Shown here: one piece after another, positions 1 through 64,000 of the stretch
Layout: each line of letters opens with the position of its first letter
Position numbering within the stretch: position 1 is the stretch's first letter
Source: Dyella sp. 2HG41-7
GTDB taxonomy: Bacteria; Pseudomonadota; Gammaproteobacteria; Xanthomonadales; Rhodanobacteraceae
DNA: 64,000 nucleotides
NCBI RefSeq assembly: GCF_021390675.1
Contig: NZ_JAJEJV010000004.1
Coordinates: forward strand, 2,790,001 to 2,854,000
Direction of reading: 5' to 3'
Translations under genes and position numbers: made by a program
Notes under the pieces: model-generated
What the model was told of the DNA's origin: nothing
The model's database searches: none
The model's input: only the letters and a program-made list of their open reading frames with translations

Positions 1-1108
1 CGTGGAACGCTTCGGGCGACGGCGCTTTGTGGAAATAGAGATAACCGCCGAAGATTTCATCCGAACCTTCACCCGACAGCACCATCTTTACGCCCATCGC
101 CTTGATGCGACGGGCCAGCAGATACATCGGCGTGGATGCGCGAATCGTAGTTACGTCATACGTTTCGATATGGCGAATCACTTCCGGCAGCGCGTCCAAA
201 CCTTCCGCAAACGTATAGACGAAACCGTGATGCACCGTGCCGAGCGCATCGGCCACCACTTTCGCGGCGGCGAGATCGGGCGAACCTTCCAAGCCGATAG
301 CGAAGGAGTGCAAACGCGGCCACCACGCTTCGCTGCGGTCGTCGTCTTCCACGCGCTCGCGTGCGAAGCGCGCCGCGCAAGCCGCCACCAAGGAGGAATC
401 CAAACCGCCGGACAACAACACGCCATACGGCACATCCGTCATCAACTGACGATGTACCGCTTGTTCGAATGCCTGGCGCAATGCTTGCGGCTGATGACCT
501 TTGGTCGCCGCGTAGTCGCGCCACGGACGCTTGTAGTAACTCTGCAATTGCCCGGTTTCGCTGTCGTAAACATGCCCCGGCGGAAACGGCGCCACATCCG
601 CGCAGACGCCCACCAACGCTTTCATTTCCGACGCTACGCACAATCGACCATGCTCATCGTGTCCCCAATACAGCGGGCAAACGCCGATCGGGTCGCGCGC
701 AATCACATAGCGCTTGGCGTCGCCGTCCCACAGCGCGAACGCAAAAATGCCGTTGAGCTTGGTAAGAAAATCCGTGCCGTGTTCGCGATAAAGCGCGTTG
801 ATCACTTCGCAATCCGAACCGGTCGTGAAATCGTAGCTGCTGTGCGCGCGCAGCTCGCGATGGTTGTAGATCTCCCCGTTCACCGCCAACGCGAGATGAC
901 CATCGCGGGAGCGCAACGGCTGCGCGCCGCTGGCCGGGTCCACGATGGCGAGGCGTTCATGCACCAGGATGGCGCCCGCGTCGACGAACACGCCGCTCCA
1001 GTCCGGCCCGCGATGACGCTGACGCTGCGACAGCTCCAGGGCCAGCAGTCGTAACGCGGCGAAATCGTCGCCCGGCTGCAGATCGAACATTCCAAAGATG
1101 GCGCACAT
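1..1108 (-). CDS. asnB: Asparagine synthase (glutamine-hydrolysing), 3' part missing
   Basis: Makes asparagine from aspartate, ATP and glutamine-derived ammonia in the cytoplasm. The protein begins MCAIFGMF, so after Met removal Cys2 is the glutaminase nucleophile. The class II amidotransferase domain continues with RHRGPD (about residue 31) and VNGEIYNH (about 76). The synthetase ATP-pyrophosphatase loop SGGLDSS lies at residues 233-239. About 369 residues are visible; the gene runs off the left edge. The start at 1108 has a good ribosome site (AAGGAAAA) just upstream. The intact Cys2 and normal first domain make it a true asparagine synthase, not a lasso-peptide cyclase. It is preceded by an Asn-codon leader peptide and a terminator, so transcription is probably controlled by attenuation. 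Confidence 0.95.
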   Translation of the reverse strand, partial: MCAIFGMFDLQPGDDFAALRLLALELSQRQRHRGPDWSGVFVDAGAILVHERLAIVDPASGAQPLRSRDGHLALAVNGEIYNHRELRAHSSYDFTTGSDCEVINALYREHGTDFLTKLNGIFAFALWDGDAKRYVIARDPIGVCPLYWGHDEHGRLCVASEMKALVGVCADVAPFPPGHVYDSETGQLQSYYKRPWRDYAATKGHQPQALRQAFEQAVHRQLMTDVPYGVLLSGGLDSSLVAACAARFARERVEDDDRSEAWWPRLHSFAIGLEGSPDLAAAKVVADALGTVHHGFVYTFAEGLDALPEVIRHIETYDVTTIRASTPMYLLARRIKAMGVKMVLSGEGSDEIFGGYLYFHKAPSPEAFH

Positions 1109-1152
1109 GACAGATTTTCCTTTTGCTCGCTCGGTGGTGAAACGTTGAAAAA

Positions 1153-1183
1153 CAAAAGGGCCCGCACTTGGCGGGCCCTTTTG
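1153..1183 (-). terminator. Rho-independent terminator in asnB leader
   Basis: On the minus strand CAAAAGGGCCCGC - CAAGT - GCGGGCCCTTTTG is a 13-bp perfect stem, followed by TTTTT. It lies 45 bp before the asnB start codon and 25 bp after the leader-peptide stop. Confidence 0.85.
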
Positions 1184-1236
1184 CGTGTGTATGGTTGTTT
1201 CTTTCGCCTACACGCGGACCCGCCTGCGATTGCAGG
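1153..1236 (-). promoter_or_regulatory. Transcription attenuator of asnB (antiterminator and terminator)
   Basis: Three mutually exclusive pairings can be drawn on the minus-strand transcript. First, CCTGC-aatc-GCAGG (1236-1223) forms a small hairpin whose 5' arm lies within the Asn-codon run. Second, GGCGGGUCC (1224-1216) can pair over 9 bp, with one G-U, with GGGCCCGCC at the top of the terminator. Third, the terminator hairpin itself. A ribosome stalled at the last Asn codons would cover CCTGC, free GGCGGGUCC and block the terminator, allowing asnB transcription when Asn-tRNA is uncharged. The pairings are read from the sequence; the mechanism is inference. Confidence 0.75.
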
Positions 1237-1327
1237 TATTGTTATTCGCGTTGTTATTCAGCGCCGCAGCAACACCGGCCGCAAAAGCGGCGTTGGTTGC
1301 AAGATAGCTGGCGGCGAAAGCGTTCAT
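1208..1327 (-). CDS. asnB leader peptide rich in asparagine codons
   Basis: A 39-codon open frame, ATG at 1327 and TAG at 1208, in the same direction as asnB. Nine of 39 residues are Asn, seven of them packed in LNNNANNNTCN (residues 23-33, bases 1229-1261). No Shine-Dalgarno is obvious. A weak sigma70-like pair (TTGCGC, 17 bp, TGTAGT) sits so close that the transcript could begin at the ATG, meaning leaderless translation. The peptide itself probably has no function; ribosome stalling on the Asn codons would sense charged tRNA-Asn. The frame, codon run and position are seen directly. The regulatory role is inferred from his/trp/leu-type leaders. Confidence 0.8.
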   Translation of the reverse strand: MNAFAASYLATNAAFAAGVAAALNNNANNNTCNRRRVRV

Positions 1328-1442
1328 GGCTCGACTACATCACAAGGCAACGCGGCGCGCAAGCCGAAATTCGCACAATTCCGCCGCTCAGTAAGGCCAT
1401 CTGGTCATAACGCCAAAACAGCGGAATACGGGCGCCCTGAAC

Positions 1443-1808
1443 TCAGGGCGACGCAACCCAACGCACGGCCTCTTCGAACTCGGCATTGGTAAACAATTTG
1501 AACTGAGTGGGCATCGCAAAGCCGAACATGCTCGACATCACGCGAATCCAGCCCACGTCAGTGACCAGTGCGGTGCGTTCCCAGCCGCTGATATGGCGGA
1601 AACCGAGTTTGACGTCGTCCCACATCGCCCCAGGCGCGAAGCCCACGAAGTCGTCGCCGACATGCACCACGAGGCGCAGTTTGGGATTCAAGGCAAACGC
1701 TGCCTCGATGTCCGGCACCATCACACTCTCATAGTCCTGCGCGGTCACCAGGTCGCGCATGCGAAAACCAAGGACACCGGCGGGCAAAGTCGGAAGTTGC
1801 TCGATCAT
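1443..1808 (-). CDS. SpoIIAA-like (STAS/SEC14-like) domain protein
   Basis: A 121-residue cytoplasmic protein with no signal peptide or membrane segment. The pattern (MIEQLPTLPAGVLGFRMRD near the N-terminus, LVVHVGDDFVGF and LGFRHISGWER in the middle, VTDVGWIRVMSSMFG near residue 90) is that of the SpoIIAA-like family, a CRAL-TRIO/STAS-type fold of unknown bacterial role. The start at 1808 is chosen because it has AGGAGC at the right spacing; an upstream in-frame start would fall inside the repeat at 1820-2090. It stands alone, with the attenuator on one side and the repeat on the other. Family assignment is by pattern only. Confidence 0.7.
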   Translation of the reverse strand: MIEQLPTLPAGVLGFRMRDLVTAQDYESVMVPDIEAAFALNPKLRLVVHVGDDFVGFAPGAMWDDVKLGFRHISGWERTALVTDVGWIRVMSSMFGFAMPTQFKLFTNAEFEEAVRWVASP

Positions 1809-1819
1809 GGCGACGCTCC

Positions 1820-2090
1820 TAGGGATGCTCTGACCCATTCTACGCAGGCGTCACCTGCTTGTCCGTTTGCAGGCCACAGGACTATCGGTGAAGGCAGACT
1901 GGCTGTCTGTCGAGACGATGGGCCGAAGGCATGCAAACGGACAAGCCGGCCCGGAGGGTGATGTCCAGAGGGCTCGCAGAGTGCGCCGCGTGGCTTGAAC
2001 AGACGGCCAGTCTGACCTGCGCCACGCAACACACTCTGCGAGCCCTCTGGACATCATGCCGCCTACGTAGAATGGGTCAGAGCATCCCTA
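1820..2090. repeat. Structured dispersed repeat, copy A
   Basis: A 271-bp element between the SpoIIAA-like gene and recJ. The outer arms (1820-1844 and 2066-2090) are a perfect 25-bp inverted repeat, TAGGGATGCTCTGACC... . Inside are two hairpins: P2, with arms 1857-1871 and 1932-1946 (GCTTGTCCGTTTGCA), and P3, with perfect 24-bp arms beginning GATGTCCAGAGGGCTC and ending at GGACATC near 2055. P3 contains a further GCGTGGC/GCCACGC stem and a CAGAC/GTCTG tip. Two other copies occur at 44901-45150 and 56263-56529. It has no plausible coding capacity. Confidence 0.9.
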
Positions 2091-2167
2091 AACGAAGAGG
2101 CGGGTCTCTATCCAAGCGCCATTTTTGTCGCGAAGCAAGTAAGCAAACGTGAATAGACGATTCGCGA

Positions 2168-3889
2168 TTACACGGGCTCTATATAACGCAGCAGCAACCG
2201 CGGCGATTCCCTGCCCTGCCAATCGTTGATGGTCAGTTCGAACGCGGCGCGCAAGATGGACGGCGGCGGCTGTCCGTCGTAGGCGTTGAACATGACTGCG
2301 TCGTACACCGCATCGTCGCGTGGATCGCGCAAACTGAGCCGGAGATGTCGCTCGCCCATCGGGCGCCAGCTGAAACATTCGAAGCGGTTTTCGAATACCG
2401 GTTCCGGAAACGCCTGCCCCCACGGACCGGCGAATCGCAACATGCGCGCCATATCCAAGGTGAACATGCCGGCGGCCATTTCGCCGTCGGTATAGAGCAC
2501 CGACTGCAGCTGTTCTTCGCTCAGCCATTCGCGCGCCACGGTGTCGAAGGCTTCCGCAAAACGGGGGTAGTGATCGGTGGGCAGACTCAGACCCGCCGCC
2601 ATGGCATGTCCGCCGAAGCGTTCAATCAATCCCGGAAATTTCGCATCCACTGCCGCCAGCGCATCGCGAATATGAAAACCGGCGATGGACCGCGCCGAGC
2701 CGCGCAGATGGTCGGGATCGTCTTCTCCGGCCGGCGCGAAGGCGATCACAGGCCGATGCAGACGCTCCTTCAATTTGGACGCCACCAGCCCGACGACGCC
2801 GGCATGCCAACTTGGCTCGAACAATGTGACGCCGACCGTTTGCGCATCGACTTGCGCGGCGCTCGCGACCATTAGTTCCGCTTCCGCAACCATCGACGCT
2901 TGAAGATCGCGTCGCTCCTGGTTGATCGAGCTAAGCAATTCGGCATAACGCCGCGCCTGGGCAGCGTCATCCGTCAGCAAACACTCCACGCCAAGACGCA
3001 TATCTTCCAGTCGACCCGCGGCGTTCAAACGGGGGCCGATGGCGTATCCGAGATCGCTCGTGCATAACGCGACAGCATTGCGTTGACTGGCTTCGATCAA
3101 GGCCATGATGCCGGCACAGCCACGTCCGCTGCGCAAGCGTTTCATGCCCGCTTCGACGAGTACGCGATTGTTGAAATCGAGCGGCACCAGATCGGCCACG
3201 GTTCCAAGCGCGACCAGATCGAGCACGGCAGACAGATCCGGTTCGGGTTTTCCGTTGAACCAACCTTGCTCGCGCAGATGCGCACGCAAGGCAAGCAGCA
3301 CGTAGAACATCACTCCCACACCGGCGAGCGCTTTGCTTGGGAAATCGTCGCCATGCATGTTGGGATTGACCATGGCGTCCGCATCCGGCAAGCGATCGCC
3401 GGGCAGATGATGATCGGTGACGATAACGCGCATGCCGCGCGCCCGCGCCGCCGCCACGCCTGCCACGCTGGCGACGCCGTTATCGACCGTCACCACGATT
3501 TGCGCATGCGATGGCAGCGAAGCAACCAATTCCGGCGTCAGTCCGTAGCCATGCACAAAACGATTCGGCACCACGTAATCCACACGACGCGCGCCGAGCA
3601 GGCGCAACCCGCGCACGGCGACAGCCGTACCCGTCGCGCCGTCGCAGTCGTAGTCGCCGGCAATGACGACGGACATATCGTTGCGAATCGCTTCGACCAA
3701 TAAGGACACTGCTTGCTGCATGCCGCTCAATTGCTGCGGTGACAGCAGACGATTCAAGCGATGTTCGGCTTGCTCCGGCCCCAAGACACCGCGCGCAGCG
3801 TAGATGCGTTGCAAAAGCGGATGTACCGCATCGCCCCAACCCGTCGGTTCACCGGCGAGCGGACGTCGCTTCAATATTTGACGAATCAC
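2168..3889 (-). CDS. recJ: Single-stranded-DNA-specific 5'-3' exonuclease RecJ
   Basis: RecJ degrades single-stranded DNA 5' to 3' in recombination and in base-excision and mismatch repair. The GTG start at 3889 gives 573 residues, the family's usual size (E. coli 577). DHH-family motifs are present: VIAGDYDCDGATGT (motif I), VTVDNG (motif II), VTDHHLPGD (DHH motif) and a C-terminal DHHA1 region with RFGGHAMAAGL. The GTG overlaps the stop of the upstream gene as GTGA, so the two are probably translationally coupled. Longer in-frame starts (to 4210) would overlap the upstream gene heavily and add no RecJ-like sequence. Confidence 0.95.
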   Translation of the reverse strand: MIRQILKRRPLAGEPTGWGDAVHPLLQRIYAARGVLGPEQAEHRLNRLLSPQQLSGMQQAVSLLVEAIRNDMSVVIAGDYDCDGATGTAVAVRGLRLLGARRVDYVVPNRFVHGYGLTPELVASLPSHAQIVVTVDNGVASVAGVAAARARGMRVIVTDHHLPGDRLPDADAMVNPNMHGDDFPSKALAGVGVMFYVLLALRAHLREQGWFNGKPEPDLSAVLDLVALGTVADLVPLDFNNRVLVEAGMKRLRSGRGCAGIMALIEASQRNAVALCTSDLGYAIGPRLNAAGRLEDMRLGVECLLTDDAAQARRYAELLSSINQERRDLQASMVAEAELMVASAAQVDAQTVGVTLFEPSWHAGVVGLVASKLKERLHRPVIAFAPAGEDDPDHLRGSARSIAGFHIRDALAAVDAKFPGLIERFGGHAMAAGLSLPTDHYPRFAEAFDTVAREWLSEEQLQSVLYTDGEMAAGMFTLDMARMLRFAGPWGQAFPEPVFENRFECFSWRPMGERHLRLSLRDPRDDAVYDAVMFNAYDGQPPPSILRAAFELTINDWQGRESPRLLLRYIEPV

Positions 3890-4803
3890 GAGGCGGACCG
3901 CCGCCAGACGCGCAAGCGATGCCATGGTTTGCAAAGCCATCGCTCGCCGCTGGCAAACGCCAAGATCAACGACTGGCGTCGAGACAGCGCCTGCAATGAA
4001 GGCCACCACGTAGTGGCGATGTTGTCCGGCGACTCGTCTTGCAAGTCGATCAGCCAACCAGCGTTCGCCGTCATGATCGACGACGCGTCCCGCGCTCGCG
4101 TTCGGATGTTGGCGCGTTGCGCCACGGCAAGCAGCGGCACATCGTCGGCGATAACGCCTTTCAACGCCGTCGCGACACGCGGCGGCAGCACGCCGCCGCC
4201 CCAGAACCACAAGCAGTTGACGGGCGGCAGGCCGCGCTCGCGTCGTTCCGTATTGATCGGATGTTGGTGCAATAAGACCTGCACTTCATTGAAAAGCATG
4301 CGCCAGGTGCGCGCGTGCTCGCCTTGCGGCAAATGTTCGTAGAGGTCTTCGCCAAGCGCCTGCTCAGGCGCATCGAAGTCGGGCAAGGCGATGTCCGCCG
4401 GAAGCCGCAGATGCCAGCGATCGGGAGAGGAAACGCAAAGCGTCATGCCGGCGTCGTCGAATATGGGCTTCAGCGCATCGGCGAGTGCCCTCGCATCGTG
4501 CATGTTCAAGAGCAATTGGCCGCACGCCATCAATCGCGCGCCGCTCATATCCGGTTGCACCCAGGCGGGATCGGCGCTAAGCCAACAGGCATCGCCGGCG
4601 TCGCCCACCAGATGTTGACGCGTTAGCGCCGCCACGGGTAGAGCGCCGTCGCATGAGAAGTTGGAAGACAAGCCACCGAGATAACCCTTGGCGCCATCCG
4701 TCAACCGATCGCCGCGCCGTATTAGCGTGCGAATGGGGTGGTCAGAACCAAAGCGTTGCAGATCCGGCAGCCAACATTCCACGACGTGCGATGCGAGGTC
4801 CAT
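3886..4803 (-). CDS. Phosphoglycerate-mutase-like (ApgM-type) protein
   Basis: A 305-residue cytoplasmic protein, recognised by overall pattern as the Xanthomonadales protein usually annotated as a cofactor-independent phosphoglycerate mutase or regulator. Recognisable pieces are ADPAWVQPDMSGARLM (about residue 80), the middle region ending in HPINTERRERGLPPVN and the glycine-rich CLWFWGGGVLPP. The canonical metal and serine motifs of alkaline-phosphatase-type mutases are not evident, so enzymatic activity is doubtful. The ATG at 4803 lies 7 bp after the ABC-F stop; an upstream TTG would overlap that gene. It is coupled to recJ by a GTGA overlap, so an ABC-F / this gene / recJ operon is likely. 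Confidence 0.65.
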   Translation of the reverse strand: MDLASHVVECWLPDLQRFGSDHPIRTLIRRGDRLTDGAKGYLGGLSSNFSCDGALPVAALTRQHLVGDAGDACWLSADPAWVQPDMSGARLMACGQLLLNMHDARALADALKPIFDDAGMTLCVSSPDRWHLRLPADIALPDFDAPEQALGEDLYEHLPQGEHARTWRMLFNEVQVLLHQHPINTERRERGLPPVNCLWFWGGGVLPPRVATALKGVIADDVPLLAVAQRANIRTRARDASSIMTANAGWLIDLQDESPDNIATTWWPSLQALSRRQSLILAFASGERWLCKPWHRLRVWRRSAS

Positions 4804-4810
4804 CGGCGGC

Positions 4811-6703
4811 TCACGCTTCAAGCAGTTCGTACAACTCGAGCCATTCGGCCTCGAGCGTTTCCTTTTCCTTGCGCAGCTCCGCCTGTCGCTGGCCGAGCTT
4901 CATCAATTCGGCGGTCGAACCGTTGTAGGTATCGGGATCGGCGAGTTTCTGCTCCAGTTTGCCGAGTTCGTCGTCGATGGCCGCAACACGCGTTTCGATT
5001 TTCTTGACGCGCTGACGCGAGGCTTTCTCGGTCTCGCGCTGTGCAGCCGCCGCACGGCGGCGATCCGCGGCGGATTCGACGGGCTTGGCTTCCGCTTCTG
5101 CTTTTTTCGGCGCGCTGCCGCGCGCGCGCAACCAGCGTGCGTAGTCGTCCAAGTCGCCATCGAACGACTCGACCTTGCCATCCGCGACACGCCAGAAACT
5201 GTCGCAAACCATGCCGAGCAAGTGGCGATCGTGCGATACGAGCACGAGTGCGCCGTCAAAATCCGCCAGCGCGTCGGCCAAAGCTTCGCGCATATCGAGA
5301 TCGAGATGGTTGGTCGGCTCGTCGAGCAGCAAGAGGTTTGGTTTGTCCCAGGCAATCAACGCCAGCGCGAGACGAGCGCGCTCGCCACCGGAAAAACCGT
5401 CGACGGATTCGAACGCACGGTCACCGGCAAAATTCCAGTTACCGAGAAAATCGCGCAACACCTGCGCACCGACACCCGGCGCTTTATCCTGCAGGTGATC
5501 GAACGGGCTGGCGCCTTCGCGCAGACTTTCCACGGTGTGCTGCGCGAAGTAGCCGATTTTCAGATCCTTGTGCGCTTTGCGTTCGCCGTTCAATGGCGCA
5601 AGTTCGCTCACCAGCGTTTTCACCAAGGTGGATTTACCAGCGCCGTTTGGACCAAGCAGACCGACGCGCTCGCCAGCCTCCAGTCGAAAGCGGACATCAC
5701 GCAGAATGCTCGCGGGCGGCTGGCCGTTTTCGCCCGGGTATCCGGCTTCGATCTCTTCCAGCTGCAGCATCGAATCGGGCAATCGATCCGGCACGGCGAA
5801 TTGAAAGCGGAACGGCCGCTCCGCGCGCACGGCTTCAGTGCCGGCCATTTTTTCCAAACGCTTCATGCGCGATTGCGCTTGCTTGGCTTTGCTGGCCTTG
5901 GCTTTGAAGCGGTCGATAAACGATTGCAGATGCGCGCGTTCCACCTGCTCGCGCTCGTGCGCGATTTGCTGCAAGCGCAATTGTTCGGAGCGCTGCCGCT
6001 CGAACGCGCTGTAGTTGCCGGCGTAAAGCTTCGCCCTGCCTTCGTTGAGATGCAGGGTGTGGGTGATCACGCCATCGAGAAATTCGCGGTCGTGCGAAAT
6101 CACCAGCAAAGTGCCTTGATAACGGCGCAGCCATTCTTCGAGCCACAACACGGCGTCGAGATCGAGATGGTTGGTGGGCTCGTCGAGCAACAACAATTCC
6201 GACGGCGCCATCAGCGCACGCGCAAGGTTCAGACGCACGCGCCAACCGCCCGAAAATTCGCACACGGCGCGCTCGTGCGTATCCGGGCTGAAACCCAGAC
6301 CGTGCAACAAGCGGCCAGCGCGCGCACGCGCGTCGTAACCGTGCAGTTCTTCGATGCGGTGATGCGCGCGCGCCATCGCTTCGGTGTCGCCGCGCGCCTG
6401 GGCATCCAGTTCGTCGCGCAATGCGGTGGCCAGCTCCACGTCGCCGCCCATCACGTATTCGATGGCGGGGTCGGGCAAGGCCGGCGTTTCCTGCGCGACG
6501 GAGGCGAGACGCAGCTTGGACGGCATATCCAGCTCGCCCGAATCGGATTCGAGGTGCCCCTGCAACGCCGCAAACAGACTGGACTTGCCGCAACCGTTGC
6601 GCCCCACCACGCCTAGCCGCCAACCGCTCTGGATAACCAGGTCGATATCGGAAAGCAGCAGCCGGCTGCCTCGGCGCAGGGCGAAATGGCGAAACGCGAT
6701 CAT
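4811..6703 (-). CDS. ABC-F family ATPase (YheS-like)
   Basis: A soluble twin-ATPase of 630 residues with no membrane domain. ABC-F proteins bind the ribosomal E site and relieve stalled or inhibited translation. First cassette: Walker A GRNGCGKSS (about residue 37), signature FSGGWRVRLNLA, Walker B LLLDEPTNHLDL. Second cassette: Walker A GPNGAGKST, signature FSGGERARLALAL, Walker B LLLDEPTNHLDLD. Between them lies the charged linker RSEQLRLQQIAHEREQ. The C-terminus is a coiled coil rich in K and E (about residues 540-630), as in YheS/Uup-type members. The start at 6703 (MIAFRHFALRRG) fits the family; 25 further upstream codons are not ABC-F-like. Confidence 0.9.
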   Translation of the reverse strand: MIAFRHFALRRGSRLLLSDIDLVIQSGWRLGVVGRNGCGKSSLFAALQGHLESDSGELDMPSKLRLASVAQETPALPDPAIEYVMGGDVELATALRDELDAQARGDTEAMARAHHRIEELHGYDARARAGRLLHGLGFSPDTHERAVCEFSGGWRVRLNLARALMAPSELLLLDEPTNHLDLDAVLWLEEWLRRYQGTLLVISHDREFLDGVITHTLHLNEGRAKLYAGNYSAFERQRSEQLRLQQIAHEREQVERAHLQSFIDRFKAKASKAKQAQSRMKRLEKMAGTEAVRAERPFRFQFAVPDRLPDSMLQLEEIEAGYPGENGQPPASILRDVRFRLEAGERVGLLGPNGAGKSTLVKTLVSELAPLNGERKAHKDLKIGYFAQHTVESLREGASPFDHLQDKAPGVGAQVLRDFLGNWNFAGDRAFESVDGFSGGERARLALALIAWDKPNLLLLDEPTNHLDLDMREALADALADFDGALVLVSHDRHLLGMVCDSFWRVADGKVESFDGDLDDYARWLRARGSAPKKAEAEAKPVESAADRRRAAAAQRETEKASRQRVKKIETRVAAIDDELGKLEQKLADPDTYNGSTAELMKLGQRQAELRKEKETLEAEWLELYELLEA

Positions 6704-6907
6704 GGGGATTCCACTTAAAACCCGGGCAGAAAGCGCCCGTAGCCGCACATGATAACGGTCCGGGGCGCTTTGATTCATGCTGGGCAGGCCGACCGAGGCC
6801 GCACGGACGAGAGCGGCCTTCCATCACATCTGCCGTGTTTGCTCATGGCGTGCCAGGAACAGTTCTGTTAAAACGACGCGGCAACGCTTCGTGCGGAGAG
6901 GGGAATC

Positions 6908-7252
6908 ATGTTCAAGCACCGTCACACCCTGCCCTTGCTGGCAGCCGTCGCTCTCGGCGCCGCACTGGCGTCGTCGCAGACCGCCCACGCTCAACAATCG
7001 CTGTCTCAGCGCGTGCAGGAAGAAAAGGGCATGAACTTGCCCACGCGCGGCATGAGCATGGCGCAAGTGGAAAAGCGTTACGGCGCCCCGGTGCGCAAGC
7101 TCTCGCCGCGCGGCGGCGATTCGGCCAAGCACCCGACGATCAATCGCTGGGAATACAGCGATTTCATCGTGTATTTCGAAAACAACCACGTGATCCATTC
7201 GGTGTTGAACACGCCGGCGGGCAACAACCGCAATCCGGGCTCGGTGAACTGA
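6908..7252 (+). CDS. Small periplasmic protein of unknown function
   Basis: 114 residues. The N-terminus has a clear Sec signal peptide (KHR, then LPLLAAVALGAALASS) with a probable cleavage after AHA, about residue 28. The mature part has a pattern reminiscent of short SmpA/OmlA-like domains (LPTRGMSMAQVEKRYGAP, then WEYSDFIVYFENNHVIHSV), but the match is weak and no function should be assigned. Its start has a strong Shine-Dalgarno (AGAGGGGA). It is followed by a GC-rich hairpin at 7268-7288, so it looks monocistronic. Confidence 0.75.
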   Translation: MFKHRHTLPLLAAVALGAALASSQTAHAQQSLSQRVQEEKGMNLPTRGMSMAQVEKRYGAPVRKLSPRGGDSAKHPTINRWEYSDFIVYFENNHVIHSVLNTPAGNNRNPGSVN

Positions 7253-7267
7253 TCGATAAAACGAAGT

Positions 7268-7291
7268 GGGCGCGCGTCCGCGCGCGCCTTT
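7268..7291 (+). terminator. Probable terminator after 6908-7252
   Basis: GGCGCGCG - TCCG - CGCGCGCC followed by a short TTTGT run, 15 bp after the stop codon. The stem is very stable; the T-run is poor. Confidence 0.5.
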
Positions 7292-7400
7292 GTCTGACAT
7301 CGCGTCTCGCTACTCGTCTTCCGCCTCTGCCTGTAAACTTGCGCACTGACCCGCCCGGCTCGTTCCGGGCATCCCCCTGTTTAGCGCGAGTGTCATCCCC

Positions 7401-8438
7401 ATGACCGAATCCAGCTTGCGCCTGCCGGCCGAATGGGAGCCGCAGGCCGCCGTCCTGATTGCCTGGCCGCACGCCGGCACCGATTGGGCCGATCGGCTCG
7501 ACGCCGTCGAGTCCACCTACGTGGCGCTCGCGGCGGCCGTGACGCGTTTTCAGCCGCTGATCATCGTAGTCGCCGATGCGACGCTGCATGCACATGTGGT
7601 TGCGAAACTGAAAACGGCGAATGCGGACCTCACGCGCATCCGTTTTGTAGAACTGCCCTACGACGACACGTGGCTGCGCGATTCCGGGCCCATCACGCTG
7701 CGCGGCGACGGCGATCGCTTCCAACTCACCGATTTTCGCTTCACCGGCTGGGGCGGCAAATTCGGCGCGGAACAGGACGATGCGTTGATTGCGGGCTTGG
7801 TGGAGGCCGGCGTTTTCGGTTCGGCCGCACACAAGCGCATCGATTGGGCGCTGGAAGGCGGCGGCATCGAAAGCGACGGTCGCGGCACCGTTCTCACCAC
7901 GTGGAAATGCCTCACGCAGCGTCATCCAGACCAATCGCGCGATGAGATGAGTGCGATCTTGCGCGACGGCCTTCAGGCCAAGCGCGTGTTGTGGCTCGAT
8001 TACGGTTATTTGGAAGGCGACGATACCGACGCGCATATCGATACGCTTGCGCGCTTTGCGCCGGGCGAACGTATCGTTTATCAGGCGTGCGACGACGCCA
8101 GCGATGTACATCACACCGAATTGCAGCGCATGGGCCGCGAACTCGCTACGTTGCGCACGCCGGACGGCACGCCCTACACGTTGTATCCGTTGCCGTGGGC
8201 CGAGCCGATCCTCGACGAAGGACGTCGTCTGGCCGCGTCGTATGCGAATTATTTGATCGTCAATGGCGCCGTGTTGGTACCCGCTTATGGCGACGACGCC
8301 GATGACGAGGCGGCGCGCATCATTGGCGAGGCGCATCCGGGGCGTACCGTCGTGCAGGTTCCTTGCCGCCCGTTGATCTGGCAGAACGGCAGCCTGCATT
8401 GCATCACCATGCAGTTGCCGGCAGGTTTGCTGGGCTAA
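7401..8438 (+). CDS. aguA: Agmatine deiminase
   Basis: Converts agmatine to N-carbamoylputrescine and ammonia, the first step of the arginine-decarboxylase route to putrescine. The 345-residue protein shows the family features in order: PAEWEPQAAVLIAWPH (about residue 8), YDDTWLRDSGPI (about 88, substrate-contacting Asp residues), LEGGGIESDGRGT (about 150), EGDDTDAHIDTLARF (about 206) and the C-terminal nucleophile Cys334 in GSLHCITMQ. It is followed in the same direction by aguB, 93 bp downstream. Length and motifs are normal. Confidence 0.95.
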   Translation: MTESSLRLPAEWEPQAAVLIAWPHAGTDWADRLDAVESTYVALAAAVTRFQPLIIVVADATLHAHVVAKLKTANADLTRIRFVELPYDDTWLRDSGPITLRGDGDRFQLTDFRFTGWGGKFGAEQDDALIAGLVEAGVFGSAAHKRIDWALEGGGIESDGRGTVLTTWKCLTQRHPDQSRDEMSAILRDGLQAKRVLWLDYGYLEGDDTDAHIDTLARFAPGERIVYQACDDASDVHHTELQRMGRELATLRTPDGTPYTLYPLPWAEPILDEGRRLAASYANYLIVNGAVLVPAYGDDADDEAARIIGEAHPGRTVVQVPCRPLIWQNGSLHCITMQLPAGLLG

Positions 8439-8531
8439 ACCGAGGCTTGCCACGCAACCGTCACCGATCCCGGCCGGGCTACGGCTACACTATGGAGCCC
8501 ACCTCGCCATCACGGCGGACAGGACTCCAGC

Positions 8532-9422
8532 ATGACCCGTAAGACGCTCAAGGTCGCGCTGCTGCAGGAAACTCACCGCGGCAGCCGCGACGCCAATCTC
8601 GACGCCATTGAAGCCGGCCTGCGCGAAGCCGCGGCGGCCGGGGTTGAACTCGTGTTGTTGCAGGAGCTGCACAACGGCCCGTATTTTTGCCAGCACGAAT
8701 CGGTAAACGAGTTCGATACGGCCGAGAGCATTCCGGGTCACAGCACCGCGCGCATCGGCAAGTTGGCAGAAGAATTGAAGCTGGTTGTCGTGGCCTCGCT
8801 GTTCGAAAAGCGGGCGGCCGGGCTGTACCACAATACGGCCGTCGTGTTCGATCGCTCCGCCGCGATCGCCGGCAAGTATCGCAAGATGCATATTCCGGAC
8901 GATCCGGCCTTCTACGAAAAGTTTTATTTCACGCCGGGCGATCTGGGCTTTGAGCCGATCGAGACGTCCGTCGGCCGTCTCGGCGTACTGGTGTGCTGGG
9001 ATCAGTGGTATCCCGAAGCCGCGCGCCTGATGGCCTTGGCCGGTGCGGAACTGTTGCTCTATCCCACGGCCATCGGATGGGATCCCAACGACGAACAGGC
9101 GGAAAAAGATCGCCAGCGCGAAGCATGGATTACCGTGCAACGCGGTCACGCGGTCGCGAACGGTTTGCCCTTGCTCGCGTGCAATCGCACCGGTTACGAA
9201 GCGGACCCCGCCGGCGTCGGCGCAGGCATTCAGTTCTGGGGCAACAGTTTCGTGGCCGGTCCGCAAGGTGAATTTCTTGCGCAGGCAGGCAACGACAAGC
9301 GCGAGTTACTGATCGTCGACGTCGATATGGCGCGCAGCGAACACGTGCGCCGCATCTGGCCGTTTCTGCGCGATCGCCGCATCGACGCGTACAGCGACTT
9401 GCTGCGCCGTTTTCGCGATTGA
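8532..9422 (+). CDS. aguB: N-carbamoylputrescine amidase
   Basis: Hydrolyses N-carbamoylputrescine to putrescine, CO2 and ammonia, completing the pathway begun by aguA just upstream. The 296-residue nitrilase-superfamily enzyme carries the catalytic Glu in VLLQELHNGPYF, the Lys in KYRKMHIPDD and the nucleophilic Cys in LVCWDQWYPEAARL, followed by PTAIGWDP. These strings are typical of AguB rather than of generic amidases. Start context is acceptable (GGACTCCAGC before ATG). It probably shares a transcript with aguA, although the 93-bp gap could hold its own promoter. Confidence 0.95.
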   Translation: MTRKTLKVALLQETHRGSRDANLDAIEAGLREAAAAGVELVLLQELHNGPYFCQHESVNEFDTAESIPGHSTARIGKLAEELKLVVVASLFEKRAAGLYHNTAVVFDRSAAIAGKYRKMHIPDDPAFYEKFYFTPGDLGFEPIETSVGRLGVLVCWDQWYPEAARLMALAGAELLLYPTAIGWDPNDEQAEKDRQREAWITVQRGHAVANGLPLLACNRTGYEADPAGVGAGIQFWGNSFVAGPQGEFLAQAGNDKRELLIVDVDMARSEHVRRIWPFLRDRRIDAYSDLLRRFRD

Positions 9423-9512
9423 TCGAGTCTTGGTTCGCAAGTTGGCCTATGCTGGCTTGCCACGTGCCGCCGGCATCCTCATGCTGGATTCCTACCGCTA
9501 CCCATCGATGAC

Positions 9513-10745
9513 ATGAGCGCAACCGATTCCACTCTTCTTTCCGCGTCTGACCTCAAGGGCCAGCCGATCGAGCGTGTGCAGCGCGACGGCGTCGAATACA
9601 TCGTGCTGGGCACTGCGCACGTGTCGCGCACCAGCGTGGAAGCGGTGCAAGCGTTGCTTGCGACGGAATCCTTCGACGCCATCGCGGTAGAGCTCTGCGA
9701 CAGCCGCGCGCAGGGCATGCGCGATCCGGAAGCGTTCAAGCAGATGGATTTGTTTCAGGTCATCCGGCAAGGCAAGGCCGGCATGGTGGCGGCGAGCCTG
9801 GTGCTTTCCACATTTCAAAAGCGCCTGGCCGATCAATACGGCGTGCAACCCGGCGCCGAAATGAAAGCGGCGATGGATGGCGCTGAAGCGCGCAACGTGC
9901 CGCTGTGGCTGATCGATCGCGAAGTCGGCACCACGCTCAAACGCGCGTGGCACAGCGTGGGCTTTTGGCAACGCTTCGGCTTGCTCGGCGGTCTGCTCGC
10001 CAGCGTGTTCGAACGCGAGACGATCGACGAAAAAGAAATTGAAAAGCTCAAACAAGGCGATTTGCTGGAAAGCGCCTTCAGCGAATTCGCCACCGAATCC
10101 GCGCCGCTTTATCGCAGCCTGATCGCCGAGCGCGATGCGTATATGGCGGCGCGTTTGCGCGAAGAAGCCGGACGTTCTGTCACGGCCAATCCGTGCAAGG
10201 TGCTGGTGGTGATCGGCGCCGGACATTTGAAAGGTTTGTGCGAACACTTGCGCATCCAGCAAGCCGATCCGAGCAACACCGTCGCCGAGCTGGCGCAAAC
10301 GCCGCCCAAATCGCAATGGCCCAAATGGATTGCGGTCGGCTTGGTGCTCTTGATATTCGCGGCGATCGGCTACGCCTTTCATCGCAATGCGGCGCTTGGC
10401 GCGCAGGCGTTGCGTGATTGGGTATTGTTCACGGGCGGCTTCGCCGCACTCGGCGCGTTGGCGGCGCGTGCGCATCCGTTGAGCATTCTTGCGGCATTTA
10501 TCGCCGCGCCGATCAAGCCGTTCCGACCCGGCATTCCTGCCGGCGGCATCAGCGCGATGGTCGAGGTGTGGGCGCGGCGCCCGCGCGTGGCGGATTTCGA
10601 AAGCCTGCGCGACGACATCGTGCATTGGAGCGGCTGGTGGACCAACCGCGTCGCGCGCACGCTGCTCAATTTCTTCCTGGTCAGCGTGGGCACGATCATC
10701 GGCGAGTACGCAGCCGGCTTCCACATTCTCAAGAGTCTGCTCTGA
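9513..10745 (+). CDS. TraB/GumN-type family membrane protein
   Basis: 410 residues. The N-terminal two-thirds match the TraB family: VEYIVLGTAHVSRTSVE (about residue 27) with the conserved GTAHVS, then FDAIAVELCDSRAQ with Glu, and later VLVVIGAGHLKGL (about 230), whose His is also conserved. The C-terminal third has hydrophobic segments (WIAVGLVLLIFAAIGYAF, about 270-290; a second near 303-330; FFLVSVGTIIGEYAAGF near 385). TraB-family proteins are thought to be Tiki/erythromycin-esterase-fold metalloenzymes, but the bacterial role is unproven. No operon partner is evident. Confidence 0.8.
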   Translation: MSATDSTLLSASDLKGQPIERVQRDGVEYIVLGTAHVSRTSVEAVQALLATESFDAIAVELCDSRAQGMRDPEAFKQMDLFQVIRQGKAGMVAASLVLSTFQKRLADQYGVQPGAEMKAAMDGAEARNVPLWLIDREVGTTLKRAWHSVGFWQRFGLLGGLLASVFERETIDEKEIEKLKQGDLLESAFSEFATESAPLYRSLIAERDAYMAARLREEAGRSVTANPCKVLVVIGAGHLKGLCEHLRIQQADPSNTVAELAQTPPKSQWPKWIAVGLVLLIFAAIGYAFHRNAALGAQALRDWVLFTGGFAALGALAARAHPLSILAAFIAAPIKPFRPGIPAGGISAMVEVWARRPRVADFESLRDDIVHWSGWWTNRVARTLLNFFLVSVGTIIGEYAAGFHILKSLL

Positions 10746-10800
10746 CACCGACGCACGGCGCGGCGTTTTGTCACTCCCCCTGCTGCGTCCGGCCGTCCCA

Positions 10801-10830
10801 TTGTGACGACTCCGGGGCAACGTCTATACT
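10801..10830 (+). promoter_or_regulatory. Sigma70-like promoter upstream of cytochrome c genes
   Basis: TTGTGA (10801-10806), an 18-bp spacer and TATACT (10825-10830), ending 48 bp before the first cytochrome start codon. Position and match are good for a housekeeping promoter; untested. Confidence 0.5.
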
Positions 10831-10878
10831 CGGCCAAATACGTTGCATGCATCCGCTGGAACCGTGGGGATCCTCTTG

Positions 10879-11208
10879 ATGACTCGATTGCAATTGTTTG
10901 GCCTGGCTGCAGCTACCGCTGTTCTGTTGTGTTCCACCGCCGCCCAAGCCACGGGCGACAAAGCCAATGGCCGAACGCTGGTCTACACCTGCAATGGCTG
11001 CCATGGCGTTCCCGGCACCAATAACGCGTACCCTCAGTATCCGGTTCCGAAAATCGCCGGACAGAACGCGCAATACATCATCAGCGCGTTGCATGGGTAC
11101 AAGTCCGGCGATCGCACGCATCCGACCATGGTGGCGCAGGCGCAGAGCCTCTCCGATCAAGAGATCGAAGACATCGCCGCGTACCTCTCCAGCATCGCTT
11201 CGAAGTAA
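10879..11208 (+). CDS. Periplasmic monohaem cytochrome c (c4/c553-like), first of a pair
   Basis: A 109-residue exported electron carrier. A signal peptide (RLQLFGLAAATAVLLCSTAAQA) precedes the mature part. Haem c attaches at CNGCH (about residue 37) and a distal Met is available in HPTMVAQAQSLSDQEIEDIAAYL. The pattern matches a single half of cytochrome c4. The start at 10879 sits just ahead of the signal peptide; an upstream in-frame ATG at 10843 would add residues unlike a signal peptide. It is followed 21 bp later by a second, related cytochrome, so the two probably act as a pair in the terminal respiratory chain. Confidence 0.88.
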   Translation: MTRLQLFGLAAATAVLLCSTAAQATGDKANGRTLVYTCNGCHGVPGTNNAYPQYPVPKIAGQNAQYIISALHGYKSGDRTHPTMVAQAQSLSDQEIEDIAAYLSSIASK

Positions 11209-11229
11209 TCGGCCAAGGATTCCATCTGC

Positions 11230-11580
11230 ATGAAACGCACGCTCACGCTGCTCTCGTTCGGTATGGCTCTTGCGCTGGCTTCGGCGCCGCTGCTGGCCGC
11301 CGGTAACGGCGACAACGGCAAGTCCAAGGCCGCCACTTGCTTTGCTTGCCATGGCGCCGACGGCAACGCCGTCGACCCGCAATACCCTCGCCTCGCCGGT
11401 CAGTACAACGAATACATCCAACAGGCGCTGCACGAATACAAAGACGGTCGCCGCACCAATCCGATCATGAAAGGGTTCGCTGCAACGCTTTCCGATCAAG
11501 ATATCGAAGATATCGCCGCGTACTATTCGACGTTGCCGACCAAGCTCGATACGTTGAAGGGACATGTTCAGGGCGATTGA
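11230..11580 (+). CDS. Periplasmic monohaem cytochrome c (c4/c553-like), second of a pair
   Basis: 116 residues, paralogous to the gene just upstream. Signal peptide about residues 1-23 (LTLLSFGMALALASAPLLA); haem site CFACH with the following GADGNAVDPQYPRLAGQ; a distal Met in NPIMKGFAATLSDQDIEDIAAYYSTL. Together the two halves resemble a split dihaem cytochrome c4, a periplasmic donor to terminal oxidases. A terminator follows at 11606-11640, closing the two-gene unit. Confidence 0.88.
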   Translation: MKRTLTLLSFGMALALASAPLLAAGNGDNGKSKAATCFACHGADGNAVDPQYPRLAGQYNEYIQQALHEYKDGRRTNPIMKGFAATLSDQDIEDIAAYYSTLPTKLDTLKGHVQGD

Positions 11581-11605
11581 ACGCGCCGTCCGCTGACGCA
11601 TAACG

Positions 11606-11640
11606 AAAAACGCCCGCATCCAGGATGCGGGCGTTTTCTT
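11606..11640. terminator. Terminator between cytochrome c pair and nfuA
   Basis: AACGCCCGCATCC - AGG - ATGCGGGCGTTTTC with a T-run on the plus strand and an A-run (T-run on minus) on the other side. It lies between two converging transcripts and could serve both. Confidence 0.8.
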
Positions 11641-11663
11641 TTTGAGCACTCGCAAAGCGGGCA

Positions 11664-12272
11664 TCAACCCATCGCGGATTGCCCTTCCTTCTTGCGGTAG
11701 TACGGATTCTCGCCGCCTTTGTGATCGGTCGCATCGCGTACTTCGGTGATTTCCGGCACGCGCTCGCGCAACGTTTTTTCAACACCGTTCTTGAGCGTCA
11801 CATCGACCATGCCGCAACCGTGGCAACCGCCGCCGAATTGCAGCAACACCACGCCGTTGGCGTCGATTTCCAACAAGCTCACGCGTCCGCCGTGCGCGGC
11901 GATGCGCGGATTCACTTCGGCTTCGAGCACATAACGCACGCGTTCGACCAAGCCCGCTTCCGCGCCCGGCAATTCACCCTTGATCTTGGGCGCGCGAATG
12001 TTCAGTTGGCCGCCCGTCTGGCTGGGTTCGTAGTCGATGTTGGCGCCTTCCAACCACGATGCGCTGTCGCCTTCGATATGGAAATCGAAGCCTTTGCACT
12101 CCACCGTCCACTCGTTTCCGGTGAGCTCTTGCGGTTCGCAGAACTCCAGCTCGCAATCCGCCGCCGGCGTACCGGGCGAGGTGACGCGCAGGCGGATGCC
12201 CAGCCCGTCGATACCTTGCTGCGAGAGAAGACGCAGGAAATGCTGCTGCGCGCGTTCGGAAATCTCGATCAT
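11664..12272 (-). CDS. nfuA: Fe-S biogenesis protein NfuA
   Basis: A 202-residue Fe-S carrier that delivers [4Fe-4S] clusters to target enzymes. The N-terminal half is a degenerate A-type (IscA-like) domain (MIEISERAQQHFLRLLSQQG). The C-terminal half is the Nfu domain with the cluster-binding CxxC, Cys150 and Cys153, in FGGGCHGCGMVDVTLK. This two-domain layout and length match E. coli NfuA. The start at 12272 fits the family N-terminus. It is convergent with the cytochrome pair and appears monocistronic. Confidence 0.93.
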   Translation of the reverse strand: MIEISERAQQHFLRLLSQQGIDGLGIRLRVTSPGTPAADCELEFCEPQELTGNEWTVECKGFDFHIEGDSASWLEGANIDYEPSQTGGQLNIRAPKIKGELPGAEAGLVERVRYVLEAEVNPRIAAHGGRVSLLEIDANGVVLLQFGGGCHGCGMVDVTLKNGVEKTLRERVPEITEVRDATDHKGGENPYYRKKEGQSAMG

Positions 12273-12417
12273 GCCTGCTCCGGAAACACTAACCGTCTAT
12301 GCCCTGGTGCATCGGGCCCTATACCGCACCATTTTAGTCCTGTTTTGTCATGAATGTTCGAATCCGTTTTTTTCGCGTACAGTTTCAGCGCTTTAGCGCC
12401 CGACGATGGAGATCGCC

Positions 12418-12759
12418 ATGACTGCTCTTCCGCTATCCACCCAGCATTGCCAACCCCGCAAGGGCAAGGAGCATGCTTTGGACGAAGCGGCCGTTGCCGC
12501 GCTGCTACCGCTCGTGCCCGGCTGGAAGGTCAGCGCGGAGGGCGATGCCCTCTTGAAGGATTTCCGCTTCGAGAACTTTCATCACACGCTCGGCTTTATC
12601 AATGCGGTGGGTTTCATGGCGAACCATGAAGATCACCATCCCGATATCGAGGCCGGCTACGGTCATTGCAAGCTGCGCTGGTCGACGCACGACGTGGGCG
12701 GTTTGTCGCTGAACGATTTCATTTGCGCCGCGCGCGTTAACGCTCTGCTAGAACATTGA
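12418..12759 (+). CDS. phhB: Pterin-4a-carbinolamine dehydratase
   Basis: Dehydrates 4a-hydroxytetrahydrobiopterin, recycling the pterin cofactor of phenylalanine hydroxylase-type enzymes. The 113-residue protein shows the family signature: PGWKV near residue 35, LLKDFRFENFHHTLGFINAV, then ANHEDHHPDIEAGYGHCKLRWSTHD and GLSLNDFICAARVN. The ATG at 12418 is preferred over 12406 because the GGAG between them is correctly spaced for it. The stop overlaps the TTG start of the next gene. No phenylalanine hydroxylase is in the window. Confidence 0.92.
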   Translation: MTALPLSTQHCQPRKGKEHALDEAAVAALLPLVPGWKVSAEGDALLKDFRFENFHHTLGFINAVGFMANHEDHHPDIEAGYGHCKLRWSTHDVGGLSLNDFICAARVNALLEH

Positions 12760-14267
12760 GCGAAGCTCGTCGCACGCGACAAGCAGGAGCGATTGTCGGC
12801 TACGTGCTGGTCGCCGCGATCGCCTGCCTGGGTTTAAGCCGCTTGGCGGCGTGTATCACAGGCCATCGCCTGCTCGATCAAGCGCAACAACAGTTGGCCA
12901 GCGTTGAAACCCATCAGCCGTTGTGGCGATGGGATTTGCGCAAACCGCACGATCTGGTCGCCAGTCGCGCGTTCGGAAACGCAACCGTCACGAGCGACGA
13001 CGATGCACTGCGAATCACCAGCAACGACGGCACACCCTTCGAAGTGGGTTTGCCGATTGCGTGGTCGCTGGATCTGAGGCATTGGTCGACGCTCCAACTG
13101 CAATTGCGCAGCAGCGCGCCCGGATCGCTCGGATTGATATGGCAAGGCAGCCAGACACCCGCGTGCGTCGCGCCCATCGCAGGCACGTTGTTGCCAGATG
13201 TGCACACGTTGCGCGTCGATTTGCGCGGCCTCGCGTGGAAAAGCGCTGAACAAGGCGACTGCGCCACGCCCGGTATCGCGCAGATGCTGCGGTTGCGCGT
13301 TCAACTTCCCGCGCATGCGACCTTGTTTCTTTCGTCCGCAGGTTTGCTGACAACCGAGCCTATGCCGCGTCTGCAGGACGTCATCGTCGACATTCCCGCC
13401 GATGCGACTGAGCAAGATGTCGAACGCATCACCGATCGCGCACTAGCGTGGCCCATGCCGTTGTTCCGGCTGCCGAAAGGCGCGGATGCCGAAGCGATGT
13501 TGGTGTTGCGCGACCGATTGCGCGTGCATTGGCCAGCAGCGCTGATCGTACCTTCTGGCGCCATGCCTGAAGCTCGCCCGGCAGAGCCCGTTCGCGCGCC
13601 CATCGCGTGGCTGGTTTGCGTTTTATATGTGCTTGCGCTGATTTGGCTCGTCGCTCGCCCCGTAAAAAGCCGCCTTCGCCCCTGGCTAGAACTGGCTGGC
13701 TGTCTGGCGGGTCCCCTATGGCTGATCGCCGATCTGCATTGGGGACTGCGCGCTACGCCATTGGGCATCACGGCCTTCGGCGCCGGGCTCGCCTTCGCCG
13801 TAGCGATCGAGCGCCATCACTTGCCCCGTCTGTGGCGCCTGCCCGATTCCAGTCGCGAATGGTTATGGCCGCTTGCCACCGTGCCGGTCACAGTGATGTT
13901 GATCATCCTTTACGGCCACTCCCTGCGCCCGCTGTTGCTGATCCACGTGCTGGCTTACCTGGCGTGGGCGTGGCTGCAGCAGTGGTTGATGCTGACGATG
14001 TTGCTGCGTCGCTTCGAACAGATCCTAGTCCGGCCGGCGTGGGCCATCATGCCGGTGGCCCTGACCTTCGCCCTCTTGCACACCCCGAACGGCGTATTGA
14101 TGCAGCTCTGCTTCGTCGGCGAGCTGTGGTGGGCCTGGTGTTTTCTGCGTTCGCGCAGCGTGTTGCCTGTCGCGTTGGCGCATGCGACGTGTGCGTTGCT
14201 GGTGGAATCGGGACTGTCGGGCGGACTGGTGCGCTCGCTAGAAGTCAGCGCGCGCTTTTTCTACTAG
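12756..14267 (+). CDS. Membrane protein with C-terminal CPBP (CAAX-protease-like) region
   Basis: 503 residues. One N-terminal membrane segment (about 10-30) is followed by a periplasmic region of about 240 residues with a beta-rich, carbohydrate-module-like look (ALRITSNDGTPFEVGLP, SLGLIWQGSQTPAC). The C-terminal half (from about 285) has seven to eight membrane segments. Its end carries the CPBP/ABI-type motif FALLHTPNG... and a second conserved His in LPVALAHATCALL. CPBP proteins are intramembrane glutamic proteases or bacteriocin self-immunity proteins. The TTG start overlaps the previous stop (TTGA). The 3' end overlaps rluC by 23 bp on the opposite strand. Confidence 0.6.
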   Translation: MSEARRTRQAGAIVGYVLVAAIACLGLSRLAACITGHRLLDQAQQQLASVETHQPLWRWDLRKPHDLVASRAFGNATVTSDDDALRITSNDGTPFEVGLPIAWSLDLRHWSTLQLQLRSSAPGSLGLIWQGSQTPACVAPIAGTLLPDVHTLRVDLRGLAWKSAEQGDCATPGIAQMLRLRVQLPAHATLFLSSAGLLTTEPMPRLQDVIVDIPADATEQDVERITDRALAWPMPLFRLPKGADAEAMLVLRDRLRVHWPAALIVPSGAMPEARPAEPVRAPIAWLVCVLYVLALIWLVARPVKSRLRPWLELAGCLAGPLWLIADLHWGLRATPLGITAFGAGLAFAVAIERHHLPRLWRLPDSSREWLWPLATVPVTVMLIILYGHSLRPLLLIHVLAYLAWAWLQQWLMLTMLLRRFEQILVRPAWAIMPVALTFALLHTPNGVLMQLCFVGELWWAWCFLRSRSVLPVALAHATCALLVESGLSGGLVRSLEVSARFFY

Positions 14268-15213
14268 TGCCCAGATCGTTGAGAAACGTCTTCAAATCGT
14301 CAGGCAACGGCGCCGAAAAACTGTAACTGCGTCCATCAAGCTCGAACGACATGTGGGACGCATGCAGAAACAACCGGTGCAGACCGCGCTCGCGTAAGCG
14401 CTTGTTGACGTCACGATCGCCGTATTTCGTGTCTCCCGCCAACGGATGACCGATATGCGCGGCATGCACGCGGATCTGATGCGTGCGTCCAGTACCTAGC
14501 GTGGCCTGCATCAGCCGCATGCCGGAGTACTGCTCCATTTCGCGGAAGAACGTCAGCGAGGGCTTGCCATCATCCGACACGCGCACCATCCGCTCGCCGC
14601 CCTGCAGGATGGACTTCTTGAGCGGCGCGTTGACGTCGAACCGCGCCTTGGGCGGGTGGCCGACCATCAGACACAAGTATTGCTTGGTGACCTCATTGGC
14701 GCGGATCGCCGCCTGCAGACCTGTCAGCCCCGCACGGGTGCGGGCGAACACCAGCACGCCGCTCGTGTCGCGGTCCAGGCGGTGAACCAGTTCCAGGTGC
14801 TCGTTGGGACGGGCCTGCCGGAGCAACTCGATCGCCCCGAAACTGACCCCGCTGCCACCGTGACTGGCCACGCCCGAGGGTTTGTCGATGACCAGAAAGT
14901 GCTTGTCCTCAAAGATCACGGCCTCGGCGACCTGCGAGATCGCCCCTTCGGAGGCGCCCTGCTCGGCCGGTCGTTCAGCCACCCGGACCGGCGGAATGCG
15001 CAGCATATCGCCCTGGCTGAGACGGGTATCGGGCTTGGCGCGCTTCCCGTTCACGCGTACCTGGCCGGTGCGCAACAGCCTGTAAATCATGCTCTTGGGC
15101 ACCCCCTTGAGCAGGGTCATCAGGGCATTGTCGATGCGCTGACCGTCCCGCTCAGGACCGATCTCGAGTTGACGCACCCCTTGAGGTACGTTGGGGGAAG
15201 TTGCCGTCTGCAT
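14245..15213 (-). CDS. rluC: 23S rRNA pseudouridine synthase RluC
   Basis: Isomerises three uridines of 23S rRNA (955, 2504 and 2580 in E. coli numbering). The 322-residue protein has an N-terminal S4 RNA-binding domain (DNALMTLLKGVPKSMIYRLL, about 28-47) and the RluA-type catalytic domain with Asp147 in HRLDRDTSGV, followed by GRTHQIRVHAAHIGHPLAGD. The start at 15213 is preferred; 11 further codons upstream are uncharacteristic. It is divergent from rne, the arrangement found in many gammaproteobacteria, which supports RluC over RluD. Confidence 0.93.
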   Translation of the reverse strand: MQTATSPNVPQGVRQLEIGPERDGQRIDNALMTLLKGVPKSMIYRLLRTGQVRVNGKRAKPDTRLSQGDMLRIPPVRVAERPAEQGASEGAISQVAEAVIFEDKHFLVIDKPSGVASHGGSGVSFGAIELLRQARPNEHLELVHRLDRDTSGVLVFARTRAGLTGLQAAIRANEVTKQYLCLMVGHPPKARFDVNAPLKKSILQGGERMVRVSDDGKPSLTFFREMEQYSGMRLMQATLGTGRTHQIRVHAAHIGHPLAGDTKYGDRDVNKRLRERGLHRLFLHASHMSFELDGRSYSFSAPLPDDLKTFLNDLGTSRKSAR

Positions 15214-15549
15214 TGAAAAAAACCTGGGTTGAGAGGATACTCGCACAGCGCTTAGCCGGGTCCACCGACATACGTTGAGGACTTGGCGCCCGCCTGTTAC
15301 GCCGGCGAGGTTTGCGCCGGCCGCCCACTCTGGCAGCCGGTTGCAAACACCTATTAATCGTAACGGTTCGGGTAGCCGCTTGTCCGGTCTCAGTTAGCCA
15401 GACACAGCGGCATGCGTGCCAAGAATCACCCCGGTATCGGGAACGTTACCGTTTATTTGCCGCTTTACCGCAGCGGCGCGATCCCCGGACAGGCCGCCAC
15501 ACCAGGCGCCACCGCGGCGCGCGACGCGCGGCCAAGCCGAGGAATCACA
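15214..15549 (+). promoter_or_regulatory. Shared rluC-rne intergenic region and rne leader
   Basis: 336 bp between divergent rluC and rne. A GC-rich hairpin (GCCGGCG - aggtttg - CGCCGGC, about 15301-15321) lies mid-region. In known systems the rne 5' leader is folded and serves RNase E autoregulation, so a long leader is expected here. I see no strong -35/-10 pair and no other gene. Confidence 0.4.
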
Positions 15550-18500
15550 ATGAAAAGAATGTTGATCAACGCGACTCAGCGTGAAGAGTTGCGTGTGGCT
15601 ATCGTGGATGGCCAAACCCTTTACGATCTCGATATTGAAATACCGTCTCGCGAGCAGAAAAAAGCCAACATCTATAAAGGCCGCATCACTCGCGTCGAGC
15701 CGTCGCTAGAAGCCTGCTTCGTCGATTACGGTGCAGAACGCCACGGCTTCCTCCCGCTGAAAGAGATCTCCCGCGAGTACTTCACGGCGGGTCTGGACCC
15801 TTATAAATCCAACATTCGTGACCTTCTGAAGGAAGGCATCGAAGTGGTCGTGCAGGTGGAGAAGGAAGAACGCGGCAACAAAGGCGCCGCGCTCACCACC
15901 TTCATCAGCTTGGCCGGCCGCTACATGGTGCTGATGCCGAACAACCCGAAGGCGGGTGGCGTTTCGCGTCGCATCGAAGGCGAAGACCGTCAGGCTCTCA
16001 AGGAAGCTCTGGAACACCTCACTGTCCCCGACGAGATGGGCTTGATCGTACGCACCGCCGGCATGGGGCGCGACGCGGAAGAGCTGCAGTGGGACCTCGA
16101 TTACCTGCTTCAGCTGTGGAAGGCCATCTCCGGCGCTGCCCAGGCGCAGAAGGCGCCGTTCCTGATCTATCAGGAATCGAAGCTGTTCATCCGCGCCCTG
16201 CGCGATTACCTGCGTACCGACATCGGCGAGATCCTGATCGACGAAGAGTCGCTCTACAACGACGCGCGCGATTTCATGCAGCAGGTGATGCCCAACGCCC
16301 TGCGCAAGCTCAAGCTCTACAAAGACGACACGCCGCTGTTCTCGCGCTACCAGATTGAAACGCAGATCGAGAGCGCGTTCGACCGCACCGTGCGCCTGCC
16401 GTCGGGCGGTTCGATCGTGATCGACCAGACCGAAGCGCTGACCGCCATCGACATCAACTCCTCCAAAGCCACCAAGGGCGGCGACATCGAGGAGACGGCG
16501 TTCAACACCAACCTGGAAGCAGCGGCAGAGATCGCCCGCCAGCTGCGCATCCGCGACGCCGGCGGCCTGATCGTTATCGACTTCATCGATATGGACAGCC
16601 CCAAGCACCAGCGGGAAGTCGAAGAACGCCTGAAGGACGCCGCCAAGCTCGACCGCGCGCGCATCCAGATTGGTCGCATTTCGCGCTTCGGCCTGCTTGA
16701 GATGTCGCGCCAGCGCCTGCGCCCGTCGCTGGGTGAAGCCACGCAGATTGTGTGCCCGCGTTGCGAAGGCCACGGCCACATCCGCAGCGTGGAGTCGCTG
16801 TCGCTGTCGACCCTGCGCCTGATCGAAGAACACGCCATGAAGGACAACACCGGCCAGGTGCTGGTGCAGGCGCCGGCCAGCGTCGCCAACTTCATGCTCA
16901 ACGAAAAACGCGCCAGCGTGGTCGAGATCGAACTGCGCAACAAGGTGCATGTGGTGATCGTGGCGGACGACAAACTCGAAACGCCGCATATCGAAATCCA
17001 GCGCATCCGCGAAGCGGATATGGGCGACCACAGCAAGCCCAGTTACGAGCGCATCACCGCGGAAGAAACCACCGCCGTGCGCAAGATGGGCCAGATGTTG
17101 GGCAGCAGCGAACAGCCCGCCGTCACTGGCATCGTGCCGTCCAGCCCAGCCCCGCTGCGCGAAGACGAACCGGCGGCGCCCGCGCCCATCGTGAAGCGCC
17201 AGCCGACGACGGCAGCGCCTGCGGCGAGCGCCCCTTCGCAAGGCGGCGTTCTTTCGCGCTTGCTTGGCTGGTTCCGCGGCAACGGCGTCACGGCGCCTGC
17301 ACCGGCTCCCGCGCCGGTTGCGTCGCGTCCGGAAACCTCGCGTAACAAGCCGCAAGACAATCGTCGCAACGACCGCACGCGCGGCGACGGCCAGCAGCAG
17401 CGCCAGAACCAGCAGCGCGACGGTCGCGGCAACGCGCAGCAGCAGCAAGCCAAAAATCAAAACCAGCAGCAGCGCCAGCGCAACGAACAGCAGTCGCAGG
17501 CGCGTCAGCCGCAGCAAGGCAACAAGCAAGAACAGCAGCGTCAACCGAAACCGGCGCAAGCCAACGACGCCGCCGCCAACGAGCAGCGCAACAAGCAACA
17601 GCAAAACGCTGGCGGTAAACAGCCGCAGCAAGAACGCCAGCAGCAGCGCCAACCGCAGGCCGAACGCGAACGTCCGCAGCCGCAGCAGCCGCCGCAACAG
17701 GCGAATCAGCCTCCCGCCGCCGCCAAGCCGGTCGCCGCTCCGGAAGCGCTCAAGCCCGTAACGGAAGCCGCAGCGCCCGCAGCGATCGTGACCCACGAAG
17801 GCATCGACGTCGCTGCCGATGCAGCTGCGGCAGAAGCCGGCGGTCAATCGCGTCGCCGCCGCGGTCGTCGCGGCGGTCGTCGCCGTCGCCGGCATGAAGG
17901 CGCCGTCGCCGGTGGCGTGCAGAACGAGCAAAACAATGACGTCGATCTGGACGATGAAGATCGCGACGATTCGTTCGAATCGGAAACCGCCGCACCGGAG
18001 AAAGCATTCGAGCCGACCGCTCATGCCGCACCGCCTGCAAGCGTGGCGATGCTCACCAGCGAACCCGCGGCAACCGCGTTGCCGATCGAACATCGCGAAC
18101 CGGTGTCGACGCATTATGTAGCCGCCGAAACGGCGCCTACCCATGTGTCTCTCGAACCGGAAATTCGCAATACCGATGCGCAGGAAACGGAGACTTCGGC
18201 ACCGCTGATCGTTGCGTCCGCGCCAGTACCGTCGTCGTTTAATCTGCCGGTGCTGCCGCCGATTCCGGTGCACGAAGCGGCAGTCGAAAGCACTGAGTCG
18301 CATGACGATGTCTCCGCAACGCATGCGCCTGCCGAGACGCCTGCGCCTTCGGTCGAAGTCGTCACCGTCACGGTGCCGCACGAGGCCGCGCCGGCGGCCA
18401 ACGAAGCCAACGTGACTGCTCCGGTGGAGTCTGTCGCCACGGCCGAAGCCAAGCACGCGGCGGAACCCGTTTTCGTCGAGCCGGCTGCGGTCGTCACGTC

Positions 18501-18693
18501 CGAAGAGCCGGTCGCCGTCACGCCGACGCCCATTTTCCATCAGCCAGAGCAAGGCGACTTGCTGTCGACACCCTCGCAACATCCCGTCGCCGCTGCGCCT
18601 ACGCATCAGGACGTACACGGTCAAACCGACGAGCCCTCCGCTGACGAAGAAAATCGGCATATCGGCCAGCAGCACGACGGTCGACTGTCCTAA
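15550..18693 (+). CDS. rne: Ribonuclease E
   Basis: Essential endoribonuclease for rRNA and tRNA processing and mRNA decay, and scaffold of the degradosome. The 1047-residue protein starts [18 protein letters not shown] at 15550. It continues with the S1 domain ([20 protein letters not shown], about 37-120), the catalytic core with [19 protein letters not shown] (metal Asp residues) and DFIDM, and the zinc-link [10 protein letters not shown] (about 402). From about residue 520 on the protein is low-complexity: Pro/Ala linkers, a Q/N/R-rich RNA-binding stretch (about 620-760), an Arg-rich [15 protein letters not shown] patch (about 805) and an acidic tail. The C-terminal half is typical of Xanthomonadales RNase E and unlike E. 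coli in sequence. Confidence 0.96.
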
Positions 18694-18711
18694 CAAGTAG
18701 GCGGACCACTA

Positions 18712-18746
18712 CAAAAAAGGCCGGATTTTTCATCCGGCCTTTTTTG
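18712..18746 (+). terminator. rne terminator
   Basis: AAAAAAGGCCGGAT - TTTTC - ATCCGGCCTTTTTT, a perfect stem with a T-run, 19 bp after the rne stop. The reverse-strand T-run could also serve the converging response-regulator gene. Confidence 0.9.
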
Positions 18747-18770
18747 CTTTATGCGATGGGGAAATTCTCT

Positions 18771-19421
18771 TCAGTTCCCGACCTGATTGTTGTGCGTATC
18801 CAGCAAGCCATGCACCGTCATAAGGTGCGCAAGGCTGATGACGTGATCCACCTGCAGCTTTTCCATCAGACGTTGCTTGTAGGTGGACACCGTCTTGGGA
18901 CTCAGATTGAGCTGCTCGCCAATCGCGGTGAGGGCCTTGCCGCGCACCAGCATCATCGCCACTTCCAGCTCGCGGCTGGACAGCTGATCGAACGGCGACC
19001 CCTCTCCATCGAGCGTAGCCAACGCCAGTTGCTGCGCAACGGCCGGAGCCAGATAGCGTCGTCCGGCCGCCACCTGGCGCACGGCGTTGAGCAATTCCTC
19101 GGCCGCGCAGCTTTTGGTCAGATAACCGTGCGCGCCGGCATCCAGCAAGCGTTTCGGAAAGCGCGCATCGTCCACCACCGTCACCACAATAACGTGGGTC
19201 GGCACGTTCGACCGTGCGACGCGCTCGGTGAGCTCGATGCCGCTCATGCCCGGCATATGTACGTCTACCAGCGCGATATGCGGTTTGGTAGCCCGAATCA
19301 GACGCAGTCCCTCCTCGGCCGTGCCCGCTTCGCCGCAGATGCGAATGTCCGGCTGCGACAGGATCATTCTGAAGCCGGTTCTGACAAGCTCGTGGTCATC
19401 CACGAGTACAACATCGATCAT
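18771..19421 (-). CDS. LuxR-type response regulator, GacA/UvrY-like
   Basis: A 216-residue two-component response regulator. The receiver domain starts MIDVVLVDDHELVRTGFRM, with phospho-acceptor Asp in HIALVDVHMPGMSG (about residue 54) and Lys in YLTKSCAAEE. The C-terminal LuxR HTH has LSSRELEVAMMLVRGK and IGEQLNLSPKTVSTYKQRLMEKL. The wording LVDDHELVRTG and LNLSPKTVSTY is closest to GacA/UvrY, which activates CsrB-type small RNAs, but the cognate sensor is not in the window. The start at 19421 has GGAGGG upstream; longer in-frame starts lack receiver-like sequence. Confidence 0.85.
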   Translation of the reverse strand: MIDVVLVDDHELVRTGFRMILSQPDIRICGEAGTAEEGLRLIRATKPHIALVDVHMPGMSGIELTERVARSNVPTHVIVVTVVDDARFPKRLLDAGAHGYLTKSCAAEELLNAVRQVAAGRRYLAPAVAQQLALATLDGEGSPFDQLSSRELEVAMMLVRGKALTAIGEQLNLSPKTVSTYKQRLMEKLQVDHVISLAHLMTVHGLLDTHNNQVGN

Positions 19422-19667
19422 CGAGCGCCCTCCCTGGTTAGGAACTGTGCTTCCGCAAAGTAGGCGGGTCGCTGACGCATTGCAAGTCCGTAAACCCTCG
19501 TTTGAAAAGGAATTTCCATATTGCTCCAATACCGACATGCTCCGTAGGAAATTGCCTACATACGAGTATTAATTTTGATGTCATCATTGACCTAATAGAA
19601 GTCGCAAGTTACGTACGTCGATCACCCCAGCAAGGCTAGCCCTGTCCTAACCGAATGGAGCGTACCG

Positions 19668-19907
19668 ATGGTGATTTACTCGCTCAGGCAGTCTCTGGAT
19701 GGAGACTGGAGCATCCGCCGAGATACGGCGACGTTGTTTAGCCAGCTTAGGCTTGGCCCTGCGATTCAACTGGCGCGCGAAGCCGCCCGCGATGAGCACA
19801 ACCGCTCGGGCCGGAGCACGTGCGTGGAAATGCCGGGTCCAAGTTCCACCATCCGTCTCGCGCAATATGCGCGTCCCGGGATGCCGATCGAAAGCGCTGT
19901 GGCCTGA
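19668..19907 (+). CDS. Small conserved-looking protein of unknown function
   Basis: 79 residues, soluble, no signal peptide. The visible pattern (MVIYSLRQSLDGDWSIRRD, then LRLGPAIQLAREAARDEH, then TCVEMPGPSSTIRLAQY) reads as two strands, a helix and a final strand, similar in outline to short DUF2188-like proteins. Its ATG has GGAG eight bases upstream. It stands alone in a 580-bp gap before the tRNA-Leu gene. A second small protein of similar outline lies just beyond the tRNA (20428-20712). No function can be assigned. Confidence 0.55.
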   Translation: MVIYSLRQSLDGDWSIRRDTATLFSQLRLGPAIQLAREAARDEHNRSGRSTCVEMPGPSSTIRLAQYARPGMPIESAVA

Positions 19908-20002
19908 TATCGATTCGACAAAAGCGGACACTCCGCTCCGCTACCGCTAAGGCGCATGTTACGATCCCGCGCCTGCAGCCGGTCATTCGGCAGCTACATC
20001 CA

Positions 20003-20089
20003 GCCCGGATGGCGAAACAGGTAGACGCAAGAGACTTAAAATCTCTCGACCGCAAGGTTGTGCCGGTTCGATTCCGGCTCCGGGCACCA
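20003..20089 (+). tRNA. tRNA-Leu (anticodon UAA)
   Basis: 87 nt including the encoded CCA. The acceptor stem GCCCGGA pairs with TCCGGGC (20079-20085). The anticodon arm GAGAC-TTAAAA-TCTC reads UAA. A long class II variable arm (CGACCGCAAGGTTG) and the T arm GCCGG-TTCGATT-CCGGC are present. It decodes UUA. Confidence 0.97.
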
Positions 20090-20099
20090 AATCACCAAG

Positions 20100-20126
20100 C
20101 CAATGCCCGACAGGCGTTGGTTTTTT
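20100..20126 (+). terminator. tRNA-Leu terminator
   Basis: CCAATGCC - CGACA - GGCGTTGG followed by TTTTTT, 10 bp after the tRNA CCA end. Confidence 0.85.
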
Positions 20127-20427
20127 CGTTTTTGGCGCACGGTAACACCCTGTCTTCTCCCGCAGCGAATGCCCAATGCGCATCGTGAAATACTTCGATG
20201 GCGTCGTTCGCGCCCTCGTGCGAATCCTTTGTTGCATGATCTCGGAGCGCGCATTCGCAATGGTTTGAACGAGCTGTCCGTGACGCAGATGTCGAGGACA
20301 AACTCCCTCGATTTCAAATCCGTGATGGTTTTCGAATTCCTTCAAATAGAGGTGACGCGGGCATCACCCTTTCCCTACGAACGCAACTTCAAAGTTGGTG
20401 ACGACGCCGCACTCTTTTGGTGACGCT
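20127..20427. other. Intergenic stretch without recognisable gene
   Basis: About 300 bp between the tRNA terminator and a small gene. Short open frames exist on both strands but lack ribosome sites and family-like sequence. I see no repeat or promoter that stands out. Confidence 0.4.
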
Positions 20428-20712
20428 GTGCACCACTTCTATCTTCATCAACCAGGGAACAAAGCAAGCGGCTGTGTGCTTGTTTCGGATGGGAAGCCAT
20501 TGCGCTTCCGAAACCGAAAAGACGCGTTGTCGTATGTCATGCGCCGCTGCTACCAAGATGGAGCAACCGAAGGCGAACCGGTCATCAATATCGAAGGCAG
20601 CGACGGCCGATGGCGCGCCTTCGACTGCCGGCTGATGCCCTACAAAGGCGAACTTCTGCCATCCGGGGCTAGCGACGATGCGGTCGCTCCCGATTCAACC
20701 GGTTTCCACTAA
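20428..20712 (+). CDS. Small protein of unknown function
   Basis: 94 residues from a GTG at 20428 (GGTGA five bases upstream); an alternative TTG at 20395 or GTG at 20398 would add 10-11 residues, so the start is unsure. The pattern VHHFYLHQPGNKASGCVLVSDGK, then LRFRNRKDALSYVMRRCYQ, then INIEGSDGRWRAFDCRL suggests strand-strand-helix-strand, resembling the protein at 19668 in outline but not in sequence. The 3' end overlaps the converging ABC gene by 18 bp. Function unknown. Confidence 0.5.
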   Translation: MHHFYLHQPGNKASGCVLVSDGKPLRFRNRKDALSYVMRRCYQDGATEGEPVINIEGSDGRWRAFDCRLMPYKGELLPSGASDDAVAPDSTGFH

Positions 20713-22428
20713 CGCATTGCTGCGTGGCGTTGCATTTCTCTTCGCGATAGCAATCGACGAATCGCCGTTTATCGACAGGCATTGATCGACGATCTCCGCC
20801 ACGCCGGTGCGATGCGATACGACGATCAAGATCGTATTCGGCAAGCGGCGTTTTATCGCCGAAAGCACCGCTATTTCGGCAGCCGAATCGAGCGCGCTGG
20901 TTGCTTCGTCGAGCAAAGCGATAAACGGTTTTCGCAGAATCGTCTGGGCCAGCAAAAGACGTTGCAGCTCGCCGCCCGATAACCGGCTCGACGAGCTGTG
21001 CAAGGCCGTTTCGAGCCCATCTTGCGAGTTCGCCAAACGCCGATCGAGACCGACATCCGTCAACACCGCCCGCAACATATCGTCGGTCGCTTCCGGCGCC
21101 GCCCACAACAAGCATTCGCGCACTGAGCGTTGCCACGGACGAACCTGCTGACTCACGTACGCACCGCATCGAACCCGCTCACGATAGTCGTCGAAGTCGA
21201 GCAATCGCGTGCCGATGCGTGCCTTGAACACGTCCGGTTTCACCATCCCGGCCAGAACATCGATTAGGCTGCTTTTGCCGATACCGGAATCGCCAGACAC
21301 CAGCGTCATCTCGCCCGGAACCAACACCAAGTCCCGCACGTCCAGACCCGTCGCAGGCGGCGTTACTCGCATATGCTCCATACGCAACGGCTCGTGTATG
21401 CGATTCGCATTCACGGAACCCGAATGCGGACGATCCGACGCCAACCGCATATAACGCGCCCACAGATCGAACGCAGGCACCGCTGAGCGCACTTGTTGAA
21501 AGCTTTGCTTTGTCGATACGAGATACGGAAGCAATCGACCCAACAACAGACATACCGCAATGAGCGACGCTTGATCGACACCACGCCAGCGATGCGCCAG
21601 AACAAACAATGCGGCGATGCCCACAGTGGCCAAGAGCTCCAGTAGCAATCGTCCGGACGCAACGATCTCCAATTGCCGCTTATACCCGTAACCCAATCGT
21701 GCGGATATGGCGCCGTAACTGCCCTTTTCCGCCGTTTCCCGCTCGAAGGAGCGAACATGGCGCAAACGTCGCGGAAAATCTTCGCTATGCCAAAACAATC
21801 GCGTCAAATCGGTTACGTATTGGCGACTCACTTCGGACTGCTCGCGACCGTAAGCGCGCGCAACGACGATGCCGAGCACGGCGATCACCGGCGTCGCCAG
21901 CACTAACGGCGGCGAAACCCACAATGCGAAGCCGAGACTGACCATGGACGTGATCGCCGCAATCAGCAACTGCAACGACGCGCTATAGCCTTGAACGATG
22001 ATTTCGACATTGTGAGTAAGTACGTTCGCAATCTCCGCCGACGTGGCGTCCGACAACGATGCCAGCGGTGCATCGATCAACCGCGCGTGAACCATGCCGC
22101 GCAGGTTGATCGCGCAACGACTGACCAAGTCGGCGCCAAGTCGCGCCGCCTTCCATCGACATAGAGCAAAGGCGCATGTCATCAAGACAAATACGGCAAT
22201 TTGTCTCTCTATACTGCTATGCGCGTTGATGAAACCGCTTCCGAATACAAGCACGCGACCCGGCTGCACCAGCGGCACCAGGCATACGGCGGCGAGGCTT
22301 CCCGCAAACGCTCCCGCGACAGAAAGCGCCACATACATCGCGACTCTCGACACATCGCTCGAACTCAGCATTCGTCTTAGCGACTGCAACATCTTCAACG
22401 CGGACATCGGCCGATTCGACATACTCAT
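20695..22428 (-). CDS. ABC exporter, fused membrane and ATPase domains
   Basis: A 577-residue half-transporter. Membrane segments occur at about 30-55 and 70-90, with two pairs near 160-195 and 255-300. The ATPase domain has Walker A SGDSGIGKSS (about 390), signature LSGGELQRLLLA and Walker B FIALLDEATSALD, followed by the switch His in VVSHR. Layout and length match peptide or small-molecule exporters (CydC/lasso-peptide D type). The start ATG overlaps the stop of the kinase-like gene by one base (TGATG), so translation is coupled. The substrate is unknown; context suggests the product of the surrounding radical SAM / kinase genes. Confidence 0.85.
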   Translation of the reverse strand: MSMSNRPMSALKMLQSLRRMLSSSDVSRVAMYVALSVAGAFAGSLAAVCLVPLVQPGRVLVFGSGFINAHSSIERQIAVFVLMTCAFALCRWKAARLGADLVSRCAINLRGMVHARLIDAPLASLSDATSAEIANVLTHNVEIIVQGYSASLQLLIAAITSMVSLGFALWVSPPLVLATPVIAVLGIVVARAYGREQSEVSRQYVTDLTRLFWHSEDFPRRLRHVRSFERETAEKGSYGAISARLGYGYKRQLEIVASGRLLLELLATVGIAALFVLAHRWRGVDQASLIAVCLLLGRLLPYLVSTKQSFQQVRSAVPAFDLWARYMRLASDRPHSGSVNANRIHEPLRMEHMRVTPPATGLDVRDLVLVPGEMTLVSGDSGIGKSSLIDVLAGMVKPDVFKARIGTRLLDFDDYRERVRCGAYVSQQVRPWQRSVRECLLWAAPEATDDMLRAVLTDVGLDRRLANSQDGLETALHSSSSRLSGGELQRLLLAQTILRKPFIALLDEATSALDSAAEIAVLSAIKRRLPNTILIVVSHRTGVAEIVDQCLSINGDSSIAIAKRNATPRSNALVETG

Positions 22429-23480
22429 CAGCTCGCTACCGATTGTTCGAGGGGTATTCGGCCAACATCGCAAAGAACCTCACGCAACGCCTCAACTGAT
22501 TCGTTCGGATGACGTCCTCGACAAAGCTCGTAAATCCCCTTCTTTTCGATTCGCCTCACAAAACCTTCGAATCCAGGTTGTCCTGCGGCATACGGTTGAT
22601 CGGTGGCAAATCGTGGAAAAACATCGATCGCGGACATGGATGACATCAGCACATTGGGATCGCTCGCCATGCGACTGGACACGAAGACCGCGCCGGCAAT
22701 CTCCATCGACGCATCTGCAAATTGGCGTCGCCTCAGGTCCACCTCAAACTTCTCCACACCGCTTCGACGCCGAATAACCGGCGACCCGCCGATCCAGCGT
22801 CGCGCGTCATCGTCGTCGATCAAAGCAAGCGCGTCGGCCTGCACATGCAAATAATTGCTAACGCCCACTGCAAACCTATGATCGGGTCGAACAAAGACCG
22901 CATCTTCGGCCAGAACATCGAACCCTTGCAGCAGACAATGCAACGCCAGCGTGGACTTCCCCGCTCCGCTCGCACCCAACAGCAGCAAACCACGTCCGCC
23001 CAATCCAATACAGGCGCCGTGCAGCGGAACCAAGCCAAGCCCTCGTGTCGCTAGCGTAAAGACGGCGAATTCGATCAGCTCATACCGCAAGTGATACGCG
23101 TGCGCGAGCATATCGTCCGTCGCCACGATCACGGCGCGATGCTCGCCGGGCACCATCACCACATAATTGGAAGCATCCACGACACCGCACAGCGCGCCAC
23201 CGCCCGATTGCATCTGCACCGGCGGCGGTTCGTTTCCGTAACAAGGCGCCCTGTGCTGCAAGCGAAGCTCGATGCGAAATTCGGGCGATGTATCCGCCCA
23301 CGCATAAGGCGGCAAACCACCGTAGGCCGCCTCGACCAAATCCAGTAAAGCCACGCTAGTGCTTTCGAAGCGGAAGCGCGCACCTAATACCGCCTTCGTC
23401 ATCACATACGGGTAACGCCGGCGCTCGCCAAACGGGTCGGTCGCGACGGCCGAGGCGTCGCGTGGAAAGTTCAAGGCCAT
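22428..23480 (-). CDS. HPr-kinase-like serine kinase
   Basis: 350 residues. The C-terminal part is an HprK-type kinase domain with P-loop GASGAGKST at 169-177, preceded by LGLVPLHGACIGLGGRGLLLL and followed by GFDVLAEDAVFVRP. The N-terminal 140 residues are divergent and lack the classic HprK regulatory domain. Such proteins are not part of sugar-transport control. They occur as tailoring kinases in RiPP (lasso peptide) clusters and near exosortase loci, often with a PF14907 nucleotidyltransferase, which is also present here (25153-26388). It is coupled to the ABC exporter by a 1-base overlap. The start at 23480 has no clear ribosome site. Confidence 0.75.
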   Translation of the reverse strand: MALNFPRDASAVATDPFGERRRYPYVMTKAVLGARFRFESTSVALLDLVEAAYGGLPPYAWADTSPEFRIELRLQHRAPCYGNEPPPVQMQSGGGALCGVVDASNYVVMVPGEHRAVIVATDDMLAHAYHLRYELIEFAVFTLATRGLGLVPLHGACIGLGGRGLLLLGASGAGKSTLALHCLLQGFDVLAEDAVFVRPDHRFAVGVSNYLHVQADALALIDDDDARRWIGGSPVIRRRSGVEKFEVDLRRRQFADASMEIAGAVFVSSRMASDPNVLMSSMSAIDVFPRFATDQPYAAGQPGFEGFVRRIEKKGIYELCRGRHPNESVEALREVLCDVGRIPLEQSVAS

Positions 23481-23681
23481 GGTGTTTGAGCGAGCGCCAT
23501 CTGTGACGGGTGAGTGCTGTCGCCATAACGAAAGGTTGCACGCTCTGCATGAAAACCAGTCGACGCAACCTCGCACGCGCCCCACGGCACTCACCACCAA
23601 ACATAACGCACGCCCGTCGCGTTTTACCCCGAAGCGGCACGGCGATCGCTTACCCCGGTAGCGACTGAGGCTTAATTCCCG
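23481..23681. promoter_or_regulatory. Divergent intergenic region of the kinase and radical SAM genes
   Basis: 201 bp separating two divergently transcribed units, so it should contain promoters for both. An inverted-repeat-like pair, TTTTACCCCG and CTTACCCCGG, occurs near 23620-23658. I looked for a short precursor-peptide gene here and found none with a ribosome site and a leader/core layout. Confidence 0.4.
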
Positions 23682-25196
23682 ATGCTCAACATACAGGTCA
23701 GCCATTCCTATTTTCTGCGGTTCGACCGAAAGCAATGGGAGCGCGGCAAGCCTTATCCCCCGCTCGCCACCATTCAGATCGCCGCGCTGCTCCGAGGGCG
23801 CGGACACGCGGTGTCGCTCTTCGATAGCATGCTTGCCGAAGGTGTCGACGACTACGTGGCGTCGCTGGAGGCAGCACGACCCGACGTCGTCGTGATCTAC
23901 GAAGACAACTTCAATTACCTCACCAAGATGTGCCTCACCCGCATGCGCGAAGCCGCGTGCGAAATGATTGCGCATGCGCGCAAGCGCGGTTGCCGCGTCA
24001 TCGTTGCAGGGTCCGATGCGTCCGATCTTCCCGACGCGTTTCTCAAAGCCGGCGCGCATGCCGTTGTGCTGGGCGAAGGTATCGCAGCGCTGATCGAGCT
24101 AATGCAACGACTGGAAAAAAATCCGACGATCGACACCAACGCATGGACGGCCGACATCCGAGGCGTCGCCACGTTGGAGAACGAACAAACGCAAGTGGTG
24201 CGTATTGGAGTGCAGCCACCCGATCTTCGTTTGGTCGATCCGCCCGCGTGGGATCTGGTCGACATCGAACGCTATCGCGCGATGTGGCAGGAACGGCACG
24301 GCTACTTCAGCCTCAACATGGCCGCGTCCCGCGGCTGTCCGTTTCGCTGCAACTGGTGCGCTAAACCGATCTGGGGCAATCACTACCGACAACGCAGTCC
24401 GCAAGACTTCGCGGCGGAAATGATTTATCTCAAGCGCACTTTCAATCCCGACCATGTCTGGATGGCCGACGACATCTTCGGCTTTCATATCGATTGGGTC
24501 ACCGCGTTCGGCGACGCGCTACAAGCCGAAGACGGATCGATTCCTTTCACCATTCAGACACGCGCCGATCTGATCAGCGAACGCATGGCCGCTGCGTTGA
24601 AGCACGCAGGTTGCAAGGAAGCATGGATCGGTGCGGAAAGCGGCAGTCAGCGCGTACTCAACGCGATGAACAAGGGCACCACCGTCACCAACCTTATCGA
24701 AGCACGCGAACGACTCGGCCGTCACGGCATTCGTGTCGGTTTCTTTATCCAGCTTGGATACCTCGGCGAGCAACTGGACGATCTGCTTGCGACACGCGAT
24801 CTCGTTTCGCGCGCCGTGCCGGACGATATCGGCGTCAGCGTGTCCTACCCGCTGCCCGGCACCAAGTTCTATGAGCAGGTCAAAGCGCAACTCGGCGAGA
24901 AAACGCATTGGCTGGACAGCGACGATCTCTCCATGATGTTTCGAGGCGCATACAACTCCGACTTCTACCGTCATGTGCGCGATCTTCTGCATGCGCAGAC
25001 AACGCTCCAGCAAGCCCGTATACACGAATCGCCCGACGACTACGCGTGCAAGCTCGCGGAACTCGATGCGCGATGGGACGCGCTGATCGCCGATGAACAA
25101 GCACATCGTACGCAAACCGTCCTCGCCTCATCACTCACCACGGCGTCCGATCATGAACGTCCCGCAACCCGTCTCGCCGTCGCTCAAATTCGTTAG
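23682..25196 (+). CDS. B12-binding-type radical SAM protein (first)
   Basis: 504 residues. The N-terminal 140 residues have a Rossmann-like cobalamin-binding layout (PPLATIQIAALLRGRGHAVSLFDS, ARPDVVVIYEDN, CRVIVAGSDASDLP, GAHAVVLGEG). The radical SAM core follows with the cluster-binding Cys219, Cys223 and Cys226 in RGCPFRCNWC, and later AWIGAESGSQRVLNAMNKG. This matches the class B (BchE/methyltransferase-like) family, which catalyses methylations or ring-forming reactions. It is divergent from the kinase/ABC pair and overlaps the nucleotidyltransferase gene, so it belongs to this module. Substrate unknown. Confidence 0.85.
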   Translation: MLNIQVSHSYFLRFDRKQWERGKPYPPLATIQIAALLRGRGHAVSLFDSMLAEGVDDYVASLEAARPDVVVIYEDNFNYLTKMCLTRMREAACEMIAHARKRGCRVIVAGSDASDLPDAFLKAGAHAVVLGEGIAALIELMQRLEKNPTIDTNAWTADIRGVATLENEQTQVVRIGVQPPDLRLVDPPAWDLVDIERYRAMWQERHGYFSLNMAASRGCPFRCNWCAKPIWGNHYRQRSPQDFAAEMIYLKRTFNPDHVWMADDIFGFHIDWVTAFGDALQAEDGSIPFTIQTRADLISERMAAALKHAGCKEAWIGAESGSQRVLNAMNKGTTVTNLIEARERLGRHGIRVGFFIQLGYLGEQLDDLLATRDLVSRAVPDDIGVSVSYPLPGTKFYEQVKAQLGEKTHWLDSDDLSMMFRGAYNSDFYRHVRDLLHAQTTLQQARIHESPDDYACKLAELDARWDALIADEQAHRTQTVLASSLTTASDHERPATRLAVAQIR

Positions 25197-26388
25197 GTCC
25201 GGCCTGCATCGCACGACGGAAGCGCTCGCCGCGGAACTGGCAGCTGCACGTCCCGGCGGCGCCACACCGGATTGGACCGACGTCGAATGGCGATTGGCGA
25301 TGGCCGCCGCGACGGCGCACGGCATCTCGCCACTGCTCTCCAGGTTTTCCACCTGGCAAAACGCGCCGTGGCGGCAGTTTCTAGAAGCGCAACACGAGCA
25401 TGTTGCGTGCCGCTATCAGCGCATCGCATCCATGCTGAAAGACATCGACACGCATGCCCACGCGATGGGGCTCGCCGTCGTTCCCTTGAAAGGTTCCGCG
25501 CTGCACGCCCTGGGGCTCTACGCACCCGGCGATCGCCCGATGGCCGATATCGATCTGCTGGTTCACGAAGACCATATGGATCGCGCGGCAGCCATGTTGA
25601 ACGAGCTTGGCTATCGCGAGTCGTTTGCGCAATGGAAACATCGCACGTTCGCGCCGACGGACTGCCAGCCAAAAGCCGGATTGGGCGAGCATCGCGACAC
25701 TCCCGTCAACATCGAACTCCACGCGCATATCCAGGAGCGACTGCCTATATCGATCGTCGACATCACCGCGAAAATCTATCCGCTGCAACCTCATCCCGGG
25801 ATCAATGCCTACCCATCGACCGGTGCATTGATGAGCCATCTTCTGCTTCATGCCGCCGGAAATATCTGCGCCCGCAGCCTTCGCCTGATGCACTTGAACG
25901 ATATCTCACTGTTGGCAACCCGCATGGCGGCGAGCGATTGGCACGTGTTGTGGGAAGAAGAATCCGACGCCAATCCTTGGTGGGCCTTGCCACCGCTGCG
26001 CCTGGTTGCGCGTTATTACAAGAATGCCGTCCCCGCTGCATTGCTCACACGGCTCGAACACGAATGTCCGCCTGTGTTGAGCAGCGTCTCGCGTCGCCAG
26101 ACGTTGACGCGGGTGTCCTGCTCGGCGCTTTGGTTGCAAGCGTTACCTGGCATCGAATGGTGCCGTACGCTCGGCGAAGTCGGCCGCTACCTCGTTCGCC
26201 GCGTCAGACCCACGGAAGAAGCTGTGAAAGAGCGCGCCGACATGATGCGCACACAGGTCTGGCTGCAAGGACAACACTGGGTTCGCAGCTCGCAGCGGCG
26301 GCGCATTCTCACCTGGTTGACACAGCCCGTGCCGCGCATGGATACGCTTTACGTGGTGCGCGCCGCCCTGGAATCTCCGTCCGTATAG
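25153..26388 (+). CDS. PF14907-like nucleotidyltransferase family protein
   Basis: About 411 residues. The centre carries the nucleotidyltransferase-fold motif: LAVVPLKGSALHALGLYAPGD then RPMADIDLLVHEDHMDRAA, with the metal-binding DxD in ADIDLLV, followed by NIELHAHIQERLPI. This is the pattern of the uncharacterised NTP_transf_5 family. In pseudomycoidin-type lasso peptide clusters such a protein acts with an HprK-like kinase in further tailoring of the peptide. The start is uncertain (25093 or 25153); both overlap the radical SAM gene. The 3' end overlaps the converging glycosyltransferase gene by 40 bp. Confidence 0.75.
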   Translation: MNVPQPVSPSLKFVRSGLHRTTEALAAELAAARPGGATPDWTDVEWRLAMAAATAHGISPLLSRFSTWQNAPWRQFLEAQHEHVACRYQRIASMLKDIDTHAHAMGLAVVPLKGSALHALGLYAPGDRPMADIDLLVHEDHMDRAAAMLNELGYRESFAQWKHRTFAPTDCQPKAGLGEHRDTPVNIELHAHIQERLPISIVDITAKIYPLQPHPGINAYPSTGALMSHLLLHAAGNICARSLRLMHLNDISLLATRMAASDWHVLWEEESDANPWWALPPLRLVARYYKNAVPAALLTRLEHECPPVLSSVSRRQTLTRVSCSALWLQALPGIEWCRTLGEVGRYLVRRVRPTEEAVKERADMMRTQVWLQGQHWVRSSQRRRILTWLTQPVPRMDTLYVVRAALESPSV

Positions 26389-27488
26389 CGTCGCGCAAGG
26401 CATCGGCGATACAGCGCTTCGAACGTGCGCGCGGTGCAGTCGGCATCTTCCAACATTGCTCGACGTTGTGCGCGCTCTGCCAGTTTCAATCGCAATGCTT
26501 CATCCACCAGCACTTGATGGATGGCATTCGCTAACGCCGCCCAATCGCGCACAGGTACGGCCAATGCTGCAGAAGGCGACCACTCGGCGATATGCCCGAC
26601 CTCCGTACCCACCGTTGGCACGCCCACTGCCGCCGCTTCCAGCGTCACCAGCGGACCGGCCTCATGCAAAGACGACATCACGAGCAGATCGGCGGACTCC
26701 AAGAGCGGGCGTAACTCGTGTTGCGTCTTGAAACCGAGAAAACGGACGTGCCTTGCCAATTCGAGCTCGGCGACACGACGATGCACTTCGCCATCCAAGG
26801 TGTCGACGCCTACGATGTCCATATGAAAGGCAACGCCGGTTTTCGCAACCGCCGCCAAAGCTAACAACAACGTCTCCTGATCCTTGACGCGGTTCAAGCT
26901 CGCGATATGAATCAGCCTGGCTTGCGTGTCGCACCGAGCGCGCGGAGACATCGGCGGCCAGCTACGTAGATCCACACCCAACGGCGCACGCACCGCCGCA
27001 ATTCCCAGTGCGTGCAACGCGTCGACCATCGGCGAGCTGGCGGCCGTCACTACGTCTGCGGCACGCAATATCACCGCCTCACGCAAGCGCCCTTTCCAGG
27101 ACCGACGCCCACCGTATCCAATATCGTGCAGCGCAACGAGCTCGCCGCCGGCGACATGCACCAGGCAAGGCAAGCGCAACAATTTCGCCGCTGACACGGC
27201 GACAAAGCTGCACGAGCCGGAGAAAATTGCATGCACGATATCGAACGGCGCAAGCAAATGCTCTCGGCGTATGGCGCGCATCGCACGCAGCCGCGTTCGC
27301 GTGTCGCCAATATTGTGGATAGTCGCGCCAAGCAATTGCCAGCTCGCGGCGCGCTTCTCCTGATGTAACGCAAACACATGAAGCTCGTGCGTGCGCGCCA
27401 GTCGTTCGATCAAGGCGAGAAACGCCGGAATCACGCGATACTCACCGCTTCGATCCACGCCACCCGGCACCACCAGCGCGATCTTCAC
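26349..27488 (-). CDS. Family 4-type (GT-B) glycosyltransferase
   Basis: 379 residues from a GTG at 27488 that overlaps the upstream stop (GTGA). N-terminal VKIALVVPGGVDRSGEYR is followed by an acceptor domain. The donor domain shows HIASLNRVKDQETLLLALA, VRFLGF, then ADLLVMSSLHEAGPLVTLEAAAVGVPTVGTEVGHIAEW, with the E-x7-E-like donor motif of GT4 enzymes. It transfers a sugar from a nucleotide donor to an unknown acceptor. It is the last gene of the coupled leftward block and faces the nucleotidyltransferase gene tail to tail. Confidence 0.8.
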   Translation of the reverse strand: MKIALVVPGGVDRSGEYRVIPAFLALIERLARTHELHVFALHQEKRAASWQLLGATIHNIGDTRTRLRAMRAIRREHLLAPFDIVHAIFSGSCSFVAVSAAKLLRLPCLVHVAGGELVALHDIGYGGRRSWKGRLREAVILRAADVVTAASSPMVDALHALGIAAVRAPLGVDLRSWPPMSPRARCDTQARLIHIASLNRVKDQETLLLALAAVAKTGVAFHMDIVGVDTLDGEVHRRVAELELARHVRFLGFKTQHELRPLLESADLLVMSSLHEAGPLVTLEAAAVGVPTVGTEVGHIAEWSPSAALAVPVRDWAALANAIHQVLVDEALRLKLAERAQRRAMLEDADCTARTFEALYRRCLARRYTDGDSRAARTT

Positions 27489-28621
27489 GTTACTCTCCCG
27501 CAACGGCTTTCCAGCACCTGCGCATAGGCCTGCGCCCATTGACGCCCCACGGCCGCAAACGACAACGACGCATCGAAGTGTGCACGGATCTGCTTGCACG
27601 TCGGTCGATTTCTGGTCACGGAAATCAACGCTTCGGATAACTTCTCCGCATCGCCGCGTGGCCACAGACGACCAATGCGCCCGTTACCCGTCAATGCGCG
27701 GAACGAGGGAATATCCGTCACCACGGGCGGAAGACCGCACGCCATCGCTTCCAACAACGCATAGCCGCAACTCTCCGAACGACTGGCGGACACAAAGACG
27801 TCCGCCGCGCGCATCAACGATTCCACCCGCGCATGGTTCACCTTGCCAAGCAGATGCACGCGGCCTTGCAATTGCGGATCACGATCAATCCGTCGCTGCA
27901 CCCGGTCTAGCAGCGCACCACTTCCGAACGCACACCACAAACGCATGCCGGGCATGCGCGTGGCCGCTCTGGCGACACCATCCAAGACCACTAGCGGGTC
28001 CTTGCCCACATTCAGATGACCTACCCAAAGCACGCACGGATCACCATAGAGCCCGGTCTCCGCGCGCGCCAGCGCACGGCTTCCTGGCGTAAAACGACTG
28101 CTGGACTCCGGTATCGCAAACACGCTTGTTTGCGCTTTGAACATGCCCGCACGTGTAAACGGCCTAGCGAGATCCGGCGCCGTGAACGCCACCGCTGAGG
28201 CGCAGCTGTACCAGCTTCGCCATTGATTCCGCTGCCACCAAGGCGATGGCCGGTCGGCGTGATCCTGAAGCACAATGGGAAGCTCGGGCAGATACCGCGA
28301 TACCGCCGATGCCTCCTCCGCAAACCCCAAGCCGTGCACATGCAAAACATCCGGCTCGATCTCATTGATGTATTCGGCAAGCCGATGTCCTTTTTCGGCA
28401 GCCGTCTCCGACGAGCGAACATCCACCAAGTGGTAATTGATCCCGTCCCGTGTCAGCCGTTCGCTGCTCGCGCCGGCCTGAATGACCGACACGCGCATGC
28501 CGGCGCTTGCGACGGCCTCGGCGATATCCCCCAGCGACGGCCATTGCTCCAGCACCTCGGCCAGTGCGAGATCGCTCGGTGCAGGAAAGAAATTCACCTG
28601 TGCGATATGCAATGCCGGCAT
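27485..28621 (-). CDS. Family 4-type (GT-B) glycosyltransferase
   Basis: 378 residues. The N-terminal half contains MRVSVIQAGASSERL and IEPDVLHVHGLGFA; the C-terminal half has CVLWVGHLNVGKDPLVVLDGVA, GRVHLLGKV and ADVFVSASRSESCGYALLEAMACGLPPVVTDI, the usual GT4 donor-site region. The stop is embedded in the GTGA that starts the next glycosyltransferase, and only 4 bp separate its start from the preceding radical SAM gene. The two glycosyltransferases therefore probably add sugars in sequence to one acceptor. Confidence 0.85.
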   Translation of the reverse strand: MPALHIAQVNFFPAPSDLALAEVLEQWPSLGDIAEAVASAGMRVSVIQAGASSERLTRDGINYHLVDVRSSETAAEKGHRLAEYINEIEPDVLHVHGLGFAEEASAVSRYLPELPIVLQDHADRPSPWWQRNQWRSWYSCASAVAFTAPDLARPFTRAGMFKAQTSVFAIPESSSRFTPGSRALARAETGLYGDPCVLWVGHLNVGKDPLVVLDGVARAATRMPGMRLWCAFGSGALLDRVQRRIDRDPQLQGRVHLLGKVNHARVESLMRAADVFVSASRSESCGYALLEAMACGLPPVVTDIPSFRALTGNGRIGRLWPRGDAEKLSEALISVTRNRPTCKQIRAHFDASLSFAAVGRQWAQAYAQVLESRCGRVT

Positions 28622-28625
28622 CGCG

Positions 28626-30140
28626 TTACAAGCCCGATACCTGAGGCATACGCAATTTGACGAGACGATCCGCCAGTTTCAGCTCCCACGGACGATCATA
28701 CCGACGATAGCGATAACGCCACGACGCGGCAGTGCTTAACGCGCGTTTCGCCCACGGCGGCGAGCGCATATCCTGCGCGGTAGGAAAACGGCAGCGCAAC
28801 ACCGTCACAAAATCCTGGATCCGTTGGCGAAGTTTGTCGGTGAGCCATGGCGCATCGGCATGACAGGCGTAATCGACCCAGCGTTGCTGTGTCCATTCCT
28901 CCGGCGTTTTGGGAAAGATCACCGGTTCGCCATGTACATCGAGCAGCGGCGACGACAGATGCTTGCCGCGATCCTTCTCGTGTCGGCTGCTATCGGGCAA
29001 AGGCGTATAGATATAGACGATGATTTCCGAAGCGGGATTAATCCGCTTCAGTTCGCGAATAAATTCGAACGTACGCTCCGTTTCCTCTTCCGTGTTTTCC
29101 GGCGGCGCCACCATAAAGGAAAGTTCGGGCACCACACCGTGACGCCGACACAGCTCGGCCACCTCCAATGTCTGATTCGGCCGCGTGCCCTTTCGAATTT
29201 CCTTCAACATTTGTCCGCTGGGCGACTCCGCGCCGATGTAGGCCATGCGCAATCGGCTTTTGCGCACCAACTTCCACGACGATTCGGACAGCTTCAGCAG
29301 CGCGTCCGACCGGGCGTAACACCACCATGGCAACTCCAGCCGCGCCATCACCTCCAGCAGCGGAATCATGTCTTCTTCGCGGTCGAAGAAGTTATGGTCG
29401 AAAAACTGAATCGAGTCCGCGCCAAGCTGATATTTCAGATAGCCGAGATCTCGCTCGAGTTGCGCCGCTGCGGGTAACGCCGTCGCGCCGCCGAACATCG
29501 CCGCCACGCCGCAAAAGGTGCATCGAAAGCGACATCCGATGGCTGCCTGATGGGCCGCCGTTCGCTTACCGAGAAACGTGCGCGCCAAGTAACGCCGCGG
29601 GTCACCCAGCTTGTCGTAGTTCAGCACGGAGGCTGTCGGGTGAAACGCAATACGTCGGTTCGGGTTATGCACGATCTCGCCGTCGCGTTTCCACGACAAT
29701 CCGGCGATGGTTTCCAACGGCCGCGCCGAATATCCGCCAAGCGCGGCCACCAATTCAGGCATGCTGTCTTCGCCCTGCCCGCGTATCGCGACATCGACAT
29801 ACGGCGCAGTTAGCGCGACATCCGTATACAACGTCGGAAAGTAGCCGCCCCATACAATCGGCATACGTGGAAAGTGTTCACGTATGGTTTGAGATACCGC
29901 AATCGCCGGCGCCATCTGCGGTCCGCCCATCACGCTGATGCCCACGGCATCGAACGTCTGCCGACGCAAGGCATTCAAGGTTTCGGCGACGACATCGCGA
30001 TCCACATTGCCGTCGATAATCTGGCTGGTTCCCGTTTTATCCAGCGCGGCCGATACATGCAGCAGCGATAGCGGAAACCTCGCGCTGGAGCGCGACGTGA
30101 TCGTGGGATTGATCAGCAGCGTATTAGGCGTACGGCTCAT
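28626..30140 (-). CDS. B12-binding-type radical SAM protein (second)
   Basis: 504 residues. The cobalamin-binding domain (about 1-140) shows NPTITSRSSARFPLSLLHVSAAL, FDAVGISVMGGPQMAPAI and IVWGGYFPTLY. The radical SAM cluster is Cys203, Cys207, Cys210 in IGCRFRCTFC. Later motifs include RMAYIGAESPSGQMLKEIRKG and EIIVYIYTPLPDS, typical of BchE/hopanoid-type class B enzymes. It is unrelated in detail to the first radical SAM protein, although equal in length. It sits between a methyltransferase and two glycosyltransferases. Reaction unknown; methylation of an unactivated carbon is the commonest for the family. Confidence 0.85.
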   Translation of the reverse strand: MSRTPNTLLINPTITSRSSARFPLSLLHVSAALDKTGTSQIIDGNVDRDVVAETLNALRRQTFDAVGISVMGGPQMAPAIAVSQTIREHFPRMPIVWGGYFPTLYTDVALTAPYVDVAIRGQGEDSMPELVAALGGYSARPLETIAGLSWKRDGEIVHNPNRRIAFHPTASVLNYDKLGDPRRYLARTFLGKRTAAHQAAIGCRFRCTFCGVAAMFGGATALPAAAQLERDLGYLKYQLGADSIQFFDHNFFDREEDMIPLLEVMARLELPWWCYARSDALLKLSESSWKLVRKSRLRMAYIGAESPSGQMLKEIRKGTRPNQTLEVAELCRRHGVVPELSFMVAPPENTEEETERTFEFIRELKRINPASEIIVYIYTPLPDSSRHEKDRGKHLSSPLLDVHGEPVIFPKTPEEWTQQRWVDYACHADAPWLTDKLRQRIQDFVTVLRCRFPTAQDMRSPPWAKRALSTAASWRYRYRRYDRPWELKLADRLVKLRMPQVSGL

Positions 30141-30162
30141 GGTGTGAATCGCAGAAAGTAGT

Positions 30163-30861
30163 TCAAGGCATCCGCCTCAGTCGAAAAACCAAGGCGACAG
30201 GAACCTCCAACGCCGCCTGATCGAAGCGCGCACCGTCGGGAATATCCGCCGGGTCGAGCATCGGCTCCAAAACATCCTCAATGGAAAGACGCAGCGCCGC
30301 GCACGCCGCGTGCCAATGGCTATAGAGATGCGCCGTATGGCGTACCGCGTAGCGATGACCACCGGCCTTGAAGTCGCGCAACCAGCCCAGCGCGTGACCG
30401 ATCGGATGCACATCGCTGCATAAAATCGTGCCGCCAGGACGCGTGACGCGACGCAGTTCGCTCAACGCCTGGTGCAGATTCTCCAGATGCCCCACCACCA
30501 GACCGCACACGGACGTATCTGCGTAAGCGTCCAACACTGGAAGCGCCATCAGACTGCCTTGCATCCATGCGACGTGTACGCCATCCGGATGCGCGCCAAT
30601 CTCGCTACGCGCACGCGCCAACATCGCCTCGGACAGATCGATTCCCGTACCACGCGTAGCGCCCCGCCGCAGCATCTGCAACATATAGCGACCGCTTCCG
30701 CATCCAGCATCGAGCACGGATTGACCTTGCATGGTCGTCGGCATCAACGACAACATCGCGCGTTGCTCCGCCAGCATCACGGGATTGTGCGCATGCGCCG
30801 GATAGTTCGGCGCCCACAACGCATAAGCCTCGCTGGGCTCCAGAATCGGCACGCGCGTCAT
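30163..30861 (-). CDS. SAM-dependent methyltransferase (class I)
   Basis: 232 residues. The SAM-binding motif I is SVLDAGCGSGRYMLQML (about 50-66), followed by GIDLSEAMLARAR and the post-motif LVVGHLENLHQALSELRRVTRPGGTILCSD. The pattern is that of UbiE/Methyltransf_11-type small-molecule methyltransferases. The ATG at 30861 overlaps the preceding stop (ATGA), linking it to the amidohydrolase gene. Substrate unknown. Confidence 0.85.
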   Translation of the reverse strand: MTRVPILEPSEAYALWAPNYPAHAHNPVMLAEQRAMLSLMPTTMQGQSVLDAGCGSGRYMLQMLRRGATRGTGIDLSEAMLARARSEIGAHPDGVHVAWMQGSLMALPVLDAYADTSVCGLVVGHLENLHQALSELRRVTRPGGTILCSDVHPIGHALGWLRDFKAGGHRYAVRHTAHLYSHWHAACAALRLSIEDVLEPMLDPADIPDGARFDQAALEVPVALVFRLRRMP

Positions 30862-32093
30862 ACGCAATACCTCGCCTCTGCGGTAACCGATTCGCTGTTT
30901 CGTTCGGGCTCGAATACAGATTCCAAACCAGGCTCAAGCGCCATCAACGCAGGATCGGCCAACGCACGATCCAGCAATTTCGGTTTTCCGTCCAACCACA
31001 CGCGCACGGTGTCGATGCCAGCGAATGCAAACCATTCTTCAAAATCTAGATCGGCGATACGCGGAACGCCATCCCTCACTACAGCGCGAATTTGACTGCG
31101 TTCGATGCCGACCAGATTGCTCGCCGCCTCGCCGCCACGATCTTCGACGATCACCAGGTCCGCCGGCGCTCCGGGCAGAAGATCGCCGCGCCACGACAAG
31201 CGAAGAATGCGCGCCGCGTGCGTCGTCGCCAGAGCAAGCAACTGTTTGGATGACAACTCGGAAAGACGATCGGCTTCGCGCAACTCTTCCAACATATCGC
31301 GCGCGCCGCTCAGTCGTGAATCGGTGCCCAACGCGAGCCTCCCGGCCGCATACAGCCGACGCGGATCGAGCGTGGCGCCGAGCAAGGCGCGATTGCTGCG
31401 AGGACACCACACCACGGCGGCGCCACGCGCGAGAATGCGATCGATATCCTGCTCCCGCAATCCCACGCCGTGAATCAACACGCTGTTTGGACCCAGGCAT
31501 CCCAACTCATGCAGCGCCTCCAATTCGGCTTGCGCAGCGGCGTCGGTTCCTTCGGCCAGATGAATAAACCAAGGCCATTCGTCTGGTGTAGCGGCGAAAC
31601 TCGCGCGCGCAGGCGGGCCGTATTCGGGCCATCCAAGCGCATAACTCCAACCGTAGTCGCGCAGCACGGCGACCGGAAAATCCATCGCGTCGAGCGCGGG
31701 ATGCCACGGATCGTGATGCGCCACGCAGGTCGTGCCGGCGAGCAGATTTTTCAACGCGCCATGGCGATAGCGCAGCGCCTTGGGCACCTGCAAAGCTTCC
31801 ACTACGCCGGGCGTATCGAAGTGCGCCTGAAACGCGCAAATCCATGCGTAGCTGCTCGGGAACGGCTCCGCCGCAGGCAGCGGCGGCACCGCATTGATAT
31901 GCAGATGCTCGTGTGCGTTGATCAGCCCTGGGAACACACAATGATCGCGTAGGTCCACGCGATACGCCCTGGCCCGAGCACTCGGCGCGATGCACCCTGC
32001 CCGGATCGGCAAGGGCGCGCGCAATACGCATTCGGGCGTCACCGATACCGCGCCGTGAATGCTGATATCCATCGCTGCGTCAGGCGGGTACAT
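30858..32093 (-). CDS. Amidohydrolase-superfamily protein (TRZ/ATZ type)
   Basis: 411 residues. Metal-site features are the HEHLH motif at residues 61-65 (FPGLINAHEHLHIN), a Gln/His-rich region near TTCVAHHDPWH, IHLAEGTD, VLIHGVGL and the C-terminal LALGTDSRLSG with the metal Asp. The family includes chlorohydrolases, guanine deaminase and cytosine/adenosine deaminases, so a deamination or hydrolysis is likely. An amidohydrolase inside a radical SAM / methyltransferase / glycosyltransferase operon is unusual. Start at 32093, 3 bp after the previous stop; a second ATG at 32072 is possible. Confidence 0.8.
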   Translation of the reverse strand: MYPPDAAMDISIHGAVSVTPECVLRAPLPIRAGCIAPSARARAYRVDLRDHCVFPGLINAHEHLHINAVPPLPAAEPFPSSYAWICAFQAHFDTPGVVEALQVPKALRYRHGALKNLLAGTTCVAHHDPWHPALDAMDFPVAVLRDYGWSYALGWPEYGPPARASFAATPDEWPWFIHLAEGTDAAAQAELEALHELGCLGPNSVLIHGVGLREQDIDRILARGAAVVWCPRSNRALLGATLDPRRLYAAGRLALGTDSRLSGARDMLEELREADRLSELSSKQLLALATTHAARILRLSWRGDLLPGAPADLVIVEDRGGEAASNLVGIERSQIRAVVRDGVPRIADLDFEEWFAFAGIDTVRVWLDGKPKLLDRALADPALMALEPGLESVFEPERNSESVTAEARYCV

Positions 32094-32096
32094 AGA

Positions 32097-32948
32097 TCAG
32101 CGCCGCCGCATGATCATCAGAAAATGATCGCCCATGTCGCGAAAAAATGGCAGGCCGTCGAAGCGGTCGTCCAGCCTGCCCAAGCGATCGCACCATGTGC
32201 GATGACGGCGGTAGTACTCCACGAGATAGGGCGGCGGCATAAACAAGCTCAGCGCGCGGTAGCTTTCCAACGTAAAGTGATCGTTGAACGCGCGATAGAA
32301 CTCGCGCGGAAAGTAGTAGTACGTCCAAATGGTGTGGCGATTCATGCCCACGGCCGTCGCGCCGCGCTTCGCACGCACACTCGCGCGTTTGAAGCGTCCT
32401 CGAAATCCGTAGTGCGCCAATTCCCACGGACACAGGCGGCCCATGACGGAGAAAACCAATTTACCGCCCGGTCGAAGCAGACGCATGCATTCGGCTGCGA
32501 CGCTACGTAGATCCGGCGCGCAATTGAGCGGACCGAAATTCGAATAGATGCCGTCGAATCGTCCCTCCAGTTGCGCGAGCTGATGGACGCCGACATGCGC
32601 CGTGGTCACCCGATCATCCAGGCCGGTCGATGACGCACGAGCACGCGTGCGCGCCACCATCTGCGGCGACCAGTCGCTCGCCACCACACGATAACCGCGG
32701 CGACCAAACTCGATGGCGTCGATACCTGTACCGCATCCGAGGTCGAGCAGCGCTGCCCCCTTCGACACTTCACGAGATACCGCGTCCCACATCGCCAGCC
32801 GCATCCGTTGGATCAAATCGTTGTTGCCGCGTGGGCCATCGTAATCGGCCGCGACGCTGTCGAACGCGGCCTGTGTCTGAAGCAATTGAGCATCGCTCAA
32901 TGCCGCGGCGGTGTCGCCTTCGAACTTGCGATTCGTCGATCCTTTCAC
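32097..32948 (-). CDS. SAM-dependent methyltransferase (class I)
   Basis: 283 residues from a GTG at 32948, chosen for the GGAG six bases upstream; longer in-frame starts up to 33011 lack a site. Motif I is ALLDLGCGTGIDAIEFGRRGYRVVASD and a later motif is LLRPGGKLVFSVMG. The C-terminal 80 residues (HTIWTYYYFPREFYRAF, PPPYLVEYYRRHRTWCDRL) resemble methyltransferases of natural-product clusters. It is the first gene of the tailoring block and follows Wzz after a 152-bp gap, which may hold a promoter. Confidence 0.85.
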   Translation of the reverse strand: MKGSTNRKFEGDTAAALSDAQLLQTQAAFDSVAADYDGPRGNNDLIQRMRLAMWDAVSREVSKGAALLDLGCGTGIDAIEFGRRGYRVVASDWSPQMVARTRARASSTGLDDRVTTAHVGVHQLAQLEGRFDGIYSNFGPLNCAPDLRSVAAECMRLLRPGGKLVFSVMGRLCPWELAHYGFRGRFKRASVRAKRGATAVGMNRHTIWTYYYFPREFYRAFNDHFTLESYRALSLFMPPPYLVEYYRRHRTWCDRLGRLDDRFDGLPFFRDMGDHFLMIMRRR

Positions 32949-33100
32949 TTCACTCTCCGTCACACCGGAAGGCGGCATACGCTGGCATCGGAAAAAGGGG
33001 CCGGGAGACAACCCGCAACGGATCGGTCCATCCTTATCGGCTCAATCGGTAAGTGCCTGCGCGTGCCGCTTTGGTTGCGTAAAGCGAAGCCAAAATGCCC

Positions 33101-33922
33101 TTACGGACGACTCCCTCCACGGCGCGCAGCGTTTCTCGCCACGGCGGCAAACGCGCCCAACAGCAACCCAACAAGAAGACCGATGCCCCACATCAAAACC
33201 GGGTTGGGAAACGCCTGGTGATCCGGCACGTAAATAGGCCACATCAACGATGTCTCGTACGTGTAATTGGCGCTGAGGCGCGCGGCCAGATCGCTGCGTG
33301 TTTCCTGGAGCTTGTGAATCTCCTCGTCCTTGCGCGCCAGCGCGCTCTCGATTAGCGCCGTATCGGCGCCGGCGCCTTTGCCTGTGGACTGCTGCAACTG
33401 ATCGCGCGACGACATCGCGTTCTGCAAATCGGACTGCACCTCATCCAACCGCTTATGCGCCAGTTTCAACGGCGCCGCCTCGACACCTTGATGTACGGCG
33501 CGCAGCTGCTCCACGGTCGCTTGCGCGAACTGTTGCGCTTGTTGCGGCGTCAGGCCTCTCACGCTGAGTTTGATCAGCGGGCCGGCATAAGGCAGCGGCT
33601 CCAGCTTCAGGCTCTTGCGGAACAGCCGTGCTTCGGGCGTATCGGGCGAATAGCCCATACGCTTCATCACGTCATTCTGAAATGGCACCAACTGCAAACG
33701 TTCGAGTACGCGCGCAAGCGGTTCCACTTTCGGGTCCTGTCCCGGCGGCGCCAATCCCACCTGACCGATCTGTATCCACGCGGTCGCTTCCCATTGGCGT
33801 TTCGCCGTATGGATAAACGCGAACGTGACCGCCAAAACCAGCACCAGCAGCGCGACAAACCATTTCCATTCCCGCAACAGCGTCCGCCACAGATCGATCA
33901 AATAGATTTCATCCTGTTCCAT
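33101..33922 (-). CDS. Wzz-type chain-length determinant
   Basis: 273 residues, inner-membrane polysaccharide co-polymerase that sets chain length in Wzy-dependent synthesis. It has the expected layout: cytoplasmic N-terminus with DEIYLIDLWRTLLREWKW, a first membrane segment (FVALLVLVLAVTFAFI, about 22-37), a periplasmic coiled-coil domain (LDEVQSDLQNAMSSRDQLQQS, LARKDEEIHKLQETRSDL) and a second membrane segment (PVLMWGIGLLVGLLLGAFAAV) near the C-terminus. The Wzz family usually has a Pro-rich segment before the second membrane helix; YVPDHQAFPNP fits. It belongs to the leftward polysaccharide operon. Confidence 0.88.
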   Translation of the reverse strand: MEQDEIYLIDLWRTLLREWKWFVALLVLVLAVTFAFIHTAKRQWEATAWIQIGQVGLAPPGQDPKVEPLARVLERLQLVPFQNDVMKRMGYSPDTPEARLFRKSLKLEPLPYAGPLIKLSVRGLTPQQAQQFAQATVEQLRAVHQGVEAAPLKLAHKRLDEVQSDLQNAMSSRDQLQQSTGKGAGADTALIESALARKDEEIHKLQETRSDLAARLSANYTYETSLMWPIYVPDHQAFPNPVLMWGIGLLVGLLLGAFAAVARNAARRGGSRP

Positions 33923-33931
33923 GTTTTGGAC

Positions 33932-35095
33932 TCACTTAAGAGAAGGAAAGATGCCTGCCGGCACCGTATGATCCGACCGGCGCGCTTTTCGATTGGGCAA
34001 CCACGCCGCCACGACCTGCATCACCAGGCACACCGCGATAAAACCGCCGCTTGTCCAGGTGAACGCCTGTGGCGCAAAGGGCGCCATCACGCATACGTAG
34101 GAAACGCGCAGGAAAATCAATAACGCGAACAGCGAAACCGTCGAACCAAGACGTCGCACGCTCCACAACAGCAACCCGTACAACGTAAGCATCGCCGCTA
34201 CCGCGCCAAAGGGACCCAACGCCAATAGGAACGGGAAATATTCCGTCCCTACATTGATATTGGATGCATCCAGCGGAATGCCGGTGCCCGCGGTGGCGAT
34301 CGAACCGCTCATCGGCACGAGCTGATTAACCAGAAAGCTCGCATTGTGATAATGCTTGGCCAGCATCGCACCGAAGTTATAAGGTCCCGCGCTGATATAA
34401 AGCAGCAACCATTTCAGGCCTTGCGGCGCGTTGCGATACATATCGCTGAAAGGCAGTGTGACGTACTCCAACGTGCCCGAACGCAACATGCCGAGCACCG
34501 AAAAGACCGTGGCGCCGAGCACCGCAAGAAATACGATGATTTTCCAAGGCAGCGGTTTGCTCTCGTCTCTGCGCAGCGCGATCACCAAGGCGGACGAAAA
34601 CAGCGATGCAAAGATGCGATTTCGGTCGATCACCAAAATGGGAAACAACAGTCCCGTCGCAATCAATACATAGCGCAATAAACGACTTCCCGCACAAAGC
34701 ATCCCGATCGGGCAAAGCACCCAGCACATATCGGAAATATGCCGAATATGTTCATGCCCGCCTTCCATCGACGCATACAGCGTGGGATTGACCAGCAAGG
34801 GAACGGGAAACAGAACCAGATCGAGCAGGCAGAACACCGCGATACCCGCAGCGAGCGCCAATGCCACAAAGGCTTCGCGGGTTCCGACATAGTCGCGCAT
34901 GCGAAAAGCCTTGACGCGTGGAAGGCGTATGCCACATAGCCCATCGAATACCACAAAAAGAAACGCCACCATGATGAGCAATAGCAGCCCTTCTTCATAT
35001 CCCTGCGGCAAGTCGTAGGTAAGCAACGTCAACCCGCAGGCGATCAGCATCGGCAGACTCAGATATACCGACGGCAGCCGCAGCATCCACCTCAT
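33932..35095 (-). CDS. O-antigen/exopolysaccharide polymerase (Wzy-like)
   Basis: A 387-residue integral membrane protein with about ten hydrophobic segments (PSVYLSLPMLIACGLTLLTY, LLLLIMVAFLFVVFDGL, AFVALALAAGIAVFCLLDLVLF and others). There is a large loop around residues 235-290 (DMYRNAPQGLKWLLLYISAGPYNFG, NASFLVNQLVPMSG). Wzy proteins are recognised by topology rather than sequence. The placement between Wzz and a glycosyltransferase in a Wzx-containing operon makes polymerase the best call. The ATG at 35095 overlaps the glycosyltransferase stop (ATGA). Confidence 0.75.
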   Translation of the reverse strand: MRWMLRLPSVYLSLPMLIACGLTLLTYDLPQGYEEGLLLLIMVAFLFVVFDGLCGIRLPRVKAFRMRDYVGTREAFVALALAAGIAVFCLLDLVLFPVPLLVNPTLYASMEGGHEHIRHISDMCWVLCPIGMLCAGSRLLRYVLIATGLLFPILVIDRNRIFASLFSSALVIALRRDESKPLPWKIIVFLAVLGATVFSVLGMLRSGTLEYVTLPFSDMYRNAPQGLKWLLLYISAGPYNFGAMLAKHYHNASFLVNQLVPMSGSIATAGTGIPLDASNINVGTEYFPFLLALGPFGAVAAMLTLYGLLLWSVRRLGSTVSLFALLIFLRVSYVCVMAPFAPQAFTWTSGGFIAVCLVMQVVAAWLPNRKARRSDHTVPAGIFPSLK

Positions 35096-36018
35096 ACTTC
35101 CCTCACCACCGTGTGCGAGGCGGAAGGTTTGATTTTGGAAACCAACAGCAAGGATGCGTAAGCCAGCAGATGAAACGCCAACGCCCCTGCCCGTCGCTGC
35201 AAGAACGAAATCTTCGCGGCGATAAAGTGTGATTGTGCCCAAAGCAGAGTTCGGTACGGCTCGCTAAACAGCGCGATTCGGCGGATCGCTACCTGCCTGG
35301 ACTCGGTGAGGTTGAGAATGCGCGTTGCGCGGTGCCGCGTCCGACTCATATTGGTGTCGTGAATACGGTAGGCACAGACGCTGACGTCGACAAAGCCGAC
35401 CGCATCGTGGGCAGCAAGACGAAGAAAGAAATCCCAATCGTCAATGCACAATCCCTCATTCCATCCGGCGACGGTATCGAGCGCCCGTTTCCTCAGCAAT
35501 GCAACCGGTCCGCCTACCGCCCACTGACTGATCACCGCATGACGAATGCCGTCGTCCGAGCGATAGAGATCTTTGTCGGCATGATGCAGATCGCGCATGC
35601 CGCTGTCGTGCAGCCTTCGGCCATCCTGGTCCACCACCACCGAGTCGCCGATCACCGCCCATTTGTTCGGATGCGCCATCAAATAGCGAACCTGCTCGTC
35701 GAGTCCGCCAGGCAGCAGATAATCGTCGCTGGCGCCCAGGCGCAGAAATGCGCCACGCGCGCGCGCCGCCAACTCGTTCAACGTCGCCGCGACGCCACGG
35801 TTGTCCCGGCGCACGTATTCGACAGGTATCTCGTCGCCATGACGATCGATCCAGGTGGCGATGCGCTCCGCCGTCCCGTCGGTGGAACCGTCATCGATGA
35901 TGACGATCTCTTTGTTCGGATAGGGTTCTTCCAGCACGCTGTCCAGGCACCGCTCGATAAAGCGTTCATGATTGAACGCGGGAATCAATACGGAAACCAA
36001 TGGTGTTTCGCCTATCAC
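35092..36018 (-). CDS. Family 2 (GT-A) glycosyltransferase
   Basis: 308 residues from a GTG at 36018 overlapping the flippase stop (GTGA). The N-terminal GT2 fold shows TPLVSVLIPAFNHERFIERCL, EIVIIDDGSTDGTAERI (nucleotide binding) and AFLRLGASDDYLLPGGL with the Asp-Asp metal motif; WNEGLCIDDWDFFLRLA carries the downstream acidic site. The C-terminus ends in a hydrophobic segment. It builds the repeat unit on the cytoplasmic side of the membrane. Confidence 0.88.
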   Translation of the reverse strand: MIGETPLVSVLIPAFNHERFIERCLDSVLEEPYPNKEIVIIDDGSTDGTAERIATWIDRHGDEIPVEYVRRDNRGVAATLNELAARARGAFLRLGASDDYLLPGGLDEQVRYLMAHPNKWAVIGDSVVVDQDGRRLHDSGMRDLHHADKDLYRSDDGIRHAVISQWAVGGPVALLRKRALDTVAGWNEGLCIDDWDFFLRLAAHDAVGFVDVSVCAYRIHDTNMSRTRHRATRILNLTESRQVAIRRIALFSEPYRTLLWAQSHFIAAKISFLQRRAGALAFHLLAYASLLLVSKIKPSASHTVVREV

Positions 36019-37271
36019 CGCTCTACTCCCCTCAGATAGCGCCGTGCGACCACCACGTTGAACGTCAGATACAAAAGATAGTTGACCGCGAACGCGTACA
36101 TCGCGCCGATCAGGCCGAAGTAAGCCGTAAATACGTACACGAGAGCCACGTAGCTGATCGCGAATACGCATTCGGAGGCGACAAATAGTCTCGTCATCGC
36201 CTTGGCGAGCATTAGGTAGGAAAGTATGAACGAGGCGATTTTCAGCACGTCGCCGATCAGCTGCGGCGCGTACAAGGCTTTTGCCTCGTAAAAATTCGCC
36301 GAGAACAAGACGCGAGTTACCAGACTCCGCTGCGCATAGACCACCGCGGCCAACGCGGCGACAACCGGGAGCACGATGCGATAGGCTTTTTGAAGCTCCG
36401 CAACCAGCGATGCGCGGTCGTGCGTCGAAGCCAGTTTGGGCAGATAGTAGATATTGATCGCTGACGTCGCGAACAGCAGATACGCGTCCGACACTTTGCT
36501 CACGGCCTGCCAATAGCCGACTTGCTGCCAACCGAATTGTCCCGCCAGATGGTCGCGCACGCCGATGCCGACCAGCGGCGGCAACAGCGCCGAAACCAAG
36601 GTCATCACGGAAAAGGCCGCCAACCGCGACACCATCTCGCGGTCGTAGCGCGCGCGAAACATCACCGGCAAGAAATAACCGCTGCGTTTGAGCGCCGGAA
36701 AACCGACCACCAGCAGCGCCAGCTGACCGACGATCAAGGCGAGCAACGCGCCATAGAGCTGAAACGCGCGGGCAAGCAGCACGACCGCGACGATACTTCC
36801 CATCGACCCGACGACTTGCACCAAAGCCAACCGGCGCACGTCCATAAAACCGTTGATCACCGCCAACCCGTAGTTCGCCAACGCGATACCAAGCTGAGCC
36901 ACCGCCAACACCTGGATCACGCCTTGATAGCGCAGATCCCCCATCAGCCACTGCGTAATCGGGCGATTGAAAATAAGCGTGACCACGCACATGGCGCACG
37001 ACGCACACACGGCGTACCACAACGCTGCGGAAAGCAGACGCGCAAGCTTCGCCGTATCGTGCCGATACTCGGCTACATATTTCACGACGCCCGTGCCGAT
37101 GCCGCCACCCGCAAGCACCGCAAGCAACGACATCAGGCTCATAAACTGCCCCATTTTGCCGACGCCTTCGGGGCCAGCAAACCACGCCACCAACTTGATC
37201 ACCACCAGCGCAGCGAGCAGCCGTGCGCCGGTTGCGATCACGGAATACGTACTGGCGCGCACCACATTCAT
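36015..37271 (-). CDS. Lipid-linked oligosaccharide flippase (Wzx/WzxE-like)
   Basis: A 418-residue protein with 12 predicted membrane segments, starting [22 protein letters not shown] at 37271. The pattern [24 protein letters not shown] and [14 protein letters not shown] is close to WzxE/RfbX-type flippases that move undecaprenyl-linked units across the inner membrane. It overlaps the aminotransferase stop by ATGA and the next glycosyltransferase by GTGA, so it is embedded in the operon. Confidence 0.88.
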
Positions 37272-38380
37272 GTCGGCGGCTCGAAGGTTTGGCACGCGTC
37301 GATCACTGCATCGACCTCGTCTTCGCTCATGACCGGACTGATGGGAAGGCTCAGCACTTCACGATGCAGGGCCTCCGTCAGCGGCAAGGACAATCCATGC
37401 AACGACGGATACGCCGGTTGCCGATGCGGCGGAACCGGATAATGCACCTGCGCCTGAATGCCGTTTGCTTGCAGATGACGCTGCAACGCATCGCGATAAG
37501 CGCAGCGGACGACAAACAAATGCCATACGTGGCGCTCTTCGGATATCGCGCTCGGCAGCTGGATATGCGGATGATGTATGCCCTCGCGATAACGGCAGGC
37601 CACATGACGGCGCCTCGCGGTGTCTTCGTCCAGGTACTTCAACTTCACCCGCAACATAGCCGCCTGAATCTCGTCGAGACGCGAATTGAGGCCTTGAAAC
37701 AAGTGGTGGTATTTCGTCTGCGATCCGTAATTGCGTAAGGCCGCCACGCACTTGGCCAGCGCCGTGTCGTTCGTGACCACAGCGCCGCCGTCGCCAAGCG
37801 CGCCAAGGTTCTTGGCGGGGAAAAAACTAAAGGCCGCAGCATCGCCGAACGCGCCCGCTTTCTGCCGATCGCACATCGCACCGTGCGCTTGCGCGGCGTC
37901 CTCGATCAACAGCAATCCATGGCGTCTCGCCAGCGCAGTCAGCGCCGTCATATCAGCCAGCTGACCGTACAGATGCACCGCCATGACCGCGCGCGTGCGC
38001 GAGCCGATGGCAGCTTTCGCGCAAGCGGCGTCGATATTGAAACTGGCCGGGTCCGGTTCGACGGGAACCGGCACCAGCCCGTTCGTCGTAATCGCCAAGA
38101 AACTTGCGATAAACGTATTGGCCGGCACCAGCACTTCGTCTCCGTCGTGAAGAAAGCCAAGTTCCTTGTAACCCCGCAAAATCAGCGACAACGCGTCCAG
38201 TCCATTGCCGACGCCAACGGCATGGCGAACGCCACAGTAGGCAGCGAATTCGCGCTCGAACGCGGGCACTTCTTCGCCCAGCACATACCAGCCCGAATCG
38301 ATCACGCGCGATGCAGCGGCTTTCAGTTCATCGGCATAACGCGCATGGACGTCTCGCAGACTCAGGAATGGAACGCGCAT
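37268..38380 (-). CDS. DegT/DnrJ/EryC1 sugar aminotransferase (FdtB/QdtB-like)
   Basis: A 370-residue PLP enzyme that aminates a nucleotide-linked keto-sugar. Features: [17 protein letters not shown], the [14 protein letters not shown] region, [12 protein letters not shown] and the PLP-lysine motif [19 protein letters not shown]. With a cupin isomerase (40910-41347) and an acyltransferase (40260-40925) in the same operon, the likely product is a TDP-3-amino-3,6-dideoxyhexose, as in FdtA-FdtB-FdtC or QdtA-QdtB-QdtC sets. Specificity is inferred from neighbours. The start shares one base with the preceding stop (TGATG). Confidence 0.87.
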
Positions 38381-39312
38381 CACAGGCTCCACTCGTAGAA
38401 ATCGTGCACGACGCCGCGCGCGCCGAAATGTTCCTTCTGCGCGATCAGCGAGCCGTTGAGAAACCGTCCTTCGCGTTCGGTAGAAATGCCGAAGCTGAAA
38501 TAATGCTTGGACGCGTAGGTCGTCGTAATCAGCGTATCAAGCAACAAGTCGAGCGCACCGAGCTCTCGCCCGTGCTGCGAGGCGGCCATATATTGCATAT
38601 GCACGATATGCCCGAAATCGTAGGCCACGACTCCGGCGAGCAGGTCTTCGTCATGATGCGCCTGATACAGCACGATTTCGTTGGGAAACCGTCCGCGGAG
38701 CAGCTGCAATTCCTGCATGCTGTGCGTCGGCGCCGCATCGTGCCGACGCAGTACGTCCGAAAGCAAGTTGTGAAACGCCGCGACATTTGAGACCGTGCGC
38801 ATCGCCATGTGATGACGCCCGGCTCGCTTGATCGAACGCTTGCGCATCGTCGTATAGCCCAGCGGATTGCTCATCGCGATAACGGAGGAGATATCCCTGC
38901 GCACCAATCGCGCCCCGAGCCAATGCAGCGCAAAAAGATCCTCCTCGGCCGGATAGCGATGAAAAACATGCGGTATCGCCTTGTAAATCAGACGCTCGAC
39001 GCCCTGGGCCCGATAATGCGCGCCGATCATCTGAAACACCGTAAGCGCGGCCTCCGCCTGCAACGCCTCGGTTACGATCAGACCACCATAGGTGAGTCCG
39101 CCGTGACTACTTACCGTCTTGCCTTGCAGGCTGGCGGGCAATACCGCGATCAGACGATTATCTCGCTCGATCAACAACGACCGATCCACAAAGCGATCGG
39201 CGTGATAATCCATATAACTTCGCCGATGCAACAGATTGCCGTTTCGGGAGCTTCGCACGACGGCGTCCCACGCTTTCGCATCCGCCGGCGCGTAAGTCTT
39301 AAGCGAGAACAT
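38380..39312 (-). CDS. FemAB-like / GNAT-fold acyltransferase
   Basis: 310 residues, soluble. The N-terminus [36 protein letters not shown] and [20 protein letters not shown] follow the FemAB/GNAT pattern of polysaccharide loci. The second half has [35 protein letters not shown] and [21 protein letters not shown]. It probably adds an acyl or aminoacyl group to an amino sugar. It overlaps the preceding gene by 14 bp and is coupled to the aminotransferase. Confidence 0.75.
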
Positions 39313-40252
39313 CGGCGTCACCGTGTACGTGCGCGGCGTCCGCTTCGGCGACGCCAAAGCCATCCACGCCCATATCGTTGCCGTTGTAGAACATCAGCAA
39401 CGTGTCGTGCTGACGGATCAACGCTGGATAACACAGGGTGCGCGAATCCCAGCCCTTCTCAGAAAGCGCGATGCCAAGCGCATCGTCATGGCGCTCCCAG
39501 TTGACGCCGTCCTCGCTATACGCCACGCCGGGAAAATAGTGCCCAGATGTAGTGCCGCACGTAAAATACATGACGTATTTCCCGCCAAGCTCGTACACGC
39601 GCGGTCGCCCGATGCGATATTCATCGTTTCGCGGAAGCAGGCAAATGCGATCCTCGCGAGGTATATCGGCAAGGTCGTCCGTTTCTACATAGCGGATGTG
39701 ATAACGCGGAAAAGGACGGCCGCCGATATATTCCCAGTCGTCGCCGACGGCGTACCAGAGCCGCCATCGGCCGTTCACATACGTCGCAGAATGAATCGCC
39801 GCGATAGTGCTGCGTCCGCGCGCGCGGTCCAGAATCGGCGTTTCCTGCACGCGTCGAAAGTGTTCGCCGCCGTCGTTGGAAATCGCTAAACCGCTGAATG
39901 CCAGGAACTTGGCTTTTTCGACGTGCTGAAAACCCACATAGAGCATATGCAGGCCGTGCGGCGTATTCACGACGTCGCCCAGAATCATTCCGCGATCGTC
40001 AAAGCAGCCGCCTCGCCCGATATCCAGCACTGGCCTTTGGCTGACGCGTACGATTTCGGCGGGATTATCGGCGTTTACATCCACATAGCCGATACGGCTG
40101 ACGCCTTCGTCATCGCGAAATCCCGCGTACACGCGAATAAGGTATTCGTCGATGCGATAAGGTGTGGGCGTCAGCGCGGAATGGCGCATCCAGGCGCCGA
40201 CGCTGTGTCGCGTGGTTTCGAAGACCAGCCCTTTCTTCGTCCATTCGAACAT
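39299..40252 (-). CDS. Five-bladed beta-propeller, glycosidase-like (GH43/GH130-type)
   Basis: 317 residues with no signal peptide, so cytoplasmic. The start at MFEWTKKGLVFETT (40252) is typical of a glycosidase-like family found in O-antigen clusters; it lies 7 bp after the previous stop. Repeated propeller signatures are RVYAGFRDDEGVSRIGYVDVN, HMLYVGFQ, RWRLWYAVGDDWE, GKYVMYFTCGTTSGHYFPGVAYSEDG and TLLMFYNGNDMG. Family members in such clusters are generally uncharacterised; hydrolase or phosphorylase activity is not shown. Confidence 0.75.
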   Translation of the reverse strand: MFEWTKKGLVFETTRHSVGAWMRHSALTPTPYRIDEYLIRVYAGFRDDEGVSRIGYVDVNADNPAEIVRVSQRPVLDIGRGGCFDDRGMILGDVVNTPHGLHMLYVGFQHVEKAKFLAFSGLAISNDGGEHFRRVQETPILDRARGRSTIAAIHSATYVNGRWRLWYAVGDDWEYIGGRPFPRYHIRYVETDDLADIPREDRICLLPRNDEYRIGRPRVYELGGKYVMYFTCGTTSGHYFPGVAYSEDGVNWERHDDALGIALSEKGWDSRTLCYPALIRQHDTLLMFYNGNDMGVDGFGVAEADAAHVHGDADVLA

Positions 40253-40259
40253 GGGCGTT

Positions 40260-40925
40260 TTACAGCCTGACATCGAAACTTGATCGACCGGGCAGCGCGC
40301 GGGCGGGCGAGCCGACGTACACCTTGCCCGGCTCGGTATCGTTCGTCACCAAGGCGCCGGAACCGATCACGTTATCGTGCGCCACTTTCACTTTGTCGTT
40401 AAACGTGGTGTTTACCCCGATAAAGCTGCTCTCGCCGATATCGCAGTAGCCGGATATCACGGCATGCGATGCGATAAACACATGGTCGTTCACCACCACC
40501 CGATGCCCGACGTGATTGCCGCTCCACAAGACGCAGTTGTTACCCACGCGAACGAAGGGCTGAATCACGTTGTTTTCGAAAATAAAGCTGTTTTCGCCCA
40601 CTTCGGCATTGCGCCACACAAAAGCGCGCGTACTGACATACGTGGCGCACCGATAACCGCGGCGTTTGGCATCCAGAAAAAATCGCGTACGCAGCCGATT
40701 CAATTGACTGGCCGGAATCGCGACGAACACGTCGACATCGGCGGGCGGATAACGCACCTCTAGATCTTCGTAAGGCACGACGGGACGGTCCGCGAGCGTC
40801 GGCTGCGTGAGGTATTCGCGCTCGACGCTGAAAGCGACCACGTCGTAGTCGCTATCGTGCGTAAAGTATTCGCAGGCGATTTGCGCGAACTCGCCCGCGC
40901 CAATAATGACTAGCGGGCGAGACAT
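40260..40925 (-). CDS. Sugar O/N-acyltransferase with PglD-type N-domain
   Basis: 221 residues. The N-terminal Rossmann-like domain (MSRPLVIIGAGEFAQIACEYF) binds the nucleotide sugar. The C-terminal left-handed beta-helix has hexapeptide repeats: NSFIFENNVIQPFVRVGNNCV, VGHRVVVNDHVFIASHAVISG and IGSGALVTNDTEPGKVYVGSPAR. It probably acetylates the 3-amino sugar made by the operon (FdtC/QdtC role). It overlaps the upstream cupin gene by 16 bp. Confidence 0.85.
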   Translation of the reverse strand: MSRPLVIIGAGEFAQIACEYFTHDSDYDVVAFSVEREYLTQPTLADRPVVPYEDLEVRYPPADVDVFVAIPASQLNRLRTRFFLDAKRRGYRCATYVSTRAFVWRNAEVGENSFIFENNVIQPFVRVGNNCVLWSGNHVGHRVVVNDHVFIASHAVISGYCDIGESSFIGVNTTFNDKVKVAHDNVIGSGALVTNDTEPGKVYVGSPARALPGRSSFDVRL

Positions 40926-41347
40926 GCGGCCATGTTCTCCCGATACACGGCGCCGTTGACCTCACGCAGGAAATCGGCGTAGTTGGTGATGTAGTCGTTG
41001 GGATCGTAAACCTGATCGGCCAATACCATCAGCACGCAGTCGTCGCTGAAATCGAAAAGCTCGCGCCATACCATGCGACCCAATACCAAGCCGCGCGTCG
41101 GATCGTCGAGCACCACTTCCACCGGTCCCGTGCCGTCATCCAGCAGAAACGTCACCGATCCTCGCACCGCGATCGCCAATTGATGCAAATGACGATGCGC
41201 GTGTTGGCCGCGACGCACATCGCACTTCGTCGCGAACAGGTAATACACGCGACGGATTTCGAAGGGCACGTTTTGGTCCTGCTCCAGCGCGATCAGCATG
41301 CCGCGGCTGTCGCCATGTTGTTGCAACTGGACTCGTTCGATTTCCAT
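40910..41347 (-). CDS. WxcM-like cupin, TDP-4-keto-6-deoxyhexose 3,4-ketoisomerase (FdtA/QdtA-like)
   Basis: 145 residues, a single double-stranded beta-helix domain. The diagnostic region is RRVYYLFATKCDVRRGQHAHRHLHQLAIAVRG, containing the RGxHAH signature with the catalytic His pair, followed by VVLDDPTRGLVLGRMVWRELFDFS. It would move the keto group from C4 to C3 before transamination. It is the first gene of the leftward polysaccharide operon; the 180 bp upstream should contain the promoter. Confidence 0.88.
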   Translation of the reverse strand: MEIERVQLQQHGDSRGMLIALEQDQNVPFEIRRVYYLFATKCDVRRGQHAHRHLHQLAIAVRGSVTFLLDDGTGPVEVVLDDPTRGLVLGRMVWRELFDFSDDCVLMVLADQVYDPNDYITNYADFLREVNGAVYRENMAACLAR

Positions 41348-41527
41348 GTTTGGGCCGGCCGTGGAATGTGATGGTGACCTACACGCTTGAGTGCCGGCCC
41401 TATCGACAAAGGTTGCGTCGGTGCATCGCGTTGCGAAAGCAACCTTTCCCGCATCGCAACGCACTCACCCGCATAAGGTTCCTTGCCTTTCGCCCTGCTC
41501 CGCCGCGAGCAGACAGCCAACCATGAC

Positions 41528-42178
41528 ATGCAAAAGAGCACTTCGAACATGGCGCGGGAGAACGAAGCACAAGCAGGGCGACATCGTGGTGCGGCTTCCA
41601 CGTCCAACGTCAAAACCGGCACTGCCTCCCTCGGCAAACCCGTTTCCACGTTACGCCCCGCAAAGATGATCTATCTGCACTGGCTCACGGTGTTCTGCGT
41701 GGTGACGGCCGTGGCCTTTATTCTCGTGCGCGATCAGATGGACGGCCGCGTCGTACGGCAATGGCTGCTGGAAGGACACCGCCATTTCGGTCTGTTCGTG
41801 TTGATATTGTTTTTTGTGCGCATAGCGATTCGCATCCAGCTCGGCAAGCTGCCGCTAACCAACCGCGTGCCCAAAATTTTTCGTGTACTGGCGGGGCTCA
41901 CCCATATCGCCATCTACGCGATCTTGCTTGCGCAGCCCTTGCTTGGCTGGGCGCTCAGCGATGCGGAAGGCAAGCCGGTGCATCTGTTCGGCATCACGCT
42001 GCCCGCACTGGTGAACTCCGACGAAGATCTCGCCGACACCTTGACCGCCTGGCATTTGAATGTTGCGTGGGTGTTGCTCGCCCTGGTGTTGCTGCATATC
42101 GCCGCCGCGCTTTGGCATCACTTTATTTTGCGCGACCAAACACTGCGGGCCATGTTGCCTGGACGGCGCCGCGCATGA
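41528..42178 (+). CDS. Cytochrome b561-type dihaem membrane protein
   Basis: About 216 residues; the true start is uncertain (41528, 41549 or 41666), none having a clear ribosome site. Four membrane segments carry the likely haem-ligand His residues: IYLHWLTVFCVV, LEGHRHFGLFVLIL, GLTHIAIYAILLAQPLLG and TAWHLNVAWVLLALVLLHI. Family members pass electrons between quinol and periplasmic partners. It precedes an outer-membrane haem protein and a cytochrome c in the same direction, suggesting a short electron-transfer route across the envelope. Confidence 0.82.
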   Translation: MQKSTSNMARENEAQAGRHRGAASTSNVKTGTASLGKPVSTLRPAKMIYLHWLTVFCVVTAVAFILVRDQMDGRVVRQWLLEGHRHFGLFVLILFFVRIAIRIQLGKLPLTNRVPKIFRVLAGLTHIAIYAILLAQPLLGWALSDAEGKPVHLFGITLPALVNSDEDLADTLTAWHLNVAWVLLALVLLHIAAALWHHFILRDQTLRAMLPGRRRA

Positions 42179-42231
42179 ATGCGCCGTCCGCCACGTATCG
42201 CGGTTGCATCCCAAGGAAACGAGGAGACGTC

Positions 42232-43596
42232 ATGCCACCTTCGCCGATTCGCCCCATGATGCGCGCAGCAAGGAGGCAGCCATCCACGCATCCCTATATG
42301 TGGTACGGAACCACGGCGCTATTGATGCTAGCCAGCACCAGTGCGCATGCGGTGCCCGCATTTGCGCGACAAACCGGCTCATCGTGCGCGGATTGCCACG
42401 CGGGCGCTTACGGCCCGGCGCTAACGCCGTTTGGCATGAAATTCAAACTCAACGGCTATACCGACACCGATGGCAACGGCCTGAAAATTCCGGTCGCCGC
42501 GCAACTGATCGGCACGCACAACGTCCCCACGCGCGGGCAAGTGACGAACGATCTGACCGAAGCGGATATTTATCTGGCCGGCCGTCTTACCGAACACTTC
42601 GGCGGCTTTGTCAAAGTCGAAACCGATAACGTCGGCAACGATAAATACAACACCAAGTTGAGCAATATGGATCTGCGTTTTGTGCTCAAAGATTTGAAGG
42701 TGGGCGAGAAGGATGCGGTGTTCGGGGTGAGCGTCAACAATAGCCCCGGCTTCGAAGATCCGATCGCCGACTTGCCGGATGCGTCCATTCTCGGCCCACC
42801 GTCGACGTCAGGCACGCTGCTCAATCTTTCCAGCACCGAAGCATTGGCGGACCGGGTGATCGGCACCACCGTCTACGGCCTTTATGATTCCAATTGGTAC
42901 GGCGAACTCGGCACGTACACATCCATGCCAACGTCGACGCAGAGCGATCTGGGTTATTCGCTTTCCGGCGATCCCGGCCGAATCAAAGACACGGTCTATG
43001 GTCGCTTCGCCTATATGAAGGACATGAAGCGGCAATTCTTTTCCGGCGGCGTGGTTGCGTTGACCACCAAACGACAGCGCCCGCGCTCGGCGCAGGCCGA
43101 CGACATCATGGATCTCGGTTACGACGCGACATATCAGTACTTGGGTGATCGCGACAACATCATCCAGCTGAGCTACGTGAATATCTACGAGCGACGCCGC
43201 TACGGATTCACGCCGCCGGCTCCTGGCCTCCCCGGTCTTGTCGCGCTGCCGCGCGGCGTCGTGCACGATCAAACCTTTACCTTCACGTACACGTTCAAGC
43301 AAAGCTATGGCGTCGTCTACGCGCACTTGGTAAGCACAGGTACGCACGATGCGGTTCGCTACGTGCCGTATGGCGATCCCAATACCACCAGCAATCTGCT
43401 GACGCTGTTCTGGACGCCGTTCGGCAAGGACGATTCGTTCACCAGCATCGCGAATTTGAAACTCGCCGCCACGTGGTTCCGCTTCTCGCGCTTCAACGGC
43501 AGCACCACCAATATTTTCGGCGTCGGTCCCGGCGCGTTGGCTACCAACGCCAAGGATCTGAATGCCTTTTCGTTTACCGCAAGCATTGCGTTCTGA
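42232..43596 (+). CDS. Fused monohaem cytochrome-porin of the outer membrane (Cyc2-like layout)
   Basis: 454 residues with GAGGAG seven bases before ATG. After a signal peptide (about 1-40, cleaved near AHA), the mature N-terminus VPAFARQTGSSCADCHAG carries a single haem motif, Cys52-Cys55-His56. The rest (about 70-454) alternates polar and hydrophobic residues as in a beta-barrel and ends with a C-terminal Phe (FTASIAF). A haem domain fused to a porin is the Cyc2 arrangement known from iron oxidisers, and the PAFxRQTGxxCxxCH start is shared. Whether this protein oxidises iron or another extracellular donor is not known. Confidence 0.7.
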   Translation: MPPSPIRPMMRAARRQPSTHPYMWYGTTALLMLASTSAHAVPAFARQTGSSCADCHAGAYGPALTPFGMKFKLNGYTDTDGNGLKIPVAAQLIGTHNVPTRGQVTNDLTEADIYLAGRLTEHFGGFVKVETDNVGNDKYNTKLSNMDLRFVLKDLKVGEKDAVFGVSVNNSPGFEDPIADLPDASILGPPSTSGTLLNLSSTEALADRVIGTTVYGLYDSNWYGELGTYTSMPTSTQSDLGYSLSGDPGRIKDTVYGRFAYMKDMKRQFFSGGVVALTTKRQRPRSAQADDIMDLGYDATYQYLGDRDNIIQLSYVNIYERRRYGFTPPAPGLPGLVALPRGVVHDQTFTFTYTFKQSYGVVYAHLVSTGTHDAVRYVPYGDPNTTSNLLTLFWTPFGKDDSFTSIANLKLAATWFRFSRFNGSTTNIFGVGPGALATNAKDLNAFSFTASIAF

Positions 43597-43622
43597 ACAA
43601 AAACACGTACAGGAGTCATGTT

Positions 43623-44015
43623 GTGACGAGTGGAATTACAGGGTTTTTCCTGCGTGGCGCGCTCGTGGCGTCGCTCTTTGCCTTCGGGACAACGATCGCC
43701 GCGGCCGGTGAACCAAATGCCGGCGCAAAGGTATTCAAGTCCGAATGCGCCGAATGCCACACCGTCAAGCAGGGCCACAACAAGAAAGGCCCGAGCTTGT
43801 TTGGCATCGTGGGGCGCCCATCAGCATCGCTGCCCGATTACAACTATTCGGACGCGTTGCGGAGTCGCCATTGGACCTGGACGGAGGACCAGCTGCGCAC
43901 TTACATCTCCCAGCCCGCCAAAAAAGCGGACCCCGGCACGAAAATGAAGTACGACGGCCTGGACGATCCCAAACAAGTGGACGACCTTATTTCGTATCTC
44001 AGCACGCTTCATTGA
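43623..44015 (+). CDS. Periplasmic class I cytochrome c
   Basis: 130 residues from a GTG at 43623, selected because AGGAG lies seven bases upstream; the nearby ATG at 43619 ends after two codons. A signal peptide (FFLRGALVASLFAFGTTIAAA) is followed by the haem site Cys42-Cys45-His46 in SECAECHTVKQGHNKKGPSLFGIVGRPS and a distal Met108 in PGTKMKYDGL. It is a c2/c550-type carrier. It follows the fused cytochrome-porin by 26 bp and is the likely periplasmic electron acceptor. Confidence 0.88.
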   Translation: MTSGITGFFLRGALVASLFAFGTTIAAAGEPNAGAKVFKSECAECHTVKQGHNKKGPSLFGIVGRPSASLPDYNYSDALRSRHWTWTEDQLRTYISQPAKKADPGTKMKYDGLDDPKQVDDLISYLSTLH

Positions 44016-44103
44016 GGTCATTCCCTTGATTTAGTCTAATCACGACGAAAAGGGATACCTTGGTAATGCGGCACCACGACAGAAAACATCGGCCCCTGAT
44101 CGG

Positions 44104-44865
44104 ATGCATGCGAACGTGATGCGGCATCGACGCGCATACGTTGGCGCTCTCCTTGCGGGGTTCGGCGTCGTGGTTCCTGCGTTATCGCATGCGCAATCGA
44201 CAAGCTTCAACGGCACCGTCGCGCTCAGTTCGCAACTCGTCGATCGTGGCATCGCCGTCACGCCGGTCACGACGATCGTGCAAGCCGCCGCGTCCGTAAA
44301 TACATCGTCCGGCTGGTCGCTGGGGCTTTCAGGCAGCACCGAAGCGCGCTCCTTTGGCCATATCACCGAAACCATCGCCGACGTCTCGCATGCGTGGTGG
44401 CTGTCCAACAGCTGGCAGATGCAGGCTGGCGTGCTTTATTACGATTACCCCGATAATCCCCGCGCGAAAGCGTTCGATCGAACCGAAGCGGGGTTGAACT
44501 GGATATACAGGGACATTCTCACCTTCGGTCTATCGGCGATCTGCGTGACGGGCAACGGAAGCGATCATCATCCGCGCGGCGCCGCCGACCTCAATGTCCA
44601 CTGGCCCCTGGCATGGCACTTTTCTCTATCCGCCGGCATTGGCGCGACCCAATCGCTTGCATCGTCCGGCTATTACGACCATCTCCGGCACGAATACGCC
44701 GAGCGCGGGACCCTGTTATACGGCTACGGCCAGTTCGGCCTGCTATGGGCCGACGGCCCCTGGCGCGTAGAACTGGACCGGGTCGCCGTGGATGCCGCGG
44801 CGCGGCGCCGGTTGGGCGGCCTGGTCGCCGCCCCCTGGGTGGCCACCGTCTCCTGGTCGTTTTGA
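44104..44865 (+). CDS. Outer-membrane porin-like protein (TorF/TIGR02001-type)
   Basis: 253 residues. Signal peptide ends near SHA (about residue 30). The mature N-terminus FNGTVALSSQLVDRGIAVTPVTT resembles the TIGR02001 putative porin family (a strand, then VSxxxxRGI), and the protein ends VATVSWSF with a C-terminal Phe. Internal repeated patterns (GWSLGLSGSTEARSF, WQMQAGVLYYDYPDN) suit a small beta-barrel. It follows the cytochrome genes in the same direction after 88 bp. A link to their function is possible but not shown. Confidence 0.65.
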   Translation: MHANVMRHRRAYVGALLAGFGVVVPALSHAQSTSFNGTVALSSQLVDRGIAVTPVTTIVQAAASVNTSSGWSLGLSGSTEARSFGHITETIADVSHAWWLSNSWQMQAGVLYYDYPDNPRAKAFDRTEAGLNWIYRDILTFGLSAICVTGNGSDHHPRGAADLNVHWPLAWHFSLSAGIGATQSLASSGYYDHLRHEYAERGTLLYGYGQFGLLWADGPWRVELDRVAVDAAARRRLGGLVAAPWVATVSWSF

Positions 44866-44900
44866 GGCGAGGCAACCTTTTCGCGCCCGATCGGCACTTA

Positions 44901-45150
44901 GTAGTGCCCTGGTCAATTTTGCTTAGGTGTTACCGTTACTGTCCGTTCGCAGACCAGCTGACTGTTCGGCGAGCCATAGGGGCTAAGGGATGCGGACAGA
45001 CAGTAACGGCCCAACCAGCGATGCCCAGAAGGCTCGCAGACTGCGCCACGCGGTCCGGCACTGCACCCGGCCTCCCCTGTGCCGCGCGATTCAGCCTGCG
45101 AACCTTCTGGACATCCTGTCGCCTAAGCGACGTTAGCCATTGCATCCTTA
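44901..45150. repeat. Structured dispersed repeat, diverged copy C
   Basis: A 250-bp element sharing the layout of copies A and B but with many paired substitutions. The outer stem is imperfect (44904-44927 with 45122-45145; CTTAGG/CCTAAG closes it). P2 arms CCGTTACTGTC and GACAGTAACGG (44933-44943, 44999-45009) are perfectly complementary, although their sequence differs from P2 in copy A. P3 arms run GATGCCCAGAAGGCTCGCAG (from 45020) and CTGCGAACCTTCTGGACATC (to 45115). It lies between the porin-like and sigma-factor genes. Confidence 0.8.
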
Positions 45151-45189
45151 GCCGACCGATCATCCACAGCGCCATGTGTCCTTGAGCTT

Positions 45190-45774
45190 ATGAACGAAGC
45201 CGACAACCAAGCCGACGCCGCCGATCGCATGCTGCTTCAACGCATGGCCGAGGGCGACCGCGTGGCGCTGGCGACGCTGTATCACAGCTATCACGGACGT
45301 CTCTGCCGTTTTCTGTCGCGACTCACGCGTCGCGCGGACATCATGGAAGAGGTGATCAACGACTGCTTCTGGATCGCCTGGCAGAAAGCCGCCGATTTTC
45401 GCGGCGACTCACGCGTATCCACGTGGATCATGGGCATCGCCTACCGCTGCGGATTGAAAGCGCTGCGCCAACACGGCGACGAGCCGGTGGAAGAATCGCC
45501 GCTGCCGGAAGAACGCCTGCCCGCCACCGATCCGGAAGAAGACCGCGAATTGCGCGATTGGCTAAGCAAGGGGCTGGACCGTTTGTCCACGGATCAGCGC
45601 GTGGTGATCGAACTCGTCTACGGCGAAGGTCATTCGCTGGACGACGTCGCCGCCATCATGCGTTGTCCTGTCGGCACGGTAAAAGCGCGTCTATTTCATG
45701 CGCGGGTAAAACTGCGCAATGTGCTTCCGGTACTAGCTGAAGGCGCATCCACTTACAAGGAGCGGGTGTCATGA
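45190..45774 (+). CDS. ECF-type RNA polymerase sigma factor
   Basis: 194 residues. Region 2 is ALATLYHSYHGRLCRFLSRLTRR and the following ADIMEEVINDCFWIAWQKAADFRGDSRVSTWIMGIAYRC; region 4 is LDRLSTDQRVVIELVYGEGHSLDDVAAIMRCPVGTVKARLFHARVKLR. The linker is acidic. It directs transcription of a stress or envelope regulon, probably including its own operon. The stop overlaps the anti-sigma start (ATGA), so the two are co-translated. Confidence 0.93.
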   Translation: MNEADNQADAADRMLLQRMAEGDRVALATLYHSYHGRLCRFLSRLTRRADIMEEVINDCFWIAWQKAADFRGDSRVSTWIMGIAYRCGLKALRQHGDEPVEESPLPEERLPATDPEEDRELRDWLSKGLDRLSTDQRVVIELVYGEGHSLDDVAAIMRCPVGTVKARLFHARVKLRNVLPVLAEGASTYKERVS

Positions 45775-46412
45775 CGTTCCCCATCGACTCCAGCAAGGAA
45801 TGCGTGCACGCGTGGGAAGCCATGCCGTGGGTGATTCAAGACACCGCGACACCCGCGCAGCGCGACGAACTGAAACACCATCTGCAGCATTGCGAAGCCT
45901 GCCGCGCCGAATTCGAACAGCAGCAGCGTTTGCGCCTTGCGCTCGCGCTGCCGTCGGACGTGCCGGTCGATGCGAATGCCGGATTGCAACGCTTGCTCGG
46001 CCGCCTGGATATGCCCGATCTGCAGGATCAACCCGTGCGTCCGCGCGCAATGCCTTGGCTCAGCCGCGCGTTGGTCGCGACGGTGCTGATTCAAGCGCTC
46101 GGCATCGGCATCCTTGGCGTAAAACTGTGGCCGGCCAATCCGAGCCCGGCGTATCACACTTATAGCCAGGTCTCCGCGCCGGTGGCGGCGGGTGCGATTC
46201 GCGTGGTGCCTGATACCACGATGACGATTACCGACTGGAACACGCTGCTGCACACGTTGCAATTGCAAGTGGTCGGCGGCCCCAACGAAGTCGGCGCTTA
46301 CACCGTCGCGCCCGCCGCATCGGCGTCGCCGTCGGCGCAAGACCACGCGTTGCAACAGTTGCGCGCAACACGCGGCATCCGCCTTGCCGAGCCTGTCAGC
46401 GGCACACCATGA
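45771..46412 (+). CDS. Zinc-finger anti-sigma factor
   Basis: 213 residues. The N-terminal ZAS motif His37-x3-Cys41-x2-Cys44 (KHHLQHCEACRAEF) binds the sigma factor, and one membrane segment (ALVATVLIQALGIGILGVKLW, about 97-118) anchors it. The periplasmic C-terminal domain of about 95 residues (VVPDTTMTITDWNTLLHTLQLQVVGG, ALQQLRATRGIRLAEPV) looks like a sensory or protease-target domain. It overlaps both neighbours by ATGA. Confidence 0.88.
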   Translation: MTFPIDSSKECVHAWEAMPWVIQDTATPAQRDELKHHLQHCEACRAEFEQQQRLRLALALPSDVPVDANAGLQRLLGRLDMPDLQDQPVRPRAMPWLSRALVATVLIQALGIGILGVKLWPANPSPAYHTYSQVSAPVAAGAIRVVPDTTMTITDWNTLLHTLQLQVVGGPNEVGAYTVAPAASASPSAQDHALQQLRATRGIRLAEPVSGTP

Positions 46413-47698
46413 CGTACCGCGCGTTTCTGTTTGCCGCAACCATGGTGGGCTTGGGCGCGTGCGCGCATGCGCCCGTCGCCGCATCCGAAGATCGTCGCGA
46501 TAACGCACCGCTTGCGACGACGATGAATCCCGAGCGCGATATCGTGCTCGCCGTCGCCAATCCCATCGATCCGCCGGCTACGCATGCGGGTTCCAGCGTA
46601 CTTGGCTACATTCCGCCCGGTTTTTACGGCGCCGGTCAGCGCGCGATATCGCAACTGACCGCGTTGAAGCAAAGCTATCAGCTGCACGAAGTCGCCGGCT
46701 GGCCGATCAAGGCGCTGGGCGTGTATTGCGTCGTATTGGAACCGCCGTCAGGCGCGGATCGCGACGCCTTGCTCAAAACGTTGGCGAAAGACGAGCGCGT
46801 AAAGCTCGCGCAACCGCTGCAGGATTATTCGGTGTACGCGGATGCGCAGTCCGATGCGCATCACTACAACGATCCCTACGCCAATCTGCAACGCGGCTTT
46901 GTCGAAACCGACGCCGCGCTAGCGCACACCATCAGCCAAGGCGAAGGCGTACGCGTCGCCATCGTCGATACCGGTGTCGACACCACGCACCCGGAACTGA
47001 AAGGCCGTATTCACGACACCAGCGACGCCATCGACGGCGACGCGCCCGGTTACGATCACGATTTCCACGGCACCGAAGTCGCCGGCATCATCGCGGCGGA
47101 TGGCGACAATCATCAAGGCATCGTCGGCATCGCGCCCAAGGTCACGCTCAGCGTATACAAAGCCTGCTGGTATCCGCAGATGCCGCATGCGGGCGCGCGC
47201 TGCAATACCTTCACGCTCGCCAAAGCGCTTGCGGCGATTGTCGATACGGATACGCGCATCATCAACTTGAGTTTGGGCGGCCCACCCGATCCCTTGCTCG
47301 ACAAACTGCTGACGCAATTGCTCGATCAAGGCCGCATCATTATCGCGGCGATGCCGCCGGACGGAAAACTCAACGGCTTTCCCGATCACGATCCGGGCGT
47401 CATCGTGGTTCGCACCAGCGAAGCATCGAACGCGCCGACAGGCGTGTTGAGCGCGCCGGGAAAAGACATTCTCACCACGCAACCTGGGGGTGGTTACGAC
47501 TTCACCTCCGGCTCGTCGATGGCGGCGGCCCATGTCAGCGGCATCGCCGCTTTATTGCTTTCCATCGCTCCCAAGCTGGACGCGCACGCGATCCACGATT
47601 TGCTGCTACAGAACAGCAAAGTATCCGACGGCATGCTGCAGGTGAATGCCGCAGCCGCGGTGGGCAAGCTGCAAGAAGCGCAGAAAACCAAGGGATGA
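46409..47698 (+). CDS. Subtilisin-like (S8) serine protease, predicted lipoprotein
   Basis: 429 residues. A lipobox, LGAC with Cys18, suggests anchoring in the membrane. The catalytic triad is visible: Asp187 in VAIVDTGVD, His220 in DFHGTEVAG and Ser370 in SGSSMAAAHVSG. The oxyanion Asn normally found in an AAxGN context is not in its usual place (RIIIAAMPPDGK), which is an oddity. The first 180 residues include an inhibitor-like prosegment (YQLHEVAGWPIKALGVYCVVL). It ends the sigma / anti-sigma operon, so it may act on the anti-sigma factor or be a regulon output. Confidence 0.85.
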   Translation: MTYRAFLFAATMVGLGACAHAPVAASEDRRDNAPLATTMNPERDIVLAVANPIDPPATHAGSSVLGYIPPGFYGAGQRAISQLTALKQSYQLHEVAGWPIKALGVYCVVLEPPSGADRDALLKTLAKDERVKLAQPLQDYSVYADAQSDAHHYNDPYANLQRGFVETDAALAHTISQGEGVRVAIVDTGVDTTHPELKGRIHDTSDAIDGDAPGYDHDFHGTEVAGIIAADGDNHQGIVGIAPKVTLSVYKACWYPQMPHAGARCNTFTLAKALAAIVDTDTRIINLSLGGPPDPLLDKLLTQLLDQGRIIIAAMPPDGKLNGFPDHDPGVIVVRTSEASNAPTGVLSAPGKDILTTQPGGGYDFTSGSSMAAAHVSGIAALLLSIAPKLDAHAIHDLLLQNSKVSDGMLQVNAAAAVGKLQEAQKTKG

Positions 47699-47810
47699 TC
47701 GGTTAGCTCGCACGAGCGAATTCCCCACGAATACGTTGTCGATGACCCGTACATTCAGTGCGGCGTGGATGTCATCCGGGCAACCACCTCCGACACCCCT
47801 TCACGCATTC

Positions 47811-47841
47811 TTTACACAAATCTTTAAAAAAGGACTATACA
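47811..47841 (+). promoter_or_regulatory. Possible promoter of the autotransporter gene
   Basis: TTTACA (47811-47816), a 19-bp A/T-rich spacer and TATACA (47836-47841), in a marked AT-rich patch 107 bp before the autotransporter start. The spacer is longer than ideal. Confidence 0.35.
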
Positions 47842-47947
47842 AAACAAAGGGGTACAGCTTGCATGAGCTGCGCGCCAGCGGACGGATCGTCGTCCAGCGT
47901 GTGCTCGCCCAAAGCATTTCCAGCTAACGGATGGCGGGGAGGTATGC

Positions 47948-50900
47948 ATGTCGCGCAACGTTTGTACAAGACGTCACCGGCACGATCCACAGCGCGTACC
48001 ACGTTATGTATTTGCTACAGCGCCCGCGCTTTTGCTGTCGCTGCTCCACCCTAGCGCGCTTTACGCGACGTGCACCAATACGGCTCCCGCAACGGGCACG
48101 ACTGTGACATGCAGCGGCAGCGGCATCGCGCCGGTGATCGCGCAAGCGGGTAGCGCCAATGTCATCATCAACATCGTCAGCGGCGTCAATTTCGCTAACA
48201 CGCGCACCGTCAATCCGCTCAGCTTCAGCGTCGACCACGCCAGCCAGATCACCAACAACGGCATTCTTTCGCTGACGGGCGGCAGCGGCACCGGCACCAA
48301 TCGCGGCGCGGTGATGCTCGGCACGAGTGACAACAACACGCTCACCAATGGCAGCCAAGGCAGCATCTCCACCACTGGCGCTTACAACGACGGCATGGCC
48401 GCCAACGGAAATGGCAATACGCTCACCAATGACGGAACGATCACCACGGGAGGCCCCAACGCTTACGGCATGACCGCCGCGTGGGGCCAAACCAACGTGG
48501 GCCAGATCAACAACACGTTGATCAACAACGGATCGATCAGCACATCCGGTAGCAATGCGCGCGCGATGTCGATTCTTGGACAGAACGGCACGATCACCAA
48601 CACCGGTACGTTGCTGACCACTGGCGCAAGCAGCACGACCGCGTACATGCAAGGCAATAACGACAAGCTGATCAACAGCGGCACCATTCAAGCGCAAGGC
48701 ACAACCGCTGACGCCGTATTTTCCAATACGGCGGGTTCGAGTTTTACCGCGAATATTCAAAATCTGGCGGGCGGCAAGATCATTGCGCAATCCGGCGCAG
48801 CGGTACGCACGCTCAACGGCGCCAGCACCATCGTCAATGCCGGCTTGCTTCAAAGCAACAGCGGCGTGGCGGTGCAGATGGGGTTAGGCGCCAATACGCT
48901 GATTCTGCAAACCGGTTCGTCAATCATTGGTTCTGCCGATGGCGGCGGCGGCACGAGTCCAAGCACGGTCATTCTTCAAGGTACCGGCAGCGTCACCAAT
49001 GCTTTTACGCGATTTAAAACCTTGTTGGGGCAAGGCAGCGATTGGAGCTGGAGCGGTAGCGGCGCGTTCAATACCGCAACACTCCAAGGTATCTTCAATC
49101 TCACCGGTACGGTAAGCGGTGCGGGCGTGTCCACCGACACGCTGACCTTCAACGGCGCCACCGTCACGGGTATAGCGGGCTTCACCAACTGGCCGAAAGT
49201 GAATGTCACCAACAACAGCACCGTAACCATGGACGGCGTATTGACCGTTGGTAACGCGAGCACCGGCACAGGCAATGTAACGATCGATGCGACCAGCACG
49301 CTTTTAGCGGGAAACGGCGCAAATGGCGGCATCGCACCGTTCGCGAGCGGGCAACTTGCGAATGTCACCAACGCCGGCACCATCAATCTCACCAACGGTG
49401 GTTCGACCGCTGCCAACACATTCACCATCACCGGCAATTACACCGGCGATCCGGCCAGACTTTTGCTCAACACCGTTCTGGGCGCGGATAACTCGCCATC
49501 CGACAAATTGATCATCAGCGGCGGCACCGCCGGCGGCAGCACAACCATCCATGTCACCAATGCAAGTGGCGACGGTGGGCTGACCGTCGTGAACGGCATT
49601 CTGCTTGTTGAAGCGACCCATGGCGCAACGATTCCGATCACCGCGTTCGCGTTGAATGGTGGACAGGTCGAAGCAGGCGCATACACGTACTACTTGTTTG
49701 AAGGCGGTGTGACGCCTGGTACTTCTAATAACTGGTATTTGCGTTCGACCTTACCACCGGCACCGGCGCCCTTGGCAACTCCAGCTCCGACTCCAGCGCC
49801 GACTCCAGCTCCGACTCCAGCTCCGACTCCAGCTCCGACGCCAGCTCCAACGCCGGCACCGACGCCAACGCCAACGCCAACGCCAACGCCGACGCCGACG
49901 CCGACACCAACACCAACACCGACACCGACGCCAACGCCGACACCGACACCGACACCGACACCAACACCAACACCGACGCCAACACCGACGCCAACACCGA
50001 CACCGACACCGACACCGACGCCGACACCAACACCGACACCGACGCCGACGCCGACGCCGACGCGAACACCAACACCATCCTCCGAAGGCGCGCCTATTCC
50101 CGCATTGGGAACGCCGCCGCTCCCGGCTCCGCTGCCCGCGGGATCGCCACCCGATCGGCTATACCGTCCGGAAGTTGCGATGGATTCGGCCATTCCCGCC
50201 GTCGCCATGCAAATGGGCGTGACGCAACTGGGAACCTTCGATCAACGCCAGGGAGGTCAGCTGCTACTCGATGGCGACGGATGGATGCCCGCCGGATGGG
50301 CGCGCGTGCTTAGCACCCACAACAATCAACAGCAAAGTGGCGGCGCTACGCCTCGATTCGACGGCAATATTGAAGGCGCGCAAGTCGGGCACGATATTTT
50401 TGTGCACGAAAGCGAAAACGGGCAAGGCGATCACTTCGGCGCATTCGTGGGCTACACGCACGCCAATGGCTTGGTCGACGGCAGCGACGATGGTTTCAGC
50501 AACGTACGCGCTGGCGGCCTGCACATCAACGGCGACAGCGTCGGCGCGTATTGGACGCATGTTACCGAAGCGCGCGCCTATATCGACGTGGTGCTGATGG
50601 GCACTTGGTTCCACACGCATGTCGATTCGAGTCAGCATTTCGACGACGCCATGCACGGAAGCTCCTTCAGCGCATCGCTGGAAGGCGGCGTACCCATCGC
50701 GCTGACGTCGCACCTCGCGCTGGAACCGCAAGCGCAAGCGATCTTTCAACACATCACCATGGATGGTTTTCAAGATCCTGTATCGAGCGTCGCATTCTCA
50801 TCCATCAATGCCGCGACCGGTCGCCTAGGCGGCCGCTTGCTCGGGCGCTTCTCGAACGAGACGCAAACCTTGGAGCCGTATCTCAAGCTCAACCTCTGGC

Positions 50901-51124
50901 GCAATTTCCATCGCAACTACAACACCGTATTTGCCGGCGAAGACGTCGTTCCCGCCAATCTCGCCAGCACCGCCGTCGAGCTCGGCGGGGGCGTCAGCGC
51001 CACGTTGACGCCTCGCCTCAGCGTTTACGGGGACGCCAGCTATCTGCGCAACATCGACAGCCTCCACCGACGCGGCGCAACCGCGAATCTGGGCTTACGC
51101 CTGCTGTGGGGAGCTCCCCATTGA
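47948..51124 (+). CDS. Autotransporter with Pro-Thr-rich linker
   Basis: 1058 residues; GGGGAGG precedes the ATG. A signal peptide (about 1-40, ending YA-TCTN) is followed by a beta-helix passenger of about 550 residues, rich in repeats such as TNNGxLSLTG, [28 protein letters not shown] and [11 protein letters not shown]. Residues about 613-709 are an almost pure (P-T/A)n tract. The C-terminal 290 residues are a classic autotransporter barrel ([44 protein letters not shown]), ending LRLLWGAPH. Passenger function (adhesion, self-association) is not evident. It follows the sigma/protease operon. Confidence 0.9.
49783..50075 (+). repeat. Short tandem repeat encoding (Pro-Thr)n in the autotransporter linker
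   Basis: About 290 bp of CCNACN/CCNGCN hexamers: PA-PT repeats in the first 80 bp and PT repeats after. The third positions vary (ccgacg, ccaaca, ccgaca), but every unit is a 6-bp multiple, so changes in copy number keep the frame. Confidence 0.9.
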
Positions 51125-51389
51125 GAGTCAGTCACCAAGCGGCGTTCTTGTTTCCCTCCCCTGCTTGCAGGGGAGGGCTGGGGTGGGGTTGCATGCGCTT
51201 GCTGCCCTATTCAACTTCTCCGCAAGATTCGCTTCACCCCACCCAACCCTCCCTACTACACGTCGGGGAGGGAGCAAACCTCGCAAATCCTGATGTTTTG
51301 CCACCCGATGCTGACATTGGCGACACTAAGCTAGAAGTAAGTAAGCGAAGGCACTCTTGCGAGACCATTCCCACCACGAGCCTACCCTT
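51125..51389. repeat. Palindromic intergenic repeat (CCCTCCCCTGC type), copy 1
   Basis: Around 51154-51278, CCCTCCCCTGCTTGCAGGGGAGGG and the GGGGTGGGG after it can fold against CACCCCACCCAACCCTCCCTACTACACGTCGGGGAGGGAG downstream. The same two-part element recurs at 62984-63130. No gene is seen in this gap. Confidence 0.7.
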
Positions 51390-52421
51390 ATGCTTCGGCC
51401 ACTAGCCACTGCAGTACTCGCATCCCTGGCGTGCCTCGCCGCCGCGCCTACCCTGGCCGCCGATACCGCTGCGTCGTCCATGGCGGTAACTCATCGCTTG
51501 AAGCTGGGCGGCGCCGGCGGTTGGGATTACCTGAATTTCGACGCGCAACGCCGTCATTTGTTCGTGAGCCGCGGTGACCGCGTGCTGGTGATCGACGTCG
51601 ACCAAGACAAGCAGATCGGCGCGATTCCCAACACCAACGGCGTGCACGGCATCGCCATCGCGCAAGATCTGCATCGCGGCTTCACCAGCAACGGCAAGGA
51701 CGACGCGGTCACCGTGTTCGACCTCGATTCGCTCAAGACTGTCGCCACCATCAAAGGCACCGGCGAAAAGCCCGACGCCATTCTGTATGACGACGCCTCG
51801 CATCATGTGATGACGTTCAACGGCAAAGGCGGCAACGTCAGCGTGATCGATCCGGCCAAGAACGCCGTTATCGCCACCATCGCCCTGCCCGGCCGCCCCG
51901 AATTCGCCGCCACCGATAGCGCAGGACACGTCTACGTCAATCTCGAAGACAAATCCGAACTCGTGCAGATCGACAGCCGCGCCAACAAAGTGTTGAACAC
52001 CTGGACGCTGGCGCCGTGCGAATCGCCCAGCGGCTTAGCGATGGATGTGGCGCATCAACGCTTGTTCTCGGTGTGCGATAACCAAGTGATGGCCGTGACC
52101 GACGCCACCAACGGCCATCACATCGCGACAGTCGCCATCGGCGACGGCCCTGACGCGGTGACGTTCGATCCCACCGAAAACGTGGTCTACAGCTCCAACG
52201 GCGAAAGCGGCACGCTGACTGTTGTGCATGAAGACGACGCCGATCACTACAGCGTGGTCGCCAATGTGAAGACGCAAGTGAGCGCGCGCACGCAAGCGCT
52301 GGATACGCAGAAGCACCGCGTTTATCTGTCGTCGGCGCAGCTTAGCGATAAGAAGAATGCGAAAGGTCGTCTGCAGCCCGTGCCGGATAGCTTTGCGATT
52401 TTGACCGTCGGCAAGCCGTAA
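51390..52421 (+). CDS. YncE-like beta-propeller, periplasmic
   Basis: 343 residues. Signal peptide RPLATAVLASLACLAAAPTLAA (about 2-24), then a seven-bladed propeller with repeats of about 42 residues: GWDYLNFDAQRRHLFVSRGDRVLVIDVD, GVHGIAIAQDLHRGFTSNGKDDAVTVFDLDS, GEKPDAILYDDASHHVMTFNGKGGNVSVIDPA and so on. Such YVTN/YncE proteins bind ligands or DNA in the periplasm and have no known catalytic activity. The ATG at 51390 is right at the signal peptide; an upstream in-frame GTG/TTG start would add 11 atypical residues. Confidence 0.85.
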   Translation: MLRPLATAVLASLACLAAAPTLAADTAASSMAVTHRLKLGGAGGWDYLNFDAQRRHLFVSRGDRVLVIDVDQDKQIGAIPNTNGVHGIAIAQDLHRGFTSNGKDDAVTVFDLDSLKTVATIKGTGEKPDAILYDDASHHVMTFNGKGGNVSVIDPAKNAVIATIALPGRPEFAATDSAGHVYVNLEDKSELVQIDSRANKVLNTWTLAPCESPSGLAMDVAHQRLFSVCDNQVMAVTDATNGHHIATVAIGDGPDAVTFDPTENVVYSSNGESGTLTVVHEDDADHYSVVANVKTQVSARTQALDTQKHRVYLSSAQLSDKKNAKGRLQPVPDSFAILTVGKP

Positions 52422-52432
52422 TCCGCCGCTTA

Positions 52433-52580
52433 TGCTCCCTCTCCCCTGCAGGGAGAGGGCCGCCCTAGCGATAAAGTTTATTTCTCGTCGCCCCGGCGAA
52501 AGCCGGGGCCCAGTGTCTTCGCTTGTGTGTATCGAAAGCCGCTGGGTCCCGGCTTTCGCCGGGACGACGGTGAGGTGATT
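52433..52580. repeat. Palindromic intergenic repeat (GCCCCGGCGAAAGCCGGGG type)
   Basis: CCCTCTCCCCTGCAGGGAGAGGG (52439-52461) is followed by CGTCGCCCCGGCGAAAGCCGGGGCCCAGTG and, 40 bp on, GCTGGGTCCCGGCTTTCGCCGGGACGACG, which is its inverted partner. A solo half occurs at 55798-55829. Such elements are common between genes in Xanthomonadales. Confidence 0.75.
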
Positions 52581-52603
52581 GGAATGGTCATGGTAGGGCG
52601 TAC

Positions 52604-54001
52604 CTAACTACCCCCATCCGGAATCGCCACCCTAACCCGCAACCCGCGCCCAGTCGGCGCATCCAGCAACTCAATCGCCGCATCATGCAACTGCGCCGCG
52701 CGCTGCACGATCGACAATCCCAAACCATAACCATCGCCGCCGCTGGCCGCTTCGCGATGAAACCGCGCAAACACGGCAGCGCGTCGTTCGACAGGAATGC
52801 CAGGCCCGTTGTCGACCACTTCAATCACCGTCGACTCCCTCGACCGATACATCGCCAACTGCACCTGTCCGCCCAACGGTACGTGATGCATGGCGTTCTC
52901 GATAAGATTTCGCACCAAGGCAGCCAGCGCGGCTTCGTAGCCTTTCACGATCAACGTATCGTTGTGCTCGGCGAAGGCGAAATCCACGCCGCTTTCGCCA
53001 AGCAGCGGCGCCAGCTCGTCGATGACATTCATCGCCAACGCAATCAGATCCACATCGCTGCGTTGACCTGCCGCAGCGCCTGCTTCCAACCGCGCCAAGG
53101 CGAGCAGTTGCTCGATACGTCGCGCCAAACGCGCAAGACCGGAATGCGCACTCGTCAATGCGCCCCATGCTTCCGGCGTTACGTCGCTGGACTTCACGCT
53201 GTCCAGATGAATCATCGTGGATGCCAGCGGCGTGCGCAGTTCGTGCGCCACGTCGGCGCTGAAGCGACGTTCGCGTTCCAACGCGTCTTCCCAGCGTTCG
53301 AGCTGCGTATTGAGCGCATCCACCACGGGTTGCAATTCTCGCGGCGCGTTGTCCAAACGAATCGGTTCGCGGCTGCCAGGCGCGCGCGACGCCAACGCTT
53401 GTCGCAATCGATTGAGCGGGCGCAAACCGCGCCGGACAGCCCAACCAACGAGTAACGCAAGCAGCGGCAAACCCACCACTTGCGGTAAGCCAAGGTCTAG
53501 CCACAACGCATGCGTAATATCGCGCCGACTGTCGTCGCGCTCACCCATACGAATCACCACATTATTGGTGTCGTCGACCAAGGTGAAAATACGCCAGCCG
53601 TAGCCGTTGAAGAAATGATTTTCAAAACCGGAGATCGGCGTAGAAGGCAACGGCAATTGCGTGAAGTTAGCCGTCGTCAGATGCACATGATTGTGCATGT
53701 CGAGCACTTGATAGCCGACTTCCGCTTCGTACGTGCGCCCGTGCATTAACTGCTCTTCGGCCTTGCGGGTGAGGATAGGCACCACCAACGATTCTGTCTC
53801 AGGACGGTGCAGCACATCGAGACTGGCGTGCTGAATCATCACATCCAGCGTGCGCGCCGATTGCGCCAAACGACCATCCAGCAATTCGCGCGTTTCCTTC
53901 AACGAGCGGTAATAGCTGTACAAACCAAGCGGCAACAGCACGACGATCAATACCGCAATAATCATCCAGCGAAGGCGGCCGCTAAGACTCAATGTCCTCA
54001 C
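52604..54001 (-). CDS. Two-component sensor histidine kinase (QseC/PmrB type)
   Basis: 465 residues from a GTG at 54001 that overlaps the regulator stop (GTGA). Two membrane segments (about 13-30 and 170-190) bracket a periplasmic sensor domain of about 140 residues. A HAMP-like region is followed by HisKA with the phospho-His in FSADVAHELRTPLAS and by the ATPase domain: N box LVRNLIENAMHH, G1 VVDNGPGIP, G2 YGLGLSIVQR. It forms a pair with the OmpR-type regulator upstream. The signal is unknown. Confidence 0.92.
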   Translation of the reverse strand: MRTLSLSGRLRWMIIAVLIVVLLPLGLYSYYRSLKETRELLDGRLAQSARTLDVMIQHASLDVLHRPETESLVVPILTRKAEEQLMHGRTYEAEVGYQVLDMHNHVHLTTANFTQLPLPSTPISGFENHFFNGYGWRIFTLVDDTNNVVIRMGERDDSRRDITHALWLDLGLPQVVGLPLLALLVGWAVRRGLRPLNRLRQALASRAPGSREPIRLDNAPRELQPVVDALNTQLERWEDALERERRFSADVAHELRTPLASTMIHLDSVKSSDVTPEAWGALTSAHSGLARLARRIEQLLALARLEAGAAAGQRSDVDLIALAMNVIDELAPLLGESGVDFAFAEHNDTLIVKGYEAALAALVRNLIENAMHHVPLGGQVQLAMYRSRESTVIEVVDNGPGIPVERRAAVFARFHREAASGGDGYGLGLSIVQRAAQLHDAAIELLDAPTGRGLRVRVAIPDGGS

Positions 54002-54663
54002 GTCGGGTCCCTTGGAATCATGTAGCCCACGCCACGAATGGTACGAATGGCATCGAAACTCAGCTTGCGTCGCAACGCATGAATCTGCACTTCCAATGCG
54101 CTGCTTCCCACGGCGTTGTCCAATCCGTACAGCGAATTTTCCAGATGCTCGCGACGCACGATGCGGCCGGCGCGTTCCATCAAAATCCTCAACAGCGAAA
54201 ACTCGCGACGCGTCAGTTCGATGCGCTTACCTCGATACTCCGCCTCGCACGTGCCGATATCCAAACTGATCACACCCACGTCGATGCGGTTGGCCGCCAA
54301 TCCCTGCGCACGACGCGTCAAGGAGCGAATGCGAGCGCTCAATTCGTCGACGTGAAAGGGCTTGACTAGATAATCGTCCGCACCGGCATCCAGGCCGCGA
54401 ACGCGCGCTTCCAAACCGTCGCGCGCGGTCATCACGATCACTGGCGTGTTGACGTGCGAGCGGCGCGCTTCGGCCAGCACTTCCAGGCCGTCTTTATTCG
54501 GCAAACCTAAATCCAACAGCACCAAATCCGCCGTCTGATCGCGCATGGCGAGCAGCGCTTCGCGGCCGTCACGCAGCCACGTCACCGCATAGGAGAGCCG
54601 CTCCAGCGCCTGCTGAATGGCCCCGCCCAGCTGCAAATCGTCTTCGACCAAAATTATGTGCAT
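53998..54663 (-). CDS. OmpR-type response regulator (QseB/PmrA type)
   Basis: 221 residues. Receiver domain MHIILVEDDLQLGGAIQQAL with phospho-Asp in LVLLDLGLPNKDG (about 51) and Lys in YLVKPFHVDEL; C-terminal winged helix with RIELTRREFSLLRILMERAGRIVRREHLENSLYG and VQIHALRRKLS. It is first in the operon with its kinase and is divergent from the quinone oxidoreductase gene, 110 bp away, which could be a target. Confidence 0.93.
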   Translation of the reverse strand: MHIILVEDDLQLGGAIQQALERLSYAVTWLRDGREALLAMRDQTADLVLLDLGLPNKDGLEVLAEARRSHVNTPVIVMTARDGLEARVRGLDAGADDYLVKPFHVDELSARIRSLTRRAQGLAANRIDVGVISLDIGTCEAEYRGKRIELTRREFSLLRILMERAGRIVRREHLENSLYGLDNAVGSSALEVQIHALRRKLSFDAIRTIRGVGYMIPRDPT

Positions 54664-54772
54664 ACCTCGTTTACCTTCGACCCACCATGCAAGAGGTATT
54701 GTTCCAGAACGGTATTGTGTAGAGATTAGCTTAGGGCGGACTTATTGAGCCTCTTTGACGGGAGAGAACTGC

Positions 54773-55741
54773 ATGAAGGCCCTGCAATTCAGCCGCTACG
54801 GCACACCCGACGTACTGGAGTTGATCGATGCGCCCAAGCCCGCCACTGGCCATGGCTCCGCCTTGGTGCGGGTTCATGGCGCCTCGGTCAATCCCAGCGA
54901 CGTAAAAAATGTCGCCGGCCATTTCCCGCAAACCACGTTGCCGCGCATACCCGGACGGGATTTCAGCGGCGTGGTGGAAGAAGGGCCCGAGGCGTGGATC
55001 GGCGCAGAAGTCTGGGGTACCGGCGGCGATATCGGCTTTACGCGCGACGGTACGCATGCCCAATACATCAGCCTGCCGGTCGGCGCCTTGGTGCGCAAAC
55101 CCGCCGCGCTCGATCACGCGCAAGCATCCGCCATCGGCGTCAATTTTGTGGTGGCATGGTTGGGCGTGATGGATTACGCGCAGCTTCGAGAAGGCGAAAC
55201 CATCGCCGTGATCGGCGTCGGCGGCGGCGTCGGCGGCGCGGTCACGCAGATCGCCCATGCGCTGGGTTGTCGTGTCATCGGCATCGATCGACATCCGGTC
55301 GATCCGCACTCGCCTGCCGGCCAGCGTATCGCCGGTTTCGTGCCGTTCGATGAGCACACCGTAACGCACCTGCGCGATATGTCAGGGCTTTCGGGCGGCG
55401 TCGATGTGGTGTTCGATAGCGTCGGCGGCGTCGCGTTCGAAACCGCGCTGGGGCTCGCCAAGCGTCGCGGACGTGTGGTGGAAATCAGCGCCACCGGGAA
55501 ACGTCGCGTGGACTTCGACGTTATCGATTTTTATCACAACGAAACGCAACTGCTCGGCGCCGATAGCGCCAAATTGGGCGTGGTGGAATCCGCACCGTTG
55601 ATGCAGGGCGTGGCGCGCGGATTCGATCATGGCAAATTCGAAGCGCCGGTGATTGCGCATCGTTTTGCGCTCGATCAGGCGCGCGAGGCGTATGACATGG
55701 TGGCGAAGGGGACGCTGGGGCGTGTCGTCATCGAACCCTGA
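54773..55741 (+). CDS. Zinc-independent quinone oxidoreductase (MDR family)
   Basis: 322 residues. The GroES-like domain begins MKALQFSRYGTPDVLELIDAP and has VNPSDVKNVAGHFP and RIPGRDFSGVV; the Rossmann NADPH-binding motif is IGVGGGVGGAVTQIA. Zinc ligands of alcohol dehydrogenases are absent, as in QOR/CurA-type reductases of quinones or enones. The ATG at 54773 has GGGAGAG upstream. It is divergent from the two-component operon. Confidence 0.88.
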   Translation: MKALQFSRYGTPDVLELIDAPKPATGHGSALVRVHGASVNPSDVKNVAGHFPQTTLPRIPGRDFSGVVEEGPEAWIGAEVWGTGGDIGFTRDGTHAQYISLPVGALVRKPAALDHAQASAIGVNFVVAWLGVMDYAQLREGETIAVIGVGGGVGGAVTQIAHALGCRVIGIDRHPVDPHSPAGQRIAGFVPFDEHTVTHLRDMSGLSGGVDVVFDSVGGVAFETALGLAKRRGRVVEISATGKRRVDFDVIDFYHNETQLLGADSAKLGVVESAPLMQGVARGFDHGKFEAPVIAHRFALDQAREAYDMVAKGTLGRVVIEP

Positions 55742-55797
55742 GCGCTCATTTCTCTAAGCGCAGAAAGCGGCCCCAAAATGGTTACGTATATAAGTAC

Positions 55798-55829
55798 CGT
55801 CGCCCCGGCGAACGCCGGGGCGACGAGCA
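55798..55829. repeat. Solo GCCCCGGCG palindrome
   Basis: CGTCGCCCCGGCG - AAC - GCCGGGGCGACG, one hairpin of the type seen at 52480-52576. It lies between converging genes and may act as a bidirectional terminator. Confidence 0.6.
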
Positions 55830-55874
55830 TTTAGGCAAAGCGGCGAGCAAGTGCGCCCAGGTCTAAACCTGCCC

Positions 55875-56186
55875 CTACGCGTCAGACCCACTGCTTTTCG
55901 GCTTCCGCCCCCGCTTCGGCTTCGCGTTCACCTGGGCGATCAGGCTTTGCAAATACGCAATGCCCTCTTCCTCAGGGAAAAACGCCACCACGTCGGCCAC
56001 CGTCAACTTATGCCGTTCGCGTAACGCCAGAAACTCCATTTTCGCCTTCTCCATAGCTGACATGGCAGCTTGTTTGGCCGTCTGCTTTTTGGTCGAACGC
56101 TGCTCGGTCGAGCGCTTTTCGATCTGTTGATCGAGGGCGGCAAGTTCTTCCTGGAAGCGGCGGAAAGCGTCTTTCTGAAGGCTCAT
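55875..56186 (-). CDS. Small basic, coiled-coil, H-NS-like protein
   Basis: 103 residues. The first 55 are strongly helical and charged (FRRFQEELAALDQQIEKRSTEQ), likely a dimerising coiled coil. The rest has LRERHKLTVADVVAFFPEEEG and a C-terminal KPKRGRKPKSSGSDA, whose RGRKP is AT-hook-like. H-NS-family proteins combine such a coiled coil with a C-terminal DNA-binding tail, but the usual TWTGRGKxP motif is lacking. It may be a divergent nucleoid protein. Confidence 0.55.
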   Translation of the reverse strand: MSLQKDAFRRFQEELAALDQQIEKRSTEQRSTKKQTAKQAAMSAMEKAKMEFLALRERHKLTVADVVAFFPEEEGIAYLQSLIAQVNAKPKRGRKPKSSGSDA

Positions 56187-56262
56187 GGCGTGGGGGGATG
56201 CGGCGGGACTGGTGATTATCTCATACGGCGAATGGCTTACCCATGCGCCAAGCTGACTGCTT

Positions 56263-56529
56263 GGGATGCTCTGATCAATTCCACGTAGGCGTCACCGGCT
56301 TGTCCGTTTGCAGGCCATAGGACCATCGGCGAAGGCAGACTGGCTGTCTGTCGAGACGATGGGCCGAAGGCATGCAAGCGGACAAGCCGGCCCGAAGGGT
56401 GATGTCCAGAAGGCGCGCAGGCTGCGCCGCGTGGCTTGAACAGACGGCCAGTCTGCCCTGCGCCACGCAACACACCCTGCGCGCCTTCTGGACATCATGC
56501 CGCCTACGTGGAATTGATCAGAGCATCCC
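56263..56529. repeat. Structured dispersed repeat, copy B
   Basis: A 267-bp element, about 85-90% identical to copy A by eye. Its outer arms (56263-56291 and 56501-56529) are a perfect 29-bp inverted repeat, GGGATGCTCTGATCAATTCC... . Where copy A has GACCCATTCTAC, copy B has GATCAATTCCAC, and both arms carry the matching change. P3 arms GATGTCCAGAAGGCGCGCAGG and their complement are perfect over 21 bp. Confidence 0.9.
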
Positions 56530-56775
56530 TTGGAATACCGGGCGAAAAAACGTTTTCATAGGAGCATAAGAAAGCGTGACGCAACTCCCGTTCTAGGCTC
56601 GCATCTTCACGTTTTAAAGCACCTCGCTGCGTATCATTCCCTACACGTAACCCTTCGCAGCCTGTCGACGCGGCCCGAATGGCACGGTCTAAGCATTGCA
56701 TGGTCTTGCATCATCGGAAGTCATACCGCCCAAGGACGGCAGGGTGCGGTAAGCCAATGCCCAGGGATGCAACAA
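56530..56775. other. Leader region of the MASE1 gene
   Basis: 246 bp between copy B of the repeat and the MASE1 start. The frame of the next gene is open across it, but the residues are unlike a membrane-sensor N-terminus, so I treat it as untranslated. No strong promoter was seen. Confidence 0.35.
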
Positions 56776-58434
56776 ATGCTCACATCCATTGCCAACAATA
56801 AGTGGTTGCGCCAGCTGGCGGTTTTCGTCGCTTATACGGCTGCCTATCTTTTGCTGCGTCCGTATTCGAACGGTATTTGGGCGATTACCGGCGGCCTGCG
56901 CCTGAGCGCATTGGTGCTGCTTCCCTACCGCTATTGGCCAGCGCTTATTTTGGCCGACACCGGTCCGCTTATTTACGACAATATCCCGTGCCTGCCGCAA
57001 TACGGTCTCACCTGGACCATTTGCAACTCGATCCCGCCGATTTTGTTCGCCATGCCGGTGGTGTGGTGGTGCCGCTACAAACTGGCGATGTTCCCGTCCA
57101 AGCGGTTGGTGCGCGCCAATGCGCTGCTGCTGTGCGTAGCGCTGGTATCGCTGGTGTGGACCATCACCACGGTGGCCGTGCTCGCCACCGTTTCGCCGCC
57201 GTCCGCCGCGGCGCATCCTTACCACATCCATAAGTTGGAAGTGGTGCAAGTCTTTCTCGGTAAATACGCTGGCATCCTTACGGTGCTTCCGGTGGTGCTG
57301 GTGTTGAAGCTGCAAAAATCCGCGCCGCTGCGACAACGCATGCTGGGCTGGGTACGCAGTCAATTGACGATGGAATCGCTGGTGCTGCTGTTGCCGACGC
57401 TCGCCGTGCTTTTTTGGGTGAATCACCGCGCCTCGCCCGATGCGCAGCAAGTGATTCGCATGGCGATGTTCTTGCCAGTCGCATGGCTCACCGTCAAACA
57501 CGGTTGGCGCGCGGCGGCGATAGGCATTGCGGCCGTGTTGAGCGCCATCTTTATGGATCTGGAATCGCGTGTCGGTGCATTGGACGTGCTTGGCACGCAA
57601 GCGTTCGTCGGCTTCTCCGCTACTTGTCTGTTTGCATTGGGCGCACGTATCGCTGTGCAAAACGCCGCCGAAGAACAAGAACGCCTCGACGCGCACACCG
57701 CCGTAAAACTCGCACAGCAAGGTCTCTATCTTTGCGAACTGCGCATGCGCCAAGCTGCGCAAACGCTGGAACAAATCGGCGGCACGTTGCAGCTGACGCA
57801 AGCCCGCCTGCTCAATCGGTTCAAGCACATGTTGCCGCCGATCGAAGGTCAAACCTATTACAAGCAAATGGCGTCGACGCAGCACCAGGTTCATCAACTG
57901 GTGGAATCCATGCATCCCATCGCCTGGCGCGAGCGCGGCTTGCCGGCGGCGATGCGCGAAACCATCGGGCGTTCGCTGGACGAAGCCAATATCGCCTACC
58001 GCTTCGACCTGAAGGGCCGTGGCTTGAGCCAGCTGTCGCCCGGTGTGCATGCGGCCATTTATCGCCTGGCCTGCGAGGCAGCCGTGCACGTATTCGCGCA
58101 ACAGGCGTGCACCACCATGACCATGACGCTGCGCGGCGGTTTCACCCATGGCCAGCGCTGGGCGGTGCTGCGTATTTGCGGCAGCTGGGACGATGCGCAC
58201 GCAGCGCCGCTCGTCCACACCAAACAGGAAAGTCAGCATCTGGCGGCGAAACTGGGCGCCAACGGATTAGGCCTGGTCGCCATGCGCGATTTTGTTCGCC
58301 TATATAACGGCGACCTGCACAGCGCGACCGAAAACAATCAATTGCGGATTACCGCGTTAGTGCACGACGTCAGTCAGCGGGCGCAAGGGGCCTTCGATAA
58401 ATCGCCCGAACCGCGCGAACTGTATATTCGCTGA
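56776..58434 (+). CDS. MASE1-type membrane sensor with degenerate kinase-like C-terminus
   Basis: 552 residues. The first 330 form eight to ten membrane segments of MASE1 type (LAVFVAYTAAYLLLRPYSNGIWAI, GLRLSALVLLPYRYWPALILAD, IVVLPVVLV-like helices, WLTVKHGWRAAAIGIAAVLSA). A coiled-coil region follows, then a C-terminal domain with a sensor-kinase outline: LVESMHPIAWRERGLPAAMRETIG, IYRLACEAAVHVFAQ where an N box would sit, and NGLGLVAMRDFVRLYNGDL as a G box. No DHp His in the usual ELHD context and no N-box Asn is visible, so ATP-dependent kinase activity is doubtful. The start at 56776 is favoured by GGGA spacing; 56767 is possible. Confidence 0.7.
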   Translation: MLTSIANNKWLRQLAVFVAYTAAYLLLRPYSNGIWAITGGLRLSALVLLPYRYWPALILADTGPLIYDNIPCLPQYGLTWTICNSIPPILFAMPVVWWCRYKLAMFPSKRLVRANALLLCVALVSLVWTITTVAVLATVSPPSAAAHPYHIHKLEVVQVFLGKYAGILTVLPVVLVLKLQKSAPLRQRMLGWVRSQLTMESLVLLLPTLAVLFWVNHRASPDAQQVIRMAMFLPVAWLTVKHGWRAAAIGIAAVLSAIFMDLESRVGALDVLGTQAFVGFSATCLFALGARIAVQNAAEEQERLDAHTAVKLAQQGLYLCELRMRQAAQTLEQIGGTLQLTQARLLNRFKHMLPPIEGQTYYKQMASTQHQVHQLVESMHPIAWRERGLPAAMRETIGRSLDEANIAYRFDLKGRGLSQLSPGVHAAIYRLACEAAVHVFAQQACTTMTMTLRGGFTHGQRWAVLRICGSWDDAHAAPLVHTKQESQHLAAKLGANGLGLVAMRDFVRLYNGDLHSATENNQLRITALVHDVSQRAQGAFDKSPEPRELYIR

Positions 58435-58449
58435 GCAAATCCCGAATGC

Positions 58450-58486
58450 AAAAAAAGAGCGATCGCGAAGCGACCGCTCTTTTTAT
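58450..58486 (+). terminator. Terminator after the MASE1 gene
   Basis: AAAAAGAGCGATCGC - GAA - GCGACCGCTCTTTTT; stem with T-run on plus and A-run (T-run on minus) on the other side. It can serve both converging genes. Confidence 0.85.
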
Positions 58487-58499
58487 TTGGGAGCCGCCA

Positions 58500-59000
58500 T
58501 CAATGACTAGGCTGGCGAACGACTTGGCCCGTGCAATTGAACGGGTCCGTGCACGTGCCGGTATCCGACGAATCTGCCGGTGTAATCACATTCACTTGCG
58601 ACGCACCCGTCGCGGTCGGCGTTACCGTAATACGCGTGGTCGTGTCGCTGTAGACCGTTTGCGCATTGTCGAGCGTGGCGGATAGGCCATTTCCGTGCAG
58701 CGTGCTCACATTGCCCGCATCCACGCCGATCGGCAGCACCAGGACAACGTTGTCCGCCACCGCCACCGCGGCACGCACCGTGCCGTTCGCATCATTGATT
58801 TGAAAGTAACGAATACCGTCCCGCACAAAGACATAAACATGGTAATGCGGGCTGACGCTGACATCCGCCGCGTTCGGCCACGCTTGACCCAAACCTGTCA
58901 CGACAGCTTGGTGGGCCATGGCGGGTGTAGCCAACATGGCCGTCATCAGCGCCGTTGCGGCGACCGTGCGTAAAGCAAAACCCAGTGGCTTGCGGATCAT
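58500..59000 (-). CDS. Secreted protein of unknown function
   Basis: 166 residues from the ATG at 59000 with a GGGG-rich site upstream. Signal peptide RTVAATALMTAMLATPAMA (about 11-30). The mature protein is beta-rich: VSVSPHYHVYVFVRDGIRYFQINDANGTVRAAVAVADNVVLVLPIG, then a Thr/Val-rich stretch and a C-terminal Cys pair (TGTCTDPFNCTG). No family recognised. Its mature N-terminus starts HQAVVTG, and a free N-terminal His could bind metal; that is speculation. Confidence 0.7.
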   Translation of the reverse strand: MIRKPLGFALRTVAATALMTAMLATPAMAHQAVVTGLGQAWPNAADVSVSPHYHVYVFVRDGIRYFQINDANGTVRAAVAVADNVVLVLPIGVDAGNVSTLHGNGLSATLDNAQTVYSDTTTRITVTPTATGASQVNVITPADSSDTGTCTDPFNCTGQVVRQPSH

Positions 59001-59347
59001 ATAAACCCCCTTATTTGTCCGAGCGGCGGTACCTCGCAAGCTCGCATCTAACACCAGCATGTGTGTAAATCGCGCAAACAACCGTCGGTATGCATCCGAA
59101 CCCATTATTCAAATAAAGCCGCGATTTATTAATCGCGACTCCGATCACTCTTTTGAAAAAACCTCCGCCCGATTACCGACGCACTTGTCTATATAGGCCC
59201 ACACTTGTGTACGATTTTTAACAATACGTAAGAAAAAGCCACGCACGACATGGCGCTGCACCGACTGGTGGCGGTTTGCAAAACCTGTTCATATTTACTA
59301 GCCTTTTTAGGCTGAGCAGTAGAAATAATCGACAATAAGGACAACGC
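59001..59347. other. AT-rich intergenic region upstream of two divergent genes
   Basis: 347 bp with noticeably lower GC than the surroundings. CACTTGT occurs twice (59183-59213) around TATATA. It must contain promoters for the secreted-protein gene and the H-NS gene, but no single pair is convincing. No repeat or RNA gene seen. Confidence 0.4.
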
Positions 59348-59758
59348 ATGGCCATTGATTTGAAAGCCCTTTCACCGAAAGAACTCCAGTCGCTTATCGC
59401 CAACGCGGAAGCGCAGATGCACGCAGCAAAAACCAACCAAGTGCAAGAACTTCGCAAAAAGATCGACACCCTGCTCAGCAACGCCAACCTCACCCTCGCC
59501 GACGTCTACCCCACGCGCGGCGGCAAAGCCAAAACCGGCAAGCGCGGCGCCGTCGCCCCCAAATACCGCAACCCGGAAGACCCCTCGCAAACATGGACCG
59601 GCCGCGGCAAGCGCCCGCTGTGGTTCGCTGCCGCCGTTAAAAAACGCGGCGTCACGGCGGAAAGTTTGCTGATCGAAGGCGCCGTTGCCAAAGCCAAACC
59701 CGGACCGAAAAAGCGCATCGCTAAAAAAGCGGGTCGTCGTAAGGTTAAGCGCGGTTGA
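59348..59758 (+). CDS. H-NS family nucleoid-associated protein
   Basis: 136 residues. The N-terminus MAIDLKALSPKELQSLIANAEAQM and the following helix form the oligomerisation coiled coil. The DNA-binding motif is in YRNPEDPSQTWTGRGKRPLWF (83-92 TWTGRGKRPL). The C-terminal 30 residues are Lys/Arg/Ala-rich (KPGPKKRIAKKAGRRKVKRG), a tail typical of Xanthomonadales and Burkholderiales variants. It binds AT-rich DNA and silences foreign genes; it sits next to the AT-rich tyrosinase locus. Confidence 0.9.
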   Translation: MAIDLKALSPKELQSLIANAEAQMHAAKTNQVQELRKKIDTLLSNANLTLADVYPTRGGKAKTGKRGAVAPKYRNPEDPSQTWTGRGKRPLWFAAAVKKRGVTAESLLIEGAVAKAKPGPKKRIAKKAGRRKVKRG

Positions 59759-60339
59759 TCGCTCTATAAGCTTGCGTCGGCACATTGACGCCCAAATGCT
59801 TTTTGCTTCATTCGTTCGATGAAAGACTAACCTGCCATTCCACCGATATGGCGGCGCGCTGGTAGAAGGATTGGCCGTGAGTATTCCGGCCAATCCTGCT
59901 AGCCGAGATCTCAACACTTGCCTAATCGTCATTCCAGCGAAAGCTGGACATAGTGCGCAGCACGAAGAACGTCCGAAGGACGGCCCCGAAGGGGGAGCGA
60001 AGCGAATCATCAAGTGACTTCGGGCTGCAAAGACGCTGGATTCCAGCTTTCGCTGGAATGACGATTAAGAGCAACCCCAAAACCTTCCTATCTCGCGCTT
60101 TAGCGATAGCACCGGCGAATCTCTTCTCTCGGCGAGGCATCCAACGCGCCTACGCACACAATGAAATCGCCCACACACCAACCGGCGCGCGACGACATTC
60201 AAATCCAATTTCGTAATGGTACCAATGTGTGTGCGAAGCGATTCGCATGCCAAAGCAGTCTGTTCTTTGGTTCGATTTACCCGAAGCGCAAAGCAAGACA
60301 AATCCAGGAAGCAACAAACAAAACGACCAAGGAGTGTCC
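59759..60339. repeat. Intergenic region with a 144-bp inverted-repeat element
   Basis: TAATCGTCATTCCAGCGAAAGCTGGA (59923-59948) and its exact complement (60041-60066) bound a 144-bp element. The inner part (GTCCGAAGGACGGCCCCGAAGGGGGAGCGAAGCG) forms smaller hairpins. The layout is MITE-like, but no flanking direct repeat was clear. The remaining 270 bp before the tyrosinase gene hold no recognisable gene. Confidence 0.65.
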
Positions 60340-61527
60340 ATGAACGACATCACTGAGAAAAACCGAACACAAAACCCACTAGCGTTGAATTACAAGTTCG
60401 AGGGTCGTCAGGTGGAAATCCACCCCAATGCGCTACCCGATGACGGAGGACTGTTCAAAGATGCCATCTTCATTGACGAACAACCCCTTGCCGTTCGTCG
60501 AAGAAACGGCGGCGGTTACTACAGCGCCTTCAATTTTTACGAAGCCTTCGCCACGCTGCAAAACACGGCCAACGCCGCCGTGGTCGCGCTCGATGATTCG
60601 CAGCTAGCTCCTTTTCTCGAAGGCCGGGTTGGCAAATTACCAAAGGGACTTCCCGACCTGAATAACCCAGGCCCACTGCGAGTTCGAAAAAATATTCTGC
60701 GGATGACTGCAGAAGAACGTGACCAATTCATCAACGCGGTCTTGGAATTGAAGCATCGCTACAACATCAATGTCGGGTGCTACGACGATATGGTGAGGGT
60801 GCACGTGGATACCATGATTGACCATTCATGGAGTGCACATGGCAATGCATTACTCCCATGGCATCGTCTCTATGTCTATCACTTTGAAAGCCTTCTACGT
60901 GCGCTTCCAGGTTTCGAGAACGTCACGGTACCTTACTGGGACTGGACGCAGCCTCTTGAAAACGGTGTATTGCCATTCACCGACAACTTCCTCGGCGGCG
61001 GCGGCGAGATACCGGATAACGGGGAGCAAGGAAATGTATTAACGGGCCCGTTCGCGTATGAAATAGGTCGATGGAATACTTTTGTCCGGCCGACGATGTT
61101 TGACCCCAACCCCGAACCTTCCCTCAAGAGGCGGCGAGCGGACCAGCTATTTGGACAAACTATTGTCCAGCCGACTGAACTACAGAGGTTGTTAGCCATC
61201 GACCGATTTGTCGACCAGAACAACAGCGGGTTCAACCATCAGGCGAACCAAATTCTGCACAATCCCCCTCATAACGTAGTTGGAGGCGACATGGGAGGTG
61301 ACGCTTCTCCCAACGACCCCATCTTTTGGATGCATCACTGCATGCTCGACAAAGCATGGGCGGACTGGCAGGAACGTCATTCCGACACGCCACACTACGA
61401 AGAAGACCCAAGTGACATGCATCCCATCGCTCCCGACGCAGCATTAGAACCATGGCTCGAAGATATTGGCCGTCGCGTCACTTCTAACGATCTTGTCGAC
61501 TACAAACGGCTCTATATCTACGAGTAG
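60340..61527 (+). CDS. Tyrosinase (type 3 copper enzyme)
   Basis: 395 residues; AGGAG lies seven bases before the ATG. Copper site A uses His155 or His162, His167 (SAHGNALLPWHRL) and His175. Copper site B uses His307 and His311 (ILHNPPHNVV) and one of His332/333 in DPIFWMHHCMLDKAW. PYWDWTQP and DMGGDASPNDPIFW are also typical. It hydroxylates monophenols and oxidises catechols. There is no signal peptide and no caddie-protein gene next to it. GC content is visibly lower than in neighbours and codon use differs, suggesting transfer. Confidence 0.9.
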   Translation: MNDITEKNRTQNPLALNYKFEGRQVEIHPNALPDDGGLFKDAIFIDEQPLAVRRRNGGGYYSAFNFYEAFATLQNTANAAVVALDDSQLAPFLEGRVGKLPKGLPDLNNPGPLRVRKNILRMTAEERDQFINAVLELKHRYNINVGCYDDMVRVHVDTMIDHSWSAHGNALLPWHRLYVYHFESLLRALPGFENVTVPYWDWTQPLENGVLPFTDNFLGGGGEIPDNGEQGNVLTGPFAYEIGRWNTFVRPTMFDPNPEPSLKRRRADQLFGQTIVQPTELQRLLAIDRFVDQNNSGFNHQANQILHNPPHNVVGGDMGGDASPNDPIFWMHHCMLDKAWADWQERHSDTPHYEEDPSDMHPIAPDAALEPWLEDIGRRVTSNDLVDYKRLYIYE

Positions 61528-61715
61528 TTGAAGAAGCGAAAACTCGATCAGGGAGATCGGATGACGCGCTCATCTCCATCTCTCCACATTTTCTGCTCGT
61601 CCTCCCGGCGAGGTGCTTTTCAACAGCAATGCTTGTCAAGCCGGGACCCAGCGACTTTCGCAATCTTTACTACGCCAATGAATGCGCAGGCTGGGGTTAG
61701 CCCCAACCTGCGTGT
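61528..61715. other. Short intergenic region with remnants of the GGGACCCAGC repeat
   Basis: A degenerate half of the palindromic repeat family is visible at about 61603-61660 (CCTCCCGGCGAGG...GCCGGGACCCAGCGACTTTCG). Nothing else stands out. Confidence 0.4.
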
Positions 61716-61985
61716 TCACTGCGACTGCGCCGAACTCGCAATCGGTGTGACATGCGCAATAGCATCCAACACCTCGCCAATTTGACAACTCAAATCGCCA
61801 AACAAATGCCCCAAGGGCATGCGCCGAATAACCAGCAGCGCTTGGTTGTCGACATCGCACGACGCCACGCCAGCCAACTGCGCCATCAAAAACAACCTAT
61901 CCCGCGCCTCGCACAATTGGTTGTAGTCGCCTTGGGACAGCACATAGCCTCCCTCGGAAGGGAGATCGATCAAGAAGTGTTTCAT
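61716..61985 (-). CDS. XAC0095-like small protein
   Basis: 89 residues starting MKHFLIDLPSEGGYVLSQGDY. The pattern GGYVLSQGDYNQLCEARDRLFLMAQL, then a C-terminal helix GHLFGDLSCQIGEVLDAIA, matches the XAC0095 family of small Xanthomonadales proteins of unknown role. The call rests on recalled family pattern. It lies alone, opposite in direction to the tyrosinase gene. Confidence 0.65.
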   Translation of the reverse strand: MKHFLIDLPSEGGYVLSQGDYNQLCEARDRLFLMAQLAGVASCDVDNQALLVIRRMPLGHLFGDLSCQIGEVLDAIAHVTPIASSAQSQ

Positions 61986-62527
61986 GGGCTTTAGTCCATA
62001 CGCGTAGGTCACGCCATGCATTGCGCATGGCGTGAAGGGCTACAGGAAAAATCCTGCCTAATTAGAGGGGTAATCCGACTACATTCCCTAACTAGTGCCC
62101 ACTTAGTCCCGACGCCGTCCAGTATGAACGGCGGTGGAGTAGTACTAAACGCGGCGTGGCGGGGGCTCGCGGGTGCGAGCGTGCCGTATGATCGGGGATA
62201 ACCATGATCAACATCCTTAGTGTCGGTTGTGGCCAGCGGATCGTTTGGGCTGCTACCCAGGCGATCCGCGCTACTCCACCCATGTCGGGTGTGCCGGGAT
62301 CGTTAGCACGGAGGCACACCCGACTTGCGAACCTTCGCATAACGCGAATCGGATATCTGTAAGCGGACGCGGATTTGTGTCGGCGGGAAAGCTGACGCGT
62401 GTAAGCGAAATGCATCGCCGAATAAGAGCTGCATTTCCCGACCCCTTTGTCGCCAATGGGAGGCACTTGCCCGCCTGGCCTTCCCGGTTATATATTCATA
62501 CTTTCTAATATACGAATTAATGTAATT
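61986..62527. other. 542-bp region with two hairpins and tandem micro-ORFs
   Basis: Two overlapping short frames run rightward. One ends ...NAAWRGLAGASVPYDRG at 62201. The second starts at ATG 62204 and encodes 52 residues ending ITRIGYL at 62362. The second contains GCGGATCG...CGATCCGC (62238-62271) and GTCGGGTGTGCC...GGCACACCCGAC (62284-62323), both perfect inverted repeats. Whether the DNA is coding or structural is unclear. Confidence 0.35.
62490..62519 (+). promoter_or_regulatory. AT-rich inverted repeat before the YeeE/YedE gene
   Basis: ATTCATA - CTTTCTAA - TATACGAAT is an imperfect palindrome in an AT-rich patch ending 9 bp before the start codon. Operons with the same gene set (two YeeE halves plus an ETHE1-like enzyme) are commonly repressed by BigR/SqrR-type ArsR regulators binding AT-rich palindromes. 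Assignment to such a repressor is inference. Confidence 0.4.
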
Positions 62528-62944
62528 ATGGCTTATTGGCTGTCCTCAAGCCTTGGCGGCGTTCTGATCGGTCTCGCTGCCGTACTCCTTATGGGAGCGC
62601 TCGGACGTATCGCCGGTATCAGCGGCATCGTCGGTGGCCTGGTTTCCACGCCTCCAACATCCGACCGTGGCTGGCGCTTAGCGTTTTTGGCCGGCCTTAT
62701 TCTTGCGCCGTTCGCCATGCGTTTCTTCATCGGCGAAAACGGCATCGGCCAACCCACCATAAGTTGGCTGTGGATGGTAGTGGCAGGCCTTTTGGTTGGC
62801 GTCGGAACCCGGCTCGGCAGCGGCTGCACCAGCGGTCATGGCGTATGCGGTATCGCGCGATTGTCAGCGCGCTCCCTCGTGGCGACGCTCATTTTCATGC
62901 TCTTCGGCATAGCCACCGTTTTCATAACCCATCATATCCATTGA
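62528..62944 (+). CDS. Half-size YeeE/YedE membrane protein (PmpA-like)
   Basis: 138 residues with four membrane segments ([77 protein letters not shown]). The conserved motif [23 protein letters not shown], with Cys, lines the transport path of thiosulfate/sulfur-importing YeeE proteins. The second half is encoded separately at 63194-63613. The ATG at 62528 lacks a strong ribosome site but fits the family. Confidence 0.88.
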
Positions 62945-63193
62945 ATAACACCAACTCTCAACAACACGAAGCACAGTCCCCTCCCCTGCTTGCAGGGGAG
63001 GGCTAGGGTGGGATGACGCGGGCAACGCTCGCGTCCTTCATCAAAGCAAGCCATGAATAAGGCATCTCCGATGCATCGTCGCAAGACCGCTTCACCCCAC
63101 CCCAACCCTCCCCTACTACACGTAGGGGAAGCAGCAAAACGCGCGCGCCGAGACTCAGTGCGAATCAGGCCGTCTCTTCGGGACACCGCACTT
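62945..63193. repeat. Palindromic intergenic repeat (CCCTCCCCTGC type), copy 2
   Basis: CCCTCCCCTGCTTGCAGGGGAGGGCTAGGGTGGG (62980-63013) and the inverted partner CACCCCACCCCAACCCTCCCCTACTACACGTAGGGG (63092-63128). The copy at 51154-51278 has the same two parts. It lies between the two YeeE/YedE halves, an odd position inside what is probably one operon. Confidence 0.75.
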
Positions 63194-63613
63194 ATGAACC
63201 ACATCGTGGCTTTCATTGCAGGCCTATTGTTTGGAGCTGGCCTCGTGCTAGGCGGCATGACGCAACCCGCGATCGTCCAAGCATTCCTCGATATTGCCGG
63301 CCAGTGGAACCCAAGCCTGCTGTTTGTCATGGCCGCTGCCGTACTCACCACCATGATCGGCTACCGCCTTGTTCTACGCCGCCCACAACCGTGGCTAGAA
63401 CGCGAATTCCATTTACCCAAATCAAAAAACGCCGACCGGAAATTAATCGTTGGCGCCGCACTATTCGGTATCGGCTGGGGCATCGCGGGCTATTGTCCTG
63501 GCCCTGCCCTTACGTCACTCTCTGGCGGTGCGCCATCCGTCTGGCTGTTCGTCGCCGCCATGGCATTCGGATGGTGGCTTATAAGCCGTATCTCGTCCCA
63601 CAGCGCTTCGTAA
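63194..63613 (+). CDS. Half-size YeeE/YedE membrane protein (PmpB-like)
   Basis: 139 residues starting MNHIVAFIAGLLFGAGLVLGGMTQP. It has four membrane segments and the second conserved motif WGIAGYCPGPALTSLSGG, with Cys. Together with the upstream half it would form a full YeeE/YedE-type sulfur-compound transporter. The ETHE1-like gene follows after 16 bp. Confidence 0.88.
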   Translation: MNHIVAFIAGLLFGAGLVLGGMTQPAIVQAFLDIAGQWNPSLLFVMAAAVLTTMIGYRLVLRRPQPWLEREFHLPKSKNADRKLIVGAALFGIGWGIAGYCPGPALTSLSGGAPSVWLFVAAMAFGWWLISRISSHSAS

Positions 63614-63629
63614 TGCGAGGTTATTGAAC

Positions 63630-64000
63630 ATGAAAGCGCCAGAGATCAAAGCGTTTTTCGACGAACCGACCAATACATTTAGCTATGTCGTATGGGACCC
63701 GCAAGAAAGACAAGCCGCCATTATCGACAGCGTACTGGAATACGACCCCGCATCGGGTCGCACCAAACACAACGCTGCGGACATCATCGTGGCGTTCATC
63801 AATGCCAACAGCCTCCACGTGCAGTGGTTAATCGAAACCCACGTGCACGCCGATCATTTATCTGCATCTGCTTATATCAAGGCGCTCGTCGGCGGAAAAA
63901 TCGCTACGGGCGAGCACGTCCAAACCGTTCAAAACGTCTTCGGAAAACTATTCAACGCTGACGCAGATTTCAAACGAGACGGCAGCCAATTCGACCATCT
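63630..64000 (+). CDS. ETHE1/Blh-like persulfide dioxygenase, 3' part missing
   Basis: About 123 residues visible; the gene leaves the window. Metallo-beta-lactamase fold: the metal motif is His71-x-His73-x-Asp75-His76 in ETHVHADHLSASAYIK. The opening MKAPEIKAFFDEPTNTFSYVVWDP with AIIDSVLEYDPASGRT is typical of Blh/ETHE1 enzymes, which oxidise glutathione persulfide to sulfite. With the two YeeE halves it makes a sulfide/persulfide detoxification operon. Confidence 0.88.
   Translation, partial: MKAPEIKAFFDEPTNTFSYVVWDPQERQAAIIDSVLEYDPASGRTKHNAADIIVAFINANSLHVQWLIETHVHADHLSASAYIKALVGGKIATGEHVQTVQNVFGKLFNADADFKRDGSQFDH

Follow-up and report, generated by a model that had tools for sequence, protein, structure and literature searches.

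What kind of sequence is the intergenic repeat of about 270 bp that recurs in the window, that is, in the whole 64,000-nucleotide stretch of Dyella DNA analysed here? An earlier note had described an element at 1820-2090 with an outer stem and two inner hairpins, present in three copies in 64 kb, and had proposed a mobile element moving by a hairpin or single-strand route, a structured RNA or a chromosome-organisation site. Three copies are indeed present, namely copy A within that interval (exact ends 1823-2087), copy B (56264-56528) and the decayed copy C (44902-45147), each flanked by a 4-bp target duplication.

Anatomy of the copies in the window

The features are as follows (HP1 and HP2, hairpins 1 and 2):

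1819-1822, no strand: left target duplication of copy A (CTAG)
1823-2087, plus strand: copy A, type-1 element, 265 bp
1823-1853, plus strand: left outer arm of copy A; nucleotides 1-16 are the counterpart of an IS5-type terminal repeat
1854-1949, plus strand: HP1 of copy A, with the tip GAAGGCAGACTGGCTGTCTGTCGAGA at about 1890-1915
1959-2056, plus strand: HP2 of copy A, with the conserved tip GGCTTGAACAGACGGCCAGTCTGACCTGCGCC at 1992-2023
2057-2087, plus strand: right outer arm of copy A, complement of the left arm
2088-2091, no strand: right target duplication of copy A (CTAA, differing from CTAG at one position)
44902-45147, plus strand: copy C, decayed, 246 bp; perfect TTAG/TTAG at 44898-44901 and 45148-45151
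56264-56528, plus strand: copy B, type-1 element, 265 bp; perfect CTTG/CTTG at 56260-56263 and 56529-56532
56295-56390, plus strand: HP1 of copy B
56400-56497, plus strand: HP2 of copy B

The element is thus built from an outer arm, HP1 (about 96 nt), a short linker, HP2 (about 98 nt) and a second outer arm, and the linker is able to form a small third stem. The fold of copy A reaches -196.6 kcal/mol, compared with -105.5 kcal/mol (sd 5.4) for shuffled sequences (z -16.9), and the described outer stem and inner hairpins are present in the sequence. The arms had been called perfectly complementary (over 25 bp in A and 29 bp in B); they are strongly so (94% across 34 nt in A, 97% across 32 nt in B), but not over their whole length. 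The observation that the arms differ between A and B with both sides changed is borne out by a covarying triplet, which reads CCC/GGG in A and TCA/TGA in B. Copies A and B consist of stems and loops without a conserved ORF, in agreement with the reported lack of coding capacity. Copy C is of full length but decayed; a direct-repeat search picked up its right third only (68-72% identity), while its HP2 was detected by a covariance model (E 3.7e-6). Copy B lies between an H-NS-like gene (start 56186, minus strand) and a sensor-kinase-like gene (plus strand), both named from reading their translations (window 55875-56530 and onwards).

The window holds further repeats. Inverted repeats of the CGTCATTCC(C/A)GCGAAAGC type are found at 52484-52569, 55802-55827, 59923-60067 and 61638-61660, and in another Dyella a 1.2-kb IS of PF01609 type (L149, 1046-2242) is bounded by perfect ends made of the repeat CGTCATTCCCGCGAAAGCGG, which suggests a further family of mini-elements linked to an IS. 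A different intergenic repeat (CCCTCCCCTGCTTGCAGGGGAGGG ... CCCAACCCTCCC) occurs twice, at 51154-51284 and 62979-63144. At 49719-50113 a 12-bp repeat (ACCGACGCC-like) recurs in tandem over about 20 registers, probably inside a coding region. Elsewhere, in a Dyella with a small genome of 3.5 Mb (G003), the Y1 transposase gene is present in about 16 near-identical copies, and there are 25 PF13340 IS5-type matches.

Distribution in the genome and in the order

In the home genome (G000, 4.26 Mb) at least 24 type-1 copies or fragments were found, about 19 of full length and several partial, which gives the tens of copies that the earlier note had named as support for a family. A second subtype, detected with the HP2 covariance model, contributes at least five copies (e.g. 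at 1273466, 785561, 3240228, 100879 and 1820515). The element measures about 265-295 bp and stays under about 300 bp in most copies. Two home copies (L011 and L012) have their HP1 interrupted by a REP-like hairpin (GGGGAGCGGCCATGGATGGCCGC...GAGGAGCGAG in L012), and the point of insertion differs between them.

A type-1 query matched in 27 of 61 genomes (the home genome and 60 relatives), all one family. The element family spans Rhodanobacteraceae and Xanthomonadaceae, with copies in Dyella, Rhodanobacter, Luteimonas, Pseudoxanthomonas and Xanthomonas. The HP2 model, with no more than 20 matches counted in any one genome, matched in 42 of 200 genomes of the order, the strong matches being confined to these two families and the weak ones in other families (E about 1e-5 to 1e-10) being taken as scored only. 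Some pattern matches beyond Lysobacterales lack the hairpin and were dismissed as chance. Matches labelled Eremiobacteraeota look real, and the label is probably a binning error because L201, which is among them, coincides in locus with a match in G008, a genome that was placed in Dyella. The whole element had no match in plasmids and phages, and viral contigs gave a single end match, amid phage-like genes and without a transposase.

The positions are scattered and polymorphic across the chromosome. No recurrent gene was found next to the elements, the neighbours being ordinary host genes, and insertions lie close to start and stop codons as called by a simple ORF heuristic, a placement that may simply follow from the tolerance of TA-containing targets in a GC-rich genome. 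Since a search of the literature (mostly open-access, with ISfinder outside its scope) returned no published description, this is apparently an undescribed, order-wide, non-coding element family.

Mobility and target sites

The suggestion of a mobile element was confirmed by 4-bp duplications, empty sites and polymorphism. For many of the home copies, queries in which the two flanks were joined located the orthologous site in relatives without an insertion, and presence or absence is therefore polymorphic, as had been expected. At one site (L007) the home genome reads CTAG-element-CTAG, while five relatives have an empty CTAG and two have CTTAG. One complete genome (G019) contains about 20 near-identical copies by exact end matches, with CTAG on both sides in 14 of the 15 copies fetched; these copies are a recent burst. 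The target duplication is of the CTAG/YTAR type and is imperfect in many older copies. A 2-bp duplication of TA fits more of the home copies (8/18, versus 4/18 for 4 bp), but was dropped because the 4-bp repeats on the two sides are identical in copies B and C and in the Rhodanobacter IS described below.

Terminal repeats and the candidate mover

The ends point to insertion sequences of the IS5 family. The sequence TAGGGATGCTCTGATCAAT of the element matches at 19 of 19 positions on a Rhodanobacter denitrificans plasmid (NZ_CP088981.1), where the match bounds an annotated IS5 family transposase (NF033581 transpos_IS5_4, E 6e-105; PF01609/PF05598) within an IS of 1188 bp whose terminal repeats are GGATGCTCTGATCAAT / GGATGCTCTGATTTAT and which lies in a TTAG/TTAG duplication. 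In a Dyella (G011, L150), CTAA followed by GGATGCTCTGATC likewise adjoins a broken IS5-type transposase, and CTAG followed by GGATGCTCCGATC adjoins an IS5 family transposase on a Pseudomonas syringae plasmid. The ends of the second subtype (type 2, AGRGCSTGTY) match another IS5 subgroup, as seen with intact NF033580-type IS5 elements in G009 (TAGGGCGTGTTAACAC; 821 bp, CTAG flanks) and with PF13340 elements in G003 and G017 (TAGAGCMTGTCGTCAT, AGGGCSTGTTAACAC). The burst genome retains one decayed relative of the type-2 subgroup; a similar end (AGGGTGTGTCATCAATCA), which may belong to it, lies about 1.4 kb off.

Transposases of PF01609, PF13586 and PF13340 were not found in the home genome, nor were such IS5-type genes found in some genomes with well-preserved copies (e.g. 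G012 and G014). No autonomous element of 1-2 kb with the same ends was found in four Dyella genomes (G014, G012, G009 and G002). These negative results count against the IS5 reading given below. Showing none of these transposases now, the home genome appears to hold survivors of earlier activity. Neither Y1/RAYT nor IS630 was found as a mover in the home genome, and among 12 genomes an IS630 transposase (PF13358) occurs only in one that is free of the element (G007), contrary to what an IS630-type MITE would demand.

For both types the terminal inverted repeats are common to autonomous ISs, and the elements are polymorphic in presence and exist in several to many copies, as MITEs do. From the IS5 ends together with the 4-bp target duplication, the elements are therefore read as IS5-type MITEs with an unusual double-hairpin core (probability about 0.85). 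We infer from sequence that an IS5-type transposase moves these copies: a DDE transposase, supplied by a separate element of the IS5 family, would recognise about 16 bp at the termini (type 1, GGATGCTCTGATCAAT; type 2, AGRGCSTGTY), excise the element and join it into a CTAG/YTAR-like tetranucleotide, thereby generating the 4-bp duplication.

The hairpin or single-strand route raised at the outset would have the element move as single-strand DNA through its folded hairpin, carried by a Y1/HUH transposase of the REPIN or IS200/IS605 type. Hairpins with compensatory changes are described for REPINs too (PMC3116915), and many of these genomes contain Y1/RAYT-like genes; however, these genes are absent from the element-bearing G000, G011 and G013 and present in the element-free G007. 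As element presence does not track the RAYT (Y1) gene, a REPIN/RAYT system was rejected, and given that insertions duplicate 4 bp of the target, that the empty site matches, and that the ends are those of DDE elements, movement by a Y1/HUH enzyme is highly improbable.

The hairpin core

The HP2 tip GGCTTGNNNNGACGGCCAGTC is common to types 1 and 2, whereas the ends, the stems and the HP1 tip differ. One alignment (A1) was selected with the HP2-tip motif, so that its invariant columns arise partly by construction; the type-1 set was not so chosen and shows mean identities of 88% for the HP1 tip, 87% for the HP2 tip and 79% for the outer arms. The lower stems of HP2 are conserved as much as the tips. 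Both tips bear the same AGACTGGCYGTCT motif on opposite strands, and three loci (L023, L078 and L095) combine other outer arms with the same core. One core under different ends is not as expected from a simple internal deletion of one IS. An ordinary IS origin, which the earlier note had named, along with non-significant covariation, as speaking against its reading, applies in part: the ends are those of ordinary IS5 elements, but the covariation is significant (see below) and the core is not explained as a simple IS relic. One speculative reading, less likely than not, takes the core rather than the ends as what is conserved. The core would then be a module of DNA hairpins that improves the transposition or survival of its carrier; it would have joined up with the ends of two or more IS5 subgroups in the order Lysobacterales, and would behave as an end-swapping parasite of transposons.

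Stem covariation and its cause

Across 71 stem pairs in 119 type-1 copies, 95.4% of the pairs are Watson-Crick, and 22 pairs occur with all four Watson-Crick types. Covariation was assessed in a first pass with RNAalifold, and shuffled and slid alignments served as controls. The HP2 alignment contains 185 double-changed cells as compared with 51 in shuffles (0/500), and across both subtypes both partners have changed in 29 of 34 HP2 pairs, far more than in the shuffled and slid controls, so that the significant covariation anticipated in the earlier note is present.

The mismatches and the age of the copies bear on its cause. In the 119 type-1 copies G.U (135) and A.C (110) mismatches are about equal, and a transcript that tolerates wobble is therefore not what maintains the pairing. 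The burst copies have 23 one-sided and no two-sided changes at paired positions. By contrast, three orthologous site pairs, each from two species and of which two may reflect re-insertion at the same site, show 24 two-sided versus 8 one-sided changes, where about 2.5 two-sided changes are expected with independent arms. In one ortholog pair (L014/L115) the two arms have changed in length together, by one base each, and in L017 the HP1 spacer is inverted, the sole such inversion among 83 copies with both tips recognised. Two-sided changes and spacer inversion are published marks of template switching between the arms of inverted repeats (PMC8604942, PMC8794818). Template switching is probably the correcting process, and is preferred over selection on RNA: during replication one arm would serve as template for its partner (quasi-palindrome template switching), and mainly for this reason old copies would stay complementary.

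A structured RNA (a regulatory RNA, an RNase III substrate or a processing site), in which selection on transcripts keeps the pairing and mobility is incidental, would account for the very strong covariation, the conserved tips and the positions near start and stop codons. It would also agree with the orientation of type-1 elements between same-direction genes, where the HP1-HP2 order runs against the genes in 30 versus 13 cases (p 0.014), yet the corresponding bias of type 2 (24 versus 16) is not significant. Selection on RNA should moreover spare G.U on one strand, which the near-equal mismatch counts do not show, and neither the equal conservation of the lower HP2 stems nor the loops fit it well. 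Although complementary, the loops of HP1 and HP2 show no mutual covariation, and kissing between them was discarded. No Rfam model matched at its gathering score; at a relaxed E-value only microRNA-precursor and similar hairpin models appeared, far under their gathering scores. The structured RNA put forward earlier is thus not supported as the cause of the covariation, and we regard it as improbable.

The main alternative to template switching is selection at the DNA level, with the cruciform or hairpin itself being kept, e.g. as the binding site of a structure-specific host or transposon protein. The symmetric mismatch classes fit pairing at the DNA level, and cruciform selection would also yield the G.U/A.C symmetry; the HP2 tip that persists under different ends and stems, and the motif carried by both tips on opposite strands, fit as well. 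However, the burst copies tolerate one-sided changes, the copies are polymorphic and decaying (as copy C), and the conservation of the HP2 tip in alignment A1 owes something to the choice of sequences by motif. Also counting against it, we know of no partner protein for the hairpins. Selection on the cruciform is therefore rather unlikely, although less so than selection on an RNA.

Comparison with known systems and implications

The nearest described element is MITEPsy1 of Pseudomonas syringae, an IS5-related non-coding element in several copies, which duplicates CTAG or YTAA and for which transposition was shown; it is 100 bp long, with an unrelated inner sequence and no double-hairpin core described (PMC3189936). 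IS5-family ISs share the terminal repeats (NF033581/IS5_4 for type 1, NF033580/IS5_3 for type 2) and the CTAG/TTAG target, whereas the Dyella element has no transposase gene; the double-hairpin core was not seen in the two intact IS5-family ISs inspected. The CIR repeats of Caulobacter and Brucella, compared by description only, are intergenic and have two long inverted-repeat arms with a linker, but no outer terminal stem and a length of about 100-200 bp (PMC2229807). RUP and Correia elements are non-coding and present in many copies, and RUP has ends in common with an IS; both are single stem-loop structures, and RUP differs further in its IS630 ends, TA target and length of 107 bp (PMC2229807). 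REPINs resemble the element as short palindromic mobile repeats with compensatory changes (PMC3116915). They are tied to RAYT Y1 enzymes and are much shorter. To our knowledge, they have no 4-bp duplication.

The new parts are the double-hairpin core, the length and the presence of one core under two end types. A family of this kind would pass the usual covariation filters as a structured RNA, and the count of G.U versus A.C mismatches, together with the contrast between young and old copies, offers a simple separator of DNA-level palindrome correction from RNA selection. Furthermore, a core found under different transposon ends lets one ask whether MITEs exchange movers.
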